38,365 nucleotides of DNA from Cryomorpha ignava (GTDB taxonomy: Bacteria > Bacteroidota > Bacteroidia > Flavobacteriales_D > Cryomorphaceae). Shown one piece after another: positions 1-38,365 of this stretch (position 1 is the stretch's first letter; the number at the start of each line of letters is the position of its first letter). Under the pieces are notes generated by a model that saw only the letters and a list, made by a program, of their open reading frames with translations, was not told the origin of the DNA and searched no databases. Made by a program: the position numbers and the translations under genes. Location of the stretch: positions 1 to 38,365 of the forward strand of contig NZ_JAAGVY010000044.1 in the NCBI RefSeq assembly GCF_010686655.1, written 5' to 3'.

Positions 1-78
1 GCCAAAACCGATTTTGGAACAACCATTAACAATATCCCAAATATCAAACGGTTAAATCAATTTCTTGAGGAAGATTAA
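1..78 (+). CDS. 3' end of an unidentified gene (partial)
   Basis: An open frame runs from the window edge to a TAA at 76-78 and encodes 25 residues ending in RLNQFLEED. Codon use looks ordinary for this genome. The gene starts outside the window and no family can be named from so short a tail. It could also be a chance open frame. Confidence 0.4.
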   Translation, partial: AKTDFGTTINNIPNIKRLNQFLEED

Positions 79-111
79 AAGAATAAATATCATGTTTTAG
101 TGTACTTTTAG

Positions 112-1330
112 ATGTGCGAAACTTTAGGTTTTAAATCAACCGGCGGAGTTTGATACTCAAGAAGCCATTTGGTTGATCTGGCCATCAACTGATCATAAGA
201 AAGGTGAATCGGTTGAAAAAGTTACGCTTTCAATTATTGAAGCCCTCATCGGTCATATAGACATTGTGGTAACTTGCAAGGACAAAGAACTTCTTAACCA
301 TGCAAATGAGATCTTAAAAAATCGTTTTGGAGAAGAGCCCAGACTTAAACTTTTGGAAATTCCATCTTTTGAGATTTGGGCAAGAGACATGGGGCCAACT
401 TTTGTGGAAACGAATAAAAACACGCTGGCCATTGCCGACTTTAATTTTGATTCCTGGGGATACGCTGATACTTTAGATACCGATACCAAAACTGAAGAAA
501 TGTACGACGAGAGAGCAGCTGAACAGTATAGTTTGCCCGTGATTTCGAGTACAATGATTAGTGAAGGTGGAAATAGAGAGGTAAATGGACGAGGCACGCT
601 AATGACCACAGAGGTGGTGGAGGGAGGCAGAAACCCAACCATGACCAAAGGCGAGATGGAGCTTGAATATAAGAGGCTATTGGGTATTAAAAAAACCATC
701 TGGTTAAAACAAGGTTTGGTTGAAGATGATCACACCTTTCTTGGGCCTGTTGCAACTGCCGATGGAACAAAAGCTTATACCGTAGTTACCACAAATGGGC
801 ATGTTGATGAATTCGTTCGTTTTGTGAATGATTCCACAATCCTTTTGGCAGAAATAGATAGTACAGAATTCGATGATCCGATCGCGTTTGAAAACCACAA
901 GCGTATTGAGGAGAATTATCAAATATTGACTGCGGCGACTGACCAGGATGGTAAACCATTTACGATAATACGCATGCCCCTTCCGGGAACTATTTTTTCG
1001 ACAATGGAGCCGGGTGACTATGTTTATGAATTCATCAAAACACTTAATTATAGCGATGGAAGTACTTTTCCTGATGGAGAACCGGTAAGAGTTATGGCTG
1101 CACTCAGTTATCTCAACTTCATTATTAGCGACAAGGTGGTTGTTGGTCAAACGTGCTGGAGAGAAGGAATGCCAAATGAGTTGAAATTAAAGGATGAAAA
1201 GGCTGCTCAAATTTTGCAATCTGTTTTTCCCAATCGAAAAGTGATAATGATTGATGCACTTGCCGTTAATTTGGGTGGTGGTGGAATTCATTGCATAAGC
1301 ATGCACCAACCTGAATTGCCAGATAATTAG
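112..1330 (+). CDS. aguA: Agmatine deiminase (porphyromonas-type peptidylarginine deiminase family), frame break near the N-terminus
   Basis: Enzymes of this family hydrolyse agmatine to N-carbamoylputrescine in polyamine synthesis; the cytoplasm is the expected location. The main open frame begins at a TTG at 173. Family features seen are WARDMGPTF, a GGNREVNGRGT segment, VEGGRNP, GHVDEFVRF, and the catalytic cysteine in GGGGIHCISMHQPE near the C-terminus. The family N-terminus continues upstream in two frames: ATG at 112 gives MCETLGFK, and a +1 shift at base 136 gives QPAEFDTQEAIWLIWP. Together these make the expected LGFK-x-PAEF start. A TAG just upstream closes the second frame and no ATG lies between. 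So either a 1-nt indel broke the gene or the assembly has an error there. The catalytic body is intact. Family assignment is firm; N-terminal integrity is not. Confidence 0.85.
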
Positions 1331-1536
1331 CTTTTAAAGTGGACTGAAACCAATGATTTACAATACTATAAAGAATTAATTACTGCTGCAAGGCTACAGA
1401 CAAGATCCGCACTGATTTTCTATTTGGGTTTTACTTGCTAAATTAGATGCTTAAACATCGGTACTATTTTTATACCAAACATTATAACTGGCAAAATTGA
1501 AAGAAGGCAGAACGCAATAACCAAACTCAGACAGTA

Positions 1537-1929
1537 ATGAATCAAGAAATCAAAGCATACAATGAAAGACAAGCTTCGAATGACAAAGAAATTTGCGATC
1601 GACTTTCAACCATCCTTGCAAACGAAATGGCCGAAGCAGAAAGTAAAATCTGGCATGCCCACCCTGTTTGGTTTTTAGACGGCAACCCAATTGTTGGTTA
1701 CAGCAAGCAAAAAGCGGGCATCAGGCTAATGTTTTGGAGTGGGGCTGACTTTGAAGAAGAAAATTTGAATATCAGAGGTAAAAAATTTAAAGACGCTTCT
1801 ATTTTCTACAACACTGTTTCAGAAATTGAAACGAACGATGTAATACGTTGGATCAAAAAATCAAAAGAAATTCAATGGGACTATAAAAACGTGGTGAAAA
1901 GAAAAGGACAATTAGAAAGGTTGAAGTAG
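1537..1929 (+). CDS. DUF1801 domain protein (YdhG/YjbR/CyaY-like fold)
   Basis: A 130-residue soluble protein. The core around residues 20-110 (LANEMAEAESKIWHAHPVWFLDGNPIVGYS, then IRLMFWSGADF and a helical tail) matches the DUF1801 pattern, a small alpha/beta fold related to frataxin-like CyaY. There is no signal peptide or membrane segment. The C-terminus is lysine-rich. It lies 28 bp upstream of the DUF2200 gene on the same strand, so the two may be co-transcribed. No biochemical role can be assigned; some relatives are annotated as iron chaperones, which is unproven here. Confidence 0.75.
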   Translation: MNQEIKAYNERQASNDKEICDRLSTILANEMAEAESKIWHAHPVWFLDGNPIVGYSKQKAGIRLMFWSGADFEEENLNIRGKKFKDASIFYNTVSEIETNDVIRWIKKSKEIQWDYKNVVKRKGQLERLK

Positions 1930-1957
1930 TTTGAGTTTTTCAACAAAAAAATAAAGT

Positions 1958-2323
1958 ATGGAAACGACTCCGAAAAACGATGATCGAATTGCAAAAATCG
2001 CTTTTGCTTCGGTATATCCGCACTATATCACAAAAGTGGAGAGCAAAGGCAGGACAAAAGAAGAATTGCATGAAGTGATAGCGTGGCTCACCGGCTTTGA
2101 TGCCAGAAAACTACAGGAATTGATTGATGAGAAAGTGACTTTTGAAACATTCTTTAAGAGAGCAAAATTGAACCCGAATACACAACTCATCACCGGTGTA
2201 ATTTGTGGGTACCGCGTAGAAGAAATCTCAACTCCATGGACCCAACAAATAAGGTATTTGGACAAGTTGGTGGACGAATTAGCGAAAGGTAAAAAAATGG
2301 AGAAGATTTTAAGGAAAGGCTGA
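1958..2323 (+). CDS. DUF2200 domain-containing protein
   Basis: A 121-residue protein covering the whole DUF2200 family length. Hallmarks seen are RIAKIAFASVYPHYITKVESKGRTKEEL, the EVIAWLTGFD helix, FETFFKRAKLNPN, and GVICGYRVEEI. Function is unknown for the family; it is typically a stand-alone cytoplasmic protein. The start ATG follows an A-rich stretch typical of Bacteroidota ribosome entry regions. It sits downstream of the DUF1801 gene and upstream of the decayed toxin-antitoxin region, and is the last intact gene before that zone. Confidence 0.8.
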   Translation: METTPKNDDRIAKIAFASVYPHYITKVESKGRTKEELHEVIAWLTGFDARKLQELIDEKVTFETFFKRAKLNPNTQLITGVICGYRVEEISTPWTQQIRYLDKLVDELAKGKKMEKILRKG

Positions 2324-2424
2324 ATATGATGACTAAATACGAATAATGTCAGCCGTTTAGGTGAAGGGTTTTATTGATGTCTCGCCGTAATGATGCGGCA
2401 AAATATAATGATACAATACTTAAA

Positions 2425-2526
2425 CCCTCACATAAAGAGACATCCAAGAACCCATGTAGAAAGAAAGAAAGGTGAGCTTGGCTTCAAATTGTTTCGCGAC
2501 GTGTTTATGTTTACCATTAAAAAGAT
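2425..2526 (+). pseudogene. Partial duplicate of the 5' part of the PH-domain gene (copy 1)
   Basis: This stretch aligns with 3978-4159, which holds the leader and first third of the PH-domain gene. Both share the upstream run ctcacataa, a cccatg start context, and a block encoding ELGFKLFRDVF. Copy 1 lacks the bases equivalent to 4011-4089, so its ATG (2454) is followed directly by TAG. Similarity fades just after the shared ATTAAAAAGAT. It cannot make a PH protein and is best read as a duplication scar on the left side of the toxin-antitoxin genes. Confidence 0.6.
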
Positions 2527-2547
2527 AAATATTGAAATGCAACGCCT

Positions 2548-2887
2548 ATGAGCACGGAAAACGACGTAGCATCATTTTTGAAAGTATTCAAAGAAAAAAT
2601 GAAATTTTGGGATATTCTTTTTCGTGATGATAGAGGTAAAAATGCACAAGCACTTGTCGATCTAGAACTTCGCCCCATAGACCGTAAAGCTGCACTTAAA
2701 GGTTAAAGATTACAGTCAAGGTCCTATCGAAGAAAAGTTGTATGGAGGGTCTGATATGTGGGTGTTTGGAAAAAAGATTAAGAAGAAAGAGGTTTATATC
2801 AAAATAACTATTGGTGCTCTTGGAAGTAGTGTAATCTGTATCTCCTTCCACCTGGCTGAGCATAAAATGCAATATCCTTTAAAATAA
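2548..2887 (+). pseudogene. MqsR-like type II toxin, frameshifted
   Basis: ATG at 2548 opens a 52-codon frame with FLKVFKEKMKFWDILF and DDRGKNAQALVDLELRP, closed by TAA at 2704. Shifting by +1 at about base 2701 continues a coherent protein: VKDYSQGPIEEKLYGGSDMW, then VFGKKIKKKEVYIKI and VICISFHLAEHKMQYPLK, ending at 2887. The second half resembles the MqsR/RelE-like mRNA interferase pattern (W-x-x-x-x-EVYIKI followed by a hydrophobic SF strand). The antitoxin start is 6 bp downstream, the usual arrangement for a toxin-first pair. As read, the toxin would be truncated before its core and inactive. The toxin role is inferred from partner and pattern; the frameshift is seen directly. Confidence 0.65.
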
Positions 2888-2893
2888 TAGATT

Positions 2894-3896
2894 ATGAAAA
2901 GTCCGGTTACAGGTAAAGAAATGATCTTGACAAAAGAAAAGAGGTCAATAAGTTTCAGGAAAGAGACTTTTGAAGTTGTTTTTCATTATTATAAATGTGA
3001 AGACAGTGTAGAAAAATTCACAACAGGGGAGTTAGATAACGTGAATATGAATCAGGTTTATAATCAATACCGCGATTTATTTAATATTCCTTTTCCTGAC
3101 GAAATTATTAGCATTCGTGAAAAGTACAACTTATCGGCTGCTAAAATGTCTTCAATTTTAGGATTTGGGGCAAATAGCTATCGCCAATATGAATCGGGCG
3201 AAATGCCGAGTGTTTCTAACGCCAGATTAATTCAAATGATTGATGATCCTAAAAAGTTTATTGAATTAGTAGAGTTATGCGATTCATTAGATGCTAAAAC
3301 AAAAGAGAAATATATTAAAACTGCAGAAGCAATAATTGCCGATAGAAAACGAAATAATTTCAGCTTCAACTTAAAACATTATTTGCTGGGAGATCATTTA
3401 GCTGATATATATTCTGGTTATAGAAATCCGAATCTTGAGAAATTCACAGAAATGGTTGTGTTCTTTTCCGAGCAAATGGAGCCATTTAAAACAAAAATGA
3501 ATAAACTTTTATTTTATGCGGATTTTCTAATGTTCAAAGAAAGTTGTTTTTCAATAAGCGGTGTTAGGTACAGAGCTATTGATATGGGGCCTGTTCCTAC
3601 CAATTTTCAAAGTATCTTAATACTTAGCAAATAATGATTCCATAGAAGTCTTTTACACGCAATTCCCTAAAGGCTATACAGGCGAACAATTTAAAGCAAG
3701 AAAAGAAAGACCTTTCAATCAAAAACTATTTACGGATGCAGAGATGGCTGTCTTAAACAGGGTTTCAGAAGTATTCAAAGAATCAAGCACCAATACCATT
3801 ATTGAAACAAGCCACTCGGAAGATGCCTGGAAAAATAATTTAAAAGTTAAAGATGTTATAAGCTACGAATATGCATTTGATTTAACTCAAATATAA
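2894..3896 (+). pseudogene. MqsA-like HTH + Panacea (SocA/DUF4065) antitoxin, frameshifted near the end
   Basis: The open part (2894-3634, 246 residues) has an MqsA-like N-terminus (SPVTGKEM, then HYYKCEDSVEKFTTGELD), an XRE-like helix-turn-helix (residues about 70-115, LSAAKMSSILGFG then RQYESGEMPS), and the start of a Panacea domain (MNKLLFYADFLMFK, GVRYRAIDMGPVP). It stops early after NFQSILILSK. In another frame from about 3627 the rest of the Panacea domain continues: YLANNDSIEVFYTQF, FTDAEMAVLNRV, TSHSEDAWKNN, ISYEYAFDLTQI, ending at 3896. A small indel near 3620 therefore splits the gene. Panacea proteins neutralise diverse toxins; here the toxin is the MqsR-like gene just upstream. 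Confidence 0.75.
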
Positions 3897-4007
3897 AGTT
3901 GGCAACAATTTGTTTGTGCAAGTACCCTACGGGAAGATCTGCAACGAATTATAAGTAATTTCAAACCGTAACCCAAGCTCTCACATAATAAACATTCAAA
4001 AAATCCC

Positions 4008-4380
4008 ATGGGTCTATTCAACAACATATTAGGTAACTCCAGTGAAGTATCGTCAGAAAAACTGACAGAAAAATACAGGCAGCTGCTTTTAGAAAGCGAA
4101 AAGGTTGAGCTTGGCTTTAAATTGTTTCGCGACGTGTTTCTATTTGCCATTAAAAAGATTGATTTTAATCGATGTTCAGGGATTAACCGGTAGTAAGGCC
4201 GAGTATAAGTCATTACCTTATAAACACATATCCAGGTTCTCATTAGCAGGGACTTTTGACCTGGATGCGGAATTAAAAATCTGGATTGCAAGTGAAAACA
4301 CGCCGACGGTATCTAAGAAATTCAATAAGAGTATTGATGTCTATGCGGTGCAGAGGTTGCTTGCCGAGAAGGTGATGTAG
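4008..4380 (+). pseudogene. Bacterial PH-domain protein (PF08000-like), frameshifted (copy 2)
   Basis: ATG at 4008 begins MGLFNNILGNSSEVSSEKL, a characteristic start for this about 120-residue PH-like family, and continues through ELGFKLFRDVFLFAIKK. The frame is then lost. From about 4155 a neighbouring frame gives the rest: RLILIDVQGLTGSKAEYKSL, then FDLDAELKIWIASENTPTVS and a C-terminal helix ending AVQRLLAEKVM at 4380. One extra A in the run at 4152-4156 explains the break, since four As would restore ...AIKRLILIDVQG. The family is cytoplasmic and of poorly known function. The same run of five As is present in copy 1 (2425-2526). Confidence 0.7.
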
Positions 4381-4583
4381 AGGAATAGTGGGTTTTGATC
4401 AAAAAATCGATCAGCTGGCTTAATTTCCAAGAAAGTGTAAAATCTCAAACAGTGGGAATAGTACCTGTCCACCTGAACTCTAACAGTAAATCAACGAAGA
4501 AAACCCAAATTCTGGAGCTATTCAAAATTGAAAAGTAACTATCTTTCATGAGATACGTTTCATAAATCAAGGCATTATAAGTT

Positions 4584-5531
4584 ATGGAAAGATTAGGTAG
4601 GCGCACTTTGGTGAAAATGGACAGACACGAATCTGTATATATCACTGACTTAGAAAAAGAGCTGGCGGACTTCAAGGAACAGTATGCTTCCTTAAAAAGT
4701 ATGTTCAGAATGACAACTGCTCATTTGAAAGAAGTGCTCGACGATCTAACCATTTCTGAAAAAAGACTCTTTGATGCGAATAAGGATTTAACAGACAGTA
4801 TTAATTATGCCAAACGCATACAAAATGCATTTACCGTTCAAAAACATAAATTAAAAGATAGTTTCCCAAATTCTTTTGTATTCGATAAACCCAAAGATAC
4901 ATTAAGCGGAGATTTTGTTTGGACATTTGAAAACTGTGACCGCACCTTTTTGGGAGTTGGAGATTGCACTGGTCACGGAGTACCCGGCGCAATGCTTTCC
5001 ATATTTATAGTCAGCATGTTAAATCAAATTATGAGTGCATCTGCCGATCAAACTCCTGCCAGTATTTTGGACAAATTAGATAAAAAGATACAAGAATATT
5101 TATATCAAAACGTTGATAAAATTAACGATAGTGCAGAGATTTCTATAATAGAATATGATCCGAAAAATAAAATATTATTTTACTCCGCTGCCAACCGTCC
5201 TTTAATTCATATACGGAATGGCGTGCTTACAACCTATCGGGGATCTAAATGTACTTTGGGAGATTCTTTTAAAAGGTTTAGTTTTGTGAAAAATATAGAG
5301 ATCCCTTTAGAGAAAGGCGATATGGTTTTTATGTTTTCAGACGGGTATGTAGACCAATTTGGAGGTGCAGATGATAAAAAGTTTTTGACGAAAAGATTAC
5401 TCGCACTTTTGCAGGAGATTGCTGATTTACCAGTCCACGATCAACATACAATTATAGAGTCTACATTTATCAATTGGCAAGGAGAGAACCTCCAAATTGA
5501 TGATGTTTTGTTATTGGGATTTCGTGTTTAA
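4584..5531 (+). CDS. SpoIIE-family (PP2C-type) serine/threonine phosphatase with N-terminal coiled coil
   Basis: 315 residues. Residues about 15-95 form a charged coiled coil ending in SINYAKRIQNA, the linker usual in Bacteroidota SpoIIE-type phosphatases. The PP2C-like catalytic domain follows (about 100-315) with metal-ligand motifs in order: SGDFVW, GVGDCTGHGVPGAML, FMFSDGYVDQFGG and IDDVLLLGF. Such enzymes dephosphorylate STAS-type anti-sigma-factor antagonists or response proteins. There is no receiver, PAS or membrane segment, so the input must come through the coiled coil or a partner. The start could also be the internal ATG at 4617. The next gene begins 12 bp downstream and looks like a STAS-type partner. 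Confidence 0.88.
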   Translation: MERLGRRTLVKMDRHESVYITDLEKELADFKEQYASLKSMFRMTTAHLKEVLDDLTISEKRLFDANKDLTDSINYAKRIQNAFTVQKHKLKDSFPNSFVFDKPKDTLSGDFVWTFENCDRTFLGVGDCTGHGVPGAMLSIFIVSMLNQIMSASADQTPASILDKLDKKIQEYLYQNVDKINDSAEISIIEYDPKNKILFYSAANRPLIHIRNGVLTTYRGSKCTLGDSFKRFSFVKNIEIPLEKGDMVFMFSDGYVDQFGGADDKKFLTKRLLALLQEIADLPVHDQHTIIESTFINWQGENLQIDDVLLLGFRV

Positions 5532-5542
5532 TTTTATGATAA

Positions 5543-6004
5543 ATGGATAGAAAATCAACGGCAACGGAAAGGTTGCCAACGCTTTCATATAAATATGAGC
5601 TAGTAATAGCTAAGGATTATGGTAAAGTCTTTTTGCTACCCGATAATCAAATAATGATTTGTGAATTAACCAAAGAATATGTTCCAATAGAAGACTTTAA
5701 GGAAATCTTCTTTGAAACGATTCCTATTATTGAAAAACACCAAATCAAAAAATTCATTTTTGATAAGCAGAATTTGCAGGTTTTTGATCAACCTTCCATG
5801 GAATGGTATTTTATTCATTGGAAAAAAGATATTTATGATTTGGGAATGAAAACACATCGAAAAATACTCCCAAAAGATAATCCGGCGTTTACATTGGCTG
5901 TGGAGGCAGGGCGTTCTAAAATAAAGTCAGAATATAAAGATACCATCATTTCACATCTAGATATTCAATATAAAACATCAATAAAAGAGGCAATTGAAAG
6001 TTAG
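5543..6004 (+). CDS. STAS/SpoIIAA-like small protein paired with the phosphatase
   Basis: 153 residues, no signal peptide or membrane segment. The order of strands and helices (VFLLPDNQIMICELTKEYVP, then FETIPIIEKHQIKKFIFDKQ, then MEWYFIHWKKDIYDLGMK and a KILP motif) resembles STAS/SpoIIAA-like proteins that measure or relay phosphorylation. It follows the SpoIIE-type phosphatase by 12 bp, so co-transcription is likely and it is a natural candidate substrate or regulator. I do not recognise a named family and the phospho-accepting residue is not identifiable by eye. Confidence 0.6.
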   Translation: MDRKSTATERLPTLSYKYELVIAKDYGKVFLLPDNQIMICELTKEYVPIEDFKEIFFETIPIIEKHQIKKFIFDKQNLQVFDQPSMEWYFIHWKKDIYDLGMKTHRKILPKDNPAFTLAVEAGRSKIKSEYKDTIISHLDIQYKTSIKEAIES

Positions 6005-6110
6005 GGATTAATCAAGTATATGATTTGGGCTTGCGGCATCTTGTACTACAGATAAACTCCCCGCTATTATTTCCACTATCTTTGATGCCCTCCACATCTA
6101 AACCCAATAG

Positions 6111-8306
6111 TTGAAAGACCTTTTACTTATCACGCCGCCATTTACACAATTAAATACGCCCTATCCCGCAACGGCTTATTTAAAAGGGTTTTTGAACACC
6201 AGGAATATTGGTGCCTATCAAATGGATTTGGGCATTGAGGTTATTCTGGAGCTGTTTTCAAAAAAAAGCTTTGAATTTATTTTCGCGGAAGCGTACCAAA
6301 ACAATAAAATAACTTCGGAAAATTGCCAGCGAATATACGCCTTAAGAGCTGATTATTTAGTCGTTTTAGATGACGTTATTCAGTTTCTGCAAGGAAAGAA
6401 CTTAACCTTTGCACGTCAGATTTGCACGGGAAATTTTCTACCCGAAGCCTCGCGATTTGAAACTTTAGATGATTTGGATTACGCATTTGGCTCAATGGGA
6501 CTTCAGGATAAGGCAAAACACCTGGCCACCTTGTATTTAGAAGATCTTTCAGATTTTATTGTGGAATGTATTGATGCCAATTTTGGCTTTAGCCGATATG
6601 CGGAGCGTTTGGGGATGAGTGCCAATTCCTTTGATGAGTTGTATGCAAATATGCAAACCGATACCACGTATATCGATACGATTACCTTGCGAATTCTAGA
6701 CGCCCAACTAAAGGCAATACAGCCTAAATTGGTCTGTTTTTCGGTTCCCTTTCCGGGAAATTTGTATAGCGCATTTAGATGTGCTCAATATATCAAAGCC
6801 AATTATCCCGATCTTAAAGTGGCGATGGGAGGGGGGTTCCCCAATACAGAATTGCGCTCGCTAAAAGATGTACGGGTCTTTGAATTTTTTGATTACATCA
6901 CTTTAGATGATGGCGAATTGCCCATTGAATTGTTGGCTCAACACGTTTGCGGAAACGGAGAAGCCGGAACGGATGCTTTTAAACGCACCCTTATTTTGGA
7001 AAGTGGAGAAGTACTTTATAAAAATACTTCCACCAAACCAGATTACCGTCAAAGTGAAATTGGTACGCCCGATTATTCCGATCTAAAACTTGATCAATAT
7101 GTTTCGGTGATTGAAATTGCCAACCCCATGCACAGTCTTTGGAGCGATGGGCGGTGGAATAAACTCACCATGGCGCATGGCTGTTATTGGGCAAAATGCA
7201 CTTTTTGTGATGTATCGCTTGATTATATCAAGATTTATGAGCCAATAACTGCCAAACTATTGGCAGACCGAATGGAAACATTAATCGCTCAAACCGGCGA
7301 AACAGGTTTTCATTTTGTTGACGAAGCTGCGCCGCCTGCCTTGATGAAGGCTTTGGCTTTGGAGATTTTAAAACGAAAGCTCACCCTTACCTGGTGGGCG
7401 AATATTAGATTTGAGAAAAACTTCACCCAAGACCTTTGCTATTTGCTAAAAGCATCTGGCTGTATCGCCGTTTCCGGCGGACTGGAAGTAGCTTCTGACA
7501 GGTTGTTGAAATTGATTGATAAGGGTGTAACCGTGGAGCAAGTAGCTCGCGTGACCCGCAATTTTACCAATGCCAATATTATGGTGCATTCGTATTTAAT
7601 GTACGGTTACCCCACCCAAACCGTTCAGGAAACGGTAGACAGCCTGGAAATGGTGCGTCAGCTTTTTGAAGAGGGAGTCTTGCAATCAGGTTTTTGGCAT
7701 CAGTTTGCCTTGACTGCCCATAGCCCGATAGGTTTGGCGCCGGCTGATTATGGTATTAATCCCATTTACAAAGACATCACTTTTGCCAATAACGATGTAG
7801 ATTTTACGGATCAAACTGGCATTGACCATACCCAATTTAGCTATGGCTTAAAAAAGTCGCTCTTTAATTTTATGCATGGCATTGGGTTTGAATTGCCGCT
7901 TCAAGATTGGTTTGATTTTAAAATTCCAAAAACCTTAATCGGGAGCGATTACATACTAACCTGTTTAGAAGCGGTACCGAATTTTTCCGTGCAGTCAAGC
8001 GCCAAAGTGGTTTGGCTTGGTGGAATGCCATTGGTAGTGGAGCAAGCCAAAACCAAGAAAGGCATCACCTGGCAGAATCTTCAAATGACTTTTCATGATA
8101 AGATAGAATCGTTTCAAATCACTGTAGAAAAAGACAAAGGTGAATGGCTATTAAACGCCTTGCCAACCTTGTCGCCATCAGGGGATAAGCTCCACACTTT
8201 CGGGCAACTCAAGGGAGATTTCGAAACCCGTTTTGAAAATTTTGAACTGTTTTGGAATTCCAAACCGATGCAGAAGTTGAAGGATTTTGGGTTGCTGGTT
8301 GTTTAG
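6111..8306 (+). CDS. B12-binding-domain radical SAM protein
   Basis: 731 residues starting at TTG 6111; a TAG lies directly upstream in frame, and LLLITPPFTQLNTPYPATAYL matches family N-termini. An N-terminal half with a Rossmann-like cobalamin-binding segment (LVCFSVPFPGN, VAMGGGFPN) precedes a radical SAM core. The cluster motif GCYWAKCTFCD places cysteines at residues 358, 363 and 366, that is CX4CX2C rather than the common CX3CX2C. Downstream segments (FHFVDEAAPP, SGGLEVASDRLLKLIDKGVT, YLMYGYPTQT) are typical of the B12-radical SAM class. The reaction is unknown. A degenerate copy of its last about 75 codons lies at 10728-10965. Confidence 0.85.
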   Translation: MKDLLLITPPFTQLNTPYPATAYLKGFLNTRNIGAYQMDLGIEVILELFSKKSFEFIFAEAYQNNKITSENCQRIYALRADYLVVLDDVIQFLQGKNLTFARQICTGNFLPEASRFETLDDLDYAFGSMGLQDKAKHLATLYLEDLSDFIVECIDANFGFSRYAERLGMSANSFDELYANMQTDTTYIDTITLRILDAQLKAIQPKLVCFSVPFPGNLYSAFRCAQYIKANYPDLKVAMGGGFPNTELRSLKDVRVFEFFDYITLDDGELPIELLAQHVCGNGEAGTDAFKRTLILESGEVLYKNTSTKPDYRQSEIGTPDYSDLKLDQYVSVIEIANPMHSLWSDGRWNKLTMAHGCYWAKCTFCDVSLDYIKIYEPITAKLLADRMETLIAQTGETGFHFVDEAAPPALMKALALEILKRKLTLTWWANIRFEKNFTQDLCYLLKASGCIAVSGGLEVASDRLLKLIDKGVTVEQVARVTRNFTNANIMVHSYLMYGYPTQTVQETVDSLEMVRQLFEEGVLQSGFWHQFALTAHSPIGLAPADYGINPIYKDITFANNDVDFTDQTGIDHTQFSYGLKKSLFNFMHGIGFELPLQDWFDFKIPKTLIGSDYILTCLEAVPNFSVQSSAKVVWLGGMPLVVEQAKTKKGITWQNLQMTFHDKIESFQITVEKDKGEWLLNALPTLSPSGDKLHTFGQLKGDFETRFENFELFWNSKPMQKLKDFGLLVV

Positions 8307-8579
8307 CTTCAGAGGTTTTTCTTACTTCACATAATTGATATTTCTTCTGAACAAGATGTCCTGGCCAGAGTAAAACACGTATGAATGTTTCGGGTTAGTT
8401 TATGGCTGGCAAGGTGTCATTTCAGTAATTGGTTATATTTAGCGCAAAGATTGCAGATTAATGATCCGGATTTAAATGCCATTTCCAGATTCATAGTCGA
8501 AGGAAGGGTTGAATAAAGAAGATGCGGTTGAATTTTATCAAGCCAATGGCAGAAATTCTTGAAACATAATAATTTGACA

Positions 8580-10703
8580 ATGAAATACGCTTTAATATTC
8601 CAAGTTGCATTCCTATTGTTTATAGCAGTAGGATGCAATGAGAATAAGCATGAACTTACTGTTAGTTCGCCGGCTAAGATCAATACGGTTGAATTTCACC
8701 TTTCTGAAAACGGACAGCCTTTTTACCTGGTTTCTCATAATGGAAATGTTGTAATCGATTCGTCCTACATCAGTTTTGATTTTAAAAATCAGGAATCTCT
8801 CAAAGAGAATTTCAAGGTGGTGAATACTACGGCAAGTTCGTTTAATGAAACCTGGGAAATGCCCTGGGGGGAGCAGCGAAAAGTAATAAATCACTACAAT
8901 GAATTAATTGTTGAACTCGAAGAGAGCATTGTCCCAAATCGCAGGCTTAACCTGTATTTCAAAGCCTTTGATGATGGAATTGGTTTTTGCTATGAATTTC
9001 TTGAGCAAGAGGGGCTTGACAGCTTAATCATAATGGAAGAAAATACGGAGTTTCAACTTATGGGCGACCATATGGCATGGTGGATACCTGCTGACTGGGA
9101 TATTTATGAATACCTGTTTAATACCACTTCTATTTCTGAAATTAACGCTTTTGATCATATTGATGGCCCCGGACTTGGCCACACCACTATTCGGGAAAAT
9201 GCCGTAAATACTCCGGTTACGATGCGCACGAGCGATGGCATACATTTGAGCATCCACGAAGCGGCACTTCTCGATTATGCAGATATGACATTAAAAGTAG
9301 ATACCGTTAATTTATGTTTGACAAGCCAGTTGGTTGGATCTGACAGGCTTGGATATAAAGTGAAGCGAGCCCTGCCATTTAAAACGCCGTGGAGAAGCAT
9401 TCAAATAGCAGATAAAGCAACAGAATTAATCGAATCAAAGCTCATCGTGAATTTAAATGAACCCAATCAATTGGGTGATATTAGTTGGTTTAAACCCAAA
9501 AAATACATGGGTATTTGGTGGGAAATGCACATTGATAAAGGATCTTGGGATTATGGAATGACGATGGATCCAGAATCGGGGAAATGGATTGATACAGGAA
9601 AAGCACATGGCCGCCATAGCGCGACTACCGAAAATGCAAAAAGATATATTGATTTTGCTTCGGAAAATGGAATAAAGGGTGTTTTGGTAGAAGGTTGGAA
9701 TACAGGCTGGGAAAAATGGATCGGTTTTGAAGACAGAGAAGGTGTATTTGACTTTGTGACGCCTTATCCCGATTATGATATTGAAGAAGTGGTAAGATAC
9801 GCAAAGGAGAAGGGCGTGGAAATTATAATGCATCACGAAACTTCAAGTGCACCGGTAACCTATGAGCAACAAATGGATACGGCATATCAGTTGATGCAAA
9901 GTTTGGGAATTCATGCCGTGAAGTCGGGATATGTCGGAAAAATAATTCCAAAAGGCGAGTTTCATCATGGCCAGTGGATGGTTAATCATTATCAAAAAGC
10001 ATTGGAGAAAGCAGCTAAATATGAGATTGCCGTAAACGCACATGAACCCATCAAGCCAACCGGACTCAGACGTACATTTCCGAATGCTATATCGAGAGAA
10101 GGCCTAAGAGGTCAGGAATTTAATGCATGGTCGCCGGATGGTGGCAATCCGCCGGAGCATATTTCTATTGTAGCTTTTACAAGAATGCTGGCAGGGCCAA
10201 TAGATTTTACACCCGGTGTTTTTGAAATTTCGATACCGACAAAAGAAAACAATCAGATTAATACCACGTTGGCACAGCAACTTGCGCTATATGTTGTAAT
10301 CTATAGCCCCATTCAAATGGCTTGCGATTTACCTGAAAACTATGAAAACCAACCTGCCTTTCAGTTTATAAGAGATGAGGGTGTAGATTGGGAACAGACA
10401 CAGGTTTTAGCTGGAGAAGTAGGCGATTTTGTAGTCATAGCCAGAGAAGAAAGAGAGACAGGGAGTTGGTTTGTAGGAGGAGTTACGGATGAAAATGCAC
10501 GGACAGTATCCATTAATTTTGATTTTTTGGAAGTCAATAAAACGTATTTGGCTACCATCTACAGAGACAACGATGAAAGCCATTTCAAAACGAATCCGAC
10601 TTCAATAGAAATTGAAAAAGTAGAAGTTGTGAAAAGCTCGACCAGAGAATTGACAATGAAAGAAGGCGGCGGATTTGCAATAAGTCTTATTGAAGAGGAA
10701 TAA
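8580..10703 (+). CDS. Glycoside hydrolase family 97 alpha-glucosidase (SusB-like) lipoprotein
   Basis: ATG at 8580 is preferred to the upstream TTG at 8559 because it gives a clean lipoprotein signal (FLLFIAVGC with Cys at residue 20) and a 707-residue protein. The N-terminal beta-sandwich and the (beta/alpha)8 barrel (IKGVLVEGWNTGWEKW onward) are those of GH97. Three glutamates fall at residue 420 (HHETSS), 489 (NAHEP) and 513 (GQEFN). Their spacing of 69 and 24 equals that of E439, E508 and E532 in Bacteroides SusB, which indicates the inverting alpha-glucosidase subtype rather than the retaining alpha-galactosidases. It acts in the periplasm or on a membrane surface. No susC/D genes adjoin it. 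It lies between the radical SAM gene and a broken copy of that gene's 3' end. Confidence 0.92.
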   Translation: MKYALIFQVAFLLFIAVGCNENKHELTVSSPAKINTVEFHLSENGQPFYLVSHNGNVVIDSSYISFDFKNQESLKENFKVVNTTASSFNETWEMPWGEQRKVINHYNELIVELEESIVPNRRLNLYFKAFDDGIGFCYEFLEQEGLDSLIIMEENTEFQLMGDHMAWWIPADWDIYEYLFNTTSISEINAFDHIDGPGLGHTTIRENAVNTPVTMRTSDGIHLSIHEAALLDYADMTLKVDTVNLCLTSQLVGSDRLGYKVKRALPFKTPWRSIQIADKATELIESKLIVNLNEPNQLGDISWFKPKKYMGIWWEMHIDKGSWDYGMTMDPESGKWIDTGKAHGRHSATTENAKRYIDFASENGIKGVLVEGWNTGWEKWIGFEDREGVFDFVTPYPDYDIEEVVRYAKEKGVEIIMHHETSSAPVTYEQQMDTAYQLMQSLGIHAVKSGYVGKIIPKGEFHHGQWMVNHYQKALEKAAKYEIAVNAHEPIKPTGLRRTFPNAISREGLRGQEFNAWSPDGGNPPEHISIVAFTRMLAGPIDFTPGVFEISIPTKENNQINTTLAQQLALYVVIYSPIQMACDLPENYENQPAFQFIRDEGVDWEQTQVLAGEVGDFVVIAREERETGSWFVGGVTDENARTVSINFDFLEVNKTYLATIYRDNDESHFKTNPTSIEIEKVEVVKSSTRELTMKEGGGFAISLIEEE

Positions 10704-10727
10704 TCAGGCACGTAAAAAATGGTGAAT

Positions 10728-10965
10728 TATTCTGGCTGTTAAATCTACCCTTGACTTTTCACGATAAGAGCTATTCCTTTCAAATAAGTGTAGAAAAAGA
10801 CAAATGGCTGTTAAATGCTTTACGAGTCTATCGCCAGCGGGTGATAAGCTGCGCAGTTTTGGCCAGATCAAGGCTGGTTTCGAAACCCGTATCGAAGATT
10901 TTGGGTTGTTATGGTATTCCAAAGCGATGCAGAAGCTGAAGGATTTTGGGTTGTTGGTTGCTTAG
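10728..10965 (+). pseudogene. Degenerate second copy of the radical SAM gene 3' end
   Basis: This stretch aligns with 8060-8306, the last about 75 codons of the radical SAM gene. It encodes LTFHDKSYSFQISVEKDKWL, then after a one-base loss near 10827 continues SLSPAGDKLRSFGQIKAGFE and ends MQKLKDFGLLVA before TAG 10963-10965. The parent reads MTFHDKIESFQITVEKDKGE and MQKLKDFGLLVV. Divergence is substantial, so the duplication is old or came from a paralogue. It has no start region and is not a gene. Confidence 0.8.
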
Positions 10966-11081
10966 GTTTTACTGAATTGAGTTTTGAGACGGCATTCGAA
11001 ATTTTGTAGCTCGGAACAAGCAAGAAATCTGTGCAATCTATTTTGAACACAGGACTTGAATAGCGAACCCCTAAAACCATA

Positions 11082-11123
11082 AAAAATAAATGGTTCAGGA
11101 ATATTCCTGAACCATTTATTTTT
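11082..11123. terminator. 42-bp perfect palindrome, bidirectional terminator
   Basis: Every base from 11082 to 11102 pairs with 11103 to 11123, giving a 21-bp stem with a GGAATATTCC centre. The outer part is A-rich on one side and T-rich on the other, so transcripts from either strand end in a U tract. It lies 25 bp beyond the stop of the minus-strand HYR gene (11148) and downstream of the plus-strand GH97 and pseudogene stretch, as expected between convergent units. Confidence 0.8.
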
Positions 11124-11147
11124 GTGTTATACACCGAAGATTAGGTG

Positions 11148-14100
11148 CTAGTTTTTAAAGACTATAACTGATTCTGTGAGTTCAGTTCCGTTCCATTCAA
11201 TAATGTACATCCCTCTCTCAAGTGTGCTCAGGTCTAAGCTCACTTTATCTTCAATTTCGGGCGTAGTGAAACGAAACATTTCCTGACCAGAAACATTCAT
11301 TACCCTGATCATATCTCCTGCTTTCATTTCGGGAGCTTTCGCAAGATAAACCCAATCATTTGTTGGTGATGGGTAAGCGAGAAGTGTTTTATCCTTTGTC
11401 TCTTCTATAACTAGATTATTCTCGAAGACCTCACCCGTGATCACTTGTTGACAGGTAACTTCATTGCCGCAGGCATCCGTTGCTACCCAGGTACGAATAA
11501 TCTCAAAACAGTTGTCTGAAGGATCCGTTGGTCCTTCGCCTTCAGGACAATCGAGAAAACCGTGATCCTGGTTTCCATCAACGAAATTTTCATTGATGCC
11601 AGCCAAAACACTTATCAGTTCCGACCCCGTGTATGGACTCGCACATCCACCGAAATAATTTTGGACTATTTCTAAAATCTGATTCACAGTTTGACCTGAA
11701 AATTCTCCGGATGCTACCGTCAACTCACCTAGATTAACTGCCGATTCGCTATAGTTCGGATCTGCATAATCGAATCCAACACTCAATGTTGCGGCTACCA
11801 ATTGCCCCGCTAAAGTCGATTTGAAACCAGTAGGGTCTGTTAAGTCAGATGAGAGCCTTCGGGTGGATCCACCGCTTGGCAGAAAATTCTGTACCGCCTC
11901 GCTACTCGTGAGGGTCAAGTTGAAGTCGCAACCTACTACCAGACCATTTGGAAATGCTTCTGCAAAATGGGCATCTCTGTATGATCCGGGATTGCTTCCA
12001 TGACTTGTTGTACCCCAGCCCCCTTGCGTCTGAGTTCTAAAAGTACCGCAATCGTCATCACAGCAATTTTCGGTTCCTGAAGTACCTCCGGAAATTTCTA
12101 CAATGCTATCAGAATATGAGATTGAAATCTCCGAACAACTTCCTGCACCACTAGGAAAACCTGTAGAAGATGGATCCGTGCTTGCATCACATGCCACAGT
12201 AATATCCTCCGGACAAAGTATTTGAGGTAAGCCACCTTCTTCAAATTCAATGGTTTGAACACATGATCGAGCATTGCCACATGCATCTGTAGCTGTCCAG
12301 GTTCGCAAAATGGATGCAGGACATGCATCAAAAAAATCTACATCGGAATAATCCACGCTTACGTCATTACAAAAATCGACGGCAGTGGCCATCCCCAGAG
12401 ATTCGGGGCTAGTATCAGTACCACAAGAAATCAAAGTATCTGCCGGACAGAAAACCACTGGCAACATATTGTCAAAAAAAGAAATCTGCTGATTACAAGT
12501 AGCTACATTGCCGCAATAATCGGTTGCAATCCAGGTGCGAATAAAAGTGGGTGAACAAGTTCCCGAAACCTCTCCATCTTCATAAGTGAGTGACACATCT
12601 AGGCATTGATCTGTTGCGATCGCCATTCCGGTATGTATAGGCTTCGCATCTGAATATGCACATGACACAGTTATGTCAGCCGGACAAGATATTGTTGGAG
12701 CTTCTTCGTCAATAACGGTAATAATCTGAATACATGTTGCCAAATTGTTACAAGCATCTGCTGCTTTCCATGTTCTTACAAAGCTCATCGGACAATTGCC
12801 ATACATTGCACCATCGGTATAAGTAAGACTTACAGATGAACATTCGTCAGTTGCTGTAGGTGTTCCTGTAAATTCCGGATCAATTCCAGATTCTCCACAA
12901 GTAACTGTGGTATCGTTTGTGCATGTTATAGAAGGAGGATTATTATCTTCAAACATGATTCGTTGAATACAATTTGATACGTTACCACATGTGTCTACGG
13001 CAGTCCACGTTCTTTGTATGGTAGGCGGACATGTATTGATATTCCTTTCACTATCCTCATAGGTAATTGTTACATGCGTTCCGCTGCAATTGTCAATGGC
13101 TTCAGCAAGTCCAATATCATCCGTACCATAGTTTTCATCGCCACAAGCGAGCATAACATCTGCCGGACATATGAGCTGAGGTCCCTGTGTATCCTGAATG
13201 GTAATATTTCTATACAGGTTGCTGATATTGCCACATTCGTCTACAGCCGAATAAATCCTGAAGTAGTTGGTTCGGCAACCTGCTATACTTATACTTTCCG
13301 TAAATGTCACATCGAGGGTATCTCCGCTGCAATAATCAATCGCATAGGCGGCGGCTGGTGGTGGAGCCTCTCCGCACTGAAGATTTGAACCTGGCGGCAC
13401 TCCAATAATTACAGGCCCTGTATTATCAGTTTTAGTAATAATTTGATCTGCACTGGTGCTATTCCCACACGCGTCAGTGGCTACCCAGGTGCGTGTTATG
13501 GTTTGAGTACATCCCTCCCCAGAAGGAACACCATCTGAATATGTGAGAGTTACCGATGAACACACATCCGTAGCGTTGGCACTTCCCGTAAAAACAGGAT
13601 TCATAGAAGAACCGCAATTAATGCTAATGTCATTCGGAACTACCAATGCAGGTGGGGCATTGTCTTCAACAAAGACGGTTTGATAACAAAAAGAACTGTT
13701 TCCACAATTATCAACTGCCATCCATGTTCGTGTAAACTGCCCGCAGTTTGATGATGGTCCGTTATAATAGGAAATAGCTACATCCGTATCGCAGTTGTCA
13801 GTTGCCGCGGCAAAAACATCTGGTTCTATAACAGGACTGCAATTTGCATATTGCGGGTCCGGACATGTGATTATAGGGGCAACGTTGTCTATAACCTGAA
13901 ACGTTTGTTCACAGGTTACTGTATTTTGACCATCTGAAACCGAATAGACACGCGTTAGGTTAAAGGGACTGCTAGCACATCCGTTACCAATGGTAATTTC
14001 TGAAACTTCAATTGTGACGTCTCCACAATTATTCGAATAAGAAATAAGGCTTTCGTCCGGATCTGGTATGCTCGACACACAAGCGAAGGATTGATTCTGG

Positions 14101-15038
14101 AGATTGGAACAATCTATAGTCAGCTCACAGCACTCCGGACTATTGCCGGTAACTGTTGAAATTGAACATGTAGATTGACTATCGCTCTGTGAGTCGACAG
14201 AAAATGAATATGAATCATCTTGTGCATATGAGAGTTCAAGCATCACTTCGTTGACACTTTCTTCTTCTTCAGGATTACCAAAACAGAACTCAAAACCATT
14301 TCCGCTGAGCGCATTTGGCGCCAAAAGGGTATAACAACCATTCGTACCTGAAAGATAAATTTGTACAGTATAATTCCCATCCTGAGTACAAACCGCAGTG
14401 ACTTCTCCAAGTGAGATCGAACATGGATTCCCTTCGGGAGGACAATCCAGAAAACCGTTGTCTGTAATACCATCAACGTAATTTTCATTGATAGATGACA
14501 ATACTGATGTGAACTGCGACGAAGTGTAAGCATTCGAACATCCACCTAAATGAGCGTTTGCCAAAGCTACAACCTCCGTTACAGATTTGCCAACAAACGT
14601 TCCCTGAGCCACTATTTGATCTCCCAGATAGGTGCTGGATAGGGCAAAATTTTGATCTGCCTGATCAAATGCCAAACTCAGCGTAATAGCGAGTAAGTGT
14701 CCGGCCAAAGTATTGTTGTAATTGACCGGATCAATCAAACTCTCGCTCAGTACAGACGGAGTACCTCCTGATGGAAGAAAAGCTTCGACTGCAGCGGTTG
14801 TGGAAAAGGAAATTGAATAATCACACCCGATCGTTACCCCATCCGGGAAAACATCAGAAAAATGGGCATCGCGATAAGCCCCTGGATTGTTTCCATTGGC
14901 TGTTGAGCCCCATCCGCCGGGCGTTTGGGTTCGAAATTGATCACAATCTGCTCTTATTTGAGCTTTGCAATCGCTTGACTGAACTTGAATTACTAGAAAA
15001 AGGGGAGTTAGGCAAATTAATCGTAGATTTCTAATCAT
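11148..15038 (-). CDS. Secreted HYR-repeat protein with a duplicated FRTQT domain and T9SS sorting domain
   Basis: 1296 residues. Signal peptide about 1-27. Domain A (about 32-200) begins FRTQTPGGWGSTANGNNPG and ends ENYVDGITDNGFLDCP. A linker follows, then about nine HYR-like units of 75-80 residues from about 304 onward, each with cysteines and the signature RTWxATDxCGN (units near 304, 384, 459, 538, 616, 698, 777, 856 and 934). Domain B (about 997-1165) is a second copy of domain A and interrupts the last HYR unit, whose end (IRTWVATDACGNEVTCQQVI) resumes at about 1180. The C-terminus (about 1219-1296, LLAYPSPTNDWVYL to ESVIVFKN) is a type A T9SS sorting signal. Surface export and adhesion are likely by family; ligand unknown. 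A possible promoter lies at 15160-15167. Confidence 0.88.
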   Translation of the reverse strand: MIRNLRLICLTPLFLVIQVQSSDCKAQIRADCDQFRTQTPGGWGSTANGNNPGAYRDAHFSDVFPDGVTIGCDYSISFSTTAAVEAFLPSGGTPSVLSESLIDPVNYNNTLAGHLLAITLSLAFDQADQNFALSSTYLGDQIVAQGTFVGKSVTEVVALANAHLGGCSNAYTSSQFTSVLSSINENYVDGITDNGFLDCPPEGNPCSISLGEVTAVCTQDGNYTVQIYLSGTNGCYTLLAPNALSGNGFEFCFGNPEEEESVNEVMLELSYAQDDSYSFSVDSQSDSQSTCSISTVTGNSPECCELTIDCSNLQNQSFACVSSIPDPDESLISYSNNCGDVTIEVSEITIGNGCASSPFNLTRVYSVSDGQNTVTCEQTFQVIDNVAPIITCPDPQYANCSPVIEPDVFAAATDNCDTDVAISYYNGPSSNCGQFTRTWMAVDNCGNSSFCYQTVFVEDNAPPALVVPNDISINCGSSMNPVFTGSANATDVCSSVTLTYSDGVPSGEGCTQTITRTWVATDACGNSTSADQIITKTDNTGPVIIGVPPGSNLQCGEAPPPAAAYAIDYCSGDTLDVTFTESISIAGCRTNYFRIYSAVDECGNISNLYRNITIQDTQGPQLICPADVMLACGDENYGTDDIGLAEAIDNCSGTHVTITYEDSERNINTCPPTIQRTWTAVDTCGNVSNCIQRIMFEDNNPPSITCTNDTTVTCGESGIDPEFTGTPTATDECSSVSLTYTDGAMYGNCPMSFVRTWKAADACNNLATCIQIITVIDEEAPTISCPADITVSCAYSDAKPIHTGMAIATDQCLDVSLTYEDGEVSGTCSPTFIRTWIATDYCGNVATCNQQISFFDNMLPVVFCPADTLISCGTDTSPESLGMATAVDFCNDVSVDYSDVDFFDACPASILRTWTATDACGNARSCVQTIEFEEGGLPQILCPEDITVACDASTDPSSTGFPSGAGSCSEISISYSDSIVEISGGTSGTENCCDDDCGTFRTQTQGGWGTTSHGSNPGSYRDAHFAEAFPNGLVVGCDFNLTLTSSEAVQNFLPSGGSTRRLSSDLTDPTGFKSTLAGQLVAATLSVGFDYADPNYSESAVNLGELTVASGEFSGQTVNQILEIVQNYFGGCASPYTGSELISVLAGINENFVDGNQDHGFLDCPEGEGPTDPSDNCFEIIRTWVATDACGNEVTCQQVITGEVFENNLVIEETKDKTLLAYPSPTNDWVYLAKAPEMKAGDMIRVMNVSGQEMFRFTTPEIEDKVSLDLSTLERGMYIIEWNGTELTESVIVFKN

Positions 15039-15159
15039 ACAACGTATTTAATTCATAACCAACTCCATGGGAGTACAACAACGACTTGTTGCAGGAATAT
15101 GTACGATATTAGAAGTGGTTTGTTTCGAAAAATATATAGCATTCTTGCAGGGTTCACGC

Positions 15160-15167
15160 CAAATATA
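15160..15167 (-). promoter_or_regulatory. TAnnTTTG -7 box for the HYR-repeat gene
   Basis: On the minus strand this reads TATATTTG, matching the Bacteroidota -7 consensus. It would place transcription start about 115 bp upstream of the ATG at 15038. No convincing -33 TTG was found at the right distance, so the call rests on the -7 box alone. Confidence 0.35.
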
Positions 15168-15372
15168 GAAAGATGAACGCTTTACATAAATGAATTTAAT
15201 TACGATTGATCATGAGCTTCGAAAATATTTCGATTAGGGATTGGTGGTTTTAGGTTGATGCGATATAGGAAGATTGCCTAAGTTTTAAAGACTTGATTTT
15301 TTGGCGTTTGAGCCGTCTTAAAATTAAAAAAAAAACTTTCTTATTCTGCTGACAGCCAGTAACAAGCTTGTT

Positions 15373-15402
15373 TATATTTAAGTATATTTGCAACTATATT
15401 TG
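15373..15402 (+). promoter_or_regulatory. Cluster of three TAnnTTTG-like boxes
   Basis: TATATTTA (15373-15380), TATATTTG (15383-15390) and TATATTTG (15395-15402) occur at 10 and 12 bp steps on the plus strand. They point toward the metalloprotease fragment. They may be the remaining promoter of that decayed gene, or simply A+T-rich repetition. Confidence 0.35.
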
Positions 15403-15482
15403 TGTATTTACTGTTGTGAAACGGTGCAGTACCATCAAATGAAATCATTGTTTATTTTATCAGAAGGTTTAATAATAGGCGG

Positions 15483-15728
15483 CTGGGAGGTTGTGCTGGT
15501 CATGCCGAAAGTAGGCCGGCGGTGACAGTAATCGCTGACGCTACTCTATGGGACACTGCGCATGAAATTGGTCATGTATTATTGACGACTCATTTTTCGG
15601 GACCTGCGCATAGCCGAAAATTTACAAATGTCATGTTCGCATTCAGTAGCCGAAGCAGCAGAATACCGACATTGGAGAATATACAACTAGCTCAAATACG
15701 CAGAAGTGTATGCTGTGTTAGAATTTAG
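15483..15728 (+). pseudogene. Metzincin-like zinc metalloprotease fragment
   Basis: The frame reads GGCAGHAESRPAVTVIADAT, then the zinc motif HEIGHVLLTTH (His at positions 1, 5 and 11, as in HExxHxxGxxH but with Leu in place of Gly), a Met-turn-like NVMFA, and a C-terminal TLENIQLAQIRRS. This is the catalytic end of a matrixin/reprolysin-like protease. The GTG at 15522 could start a 68-residue ORF, but that is far too short for such an enzyme. No upstream protease sequence with a start codon is visible, so it appears to be a 5'-deleted remnant. The rest of 15039-15482 shows only the boxes noted above. Confidence 0.5.
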
Positions 15729-15870
15729 AAATACTGGAAAAGCGAGGAGTAAAAATTGAAAAAATTATTTGCCGTAAAATACTATTGCCAACTAATTCCA
15801 AGACATTGAGATCCATTCCTTGATAGCATCACTTTTATAACGGCTATATTTGCCGTTTAAAACAGAATCA

Positions 15871-16095
15871 ATGACGAGCCATCTTTTTACCCTTACCAAT
15901 AACAATGAGTTTATTACACTCGATACCCTTTTAAAGCTTATGCGCTTGGTGGGTTCTGGTGGTGAGGCTCACGCTGCGATTCAAGAAGGAATTGTGCTGG
16001 TAAATGGCGCAGTGGAATTGCAAAAGCGCAAGAAAGTGCGCGCCGGCGACAAAGTGGAGTTTAATGGACAACACCTAATAGAAGTTAAGGCATGA
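15871..16095 (+). CDS. S4-domain RNA-binding protein (YbcJ-like)
   Basis: 74 residues from ATG 15871; an in-frame TTG at 15850 is less likely. The chain is a single S4 RNA-binding fold: FITLDTLLKLMRLVGSGGEA, then VLVNGAVELQKRKKVRAGDKVEF. Such small proteins bind structured RNA, often ribosomal. The stop overlaps the ATG of the YwbE gene by four bases (ATGA), indicating translational coupling. Confidence 0.85.
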   Translation: MTSHLFTLTNNNEFITLDTLLKLMRLVGSGGEAHAAIQEGIVLVNGAVELQKRKKVRAGDKVEFNGQHLIEVKA

Positions 16096-16283
16096 ACGGA
16101 ACAGAAAGAAACGACATTTCAATTGGCGCAGCCGTGCAAATAGTGCTTAAAAAAGACCAACGAACCGGCACATTGACCGAAGGAATTGTGATGAACATTC
16201 TTACAAAATCTCCAAAGCATTCCCATGGCATCAAAGTGCGCTTGGAAGATGGACAGGTGGGAAGGGTGAAGAAAGTGCTGTAA
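16092..16283 (+). CDS. YwbE family protein
   Basis: 63 residues, full family length. The signature RNDISIGAAVQIVLKKDQRT followed by LTEGIVMNILT and HGIKVRLEDGQVGRVKKV is that of YwbE (DUF2196), a small SH3-like beta protein of unknown function. Its start overlaps the S4 gene stop (ATGA), so the two are made together, consistent with a shared RNA-related role. Confidence 0.88.
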   Translation: MNGTERNDISIGAAVQIVLKKDQRTGTLTEGIVMNILTKSPKHSHGIKVRLEDGQVGRVKKVL

Positions 16284-16285
16284 AG

Positions 16286-16420
16286 ATGGCTACTGAAAAT
16301 TTAAACTCTATAATTATCACCATTCCCATTATTTCAGACAGAGATTTGCTTCTGAGACTTGAATGGATTCGCAATCAGGAGCATCTCAAGAGATTTTTAT
16401 TATACTTGTCAAAAGGATGA
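16286..16420 (+). CDS. Small ORF of 44 codons, unknown
   Basis: ATG at 16286 lies 2 bp after the YwbE stop and runs to TGA at 16418, encoding MATENLNSIIITIPIISDRD, a basic helix (RLEWIRNQEHLKRFLLYL) and SKG. The terminator begins at the next base. Position in the operon favours a real small protein, but no family is recognised and it could be chance or a remnant. Confidence 0.35.
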   Translation: MATENLNSIIITIPIISDRDLLLRLEWIRNQEHLKRFLLYLSKG

Positions 16421-16447
16421 CTCGCACAGAGATGCTGCGGGTTTTTT
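16421..16447 (+). terminator. Rho-independent terminator after the S4-ywbE operon
   Basis: CTCGCA (16421-16426) pairs with TGCGGG (one G-T pair) across a short loop and is followed by a run of six T. It sits directly after the small ORF and closes the S4-ywbE unit. Confidence 0.6.
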
Positions 16448-16489
16448 GTGTGACTCGAACCCCTAAACAGCCGCGCACGATTGCAAATT

Positions 16490-16497
16490 TATTTTTG
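16490..16497 (+). promoter_or_regulatory. TAnnTTTG -7 box for the OsmC gene
   Basis: TATTTTTG matches the -7 consensus and lies 32 bp before the ATG at 16530. No clear TTG is present at -33. Confidence 0.35.
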
Positions 16498-16529
16498 TAA
16501 TTATGTATGTGAAAAGAGCTGAAAAAGGA

Positions 16530-17000
16530 ATGAAAAAACACAATTATAAAATCAAAGTAGAATGGATCGGAAACCACGCTGCAAGCACTGAGAATTATTA
16601 ATAATTGAGCCGGGACCATGAAATCTCTACAGATGGAAAGTACTCTGGAATTAACGGATCTGCCGACCCGATCTTTTTGGGCGATAAAACCAGATACAAT
16701 CCCGAAGATCTTTTTTTGTCATCCTTGTCGGCCTGCCATATGCTTTGGTATTTGCACTTGTGCGCAACGCATAAAATTATCGTGACCTCTTATAGCGACA
16801 ATGCCAGTGGAACTTTGGTAGAGTCGGAAAATGGAGGCGGGCGATTTACAGAAGTTACTTTAAACCCAAAAGTGAAAATTAAAGATGCTACGCTGAGTGC
16901 GAAAGCGATGGGAGTGTACCGAGAGGCTGATAAAATGTGTTTCATTGCTAATTCCTGCAATTGTAAAATCAAGCATCAGCCCGATATCACTGCTGATTAA
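16530..17000 (+). pseudogene. OsmC family protein (YhfA-like) with two in-frame stops
   Basis: OsmC-family proteins reduce organic hydroperoxides or related thiol-reactive compounds through two cysteines. From ATG 16530 the frame encodes KHNYKIKVEWIGNHAASTEN, the expected first strands. It then meets TAA TAA at 16599-16604 and continues in the same frame with LSRDHEISTDG, DKTRYNPEDLFLSSLSACHM (first Cys) and FIANSCNCKIKHQPD (second Cys). Relatives have an uninterrupted Y-x-x-Y-SRDHEI here, so the two stops replace two sense codons. A TTG at 16605 could restart a 131-residue form lacking the first strands. Both catalytic cysteines remain. An in-frame ATG at 16503 would add 9 residues. Confidence 0.7.
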
Positions 17001-17127
17001 TATGGTTTTTGTGCTTGCTATGGTGAAACTGATTTTAGGGGTATGTTTTATTTGTTAGATTCGAAGAGATTGGGAGCGCACTTTTTATTGGCTACAGAGT
17101 GGTTATTGAGCTTGTCTAAATGCACAG

Positions 17128-17409
17128 ATGGCTGTTTCCGAAAATAATGAAGTTCTGCTTTGTCTTCACAAATGGGGATCGCACGAACATCCAACAGTGG
17201 AAAATCGGAATATAATCTCTGGAAATGGATTAGTCCTTTATTGCAAATTCGATAATATTAACCTTGTAAGAGAAAAGCTTCAAAAGATGGGTTGGCCGGT
17301 GGAGGAAGAAATTCATTTAAACTCGAATTCCACAAAGATGGAGTTTTCGCTACGCGATCTGGATGGATATGATTTAACGATTACTGAATATCATGAGTAT
17401 GAAGGGTAG
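17128..17409 (+). CDS. VOC (glyoxalase-like) C-terminal half, probably truncated
   Basis: 93 residues: VLLCLHKWGSHEHPT, a strand-helix block (LVLYCKFDNINLVREKLQKM), then STKMEFSLRDLDGYDLTITE, the second beta-alpha-beta-beta-beta unit of a vicinal oxygen chelate domain. The first unit normally found upstream is absent; a TGA closes the frame a few codons before the ATG. It is probably a remnant or a half-domain protein. No substrate can be proposed. Confidence 0.55.
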   Translation: MAVSENNEVLLCLHKWGSHEHPTVENRNIISGNGLVLYCKFDNINLVREKLQKMGWPVEEEIHLNSNSTKMEFSLRDLDGYDLTITEYHEYEG

Positions 17410-17549
17410 AAAAGGCAAAGTAAGATGCGGGATATGGAGAGATATAATTATGGGTGGTTTTTTAAAGTAAGCCAATTGAAATTAACTTATTCGTAGTTTT
17501 GGATAGAATTCTTACTTTAGTTGATATATCTGCACGCATTCATTAAGCT

Positions 17550-18620
17550 ATGAGAACCTTACTTTTTATTATCCTTTTAAACATCCCTTTTTTTGCGACT
17601 GCCCAATACAAAACTTTACTCCGCGAAAGCTTTTTTGGAAGGCAACCATCGGCGAGGGCAGAGGCCATGGGAAAAACATATACTTCCATAGACGGTGATT
17701 TGGCAACCATTTATTTTAATCCTGCCGGAATATCTTCTATCAGAGGTGTTGAGGTTAATAGTTCATACACTCCGCCTGGATATTATCTTACCGAAGGATA
17801 CTATACTTTTTTTGCCGCAGGGGTAAAGGTAAATGACTATTTGCGATTGGCATTTTCTCAGTTTCAATTTAATCTGGGAAAGACAGAATTTCTGTCAGCC
17901 CGGGTTCCCCCTTTTGCCAAACACAATACCCTCACCATAGCATCAGAGCCTATTAAGAATCTTTTCATTGGGTTAAATGCAAATTTGCTGGTTTATGAAA
18001 CCGGAGTAATTGGAGAGGAAATCTCTTTTTACCTCGATTTAGGAGCTATTAAAAAGTTTGAATTTCTTCAAAAGGAATCTACCGGCCACTCTGTAAATAT
18101 TGGCGCAAGCGTATCAAATTTCACCATGAGCGTAATGACTTTTGGCAATAATAAATTTGAGTCGGCTTCAGAATTGCCAGTCACCGGAAGGTTCGGTGTA
18201 AGCTATCAATTTTTGCTGGACAAACACCTGCTACATGAGAATTTAGAGACGCTTAAGTTTTTAATCCAGGGCGATTATCAAAATGTTTTCAATAGTGATT
18301 TTTATACAGCTTACCGTGGAGGAGGAGAAGTTTTACTCTTAGAAATTCTGGCGCTGCGTATAGGCTATTACAAAGAAGAGGAAAACGACCTCCGTCTTCC
18401 ACTCGAAAACTACGATGAAATTAGCGCTATAACAACAGGCTTTGGACTACAATTGCCATTAAATAAATTGACCAATTTGCCATTAAACATACGTTTTGAT
18501 TATACTTCGCTACCGCAGCAGCCTTATTCAAATACATTTTCAAATTTTGACAACTTTACCACGTATAGCTTAAGATTAAACTGGTTATTTAAAGAGAAGG
18601 ACAAGAGTTTAAAAAGCTAG
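17550..18620 (+). CDS. PorV/PorQ-like outer-membrane beta-barrel protein
   Basis: 356 residues with a signal peptide ending FFATAQ. The early segment SARAEAMGKTYTSIDGDLATIYFNPAG is the hallmark of the PorV/PorQ/FadL-like barrels of Bacteroidota (an N-P-A-G turn after DGD). Alternating strands continue to an aromatic C-terminal strand (YSLRLNWLF). Some relatives are parts of the type IX secretion system, but this one is unassigned. A TAGTTTTG box at 17494-17501 may be its promoter. Confidence 0.7.
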   Translation: MRTLLFIILLNIPFFATAQYKTLLRESFFGRQPSARAEAMGKTYTSIDGDLATIYFNPAGISSIRGVEVNSSYTPPGYYLTEGYYTFFAAGVKVNDYLRLAFSQFQFNLGKTEFLSARVPPFAKHNTLTIASEPIKNLFIGLNANLLVYETGVIGEEISFYLDLGAIKKFEFLQKESTGHSVNIGASVSNFTMSVMTFGNNKFESASELPVTGRFGVSYQFLLDKHLLHENLETLKFLIQGDYQNVFNSDFYTAYRGGGEVLLLEILALRIGYYKEEENDLRLPLENYDEISAITTGFGLQLPLNKLTNLPLNIRFDYTSLPQQPYSNTFSNFDNFTTYSLRLNWLFKEKDKSLKS

Positions 18621-18740
18621 ACTAATACAATATGACATAATTTATTCCAGTTTCGCGCTAAACCTTTTCATCACAAATTAGTTTCCTTATCAGATCTTCC
18701 ATTTCCCGAAGCGACGCAAAGATTACACAGGCAAAAAGTC

Positions 18741-19892
18741 TTGAAAACAGATAACTCAAAGTACGATTATATCATAGCAGGGTCGGGCTGCGCCGGGCTT
18801 AGCCTCTTATATGGTTTGCTCAATGATCCGATCTTGAAAGACAAAAAGATTCTGGTACTCGACAAGAATCGGAAAAACAAGAACGACAGAACCTGGTGCT
18901 TTTGGGAAATGAAAGCGGGCCCTTTTGAAGAAGTAGTGTTTCACCGATGGAATACGCTCGAGTTTCTAGATGAAAGCTTTACAAAAAAATTTGAACTCGA
19001 AAAGTATAGCTATAAAATGATTCAGGGAATTGACTACTATAATTTCGTGCTGAATCATGCCAAAGGCTTTGAGAATGTGGTTTTTAAATGTGAAAGCATT
19101 CAGTCAATAAAGTCGGATAGTGACCGGGCATTTGTGGAAACGGATCAGTCCACATATTCAGGAACCTACGTTTTTAATTCCACCAGATTATTCCATCCTG
19201 AAATGAATACCGAAAACTCACTTCTACAGCACTTCGAAGGTTGGGTAATTAAAGTCAAAAACCCGGTATTCGACAGCGATGTAGGCACCCTAATGGATTT
19301 TAGATTGAGCCAAAAGAATGGAACAACCTTCATGTATGTACTGCCTACGAGCCCAACCGAGGCTCTCGTGGAATATACCTTGTTTAGCAAGAAAGTACTC
19401 GAAAAAGAAGTGTATAAAACCGAGCTGGAAAAATACATTCAGGACTATCTCAAAATCGACTCGTATGAAATAACCCACAAGGAATTTGGGATTATTCCGA
19501 TGTCAACTGCTTCTTTTTCAAGAAATACTGAAAAGCGAATCATCAACCTTGGCACTGCCGGAGGTCAAACAAAAGCAAGCAGCGGATATACCTTTCAGTT
19601 TATTCAGAAAAACACATCAATCATCCTTGAAAATTTGAGGAATGGCAATTTCCCAAATCAGTCATTAAGCTTTCGCGACAAAATGTATCAGTGGTATGAT
19701 CGCACTTTGATAGAAGTCATTCTTTCGGGCAAGATGGAAGGGAAAGAGATTTTTTCTGTAATGTTTCGAAAGCTGAATCCTGAAATGATTCTGGCCTTTC
19801 TGGCGAATGAAAGCACTTTTCTGGAAGAGCTTCAAATAATGAACAGCCTGCCAAAAGGGCCATTTTTTACTTCGGGAATTAAGCAGTTATAA
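18741..19892 (+). CDS. crtY: Lycopene beta-cyclase (CrtY type)
   Basis: 383 residues starting at TTG 18741. An N-terminal FAD/NAD-binding fold (DYIIAGSGCAGLSLLYGLL) is followed by NDRTWCFWE, characteristic of bacterial CrtY, and by GTAGGQTKASSGYTFQF near residue 275. CrtY cyclises the ends of lycopene to beta-carotene at the membrane. No other carotenoid genes are in the window, so the rest of the pathway must lie elsewhere. No strong promoter was seen in 18621-18740. Confidence 0.9.
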   Translation: MKTDNSKYDYIIAGSGCAGLSLLYGLLNDPILKDKKILVLDKNRKNKNDRTWCFWEMKAGPFEEVVFHRWNTLEFLDESFTKKFELEKYSYKMIQGIDYYNFVLNHAKGFENVVFKCESIQSIKSDSDRAFVETDQSTYSGTYVFNSTRLFHPEMNTENSLLQHFEGWVIKVKNPVFDSDVGTLMDFRLSQKNGTTFMYVLPTSPTEALVEYTLFSKKVLEKEVYKTELEKYIQDYLKIDSYEITHKEFGIIPMSTASFSRNTEKRIINLGTAGGQTKASSGYTFQFIQKNTSIILENLRNGNFPNQSLSFRDKMYQWYDRTLIEVILSGKMEGKEIFSVMFRKLNPEMILAFLANESTFLEELQIMNSLPKGPFFTSGIKQL

Positions 19893-19919
19893 CATGACTG
19901 AGTAAGAATAAATATCCTT

Positions 19920-19927
19920 TATATTTG
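19920..19927 (+). promoter_or_regulatory. TAnnTTTG -7 box that settles the TonB-MORN start
   Basis: TATATTTG ends on the G of a GTG at 19927. Because this is a -7 element, that GTG lies upstream of the transcript start. This supports the ATG at 19942 as the start codon. Confidence 0.5.
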
Positions 19928-19941
19928 TGGGAAACGAAATA

Positions 19942-20580
19942 ATGAAAGATATTTTTAAGGCTCTGATTCTTGCTGTTGGTTTTCTTTTTATACCCACTTA
20001 TTCTCAGGCCCAGGCATCGGATACTACTTATTTTAACCACGGCGTAATCTCGAAAATCGGTTCTTACGATTCAAAAGGAAGAGAAAAAGGTCATTGGATA
20101 TACTATCGTGAAAACGGTCTGAAAGAACGGGAAGGGAATTATTCAAAAGGCAAATATAACGGTAAATGGCTTTTTTACGGGATAGATGGAGAACCAACAG
20201 AAATAGGTGTTTACAAGAAAAATGTATTGCTAAAAACCACATTACCAGATGGTTCTCCAGTTGCATTTACCACAATTGAATCGATGCCTGATTACCCTGG
20301 TGGTGAAGAAGCGATGATGATGTATTTGGCAAATGCTATTACCTATCCTGCCGATGCAAAAGAGGAAGGCGTAGAGGGAGAGGTCGTTGTGAGTTTTCTT
20401 ATTGGAACAGAGGGATGGATAGAAGACATAAATATACTCAAATCGGTACACCCATCTATTGACACAGAGGTGATTCGAATAATGAGCGCGATGCCTCAAT
20501 GGACTCCTGGATATCAAGATGGAAAACCGGTGAAGGTTCAATATAATCTTCCGGTTAATTTTAAGTTGCCAAAGAAATAA
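19942..20580 (+). CDS. Periplasmic TonB C-terminal protein with MORN-type repeats
   Basis: 212 residues from ATG 19942. A signal peptide ends SQAQA; no stable membrane anchor follows, unlike classical TonB. MORN-like units appear at residues about 40-85 (KGHWIYYRENGLKEREGNYS, KGKYNGKWLFY). A TonB_C domain occupies about 115-212 (YPGGEEAMMMYL, EGVEGEVVVSFLIGTEG, MPQWTPGYQDGKPVKV, LPVNFKL). In Bacteroidota such proteins couple to TonB-dependent uptake or act as stand-alone periplasmic proteins; which applies here is not clear. The promoter box at 19920 suggests its own transcript. Confidence 0.75.
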   Translation: MKDIFKALILAVGFLFIPTYSQAQASDTTYFNHGVISKIGSYDSKGREKGHWIYYRENGLKEREGNYSKGKYNGKWLFYGIDGEPTEIGVYKKNVLLKTTLPDGSPVAFTTIESMPDYPGGEEAMMMYLANAITYPADAKEEGVEGEVVVSFLIGTEGWIEDINILKSVHPSIDTEVIRIMSAMPQWTPGYQDGKPVKVQYNLPVNFKLPKK

Positions 20581-20689
20581 ATAAATGGGGCTATAAATTT
20601 TGGTTTTTATGTATAAGGAAAAAACTTAATTTTTTAAGTCGACCGTAACACCGTAAATTCGCGTTTTTAAAATACCCGGATTCTTTACC

Positions 20690-22054
20690 ATGTCAAAGCA
20701 GTATAAGCCATCTACCCCAAAGGGAACACGCGATTTTTTGCCCACAGTGGTGCAGCGAAGAAATTATATTTTTGACACCATAAAAACGGTTTTTGAACAT
20801 TACGGCTATCAGCCCATCGAAACTCCGGCAATGGAAAATCTCGAAACCCTTACCGGGAAATATGGTGAGGAAGGTGATCGGTTGATTTTTAAGATTCTGG
20901 CTAGAGGCGAGAAATTGAATAAAGCATTAGCCGATTTCAATCAAACCAATTTGACAGAGGAAGCCCTTCGTTACGACCTCACAGTGCCATTCGCCCGCTT
21001 TGTAGTTCAACACCAAAATGATTTGGCTTTTCCTTTCCGCAGGTATCAAATTCAACCTGTTTGGCGTGCCGATCGTCCCCAAAAAGGGCGTTACCGCGAA
21101 TTTTTTCAATGCGATGCCGATGTGATAGGTACAGACTCGCTGCGCTGCGAAGTCGAAATTGTGCAAATGCTCGACAATGTGTTCACAAAACTCGGCCTTC
21201 CAGTTGAGATAAAAATCAACAATAGGAAGCTGCTCACTGCTCTCGCCGCTTATGTGGGTGAGGCAGATAAACTTATTCCACTCACCATTGCCATTGATAA
21301 GCTCGATAAAATGCCACTCGATAAGGTGCTGGCAGATCTTGATAATCAGGGCTTTTCAGCGGAAGCGCAAACCAAATTAAAAACAGTACTGGAAGCTGCA
21401 CGTGACCTTACAGACAGCGCCGCATTGATGGACAAAATGGAGCAAGTCTTTGCAGGCAATGCCGATGGCGAAAAAGGACTGGAAGAGTTACGCTACGTCT
21501 TCTCAAAAGTGAAAACGCTTGGTCTCGAAACGTCCAAATTGCGTTTTGATATGAGCCTGGCCCGTGGATTGAACTATTACACCGGAGCGATTTTTGAAGT
21601 TGTTCCACGCACCGATGAGCAGGTGGGAAGTATCTCGGGTGGTGGCCGATATGATGATTTAACCGGAGTGTTTGGTATGCCCGGCATGTCAGGAGTGGGC
21701 ATTTCTTTTGGTGCCGACCGCATTTACGATATGCTCGAAGCCCGCGATGGTTTCCCCAAAAATGAAACTGCCGGAACAGAACTACTCTTTGTAAACTTTG
21801 GCGAAACTGAAGCAGATTTTTGCCACGAATTGCTTGGTTCTATCCGTAAAGCCGGTATTCGCGCCGAGCTATACCCCGATGCCTCAAAAATGAAAAAGCA
21901 AATGAAGTACGCCAACGATAAGCAAATTAAGTTTGTAGCAATGGTGGGAGAAGATGAGATGGCAGCCGATTCAGTTACTTTAAAAAACATGGAATCGGGT
22001 GAGCAAGAGCTGATTGGAAAGAATGAACTTATATCCAAACTAAAAATGTTATGA
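20690..22054 (+). CDS. hisS: Histidine--tRNA ligase
   Basis: 454 residues, the usual length. Class II synthetase motifs are present: KGTRDFLPT at the start, motif 2 FRRYQIQPVWRADRPQKGRYREFFQCD, and the HisRS-specific GGGRYDDLTGVFG with LARGLNYYTG before it. The C-terminal anticodon-binding domain starts near residue 360. It charges tRNA-His in the cytoplasm. Its stop overlaps the hutH start by four bases, making it the first gene of a four-gene operon. Confidence 0.96.
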   Translation: MSKQYKPSTPKGTRDFLPTVVQRRNYIFDTIKTVFEHYGYQPIETPAMENLETLTGKYGEEGDRLIFKILARGEKLNKALADFNQTNLTEEALRYDLTVPFARFVVQHQNDLAFPFRRYQIQPVWRADRPQKGRYREFFQCDADVIGTDSLRCEVEIVQMLDNVFTKLGLPVEIKINNRKLLTALAAYVGEADKLIPLTIAIDKLDKMPLDKVLADLDNQGFSAEAQTKLKTVLEAARDLTDSAALMDKMEQVFAGNADGEKGLEELRYVFSKVKTLGLETSKLRFDMSLARGLNYYTGAIFEVVPRTDEQVGSISGGGRYDDLTGVFGMPGMSGVGISFGADRIYDMLEARDGFPKNETAGTELLFVNFGETEADFCHELLGSIRKAGIRAELYPDASKMKKQMKYANDKQIKFVAMVGEDEMAADSVTLKNMESGEQELIGKNELISKLKML

Positions 22055-23553
22055 TCCACGCCATTTCAAATAACCACCTTAGCATTGAGCGTGTTGCAGA
22101 AATAATCGCTGAAAATACCACTTTAGAACTATCAGCAGAAGCGCGTGAAAAAATTCAGTCGTGCCGTGATTTTCTAGACGATAAAATAGAACGCTCCGAA
22201 AAGCCGATTTACGGTATCAATACAGGTTTCGGGTCGCTATGCGGCAAGTCTATTGATCGCAATAGTTTGGAGCAGTTGCAAAAGAACCTGGTGATGAGTC
22301 ATGCTTGCGGAACAGGCAGCTTAGTGCCTCAAGAGCTGGTGAAACTGATGCTTTTGCTAAAAGTGCAAGGACTATCTTACGGGCACAGCGGCGTAACTTT
22401 AGCTACTGTAGAGCGACTGATCTGGCATTTTAATAACGATGTGCTTCCTGTAATATACGAGCAGGGTAGCCTTGGCGCTTCGGGCGATTTGGCTCCGCTT
22501 GCTCATTTGGCTCTTCCGCTTATAGGGCTGGGCGCAGTATATGTTGACGGGAAGATTTCATCATCAAGCTCTATTTTAGAAAAGCATGGCTTAAAACCCA
22601 TCGCACTTCGATCTAAAGAAGGGCTCGCCCTCTTAAACGGCACACAGTTTATGAGTGCCTACGGAGTGCATTCGCTCATCAGGGCTGGTCATCTTTTAGA
22701 TGCGGCAGATTTAATTGCTTCTGTTTCTCTTGAAGGCTATGATGGGCGTTGCGAGCCCTATAACCATCAGGTGCACGCCATTCGCCGCCACAGCGGACAG
22801 ATAAAAGTGGCTGAAAATATTCGAAAGGTATTGGCTGACAGTAAAACCTGGTTTGCCGATAAGGTTCACGTTCAAGACCCGTACAGCTTTCGCTGCGTGC
22901 CACAGGTACACGGGGCTTCACGCGATGCCATTGCACACATAAAGAGCGTTTTTGAAAACGAGATAAATGCAGTAACCGATAACCCAACCGTTTTTCCCGA
23001 TTCGGATGATATAATCTCTGCCGGGAATTTTCACGGACAGCCACTTGCCATTTCGCTCGATTTTCTGGCAATAGCCATGGCCGAGATTGGAAGCATTTCC
23101 GAAAGGAGAACCTATAAACTCATTGGCGGCGAACGCGGATTGCCTCCATTTTTAGTAGCCAACCCCGGCTTGAATTCCGGTTTTATGATTCCGCAATATA
23201 CCGCCGCCAGCATAGTGAGCAAAAACAAGCAACTTTGCACACCTTCGTCGGTAGATACCATAGACTCTAGCAATGGCCAGGAAGACCATGTAAGCATGGG
23301 CGCCAATGGGGCAGTAAAAGCCGCCGAAGTAATAAATAACATAGAAACTGTACTGGGAATTGAGCTGCTTAATGCTATGCAAGCCATTGAGTTGCGTGGG
23401 ATGGAAGGGATGGCCACTGCCGTAAAAGCCATTCATGCTGATTACCGAAAACGTGTAGATTTCCTTATTGAAGACTGCGAATTGTATCCATTTATTTTAA
23501 AATCAAAAGAATTTGTCTCAAAACTCAATACAGCCAAGTGGCTTAGTGCCTGA
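22051..23553 (+). CDS. hutH: Histidine ammonia-lyase
   Basis: 500 residues. It converts histidine to urocanate and ammonia, the first step of histidine breakdown. The Ala-Ser-Gly triad that forms the MIO prosthetic group is at residues 143-145 (GSLGASGDLAPLAH), with the GINTGFGSL start loop and a later SSNGQEDHVSMG segment. The start overlaps hisS (ATGA). Other hut genes are not in the window. The 3' end overlaps the next ORF. Confidence 0.95.
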   Translation: MIHAISNNHLSIERVAEIIAENTTLELSAEAREKIQSCRDFLDDKIERSEKPIYGINTGFGSLCGKSIDRNSLEQLQKNLVMSHACGTGSLVPQELVKLMLLLKVQGLSYGHSGVTLATVERLIWHFNNDVLPVIYEQGSLGASGDLAPLAHLALPLIGLGAVYVDGKISSSSSILEKHGLKPIALRSKEGLALLNGTQFMSAYGVHSLIRAGHLLDAADLIASVSLEGYDGRCEPYNHQVHAIRRHSGQIKVAENIRKVLADSKTWFADKVHVQDPYSFRCVPQVHGASRDAIAHIKSVFENEINAVTDNPTVFPDSDDIISAGNFHGQPLAISLDFLAIAMAEIGSISERRTYKLIGGERGLPPFLVANPGLNSGFMIPQYTAASIVSKNKQLCTPSSVDTIDSSNGQEDHVSMGANGAVKAAEVINNIETVLGIELLNAMQAIELRGMEGMATAVKAIHADYRKRVDFLIEDCELYPFILKSKEFVSKLNTAKWLSA

Positions 23554-24010
23554 TAAGCGTACAAAATTCCTAAGAGCTCTTTGTACCCTTTCGGGAGTAA
23601 ATGCGATTTATGGGATTATTTCAGGAATTACTACCGCGATTTCGCCTCCAGATGTGGACGATACTTTTATTGTAAACCTGTTTGAGCAACTGGAGAAATA
23701 TGAATTGCCAATCGCCGATCTGCAAGATGATGTAAAAGAATACTATCTGAACCTAATGCTCGATTTGGGAAATTTTGGTGCTGCCAATTTTCTGTTTTTT
23801 GCAATTCAACTTATCGGTATTTTTATGATGTATCGCCTTAATCGAATAGGATTTACGCTATACACAGTGGCGCAAATTGGGCTAGCTGCTGCTCCGATTA
23901 TTTTTGGGAGCTTTAATGATTTTGGTAAGATAACCTTTGCTATTACATTGGTTTGGAATGCTATATGGGTTATTATGTACGCTACTCAAATTAAATATTT
24001 CCACAAATGA
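23513..24010 (+). CDS. Small multi-pass membrane protein, unknown
   Basis: Up to 165 residues with about four hydrophobic segments (SGVNAIYGIISGI, FLFFAIQLIGIFMMYRL, FTLYTVAQIGLAAAPII, ITFAITLVWNAIWVIMY). The start is uncertain: TTG 23513 lies inside hutH and GTG 23546 is also possible; both overlap hutH in another frame. The stop overlaps the next start by four bases. No named family is recognised; it belongs to the hisS-hutH unit by position. Confidence 0.7.
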   Translation: MSQNSIQPSGLVPDKRTKFLRALCTLSGVNAIYGIISGITTAISPPDVDDTFIVNLFEQLEKYELPIADLQDDVKEYYLNLMLDLGNFGAANFLFFAIQLIGIFMMYRLNRIGFTLYTVAQIGLAAAPIIFGSFNDFGKITFAITLVWNAIWVIMYATQIKYFHK

Positions 24011-24645
24011 AGGTTTATCTTTTTAGCGGATTGGGTGCCGATGAGCGGCTGTTTCAGAAATTAAAACCTGTACCGGGATACGAATACGTGCCCTTGCCTT
24101 ATGTGCATCCGGGCAATTCTGAAGCCCTTGCAGATTATGCCGCTTTATTGGTTGAAGCCTACCGTTTTGAAACTCCTTGTATTTTCGGAGGGGTGTCTAT
24201 TGGTGGAATGATAGCCCAGGAAATAGCCCAAATAGTAAGGCCCGAAAAGCTACTCCTTATTTCTACGCTCCAGTTTCGCAGCGAACTACCGGGTGTATTC
24301 AAACTTGGGGATAACAAGTTCACAAAATCCTTACTTAGCAAGCCACTGCTGGACGCTGCAGCAAGTTTAGGCGATAAATTTACGGTCAAATCTAAGGAAG
24401 GGCGCAAATTATTTTACGATATGCTGCGCGATTCAGAAGCTGATTTTATGAAATTTGGTTTTGGAGTCGTTCTGGGTTGGCAGCCCCCAAAAGCTCAGGT
24501 ACCGGTTATTCGTATCCATGGCAATAAAGACCGGGTTTTTCCGCTTTCGCGAATAAAAGAGTGCATTAAAATTAAAGGTGGCAATCATTTTATGGTTTAT
24601 GAAAAAGGGGAGGAGATAGGTGAGATTTTGAGAGGTGAGTTGTGA
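24007..24645 (+). CDS. Alpha/beta hydrolase
   Basis: 212 residues. Expected elements are FSGLGADERLF (oxyanion region), the nucleophile elbow GGVSIGGM, an acid in HGNKDRVFP, and the C-terminal His in KGGNHFMV. The lid segment is short. Substrate unknown. Start and previous stop overlap (ATGA), so it is the last gene of the hisS operon. A soluble cytoplasmic enzyme by sequence. Confidence 0.82.
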   Translation: MKVYLFSGLGADERLFQKLKPVPGYEYVPLPYVHPGNSEALADYAALLVEAYRFETPCIFGGVSIGGMIAQEIAQIVRPEKLLLISTLQFRSELPGVFKLGDNKFTKSLLSKPLLDAAASLGDKFTVKSKEGRKLFYDMLRDSEADFMKFGFGVVLGWQPPKAQVPVIRIHGNKDRVFPLSRIKECIKIKGGNHFMVYEKGEEIGEILRGEL

Positions 24646-24677
24646 GATTGCTTTTTAACCACAGTGAACGCTGCGCT

Positions 24678-25232
24678 GGGTATTCACCCAATGTCATTAA
24701 GTTAAATAAAACTCGCTGGCACGCGTCACGCTCCGCTGTCATCTGAGATGCAGCGGTAAAAACGAACCATATTCATTTAGACTCGGTTTTGACATCATTT
24801 TTGCGAAAAGGCAAAAATGTCGCCAAAACCTAAATTCCTGACATTCAATAGCCCAGGGTGCAGCGCAGCGTAGCCCTGGGCTATTGAATGTCAGCCTTTC
24901 AGGCCTTAACGGCATCGCTGTTTATTATAAGACTTTGAGTTTACGCCACTTTAAGAGCTAGGCCATTTTAGCGCTTTTAAACTATAAAAACCTTAACTTA
25001 ATGACTTTGGGTGGATACCCTACGTAGCGGGGCAATGACACGAATCATACATTTAAATTCTAATACTCACTGTACCGTGATGTAAACTCCCCTCAGGGGC
25101 GGGGCGGAGCGAGGCGTTAACTTAATGACATTGGGTATTCACCCTACGCCATTTTATTTTTTAAGAATTAATGTCTTTATCAGGCCGGTTAATTGTCTCG
25201 ACTCTCAGCTGCGCTGGGTATTCACTCTGCGC
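24678..25232. repeat. Scattered copies of a GGGTATTCACCC / TTAACTTAATGACATTGGG repeat
   Basis: Between the hydrolase and the TonB receptor the same words recur in both orientations: 24678-24705 (gggtattcacccaatgtcat with attaagttaa after it), inverted at 24993-25020, rearranged at 25117-25150, and shortened at 25209-25232. The strands can pair with each other. Two GC-rich tracts (gcgctccgctg-like) lie between them. No gene was found in 24646-25380. This looks like a REP-like or insertion-derived family. Confidence 0.6.
24838..24894. repeat. 21-bp perfect inverted repeat with 15-nt loop (REP-like hairpin)
   Basis: 24838-24858 (ctgacattcaatagcccagg plus g) is exactly complementary to 24874-24894; the loop is tgcagcgcagcgtag. 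It lacks a T tract, so it is unlikely to be a simple terminator. The form suggests a mobile palindromic repeat or an RNA-stabilising hairpin. Confidence 0.7.
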
Positions 25233-25406
25233 CAACCCTGCATCATGTCGTGGTTCCGGTTTTTTATTATCTTCCGGCATCATTCCTTTCACAATAGTTT
25301 CTTAACCGCTTGTCACATTGCCTTCCTGAGTCAGCAAATAAATCAGATATTTGCCGTCGAAAATCTAACCATATTAACTCGTATGAACTTATACTATCAA
25401 ATTAGA

Positions 25407-27770
25407 ATGCGCCTGCTACTCTTCTTATTTACGCTTATTTCTATTTCGACCTTCGCCCAATCAAAAGCTACCCTAAGCGGTTATCTCAAAGATGCCGAAA
25501 CCGGAGAGGGTCTTATCGGTGCAACGGTATATGTTGATGAAATAAAATCTGGAACTACCACAAATGTTTATGGGTACTACGCCATATCTCTTCCTGTTGG
25601 TGCTTATACCATTACTTACAATTACCTGGGTTACGAGGCTCTTAAACAGAATGTTGATTTAAACGAAGATCGGGTTTCAACCATTGAAATGAAACCGGAT
25701 AGAAAGCTTCTGGAGGCTGTGGAAATTACGGCCGAAAAAGCAAATCAGAATGTAACGAGTATGGATATTGGCGTTGAAAAAATGGATGCCAAGTTCATTA
25801 AAGATATTCCACAGTTTATGGGCGAAGTTGATATTATACGCAGTATTCAGCTTTTGCCTGGGGTCTCTACAGTGGGCGAAGGCGCTACAGGATTTAATGT
25901 ACGTGGAGGAAACATTGATCAAAATCTAATTCTCCTCGATGAAGCTACGGTATTTAATTCTTCGCACCTCTTCGGGTTTTTCTCAATTTTTAATGCCGAT
26001 GCTGTAAAAGATCTCACGCTTTACAAAGGCGGTATTCCGGCTCGATACGGCGGTAGGCTTTCGAGTGTACTCGATGTACGCCAAAAAGAAGGAAACAGTA
26101 AAACTTTTGCCGGAACTGCCGGAATTGGTTTGGTATCAAGCAGACTAATGCTCGAAGGGCCTATTGTAGAAGATAAGGTATCGTTTATGCTAGCGGGGCG
26201 TAGATCATATGGCGATTTGCTTCTGCCCATTTTCAATAAGGATTTTAAAGGCGATCAACTTTTTTTCTACGATGTAAACGCCAAGATCAATTATAAGATA
26301 TCTGACAAAGATCGCCTCTTCCTTTCGGGATATTTTGGTGCCGACCGATTTAAGTTTGGCAATGATTTTCAGAGCTATTGGGGCAATACTACGGCTACTG
26401 CGCGCTGGAATCACCTATTCGGACCGCGCTTGTTTTCAAATTTCTCTGCCATTTACAGCGATTACAAGTACTCTCTGGGTGTACCCGAAGGTAATCAGGC
26501 TTTTGAGTGGAAAGCCGGAATTCAAAATACAAATGCCAAGGCCGATTTTACTTTTTTCCCAAATCCAAAAAACACGGTTTCATTTGGCGTAAATAGTGTT
26601 TTCTACAAATTCTCTCCGGGAATTGCTGAAGGGCTGGGCGATGAAACTATTTTTGATCAGGTAATAGTGCAAGATGAAAATGCAATCGAACTTGCTGCCT
26701 ATATTTCCAATGAGCAGAAAATAACTCCTTTATTGTCAGTTCAGTACGGCCTGCGGTACAGCTATTTTATGAATGTAGGGTCGCGCGTTTTGAATCTCTA
26801 TGCAGATGATAAACCCACAAGTGAAGAGGCAATAATAGGTACGCAAACCTATAAGAAAGGAGAAATAATTAAGGACTACGGCGGACTAGAACCGCGACTG
26901 GCGGTGAATTACACTTTCTCGGAATTTGCGTCTGTAAAAGCCGGTTACAACCGCATGAGGCAATATTTGCAGCTCGTAAGTAATACTACTGCCGCCACGC
27001 CGCTCGATATCTGGACGCCCGCTGGCAAGTACATCAAACCCGCCATTGTCGATCAGGTATCGCTGGGCTATTTCCGCAATTTTAACAACAATACGTATCA
27101 GGCTTCCGCCGAAGTTTACTTTAAGCAATATCAGGATTTACTCGACTATAAAAACAATGCTGAATTGCTTTTAAGTGACCATATAGAAACTGAACTTTTG
27201 CAAGGTGCTGGCCGGGCGTATGGATTAGAAATTCAAATAGAAAAAGTAAAAGGCGACCTTACGGGATGGATTAGCTATACGTTGAGCAGGAGTGAGCTGA
27301 AGATTGATAACATCAATCTCGGTGAGTATTACCCTTCAAATTATGACAAAACCCACGACATATCCGTTGTAGCACAATATGGACTTAGTGAGAAGTGGAA
27401 ATTTGGTGGAAACTTTACGTTTATGACAGGCCGCCCCATTACTTATCCCGATTCGCGCTATGTTTATGAAGGCATTGTGGTTCCCAACTATACAAATAGA
27501 AATGGAGCCAGAACTCCCACATACCACAGACTCGATCTTTCAGCCACCCTAACTCCTCAAAAGAAAAAAGACAAAGTTTTATTCTTTATCAATAGACCCG
27601 ATAGCTGGCAAAGCTCATGGACTTTCTCGATTTACAACGCATATGCAAGAAAAAATCCTTACAGCATATTCTTCAGGCAAAATGAGGACAATCCGCAGAT
27701 AACCGAAGCATACAGGTTAAGCATTTTCGGTTCTGTAATTCCTGGAATCACCTATAATCTATCTTTTTAA
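25407..27770 (+). CDS. TonB-dependent outer-membrane receptor with carboxypeptidase-like regulatory domain
   Basis: 787 residues from ATG 25407 (an in-frame ATG at 25383 adds 8). A signal peptide ends LISISTFAQ. A CarboxypepD_reg-like domain (about 20-105: GYLKDAETGEGLIGATVYVD, VYGYYAISLPVGAYTITYNY) precedes the plug (RSIQLLPGVSTVGEGATGFN, VRGGNIDQNLILLDEATVFN, YKGGIPARYGGRLSSVLDVR) and a long barrel ending GITYNLSF. No SusD gene follows; instead a DUF4249 lipoprotein begins 10 bp downstream, a frequent Bacteroidota pairing of unknown substrate. The frame extends upstream to 25125, but that part lies in the repeat patch and is unlikely to be translated. Confidence 0.9.
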   Translation: MRLLLFLFTLISISTFAQSKATLSGYLKDAETGEGLIGATVYVDEIKSGTTTNVYGYYAISLPVGAYTITYNYLGYEALKQNVDLNEDRVSTIEMKPDRKLLEAVEITAEKANQNVTSMDIGVEKMDAKFIKDIPQFMGEVDIIRSIQLLPGVSTVGEGATGFNVRGGNIDQNLILLDEATVFNSSHLFGFFSIFNADAVKDLTLYKGGIPARYGGRLSSVLDVRQKEGNSKTFAGTAGIGLVSSRLMLEGPIVEDKVSFMLAGRRSYGDLLLPIFNKDFKGDQLFFYDVNAKINYKISDKDRLFLSGYFGADRFKFGNDFQSYWGNTTATARWNHLFGPRLFSNFSAIYSDYKYSLGVPEGNQAFEWKAGIQNTNAKADFTFFPNPKNTVSFGVNSVFYKFSPGIAEGLGDETIFDQVIVQDENAIELAAYISNEQKITPLLSVQYGLRYSYFMNVGSRVLNLYADDKPTSEEAIIGTQTYKKGEIIKDYGGLEPRLAVNYTFSEFASVKAGYNRMRQYLQLVSNTTAATPLDIWTPAGKYIKPAIVDQVSLGYFRNFNNNTYQASAEVYFKQYQDLLDYKNNAELLLSDHIETELLQGAGRAYGLEIQIEKVKGDLTGWISYTLSRSELKIDNINLGEYYPSNYDKTHDISVVAQYGLSEKWKFGGNFTFMTGRPITYPDSRYVYEGIVVPNYTNRNGARTPTYHRLDLSATLTPQKKKDKVLFFINRPDSWQSSWTFSIYNAYARKNPYSIFFRQNEDNPQITEAYRLSIFGSVIPGITYNLSF

Positions 27771-27780
27771 TTTTTTCATT

Positions 27781-28632
27781 ATGAATCGCTTTTATCAGAT
27801 AATCATCCTCTTTTCAATTGGCTTTGCATTAACGAGCTGCGAGGATAAAATTGATTTGGATTTACCCGATGGTGAAACCTTTTTAGTTGTTGAAGGGTGG
27901 ATTACCAATGAGGATATTCCGCAAACGGTAAAACTCACTTATACTTCACCTTATTTTGAAGACGCTGCTCCACCTGTCGTTACAGGTGCCAATGTGCTGT
28001 TGCGCGACAGTGAGGGCAATGAAAATGAACTTTTAGAATTTCAACCGGGAGTTTATCAATTTGATGAAGCCGGAATTATAGGCCGCTCTTACCAGCTATA
28101 CATCATTTTGCCGGAAGGCGATATTTACGAATCAGCTTTTGAACTTTTGCGTGAGCCAGTTCCAATAGATTCCATCTACTGGCAACTTTCAGATAAAGAG
28201 CCAAATCTGGATGATGACGAGAACCCAGATGATATTTACGATGTGCTTATAAATACCTATGAACCAGAAGGCCTTGGCGATCACTACCAGTGGCGTTCAT
28301 TTTTGAACGGAGTGGAAGCCCGTGAGCCTTTTGATATTTTCACTACCAGCGATCAGTTAGTCGATGGCGGGCCAATTCCCCAGTTTAATGTTACCGAAAA
28401 GCTATATTCTACTCCCGATACTGTGGTAATTGTGCAAGAGCGAATTTCAAAAGCGGCATATGAGTTTCTAACTCTGCTACAGAACCAAACAGCTTTTGTG
28501 GGTAGCCCATTTGATACTCCTCCTGTGCCTATAGAGGGCAATGTGCGCAACCTTTCAGATCCCAAACGCATTGCACTTGGGTTTTTTGGCGCAGCTGGTA
28601 GAGACAGAGCTACTGTAATCGTTGGAGAGTGA
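27781..28632 (+). CDS. DUF4249 lipoprotein
   Basis: 283 residues with a lipobox at FALTSC (Cys 20). The body (FLVVEGWITNEDIPQTVKLT, GANVLLRDSEGNENELLEFQ, GRSYQLYIILPEGDIYES) is DUF4249, an Ig-like-rich lipoprotein that usually accompanies a TonB-dependent receptor. It starts 10 bp after the receptor stop, so a two-gene transport unit is likely. It may help capture or deliver the receptor's ligand. Confidence 0.88.
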   Translation: MNRFYQIIILFSIGFALTSCEDKIDLDLPDGETFLVVEGWITNEDIPQTVKLTYTSPYFEDAAPPVVTGANVLLRDSEGNENELLEFQPGVYQFDEAGIIGRSYQLYIILPEGDIYESAFELLREPVPIDSIYWQLSDKEPNLDDDENPDDIYDVLINTYEPEGLGDHYQWRSFLNGVEAREPFDIFTTSDQLVDGGPIPQFNVTEKLYSTPDTVVIVQERISKAAYEFLTLLQNQTAFVGSPFDTPPVPIEGNVRNLSDPKRIALGFFGAAGRDRATVIVGE

Positions 28633-28892
28633 TAGAATAGGTTAATCGTAAATGACTAACTGTCGTTTCTCAGAGGCGTGGGCGTTGCTCCGCATCTCGC
28701 ATGCCTGCGGACGGGTGCACTACGGGGCGCCTTGTCTGGCGTCTCGGGGTTTGTTGTGACTAAAGTTTTCTTTTCCTTAAGGTTTATTAGCTGTGAATTG
28801 TTCCTTCAATCATCAAACTTCAACTTAACCCCATTTACCATCTTTTAATTCAACGGTATTAGCCCAATGAATCTCTGTAGATAGATTTCGCG

Positions 28893-28900
28893 TATATTTG
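28893..28900 (+). promoter_or_regulatory. TAnnTTTG -7 box just before DUF4159
   Basis: TATATTTG ends 5 bases before the ATG at 28906. The expected transcript start falls on or within a few bases of the ATG, so the mRNA would have almost no leader. Confidence 0.5.
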
Positions 28901-28905
28901 CCCGT

Positions 28906-29574
28906 ATGAAACATGGCTTATTTTTCATCTTTCTTTTGATTTCCGGATTTGCAATGGGGCAGAATAGTTCATATTCACTCGCGGTATTACAATACCGCGG
29001 TGGAGGAGACTGGTACGCCAATCCTACATCGGTGCCAAACCTCGCAGAATTTTGTCGCCAGGAATTGAGTATGGAAATCGGCGAAACGGAGTTTGTAGAT
29101 GTCGGAAGTCCCGATCTTTTCAACTATCCTTTTGTGCACATGACGGGTCATGGAAATGTGGTTTGGAACTCCAATGACCAAACAAACCTTAGAGCTTACC
29201 TTTTAGGAGGTGGCTTTTTGCATATTGATGACAATTACGGAATGGATGCCTTTATACGTCCGCAGATCAAGCAGTTATTTCCCGATAAGGAATTAGTAGA
29301 AGTTCCGTTTGATCATCCTATTTATCACCAGAAATACAATTTCCCGAATGGGCTGCCCAAAATTCACGAGCACGATGGCTTGCCCCCGCAGGGGTTTGGT
29401 ATTTTTGACAATGGACGCTTGGTTCTATTCTATACGTATGAAAGCGATTTGGGCGACGGTTGGGAAGATGAAAGTGTGCACAACGATCCGGCAGATATGC
29501 GCCTGAAAGCACTGCAAATGGGTGCAAATATTGTTCAATACGCCTTTACGGGTGAGGGAGATTTAGAGCAATAA
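28906..29574 (+). CDS. DUF4159 domain protein, secreted
   Basis: 222 residues with a signal peptide ending GFAMGQ. The mature protein is one DUF4159 domain: LAVLQYRGGGDWYANPTSVP, FVHMTGHGNVVW, YLLGGGFLHIDDNYGMDAFI and FGIFDNGRLVLFYTYESDLG with DGWED after it. In many relatives this domain is part of a larger protein near AAA/DUF58/BatA-type genes; here it stands alone. The fold resembles glutamine-amidotransferase-like domains and the role is unknown. Confidence 0.88.
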   Translation: MKHGLFFIFLLISGFAMGQNSSYSLAVLQYRGGGDWYANPTSVPNLAEFCRQELSMEIGETEFVDVGSPDLFNYPFVHMTGHGNVVWNSNDQTNLRAYLLGGGFLHIDDNYGMDAFIRPQIKQLFPDKELVEVPFDHPIYHQKYNFPNGLPKIHEHDGLPPQGFGIFDNGRLVLFYTYESDLGDGWEDESVHNDPADMRLKALQMGANIVQYAFTGEGDLEQ

Positions 29575-29580
29575 AAAGAG

Positions 29581-29622
29581 TCGCGAGTCGCGAGTCGCGA
29601 GTCTCTAGTCGCTAGTCACGAG
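29581..29622. repeat. Six copies of a 7-bp tandem repeat (TCGCGAG)
   Basis: Three perfect TCGCGAG units are followed by three degenerate ones (TCTCTAG, TCGCTAG, TCACGAG), 7 bp after the DUF4159 stop. TCGCGA is palindromic, so the tract can also pair with itself. There are no spacers, so it is not CRISPR. The rest of 29623-30440 shows no gene, RNA or clear terminator; it is A+T-rich with a GC-richer patch near 30030-30120. Confidence 0.7.
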
Positions 29623-30440
29623 GGAGTATTTGATGGGGATAATTAGCCAAGGAGCTGCAAGCCGTAAGCTTCGGCTACAAGAAAAATGGACTATTTTGTG
29701 GATTGTCTATCCTTTGAATTCAATTTAAACTTTGACTTTGACTTTTTAGTCAAGCGTAAAGGATTGCTTCAATCCAGCACTATTTGTCGACACTACATCA
29801 AATCAAGAAAACACAGAAAAGACTAGTGTTTTAAATAAGATCATATCTATACTTGTTTATTTTATCATGTTACTTATTGGGTGCGAAGGACTTCTTTAGG
29901 AATCTAATTTCTTTACACATCTTCTTTGGTCGTTACTTTTTGCGCCTCATATAATACATGGATAAAGTTAGATAATTAGAATTTTTCCGAAAGCATCTAT
30001 CCCTAAAATAATGTAACATATTGTTTTCCAATGCCCACGCTCACCCCATTGCATTCCTCTTGGCGAAAAGCCTCGTCGGATGCAGAAAGGGGCGAGCCTA
30101 TCGCACATCTTACCGTTCCTCGAAATACGTTAATTCATTGAAGTCAAGATTTAGTTACGTTGCATTTATTGGATGAAATAACTCCCTTACAAGGGGTGTG
30201 TGGTGGTGCCCTTTAGGGATAGGGTGTGGGAAGGCATTGAATAGTAAGTATTTGACGAAGCTAAATTTCCACAGTCTAAATTTTACACACGATGTGTAGA
30301 GAGATTAGTTTAGGGATTGAGGGTGCGCGGTGGCAAGAAATCCTTTCGCTGTAATTTGCCAAAAACGACTTTATCACTTTGTCTTATGTTGTAAATTTCT
30401 CTTTTAGATTGTTTATGGATAATAAAACTCTATAAAAGTT

Positions 30441-31133
30441 CTAAAAAAAAGCCGCAGCTGCGAATACCCCGGCAGTTTCCGTCCGAAGTCTATTCCGTCC
30501 CAAAATTACAGGCTGAAAACCTTTTTCTTTGGATTTATCTATTTCTTCGGGAGTAAAATCCCCTTCGGGACCAATTAAAATCAAAATATCATTTGAAGAA
30601 TTTTTTCTTGAAAAATCCGAAAGTTCAATGCGCTTAGTATTTTCATCGCAATGGGCTATTAGCTTAAGCGAATGCTCCATTTTCAAAACTTTGGAGATAG
30701 GAGTGAGGAGTTCCAAAACCGGTGTAAAAGCGCGCATGCTTTGCTTAGTGGCTGCGTGAATAATGCGCTCTGCTCTATCGTGCTTATAGCGAGATCGTTC
30801 GGTTCGCTTCGTCTCAATAGGAATGATTTGATAAACTCCCAGTTCGGTGGCTTTTTCAAGAAACCATTCAAAACGCGATGGGTTTTTTGTGGGAGCGATG
30901 GCAATGGTAAGTTTTGGTAGAGGAATCTCAAAATTTTCAGCAGAAAGTAAATCTACTATCAGTTCCTTTTTTCCGATTACCTTAATCGCTGTGGTGTAAC
31001 GCTTCCCTTTTCCGTCGCCAATTAAAATCTCATCACCTACAGAGAGACGAAGCGACTTTATGGCATGGCGGCTCTCTTCTTCGTGAAGAATTCCGGTATT
31101 GGGATCAAAAGCTGAATCTAAAAAGTAATGCAC
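30441..31133 (-). CDS. rsmE: 16S rRNA (uracil(1498)-N(3))-methyltransferase
   Basis: 230 residues, family length. An N-terminal PUA-like region (FLDSAFDPNTGILHEEESRHA) is followed by the SPOUT fold: LTIAIAPTKNPSRFEWFLEK, ATELGVYQIIPIETKRTERS, and the knot ILIGPEGDFTPEEI with LGRNRLRTETAGVFAAA. It methylates U1498 of 16S rRNA. It begins just after the pckA terminator, so it probably has its own promoter or relies on readthrough. Confidence 0.93.
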   Translation of the reverse strand: MHYFLDSAFDPNTGILHEEESRHAIKSLRLSVGDEILIGDGKGKRYTTAIKVIGKKELIVDLLSAENFEIPLPKLTIAIAPTKNPSRFEWFLEKATELGVYQIIPIETKRTERSRYKHDRAERIIHAATKQSMRAFTPVLELLTPISKVLKMEHSLKLIAHCDENTKRIELSDFSRKNSSNDILILIGPEGDFTPEEIDKSKEKGFQPVILGRNRLRTETAGVFAAAAFF

Positions 31134-31144
31134 GCGGTAAAATT

Positions 31145-31180
31145 AAAAAAGCCACAATAACACAGGGCTATTGTGGCTTA
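31145..31180 (-). terminator. Rho-independent terminator of pckA
   Basis: GCCACAATA (31151-31159) pairs with TATTGTGGC (31169-31177). On the minus strand the stem is followed by a T tract (31150-31145). It lies 20 bp past the pckA stop and before rsmE. Confidence 0.75.
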
Positions 31181-31199
31181 AAATTATCAATTACTAAAA

Positions 31200-32813
31200 C
31201 TATACTTTTTCGCTGATTTTGGGACTGGCCTGACGAATTTCGTCAGTAACACCCGCTTCAAATTTCTTAAAATTATTAATGAATTTCGTTGCAAGTTCGT
31301 TTGCCTTTACGTCATAAGCATTGGCATCAGCCCAGGTGTTTTTCGGATTCAGAATTTCTGAAGGAACTCCGTTGCATTCTTTTGGCATAGCCAATCCAAA
31401 TACATCATGCCTCTCAAAATCAACTTTCTCGAGCTGTCCGCGCATTGCAGCGTGAATCATCGCTCGGGTATATTTCAGTTTAATACGGCTTCCGGTTCCA
31501 TACGCACCGCCAGACCATCCGGTGTTTATTAACCACACATTTACACTGTTCTTTTTCATACGGTCAGCCAGCATTTCTGCATACACTCCCGGGTGAAGCG
31601 GCATAAATGGAGCACCGAAACACGCTGAAAAAGCCGATTGTGGCTCGGTAACTCCCTCTTCTGTTCCGGCAACTTTTGCGGTGTAACCAGATATAAAATG
31701 GTAAGAAGCCTGTCCTGGAGTTAATTTTGAAATAGGTGGAAGTATTCCCGATGCATCTGCCGTAAGGAAGAATACATTTTTGGGATTTCCACCGCGAGAT
31801 GGTCTTACAGCATTGTCAATATGCTCAATCGGATAACTTACACGCGTATTTTCAGTTTTACTCTTGTCATAATAATCGGGTTCTGAAGAATCTTCCTTAA
31901 AAGTGATATTCTCCAAAAGGGCACCAAATTTAATAGCACTGTAAATTTGTGGCTCCTGCTCTTCAGTCAGATTTATACATTTGGCGTAGCAGCCACCTTC
32001 AAAGTTGAAAACGCCATCGTCGGCCCATCCATGCTCATCATCGCCAATCAGTCCGCGATCAGGATCTGATGAAAGTGTTGTTTTTCCAGTTCCAGAGAGA
32101 CCAAAGAAAACCGCAGTATCTCCATCGGGGCCAACATTTGCAGAGCAGTGCATAGAAAGCACGTTCTTTTGATGCGGCAACACAAAATTCAGAATACTAA
32201 AAATTCCTTTTTTAATTTCGCCGGTGTATTTCGTACCACCGACAATGGCCATTTTACGACTAAAATTCAAAATCGCAAAGTTGCTTTGACGGGTTCCGTC
32301 CAGTTCAGGAATTGCCATAAAATCGGGCGCGCAAATAACGGTCCATTCCGGATCGTTTTCAATCATTTCTTCTTTAGAAAGTCGAAGAAACATATTGTCT
32401 GCAAACAGGCTGCTCCATGGCAATTCTGTTATTACGCGCAATCGCGTGCGATACACATCGTGATCGCATACGGCGCAATCTTTTACGTAAATGTCGCGGT
32501 TCGATAGGTAGGCAGCCATCCGGTTGTAAAGCTTATCAAATTTGTCAGCATCAAACTTAATGTTGATGTCGCCCCACCACACAGCTTCTCGTGTAATGTC
32601 ATCTTCCACTATAAAGCGGTCTTTGGGCGAGCGGCCGGTAAATTCTCCCGTATCTACGGCGAGAGCCCCCGTGTTAGACAATAATCCCATGCCTTGTATA
32701 ATGGTCTCTTCAACAAGTTCGGCAGGTGTTAAATTCCAGAATATGTTTGACACATTCTGTAGGCCTAAATTACTCAGGTCGTTGTTTTTTGGAACGATAC
32801 CGTAATGATTCAT
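31200..32813 (-). CDS. pckA: Phosphoenolpyruvate carboxykinase (ATP)
   Basis: 537 residues. ATP-type PEPCK converts oxaloacetate to PEP in gluconeogenesis. Visible motifs are VDTGEFTGRSPKDRFIVEDD, the PEPCK-specific DFMAIPELDGTRQSNFAILN region, the kinase loop FFGLSGTGKTTLSSDPDRGL with IGDDEHGW, and a later segment LINTGWSGGAYGTGSRI. Cytoplasmic. A TAACTTTG box on the minus strand at 32849-32856 may be its promoter, and a terminator follows the stop. Confidence 0.96.
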   Translation of the reverse strand: MNHYGIVPKNNDLSNLGLQNVSNIFWNLTPAELVEETIIQGMGLLSNTGALAVDTGEFTGRSPKDRFIVEDDITREAVWWGDINIKFDADKFDKLYNRMAAYLSNRDIYVKDCAVCDHDVYRTRLRVITELPWSSLFADNMFLRLSKEEMIENDPEWTVICAPDFMAIPELDGTRQSNFAILNFSRKMAIVGGTKYTGEIKKGIFSILNFVLPHQKNVLSMHCSANVGPDGDTAVFFGLSGTGKTTLSSDPDRGLIGDDEHGWADDGVFNFEGGCYAKCINLTEEQEPQIYSAIKFGALLENITFKEDSSEPDYYDKSKTENTRVSYPIEHIDNAVRPSRGGNPKNVFFLTADASGILPPISKLTPGQASYHFISGYTAKVAGTEEGVTEPQSAFSACFGAPFMPLHPGVYAEMLADRMKKNSVNVWLINTGWSGGAYGTGSRIKLKYTRAMIHAAMRGQLEKVDFERHDVFGLAMPKECNGVPSEILNPKNTWADANAYDVKANELATKFINNFKKFEAGVTDEIRQASPKISEKV

Positions 32814-32848
32814 TGGTAATTTATTTTTTGCATCTAAAATTTAGAGGG

Positions 32849-32856
32849 CAAAGTTA
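32849..32856 (-). promoter_or_regulatory. TAnnTTTG -7 box for pckA
   Basis: TAACTTTG on the minus strand, 36 bp upstream of the ATG at 32813. No clear -33 TTG. Confidence 0.4.
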
Positions 32857-32962
32857 AGGCTTTTTATGCTCGACGACAGAAATTTTGCTTTGTTTATCGA
32901 ATTATTTTGGGCATTTAACTGATTGATCAATAATTACATTCGGGAAAACGAAAAAATAATTC

Positions 32963-33373
32963 TTAGTGTGTAAAAGACACTTTAGACTTAACGATGGCCA
33001 TCCCGAGCATAAGCCAGCCACCAATTAGCAATACACCTCCCAGCGGAGTTATGGGGCCAATAAAAGGAGCAAAAGATTCAATTTCAAAAATCCTTAAGGT
33101 AGCGAGCAGGTAAATCGAAAAACTGAAAAGAATGATGCCACCTACAAAAAACAAGGCGACACGCGATTGCGTTTTTTCTGAAATTAAATCTACAGGCAAA
33201 AGCATTAATATGAAAATGGCGAGGCTGTGCCATACCTGATATCTCACACCGGTCTTAAATGAATCGAGTTGCTCGGGAGTTAGCACATCTTTAAGTGAAT
33301 GAGCGCCCATAGCCCCAAATAACACAGCAATGGCCATTGAAAACGCTGCAATGGTGAAATAGGTTTTTTTCAT
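32963..33373 (-). CDS. DUF423 membrane protein (YgdD-like)
   Basis: 136 residues with four hydrophobic helices. The start MKKTYFTIAAFSMAIAVLFG is followed by AMGAHSLKD, the family signature, then VRYQVWHSLAIFILMLL and LGGVLLIGGWLMLGMAIV near the C-terminus. Function unknown; inner-membrane by topology. Likely monocistronic. Confidence 0.88.
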   Translation of the reverse strand: MKKTYFTIAAFSMAIAVLFGAMGAHSLKDVLTPEQLDSFKTGVRYQVWHSLAIFILMLLPVDLISEKTQSRVALFFVGGIILFSFSIYLLATLRIFEIESFAPFIGPITPLGGVLLIGGWLMLGMAIVKSKVSFTH

Positions 33374-33465
33374 GGGGTAAAAGTAGGCTTTTTTAGGTCA
33401 GACTATTCCCTGAAAGGTTAGGAATTATTGGCTCAAAAAATCATATTAGCTGTCACCTTATTTTT

Positions 33466-33678
33466 TTAATATACTAATTTTTCATTGTTCATTTCAACGT
33501 TAAAGTTTACTGTGGCACCCAAAGCGTCAAATACTTTTAAGATAGTTTCAAATCGTGCATTTTTGATACTATTTTCTATTTTCGAAATTTGGGCTTTTTG
33601 AACCCCCACAAGTTTGCCTAATTGTTCTTGTGTTAAATGACGCTCTTTTCGAGCTTGTTTAATCGCTTGTCCCAACAA
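33466..33678 (-). CDS. HigA-like XRE antitoxin, 5'-truncated and without a toxin
   Basis: 70 residues starting at a TTG: LGQAIKQARKERHLTQEQLG, then KLVGVQKAQISKIENSIKNA and a tail GATVNFNVEMNNEKLVY. This is the helix-turn-helix part of a common Bacteroidota HigA-type antitoxin. Relatives have about 25 more N-terminal residues; here a TAG closes the frame six codons upstream. No toxin gene adjoins it. It is probably a remnant that may still bind DNA. Confidence 0.65.
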   Translation of the reverse strand: MLGQAIKQARKERHLTQEQLGKLVGVQKAQISKIENSIKNARFETILKVFDALGATVNFNVEMNNEKLVY

Positions 33679-33726
33679 GTCGATTCGGAGCCACTATTTT
33701 TGAGGAAATACTCATAACTGTTATTT

Positions 33727-33982
33727 TATATCGTATTCGTGAGAACTACGTAATTAAAGAGATTAGCTTGTTTGCTCAGCTGTCTGATCACTCGCTAAAT
33801 AAGTGTTCGAAGCGACGTGAAATCCTGTGTATTACTGAAAGTGACAGTCCAAAGCCATGCGATCTGAAGAAGTGCAAATGTTAAAGGGTGACATCCAGCT
33901 GCAAAGTATGAGAGATGAATTAGATTTTTCGCGACTTAAATGGATAACCCTAAAATTGAAAATTATCAGCGATTGTTTTTGA
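33727..33982 (+). other. Decayed coding stretch of unknown family
   Basis: An open frame encoding YRIRENYVIKEISLFAQLSD, then HSLNKCSKRREILCITESD and SPKPCDLKKCKC ends in TAA. A neighbouring frame from ATG 33857 continues with EEVQMLKGDIQLQSMRDELD and FSRLKW to TGA 33980-33982. The two may be one broken gene, perhaps from a mobile element, but no family was recognised. Together with the promoter pair it fills the gap between the HigA remnant and the cysE leader. Confidence 0.3.
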
Positions 33983-34007
33983 AAGTCAAAATCTATCTAT
34001 ATATTTA
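33979..34007 (+). promoter_or_regulatory. Promoter-like TTG-N18-TATATTTA upstream of the cys leader
   Basis: TTG at 33979-33981 and TATATTTA at 34000-34007 are separated by 18 bases and differ from the Bacteroidota TTG / TAnnTTTG consensus only at the last base. The expected transcript start is close to 34010-34014, at or beside the leader ATG 34013. Confidence 0.45.
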
Positions 34008-34012
34008 CTTCA

Positions 34013-34078
34013 ATGCTTACAAACTCAATTTTCAATATTTATTGTTGTACTTCCTTTCACGATAAGGGAGAAGCATAA
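34013..34078 (+). CDS. Candidate cysteine leader peptide of 21 codons
   Basis: ATG 34013 to TAA 34076-34078 encodes MLTNSIFNIYCCTSFHDKGE plus A. Tandem TGT codons are at 34043-34048. The ORF ends 16 bases before the terminator stem in front of cysE-cysK. Charged tRNA-Cys would let ribosomes reach the stop; shortage would stall them at codons 11-12. The downstream segment 34064-34073 can pair either with 34050-34057 (hairpin CTTCCTT...AAGGGAGAAG) or with the left arm of the terminator. Leader role is inferred from position and codons; no family match is claimed. Confidence 0.55.
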   Translation: MLTNSIFNIYCCTSFHDKGEA

Positions 34079-34094
34079 ATCTATTTAAGAAATG

Positions 34095-34132
34095 AAAGCC
34101 CCTTCTTAGCTTATTCTTTGAAGGGGCTTTTT
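34095..34132 (+). terminator. Attenuator-type terminator directly before cysE
   Basis: AAAGCCCCTTC (34095-34105) pairs perfectly over 11 bp with GAAGGGGCTTT (34120-34130) around a 14-nt loop and runs into TTTTT (34128-34132). The cysE ATG is at 34141. No complete plus-strand gene ends just upstream, so its natural target is the cysE-cysK transcript itself. Confidence 0.75.
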
Positions 34133-34140
34133 AGTTTATT

Positions 34141-34965
34141 ATGGGAGAGTTTATAAATAAAATAGAAGCTTACAACCAGGATTTTATGGCAAAATTGCCA
34201 TCTGTTCTGGAAATTGAACGTTTCGTAGATGATGTGATTGACTTCATGTTTCCAATGCGACTGTGTTATTCAAAAGCTAAAAAGTCTTGCCTTGAAGACA
34301 TGGATAATCTGAAGGCTACTTTTTCAGAACTATTGTCATGCATCCTAAAAGAAGACGAAATAAAAAATACGACAACACTCTTCTTTGGTACTTTAGAAGG
34401 TGTGTTTGATAAATTAACATTGGATGCTTCGGCTATTTTAGAGTTTGACCCCGCCGCAAATTCATTGGTGGAAGTTGTGAAAGCTTATCCTGGTTTTTAT
34501 GCAGTTGCCGTGTACAGAATTGCTTTTGAGATGAAGCAATTAAACATACCATACTTGCCGAGAATAATAGCGGAACACGCACACAGTAAAACGGGAATTG
34601 ATATTAATCCTTCCGCACAAATTGGCCAATCTTTTTTTATTGACCATGGAACAGGCGTGGTTATTGGCGAAACAGCAATAATTGGCGATTTTGTTAAAAT
34701 TTATCAAGGTGTTACCCTGGGTGCCCTGCAAGTAGCTAAACACTTCGCCAATACAAAGCGACACCCAACTATAGAAAATAATGTAATCATTTATTCCGGT
34801 GCTACTATTTTAGGAGGAGAAACGGTAATTGGTAACAATACAGTGATTGGAGGAAATGTTTGGTTAACAGAAAGTGTGCCTTCCTATTCACTAGTTTTTG
34901 CGCAACATGAAACGAAGGTAAGAGATAAAAAAGAATATGTTCAAGCAATTGATTTTGTAATTTAA
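34141..34965 (+). CDS. cysE: Serine O-acetyltransferase
   Basis: 274 residues, EpsC/long-type. It makes O-acetylserine from serine and acetyl-CoA. An N-terminal helical domain is followed by the left-handed beta-helix: [50 protein letters not shown], and [20 protein letters not shown]. The chain ends in ...DFVI; a C-terminal isoleucine is what known CysE tails insert into the CysK active site, so a cysteine synthase complex is plausible. cysK follows after 22 bp. A terminator and leader ORF precede it. Confidence 0.93.
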
Positions 34966-34987
34966 ATTAACAATAAAAACTATAAAA

Positions 34988-35899
34988 ATGAAATTTAACA
35001 ACATACTGGGAGTAATTGGTAATACGCCACACGTAAGAATTAACAAGCTTTTTTCGTCAGATTATGATGTTTATGCCAAACTGGAACGTCAAAATCCGGG
35101 AGGTTCTATTAAAGATAGAATTGCACTGGAAATGATTGAAGATGCGGAGAGAAAAGGACTCTTAAATAAAGATTCTGTAATCATTGAACCTACATCGGGA
35201 AACACGGGGATAGGTTTGGCCTTGGTGGCTGCAGTAAAAGGCTATAAATTGATTTTAGTAATGCCCGAATCTATGAGTTTGGAACGTAGAAGATTGATGA
35301 CAGTTTATGGAGCTGAATTTGTTCTTACTCCCAGAGAAAAAGGGATGAAAGGCGCAATCGACAAAGCAAATGAGTTGGCTGCAGAAACTGATAATTCTTG
35401 GGTGCCAAAACAGTTTGATAACCCGGCAAACATTGATGTGCATGAAAAGTATACGGCGCAGGAAATATTAAAAGATTTTCCTGAAGGTTTTGATTATCTC
35501 ATAACCGGGGTAGGTACCGGTGGACATATTACGGGTGTGGCGAAAGTTTTGAAAGCAAAATTTCCCAAGCTGAAAGTGTTTGCAGTTGAGCCTGAAGCTT
35601 CTCCTGTTATTGGAGGCGGAGATCCGGGTCCCCATCCATTACAAGGAATAGGTGCAGGTTTTATTCCGAAAAATTTAGATGTCACTTACTTGGATGGCAC
35701 TATTGCTGTCGGGAAAGACGAAGCCTTTGAATATGCGAGAAGAGCCGCCAAAGAAGAAGGGCTTTTAGTTGGAATTTCATCTGGTGCCTCATTTGCTGCA
35801 GTGGCTAAAAAACTACCTGAAATTCCAAAAGGAAGTAGAATACTTACCTTTGTGTATGATACAGGCGAGCGCTATTTAAGTGTGGAAGACTTGTTTTAA
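34988..35899 (+). CDS. cysK: Cysteine synthase (O-acetylserine sulfhydrylase)
   Basis: 303 residues, PLP fold II. The Schiff-base lysine is K42 in [11 protein letters not shown]; the substrate loop TSGNTG is at 69-74; the phosphate-binding [10 protein letters not shown] is near residue 175; and [10 protein letters not shown] is near 265. It makes cysteine from O-acetylserine and sulfide. Co-transcribed with cysE (22 bp gap) and presumably under the same leader. CysM-type specificity cannot be excluded by eye. Confidence 0.93.
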
Positions 35900-36096
35900 A
35901 ACAGCTGGTTTTGTTGCTTGGGGACTAATCTTAGAAAAATGAAGATTAAACTGCGTATGTTCTAAATTTTCATTTAAGTTTTCTGGCTCATTCGCTAAAA
36001 ATGGCTCCCTGACATTTTCTTAACGTTCGGCTCTCTTTAGAATTTTATCAATGGTTATTGGTTGGCTATAATGGTGCATAAAGAGATTGTATAAGC

Positions 36097-36120
36097 TTAG
36101 GAGCGTGGTTACGCACCTAA
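36097..36120. repeat. Small inverted repeat in the cysK-ggt gap
   Basis: TTAGG-A-GCGT / ACGC-A-CCTAA with a GGTT loop: 9 pairs and one mismatch. No T tract follows, so a terminator role is doubtful. The rest of 35900-36304 holds no gene that I can support. Confidence 0.4.
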
Positions 36121-36304
36121 TTTAGCAAATACAAACCGAAAAGAATATCTGTGAGGATTTTCGCAAGTAGGCTTGCACCAGCAATTAATTTTATACGGTT
36201 TAGTGCTTAGTTGCTTAAGTGAATTTTGATTTCCACCTATCTAAGTTGTATTTGATTCGTTGGCAAAGAATCCCCCAGGTAACAACAGAAACGAATAACA
36301 AAAC

Positions 36305-37990
36305 TCAATACCCTGCTGCCTGACCGTCTTTTCGGCTTTCGGAGGCACCTCGATAGACTTTGTTCTTGCTATCCCACATGATGCCCTGATAGCCACCGTA
36401 TGATCCTCCATGAATGACCTTGTGACTTCTGGATCTCAAGCCTCGAATGGTCTCGTATGAGATGCCGGATTCCACGTAAACTTCTCCTGATCCCTCGGCT
36501 TCTTCTCCCATCGGAGAGGAAGACCCCCGATGCTCCCAGCGCGGCGCATCACCTGCCTCTTGCATATTCATACCAAAGTCAATCAGGTTCATTACGATCT
36601 GCGTGTGTCCTTGTGGTTGGAAGTCTCCACCCATCACGCCAAAGCTCACCCAGGGCTTACCATCTTTGGTAATGAAGGCTGGGATGATGGTATGAAAAGG
36701 TCTTTTACCCGGCTCATAAGTATTTGCTTGTCCTTCCTTTAAGGAAAACAGTTCACCTCTGTCTTGTAACATGAACCCAAGCTTTGGTGGTACCATGCCA
36801 GATCCCATTCCTCTGTAGTTGCTTTGAATGAGTGATACCATATTTCCATATTTATCCGCTGTGGTCAAGTAGATGGTTTCGCCGATACTGATCTCACCAG
36901 CGCTGTATTTTCCGGCCCGGTCGCTTATTTCTTCTTTCCTCTTCTGGGCGTAGGAATCCGAAATGAGTTCTGCTACAGGCACATTGGCAAAGCCCATGTC
37001 CGCATAGTATTTCGCACGATCTTCAAAGGCTAGTTTTTTTGCTTCCGTAAAAAGGTGCAAGTGCTTTGCGCTACCAAATTCAATATCTGAAAAATCATAC
37101 TCCTCTAAGATCTGGAGCATTTGCAATGCCGCAATCCCTTGCCCGTTGGGAGGTAGTTCCCAAACATCATTTCCTCTATAATTGACGGAAACAGGCTCTA
37201 CCCATTCTGACTGATGAGTTGCCAAATCTTCCATAGACAGAAATCCGCCTTTTTCCTGAATGAAACTAGTGATAGTCTTGGCGATTTCTCCTTTGTAAAA
37301 GGCATCGCGCCCCTGCTTAGCTATTGTCCTATAGGTATTTGCCAGAAACGGGTTTTTATAGATTTCACCTTCTTTAGGTAGTTTTCCTCCATTCTGATCT
37401 ATGTAAGTGGCCTTGATGTTGTCATATCCCTCAGCTTCAAATCGGTTGACCGACCCAAGATAGTAGCCTATAAGCTGTGTAAGCGGGAACCCTTCTTCTG
37501 CATAGTTGATAGCAGGCTGAAGCAAGTCAGCCATTTCCATAGTTCCAAACTTTTTCGAAAGTTCAAACCAGCCATCTACAGCTCCCGGCACACTAACTGG
37601 AAGTGGCCCGTACGCTGGTATTTTCTCCATATTTTCCTTTTGGAAATACTCCAAAGTCAAACTTTTTGGAGACCTCCCACTGGCGTTGAGTGCATAGAGT
37701 TTCTGGGTTTTGGCATCCCAAACGATAGCGAATAAATCACCACCGATTCCACTGCCGGTTGGTTCCATCAGTCCTAAGGCTGCATTAGCAGCTATAGCAG
37801 CGTCGATGGCATTGCCACCATTTTGTAAAATGTCTAAGCCCACCTGAGTAGCCAGTGGATGACTTGTGGCCACCATGCCATTTTTGGCGATTACTTCAGA
37901 GCGTGTTGCGAATGATTTGCCGACCAGGCGATCTTGTGCCTGAAGACAAAAAGAAACCATAATAATGCAAATGGATAGTGGGTATTTCAT
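36305..37990 (-). CDS. ggt: Gamma-glutamyltransferase
   Basis: 561 residues with a signal peptide ending SFCLQAQ, so periplasmic or secreted. GGT cleaves glutathione and gamma-glutamyl amides after autocleavage at a threonine. The N-terminal half has GMVATSHPLATQVGLDILQN and GGNAIDAAIAANAALGLMEP with TGSGIGGD; the expected cleavage Thr is the T of GETIYLTTADKYGNMVS, then SNYRGMGSGMVPP. The usual TTHxSVVD is TIYLTTAD here, so the nucleophile is kept but the second Thr is Ile. Placed convergently to cysK, it could return cysteine from glutathione. Confidence 0.9.
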   Translation of the reverse strand: MKYPLSICIIMVSFCLQAQDRLVGKSFATRSEVIAKNGMVATSHPLATQVGLDILQNGGNAIDAAIAANAALGLMEPTGSGIGGDLFAIVWDAKTQKLYALNASGRSPKSLTLEYFQKENMEKIPAYGPLPVSVPGAVDGWFELSKKFGTMEMADLLQPAINYAEEGFPLTQLIGYYLGSVNRFEAEGYDNIKATYIDQNGGKLPKEGEIYKNPFLANTYRTIAKQGRDAFYKGEIAKTITSFIQEKGGFLSMEDLATHQSEWVEPVSVNYRGNDVWELPPNGQGIAALQMLQILEEYDFSDIEFGSAKHLHLFTEAKKLAFEDRAKYYADMGFANVPVAELISDSYAQKRKEEISDRAGKYSAGEISIGETIYLTTADKYGNMVSLIQSNYRGMGSGMVPPKLGFMLQDRGELFSLKEGQANTYEPGKRPFHTIIPAFITKDGKPWVSFGVMGGDFQPQGHTQIVMNLIDFGMNMQEAGDAPRWEHRGSSSPMGEEAEGSGEVYVESGISYETIRGLRSRSHKVIHGGSYGGYQGIMWDSKNKVYRGASESRKDGQAAGY

Positions 37991-38230
37991 AAGGATTAGT
38001 ATTTGAATTAAGCTATGAATATTTTCAGAAACTTTAAAGAAGCAGATTTTTCAATTGAATTTTTCTCATTGGTTTTTGGTTGGTCATAAATTAAGCACAA
38101 CGGCAAGTATAAGAGTAGTGGGGCATTTCGGAGAACATACTTTCAATTTACCGCAATGTTTGTTGCTTGAAAGATATTCATTTTTAGACGTGAAGCCCGC
38201 ATTACGTTTATAAAATGTTACCCTTCGTTA

Positions 38231-38365
38231 TTATTTCTCGAGTTGATAATTAATTACTAAAACAGAAGCTGAGATTTGAAGAATTCGCTCCAATTCACGT
38301 ATCATATCTACGGTCAATCTTTTTTTTCGGTTAAGGATTTCTGATACTCGGCTTTTCCCTCCGAT
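38231..38365 (-). CDS. HigA-like antitoxin, C-terminal part (cut by window edge)
   Basis: On the minus strand the frame enters from the window end and reads IGGKSRVSEILNRKKRLTVD, MIRELERILQISASVLVINY, QLEK, stop TAA at 38231-38233. SRVSEILN-x-K-R-x-L followed by a helix and short tail is typical of HigA-family antitoxins. Its N-terminus and any partner toxin lie outside the window. Confidence 0.7.
   Translation of the reverse strand: MGGKSRVSEILNRKKRLTVDMIRELERILQISASVLVINYQLEK

Follow-up and report, generated by a model that had tools for sequence, protein, structure and literature searches.

Why should one predicted surface protein carry the same unnamed domain twice, once near its N terminus and once inside another folded unit, and what could such an arrangement do? 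The question is raised by an open reading frame in a 38,365-nucleotide stretch of Cryomorpha ignava DNA (the whole stretch analysed, hereafter the window), in which a single frame of 1296 aa (11148..15038, minus strand) carries both copies of what we call the FRTQT domain. The parts of the protein are given below.

11148..15038, minus strand: open reading frame, 1296 aa; predicted T9SS-type surface protein, with the same part arrangement in L006, L091 and L092
14958..15038, minus strand: probable signal peptide, residues 1–27, read from the sequence only
14442..14945, minus strand: FRTQT domain copy A (C32–C199), near the N terminus, not nested
13917..14423, minus strand: linker from copy A to the HYR array, residues 206–374, poorly conserved (34–40% identity between orthologues)
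12252..13901, minus strand: seven intact HYR (HYR_4C-like) units, residues 380–929
12093..12251, minus strand: N-terminal half of the split eighth HYR unit, residues 930–982; 24.1 bits alone, pLDDT 78–94 by block
11547..12050, minus strand: FRTQT domain copy B (C997–C1164), inserted in the HYR loop; largely helical as modelled
11418..11513, minus strand: C-terminal half of the split eighth HYR unit, residues 1176–1207; 36.3 bits alone, strands in the model
11181..11375, minus strand: T9SS C-terminal sorting domain (Por_Secre_tail; PF18962, TIGR04183), residues 1222–1286

The whole protein matched HYR_4C (PF23237) in Pfam at 71.1 bits (cut-off 27) over seven stretches, and a degenerate HYR-like stretch lies near the end of the linker. 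The C-terminal sorting domain scored 31.8 bits with PF18962 (cut-off 27) and 23.1 bits with TIGR04183 (cut-off 23). By this domain the product is probably a T9SS type A cargo, for which secretion and anchoring are predicted. RTX repeats were not found in the protein; Pfam at E values up to 1 gave HYR_4C and Por_Secre_tail only.

Two copies of one domain

The FRTQT domain is approximately 168 aa long, and copies A and B are 50% identical over 175 residues with an E value of about 4e-61, well beyond a chance resemblance. The original prediction had put the copies at residues 32–200 and 997–1165; we found them at 32–199 and 997–1164, in agreement to within a residue. Three full-length relatives in other genomes (L006, L091, and L092) keep the same order of parts, which rules out an assembly artefact or a chance arrangement.

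The orthologous FRTQT copies are 49–62% identical, with pN values of 0.29–0.36 and pS values of 0.77–0.87; the latter indicate that synonymous change is near saturation. The earlier description of both copies as strongly conserved therefore holds only in part. The linker and the C-terminal domain are less well conserved than either copy, and the HYR array is about level with them. The very constant positions are T, GGW, FPxG, LPxG, D98, and N156. D98 is the sole acidic residue among columns at or above 85% conservation, and none of these columns is histidine.

The N-terminal cysteine is present in 104 of the 105 copies collected below and the C-terminal cysteine in 92 of 105, so constant a pair that covariation could not be assessed (Fisher p 0.12). 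Both members of an inner cysteine pair occur in 79 copies, neither in 25, and one alone in 1; this pattern is confounded by descent, because 21 of the 25 copies lacking the pair are the 21 copies from other classes. Disulfides may form between C997 and C1164 and within the inner pair.

Nesting of copy B in the eighth HYR unit

For scoring the two halves of the eighth HYR unit we used our own HYR profile, derived from 274 intact units, in place of the Pfam model. The halves gave 66.1 bits when joined, versus 24.1 bits (N-terminal half) and 36.3 bits (C-terminal half) apart, and these scores bear out the claim that copy B splits the last HYR unit. The placing in the last unit is correct here and in L006, L091, and L092. 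The preceding HYR unit is complete, and the T9SS sorting domain comes after the C-terminal half. The insert measures about 190 residues, and the corresponding loop is 7–12 residues long in the 274 intact units, which were chosen at 60–100 residues so that long inserts were excluded by construction. As judged from these alignments, copy B is nested in HYR unit eight.

Predicted structure of the nested region

The nested region was predicted with alignment A6; the MAFFT alignments A4 and A5 misplaced HYR parts across the insert and were left out. In the best AlphaFold2 model, the two HYR halves come together as a single Ig-like sandwich around the insert. This model stands alone among the five, with a mean pLDDT of 80.2 against 57–61 for the other four. 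Within it, the pLDDT by block is 78–94 for the HYR halves and 43–53 for the FRTQTQGGWG end of the insert. The FRTQT domain folded alone gave a mean pLDDT of 51.3, and a fold search with it returned two matches with Z values of at most 2.4. The fold of the insert is uncertain, because only one model of five is good, the FRTQTQGGWG end is of low pLDDT, and the lone domain reaches only the mean value given above. Copy B is predicted by that one good model to be mostly helical.

Structural matches in the PDB (VIA-align) extend from approximately residue 11 to approximately residue 281 of the model with 65–84 residues aligned, the skipped residues not being listed; this aligned length is approximately the size of the two HYR halves together. 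Ig, PKD, and cadherin modules were matched, the best with Z 7.5 and an rmsd of 2.7 over 74 aligned residues; it is the Ig part, not the insert, that fills the list. Foldseek with the nested model gave no match at an E value of 0.001 or below. Copy B was not predicted as a separate module between complete HYR units, and the flanking half-units are both confident. The split eighth unit is therefore modelled as one that closes from its two halves.

Search for a named domain

The original prediction knew no name for the domain, and none emerged here, as Pfam, NCBIfam, PHROGs, and PDB sequences were all without a trusted match. Pfam gave 0 families for copy B and scattered weak matches in 32 family members: CdiA_C_tRNase in 2 of the 32 (best E 0.0016, the lowest value overall), TMP_2 in 2, and eight other families in 1 each, which look like chance. 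No match over the cut-off was obtained for the 32 members with NCBIfam (best E 0.21), and the best E values were 0.24 with PHROGs (3 sequences) and 0.75 in a profile search of PDB sequences. A link to proteins with the motif TQG[FY]WKNH was rejected, since its DNA pattern turned up in none of the 198 genomes searched within the phylum.

The literature library searched, which mostly excludes subscription papers, held no text containing 'TQGGWG', none combining 'HYR domain' with 'type IX secretion', and none combining 'split domain', 'Bacteroidota', and 'adhesin'. No relative was found among viral contigs, and plasmids gave no match. A scan of genome contigs with a single sequence, which reaches close relatives only, gave 5 loci, all labelled as Bacteroidota groups; the profile search was confined to the phylum, and a range limited to Bacteroidota is not implied.

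Distribution of FRTQT copies

After 7 partial and 9 duplicate copies were dropped and several further matches without a locus were left out, 105 distinct FRTQT copies were obtained, none of which is 95% or more identical to another. Thirty-eight copies are nested in an HYR unit, two in an SprB unit (L043 and L049), and 65 are not nested, which indicates that nesting is not needed for the domain. Window copy B and L092 were first classed as 'other', since long linkers had broken their HYR match into two, and were reassigned manually to 'nested'. Nesting was found for 38 of the 44 copies with an adjoining HYR unit, and 35 of the 51 copies from the window's order are HYR-nested; 18 of the 105 copies adjoin an SprB unit but do not lie across it. 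Of 36 junctions, one (L069) fell at position 38, in a doubtful part of the alignment. On the tree the nested label must have changed 8 times or more, and a minimum of 3 of these changes are forced by well-supported branches.

Several small frames consist mostly of the FRTQT domain: L010 and L011 hold the domain and a sorting tail (the tail was scanned in L010 only), and L045 and L046 are short frames that appear lipoprotein-like by eye. In other classes of the phylum, the domain occurs in 21 frames from 19 proteins, two proteins being cut into two frames each. These frames carry a thioester domain (16), SdrD_B (17), and a putative ice-binding-like adhesive domain (7); the thioester company is found in those classes and not in the window's protein.

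The HYR loop as a proposed slot for guest domains

An open scan gave 51 split HYR units, 48 of which are broken at model positions 45–59 of 86, with breaks allowed at 16–70. The guests comprise 31 FRTQT domains, 13 members of a second family, 2 of a third, and 5 single domains; the guests other than FRTQT are under-counted, because the loci were chosen for holding the FRTQT domain. The scan did not pick up window copy B, L006, or L091. The split units come largely (46/51) from one related family, f3, and two of the guests are 97% identical (L123 and L124). The second guest domain, also unnamed, has 39 near-complete copies distinct at 97% and no detectable similarity to the FRTQT domain. With its preferred break position and its several guests in related proteins, the HYR loop appears to serve generally as a slot for guests.

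Proposed function and alternatives

The reading we favour, at about even odds (probability approximately 0.5), is a type IX-secreted adhesin that bears one head at the tip and another pointing sideways, on the plan of the 'split domains' in RTX adhesins. The proposal starts from what is read in the sequences: two copies, nesting, conservation of the nesting, a preferred loop, and several guests. A stalk of Ig-like HYR units would carry two heads of ~168 aa. Copy A, near the N terminus, would lie at the distal end of the stalk, and copy B would enter HYR unit eight between two of its strands and be held out sideways, while that unit would still fold from its two halves. C997 and C1164 could pin the termini of the domain together, making a cassette that fits a loop. 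We infer the surface exposure, the sideways projection, and the binding of a ligand.

Alternatively, the domain might be a structural module that stiffens, spaces, or protects the stalk, or makes neighbour contacts in a surface coat, with no outside ligand. Its recurrence beside stalk units of several types, including the 18 copies beside intact SprB units, is consistent with this idea, which we nevertheless regard as unlikely, since the domain makes up most of the small frames L010, L011, L045, and L046, where there is no stalk to space, and has adhesive companion domains in other classes. Cell-surface enzymes are common in Bacteroidota, and a catalytic domain presented to the solvent by nesting could use the constant T, GGW, FPxG, LPxG, D98, and N156 as a site; the lack of a trusted enzyme-family match, with D98 as the only conserved acidic column and no conserved histidine, makes a secreted enzyme improbable.

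Slightly less probable still is neutral accretion, in which an insertion-tolerant domain was copied into a permissive loop and has no selected role of its own. A loop that takes several guests without detectable similarity fits this possibility, as do the repeated changes of the nested label on the tree; against it, four species retain copies A and B in place, with pN at about 0.3 versus near-saturated pS and with better conservation than the linker and tail. A toxin-like effector on a surface protein is very improbable: the CdiA_C_tRNase matches (best E 0.0016, in 2/32 members at an E limit of 1) point that way, but 30 of the 32 members are without such a match, and the domain is present twice, in mid-protein or near the N terminus.

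Comparison with known systems

Excerpts of two reports describe RTX adhesins (AhLap from Aeromonas hydrophila, FrhA from Vibrio cholerae, and MpIBP) whose Ig-like 'split domains' project ligand-binding guests from the axis (PMC12077191, PMC10865825), and binding heads of giant RTX adhesins have been located by means of the split-domain rule (PMC12077191). The adhesin proposed here resembles these proteins, as far as the excerpts describe them, in its Ig-like stalk, a unit interrupted by a guest, completion of the fold afterwards, and several kinds of guest. It differs in that the host is HYR, the secretion signal is of type IX, RTX repeats were not found, and the guest is unnamed, predicted to be mostly helical, and a candidate binder only.

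More generally, we lean slightly towards the view that the HYR loop, and rarely the SprB loop, is a plug-in slot in Bacteroidota surface proteins, in which dissimilar and mostly unnamed guests would be exchangeable sideways heads on type IX-secreted stalks. If true, this would be a counterpart of the RTX split-domain adhesins with another secretion system and another host unit. Should HYR stalks follow the split-domain rule as well, it would offer a simple route to candidate binding domains in those large surface proteins of Bacteroidota that are poorly annotated. The FRTQT domain and the second guest are two unnamed families open to expression and testing.

Class II thioester domains (BaTIE and relatives) are described in part of one report as putative adhesins with an inserted beta-sandwich (PMC6194298). 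They share with the present protein a domain insertion in a surface-protein module, and a thioester domain accompanies 16 of the 21 other-class FRTQT frames; unlike in BaTIE as described there, where the sandwich is the guest, here the sandwich is the host, and Pfam matched no thioester domain in the window's protein. As in HYR_4C (PF23237) proteins, the host units pass the cut-off; unlike in those repeat proteins, the eighth unit is interrupted by the insert. In regard to SprB-repeat surface proteins, Pfam gave no SprB repeat for the window's protein, whereas the third FRTQT copy in the window's own genome sits between SprB-like units (L003/L004) and two copies elsewhere are nested in SprB units.

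Domain composition of the long ORF

The FRTQT domain, an unnamed domain of about 168 residues, occurs twice in the long ORF of the window, as the original prediction had stated (copy A, C32-C199; copy B, C997-C1164), and the two copies are 50% identical over 175 residues.

11148-15038, minus strand: long ORF, 1296 aa
Residues 380, 455, 534, 612, 694, 773 and 852 of the ORF: starts of seven intact HYR units, upstream of the eighth
Residue 930 of the ORF: start of the eighth HYR unit; first half to about residue 982, then copy B, second half from residue 1176

A Pfam search of the ORF at E up to 1 matched only HYR_4C units (PF23237, Ig-like stalk repeats; 71.1 bits, seven stretches) and a type IX secretion system (T9SS) C-terminal sorting domain (31.8 bits, cut-off 27); RTX repeats were absent at this threshold. 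The sorting domain was confirmed by NCBIfam (23.1 bits, cut-off 23). Elsewhere in the window, a glycoside hydrolase 97 gene (8559-10703) lies next to the ORF, and a Porphyromonas-type peptidyl-arginine deiminase gene (PF04371; 173-1330) lies at one end. The genes for a lycopene cyclase family protein (18741-19892) and an aromatic amino acid lyase (22051-23553) are close together, with a histidyl-tRNA synthetase gene between them.

Copy B inside the eighth HYR unit

The HYR halves on either side of copy B scored 24.1 bits (model positions 8-50) and 36.3 bits (56-81) separately. Joined, they gave a single HYR match of 66.1 bits, which bears out the claim that copy B splits the last HYR unit; with most linker residues kept, the best domain scored 46.6 bits.

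The split unit had been proposed for structure prediction, and AlphaFold2 was run on residues 925-1207, with rows from the window itself and from loci L005-L009 making up the alignment. The best model had a mean pLDDT of 80.2 and a pTM of 0.63, and the other four had mean values of 57-61, so the structural reading depends on one good model. In this model, the HYR halves flanking the insert were confident (pLDDT 78-94 by block), and the insert was mostly helical with pLDDT mostly 76-97. The linker and FRTQTQGGWG motif stretch (model residues 61-90) had pLDDT values of 43-53, and those of the linker following the insert were likewise low. The 50 structural matches listed were intact Ig-like, PKD and cadherin modules, with 65-84 residues aligned over a span from about model residue 11 to about 281; the best was SraP (4m00; Z 7.5, rmsd 2.7, 74 aligned). 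Because the aligned size is that of the two HYR halves together, we read the modelled halves as one sandwich formed from both sides of the insert. The Z scores below 8 show a common arrangement, not kinship, and the modelled fold of the insert is uncertain.

Guests of the HYR loop

We scanned the ORFs examined for HYR matches with an interruption of 60-600 residues, the break being allowed at model positions 16 to 70. The scan gave 51 split HYR units, 46 of them from one related family (f3), at loci chosen for FRTQT, and it missed copy B of the window. The break fell at positions 45-59 of 86 in 48 units and at 40.5, 44.5 and 60 in the others. In 274 intact HYR units of the profile set, chosen at 60-100 residues in length, the stretch 46-56 comprised 7-12 residues.

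Clustering of the guests (BLAST, E 0.001) placed 31 in the FRTQT domain, 13 in a second family and two in a third, and left five single.

Loci L112, L115, L116, L119, L121, L122, L125-L129 and L081: second guest family in the HYR loop, 13 of the 51 split units

In the ORFs examined, the second family (about 175-204 aa; motifs HAP, GFQLG, GANN and GGWF) has 39 copies that are near-complete and distinct at 97%. FRTQT and second-family profiles gave nothing below E 0.15 in either direction, and two second-family representatives and three other guests had no Pfam match below E 0.09. The second family shares a frame with the FRTQT domain in L039 and, on another contig, in the window's genome (L003/L004). 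Further guests, one pair and five single, were seen in or near the HYR loop at L113, L119, L121, L129 and L075; two of these have the breaks at 40.5 and 44.5.

Frequency of nesting

We took a census of 105 distinct near-complete FRTQT copies with flanks, counting a copy as nested when a single HYR match spanned its joined flanks. This was found for 36 copies; window copy B and the copy of L092, whose long linkers split the match, bring the HYR-nested total to 38. Another two copies (L043 and L049), from separate genomes of a single genus, are nested in SprB units. Copies adjoining SprB or HYR but not across it number 18 and 6, respectively; 15 are near the frame start, and 26 adjoin neither unit. 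The majority of FRTQT copies is not nested.

The HYR-nested copies are spread over 27 genomes or records, the majority belonging to one family, f3. They make up 35 of 51 copies in the window's order, 0 of 26 in other orders of the class (two being in SprB), 0 of 21 in other classes and 3 of 7 remaining named-record copies. On the tree the nested label required at least eight changes, and the well-supported branches make at least three of them necessary; nesting was therefore probably gained or lost more than once.

The FRTQT family

Thirty-two members align across about 178 positions, with T11, G13, G14, W15, P24, P37, G63, N156, N158 and C171 invariant. The searches matched the domain to no named family: copy B had no Pfam or NCBIfam match, the 32 members had scattered weak ones only, and PHROGs and PDB sequences gave nothing below E 0.2. 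Genomes with a match at E 0.001 numbered 21/296 in the phylum (single-sequence query), 31/395 in the class and 44/299 in the order (both by profile); the genome sets overlap, and each includes the window's own genome.

A third copy in that genome, on another contig, is 45% identical to copy B and flanked by SprB-like units. In L005, a divergent third copy (7672-8298; CTFTQGAWG; 108 bits to the family profile) lies upstream of a sorting domain in a protein that also carries two HYR-nested copies. L045 and L046 are short frames (217 and 242 aa) with little beyond the FRTQT domain, both lipoprotein-like by eye, L045 having no Pfam match. These and the small frame L010 show that the domain persists alone.

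In the census, 104/105 copies have a Cys no more than 14 residues ahead of the first conserved Thr, 92 have one at column 171 and 92 have both, a pair too constant for a covariation test (Fisher p 0.12). Of the inner pair, at columns 44 and 139, 79 copies have both residues, 25 have neither and 1 has only one; as all 21 copies from other classes are among those 25, descent accounts for much of this pattern. From sequence, both pairs are likely disulfides, and we read the outer one as a putative staple bringing the cassette ends together.

Conservation of the arrangement

A protein of L006 (MAG filed as Flavobacteriales, Ww168) shares 47% identity with the window's protein across 1288 aligned columns and has its two FRTQT copies at matching places. 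The same arrangement with both copies recurs in G651 and G668 (L091 and L092), two genomes from the same family as the window. In G649 (L093), a looser relative, one copy is flanked by SprB and HYR units, and another lies nested in the array. In the 105-copy tree, copy A of the window clusters with its counterparts from G651 and G668 (support 88/90), the same holds for copy B (88/83), and the L006 copies fall outside both groups. This clustering suggests, with moderate tree support, that the A/B duplication predates these three genomes. Strong conservation of both copies held in part: pN (0.29-0.36) was below pS (0.77-0.87) and below the pN of the linker (residues 206-374) and tail (sorting domain), but only similar to that of the HYR array.

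Proposed function and comparison with RTX adhesins

The ORF most likely encodes a surface protein whose stalk is Ig-like and which, judging by the C-terminal sorting domain, would be exported by T9SS. One head would lie near the N terminus, and a second would project sideways near the C-terminal, cell-proximal end. Weighing against this reading are the un-nested majority of FRTQT copies, the small frames with little beyond the domain and the uncertain fold of the insert.

Split Ig-like domains of RTX adhesins are described as projecting ligand-binding domains, and the split-domain rule served to locate such domains (PMC12077191, PMC10865825). The ORF shares this build, a guest in a split Ig-like unit of the stalk, but has no RTX repeats by Pfam and has a type IX C terminus; the likeness is therefore one of build, not of membership. 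This build has its precedent in RTX adhesins, whereas the host unit, secretion route and guest family all differ; within the paper library searched, no paper was found describing the HYR host unit, T9SS route or FRTQT guest in this build.

We put the probability that the FRTQT domain is a ligand binder at about one half. The domain keeps adhesin company in other classes of the phylum, where 21 frames (19 proteins) include 16 with a thioester domain, 17 with SdrD_B and 7 with a putative ice-binding-like adhesive domain.
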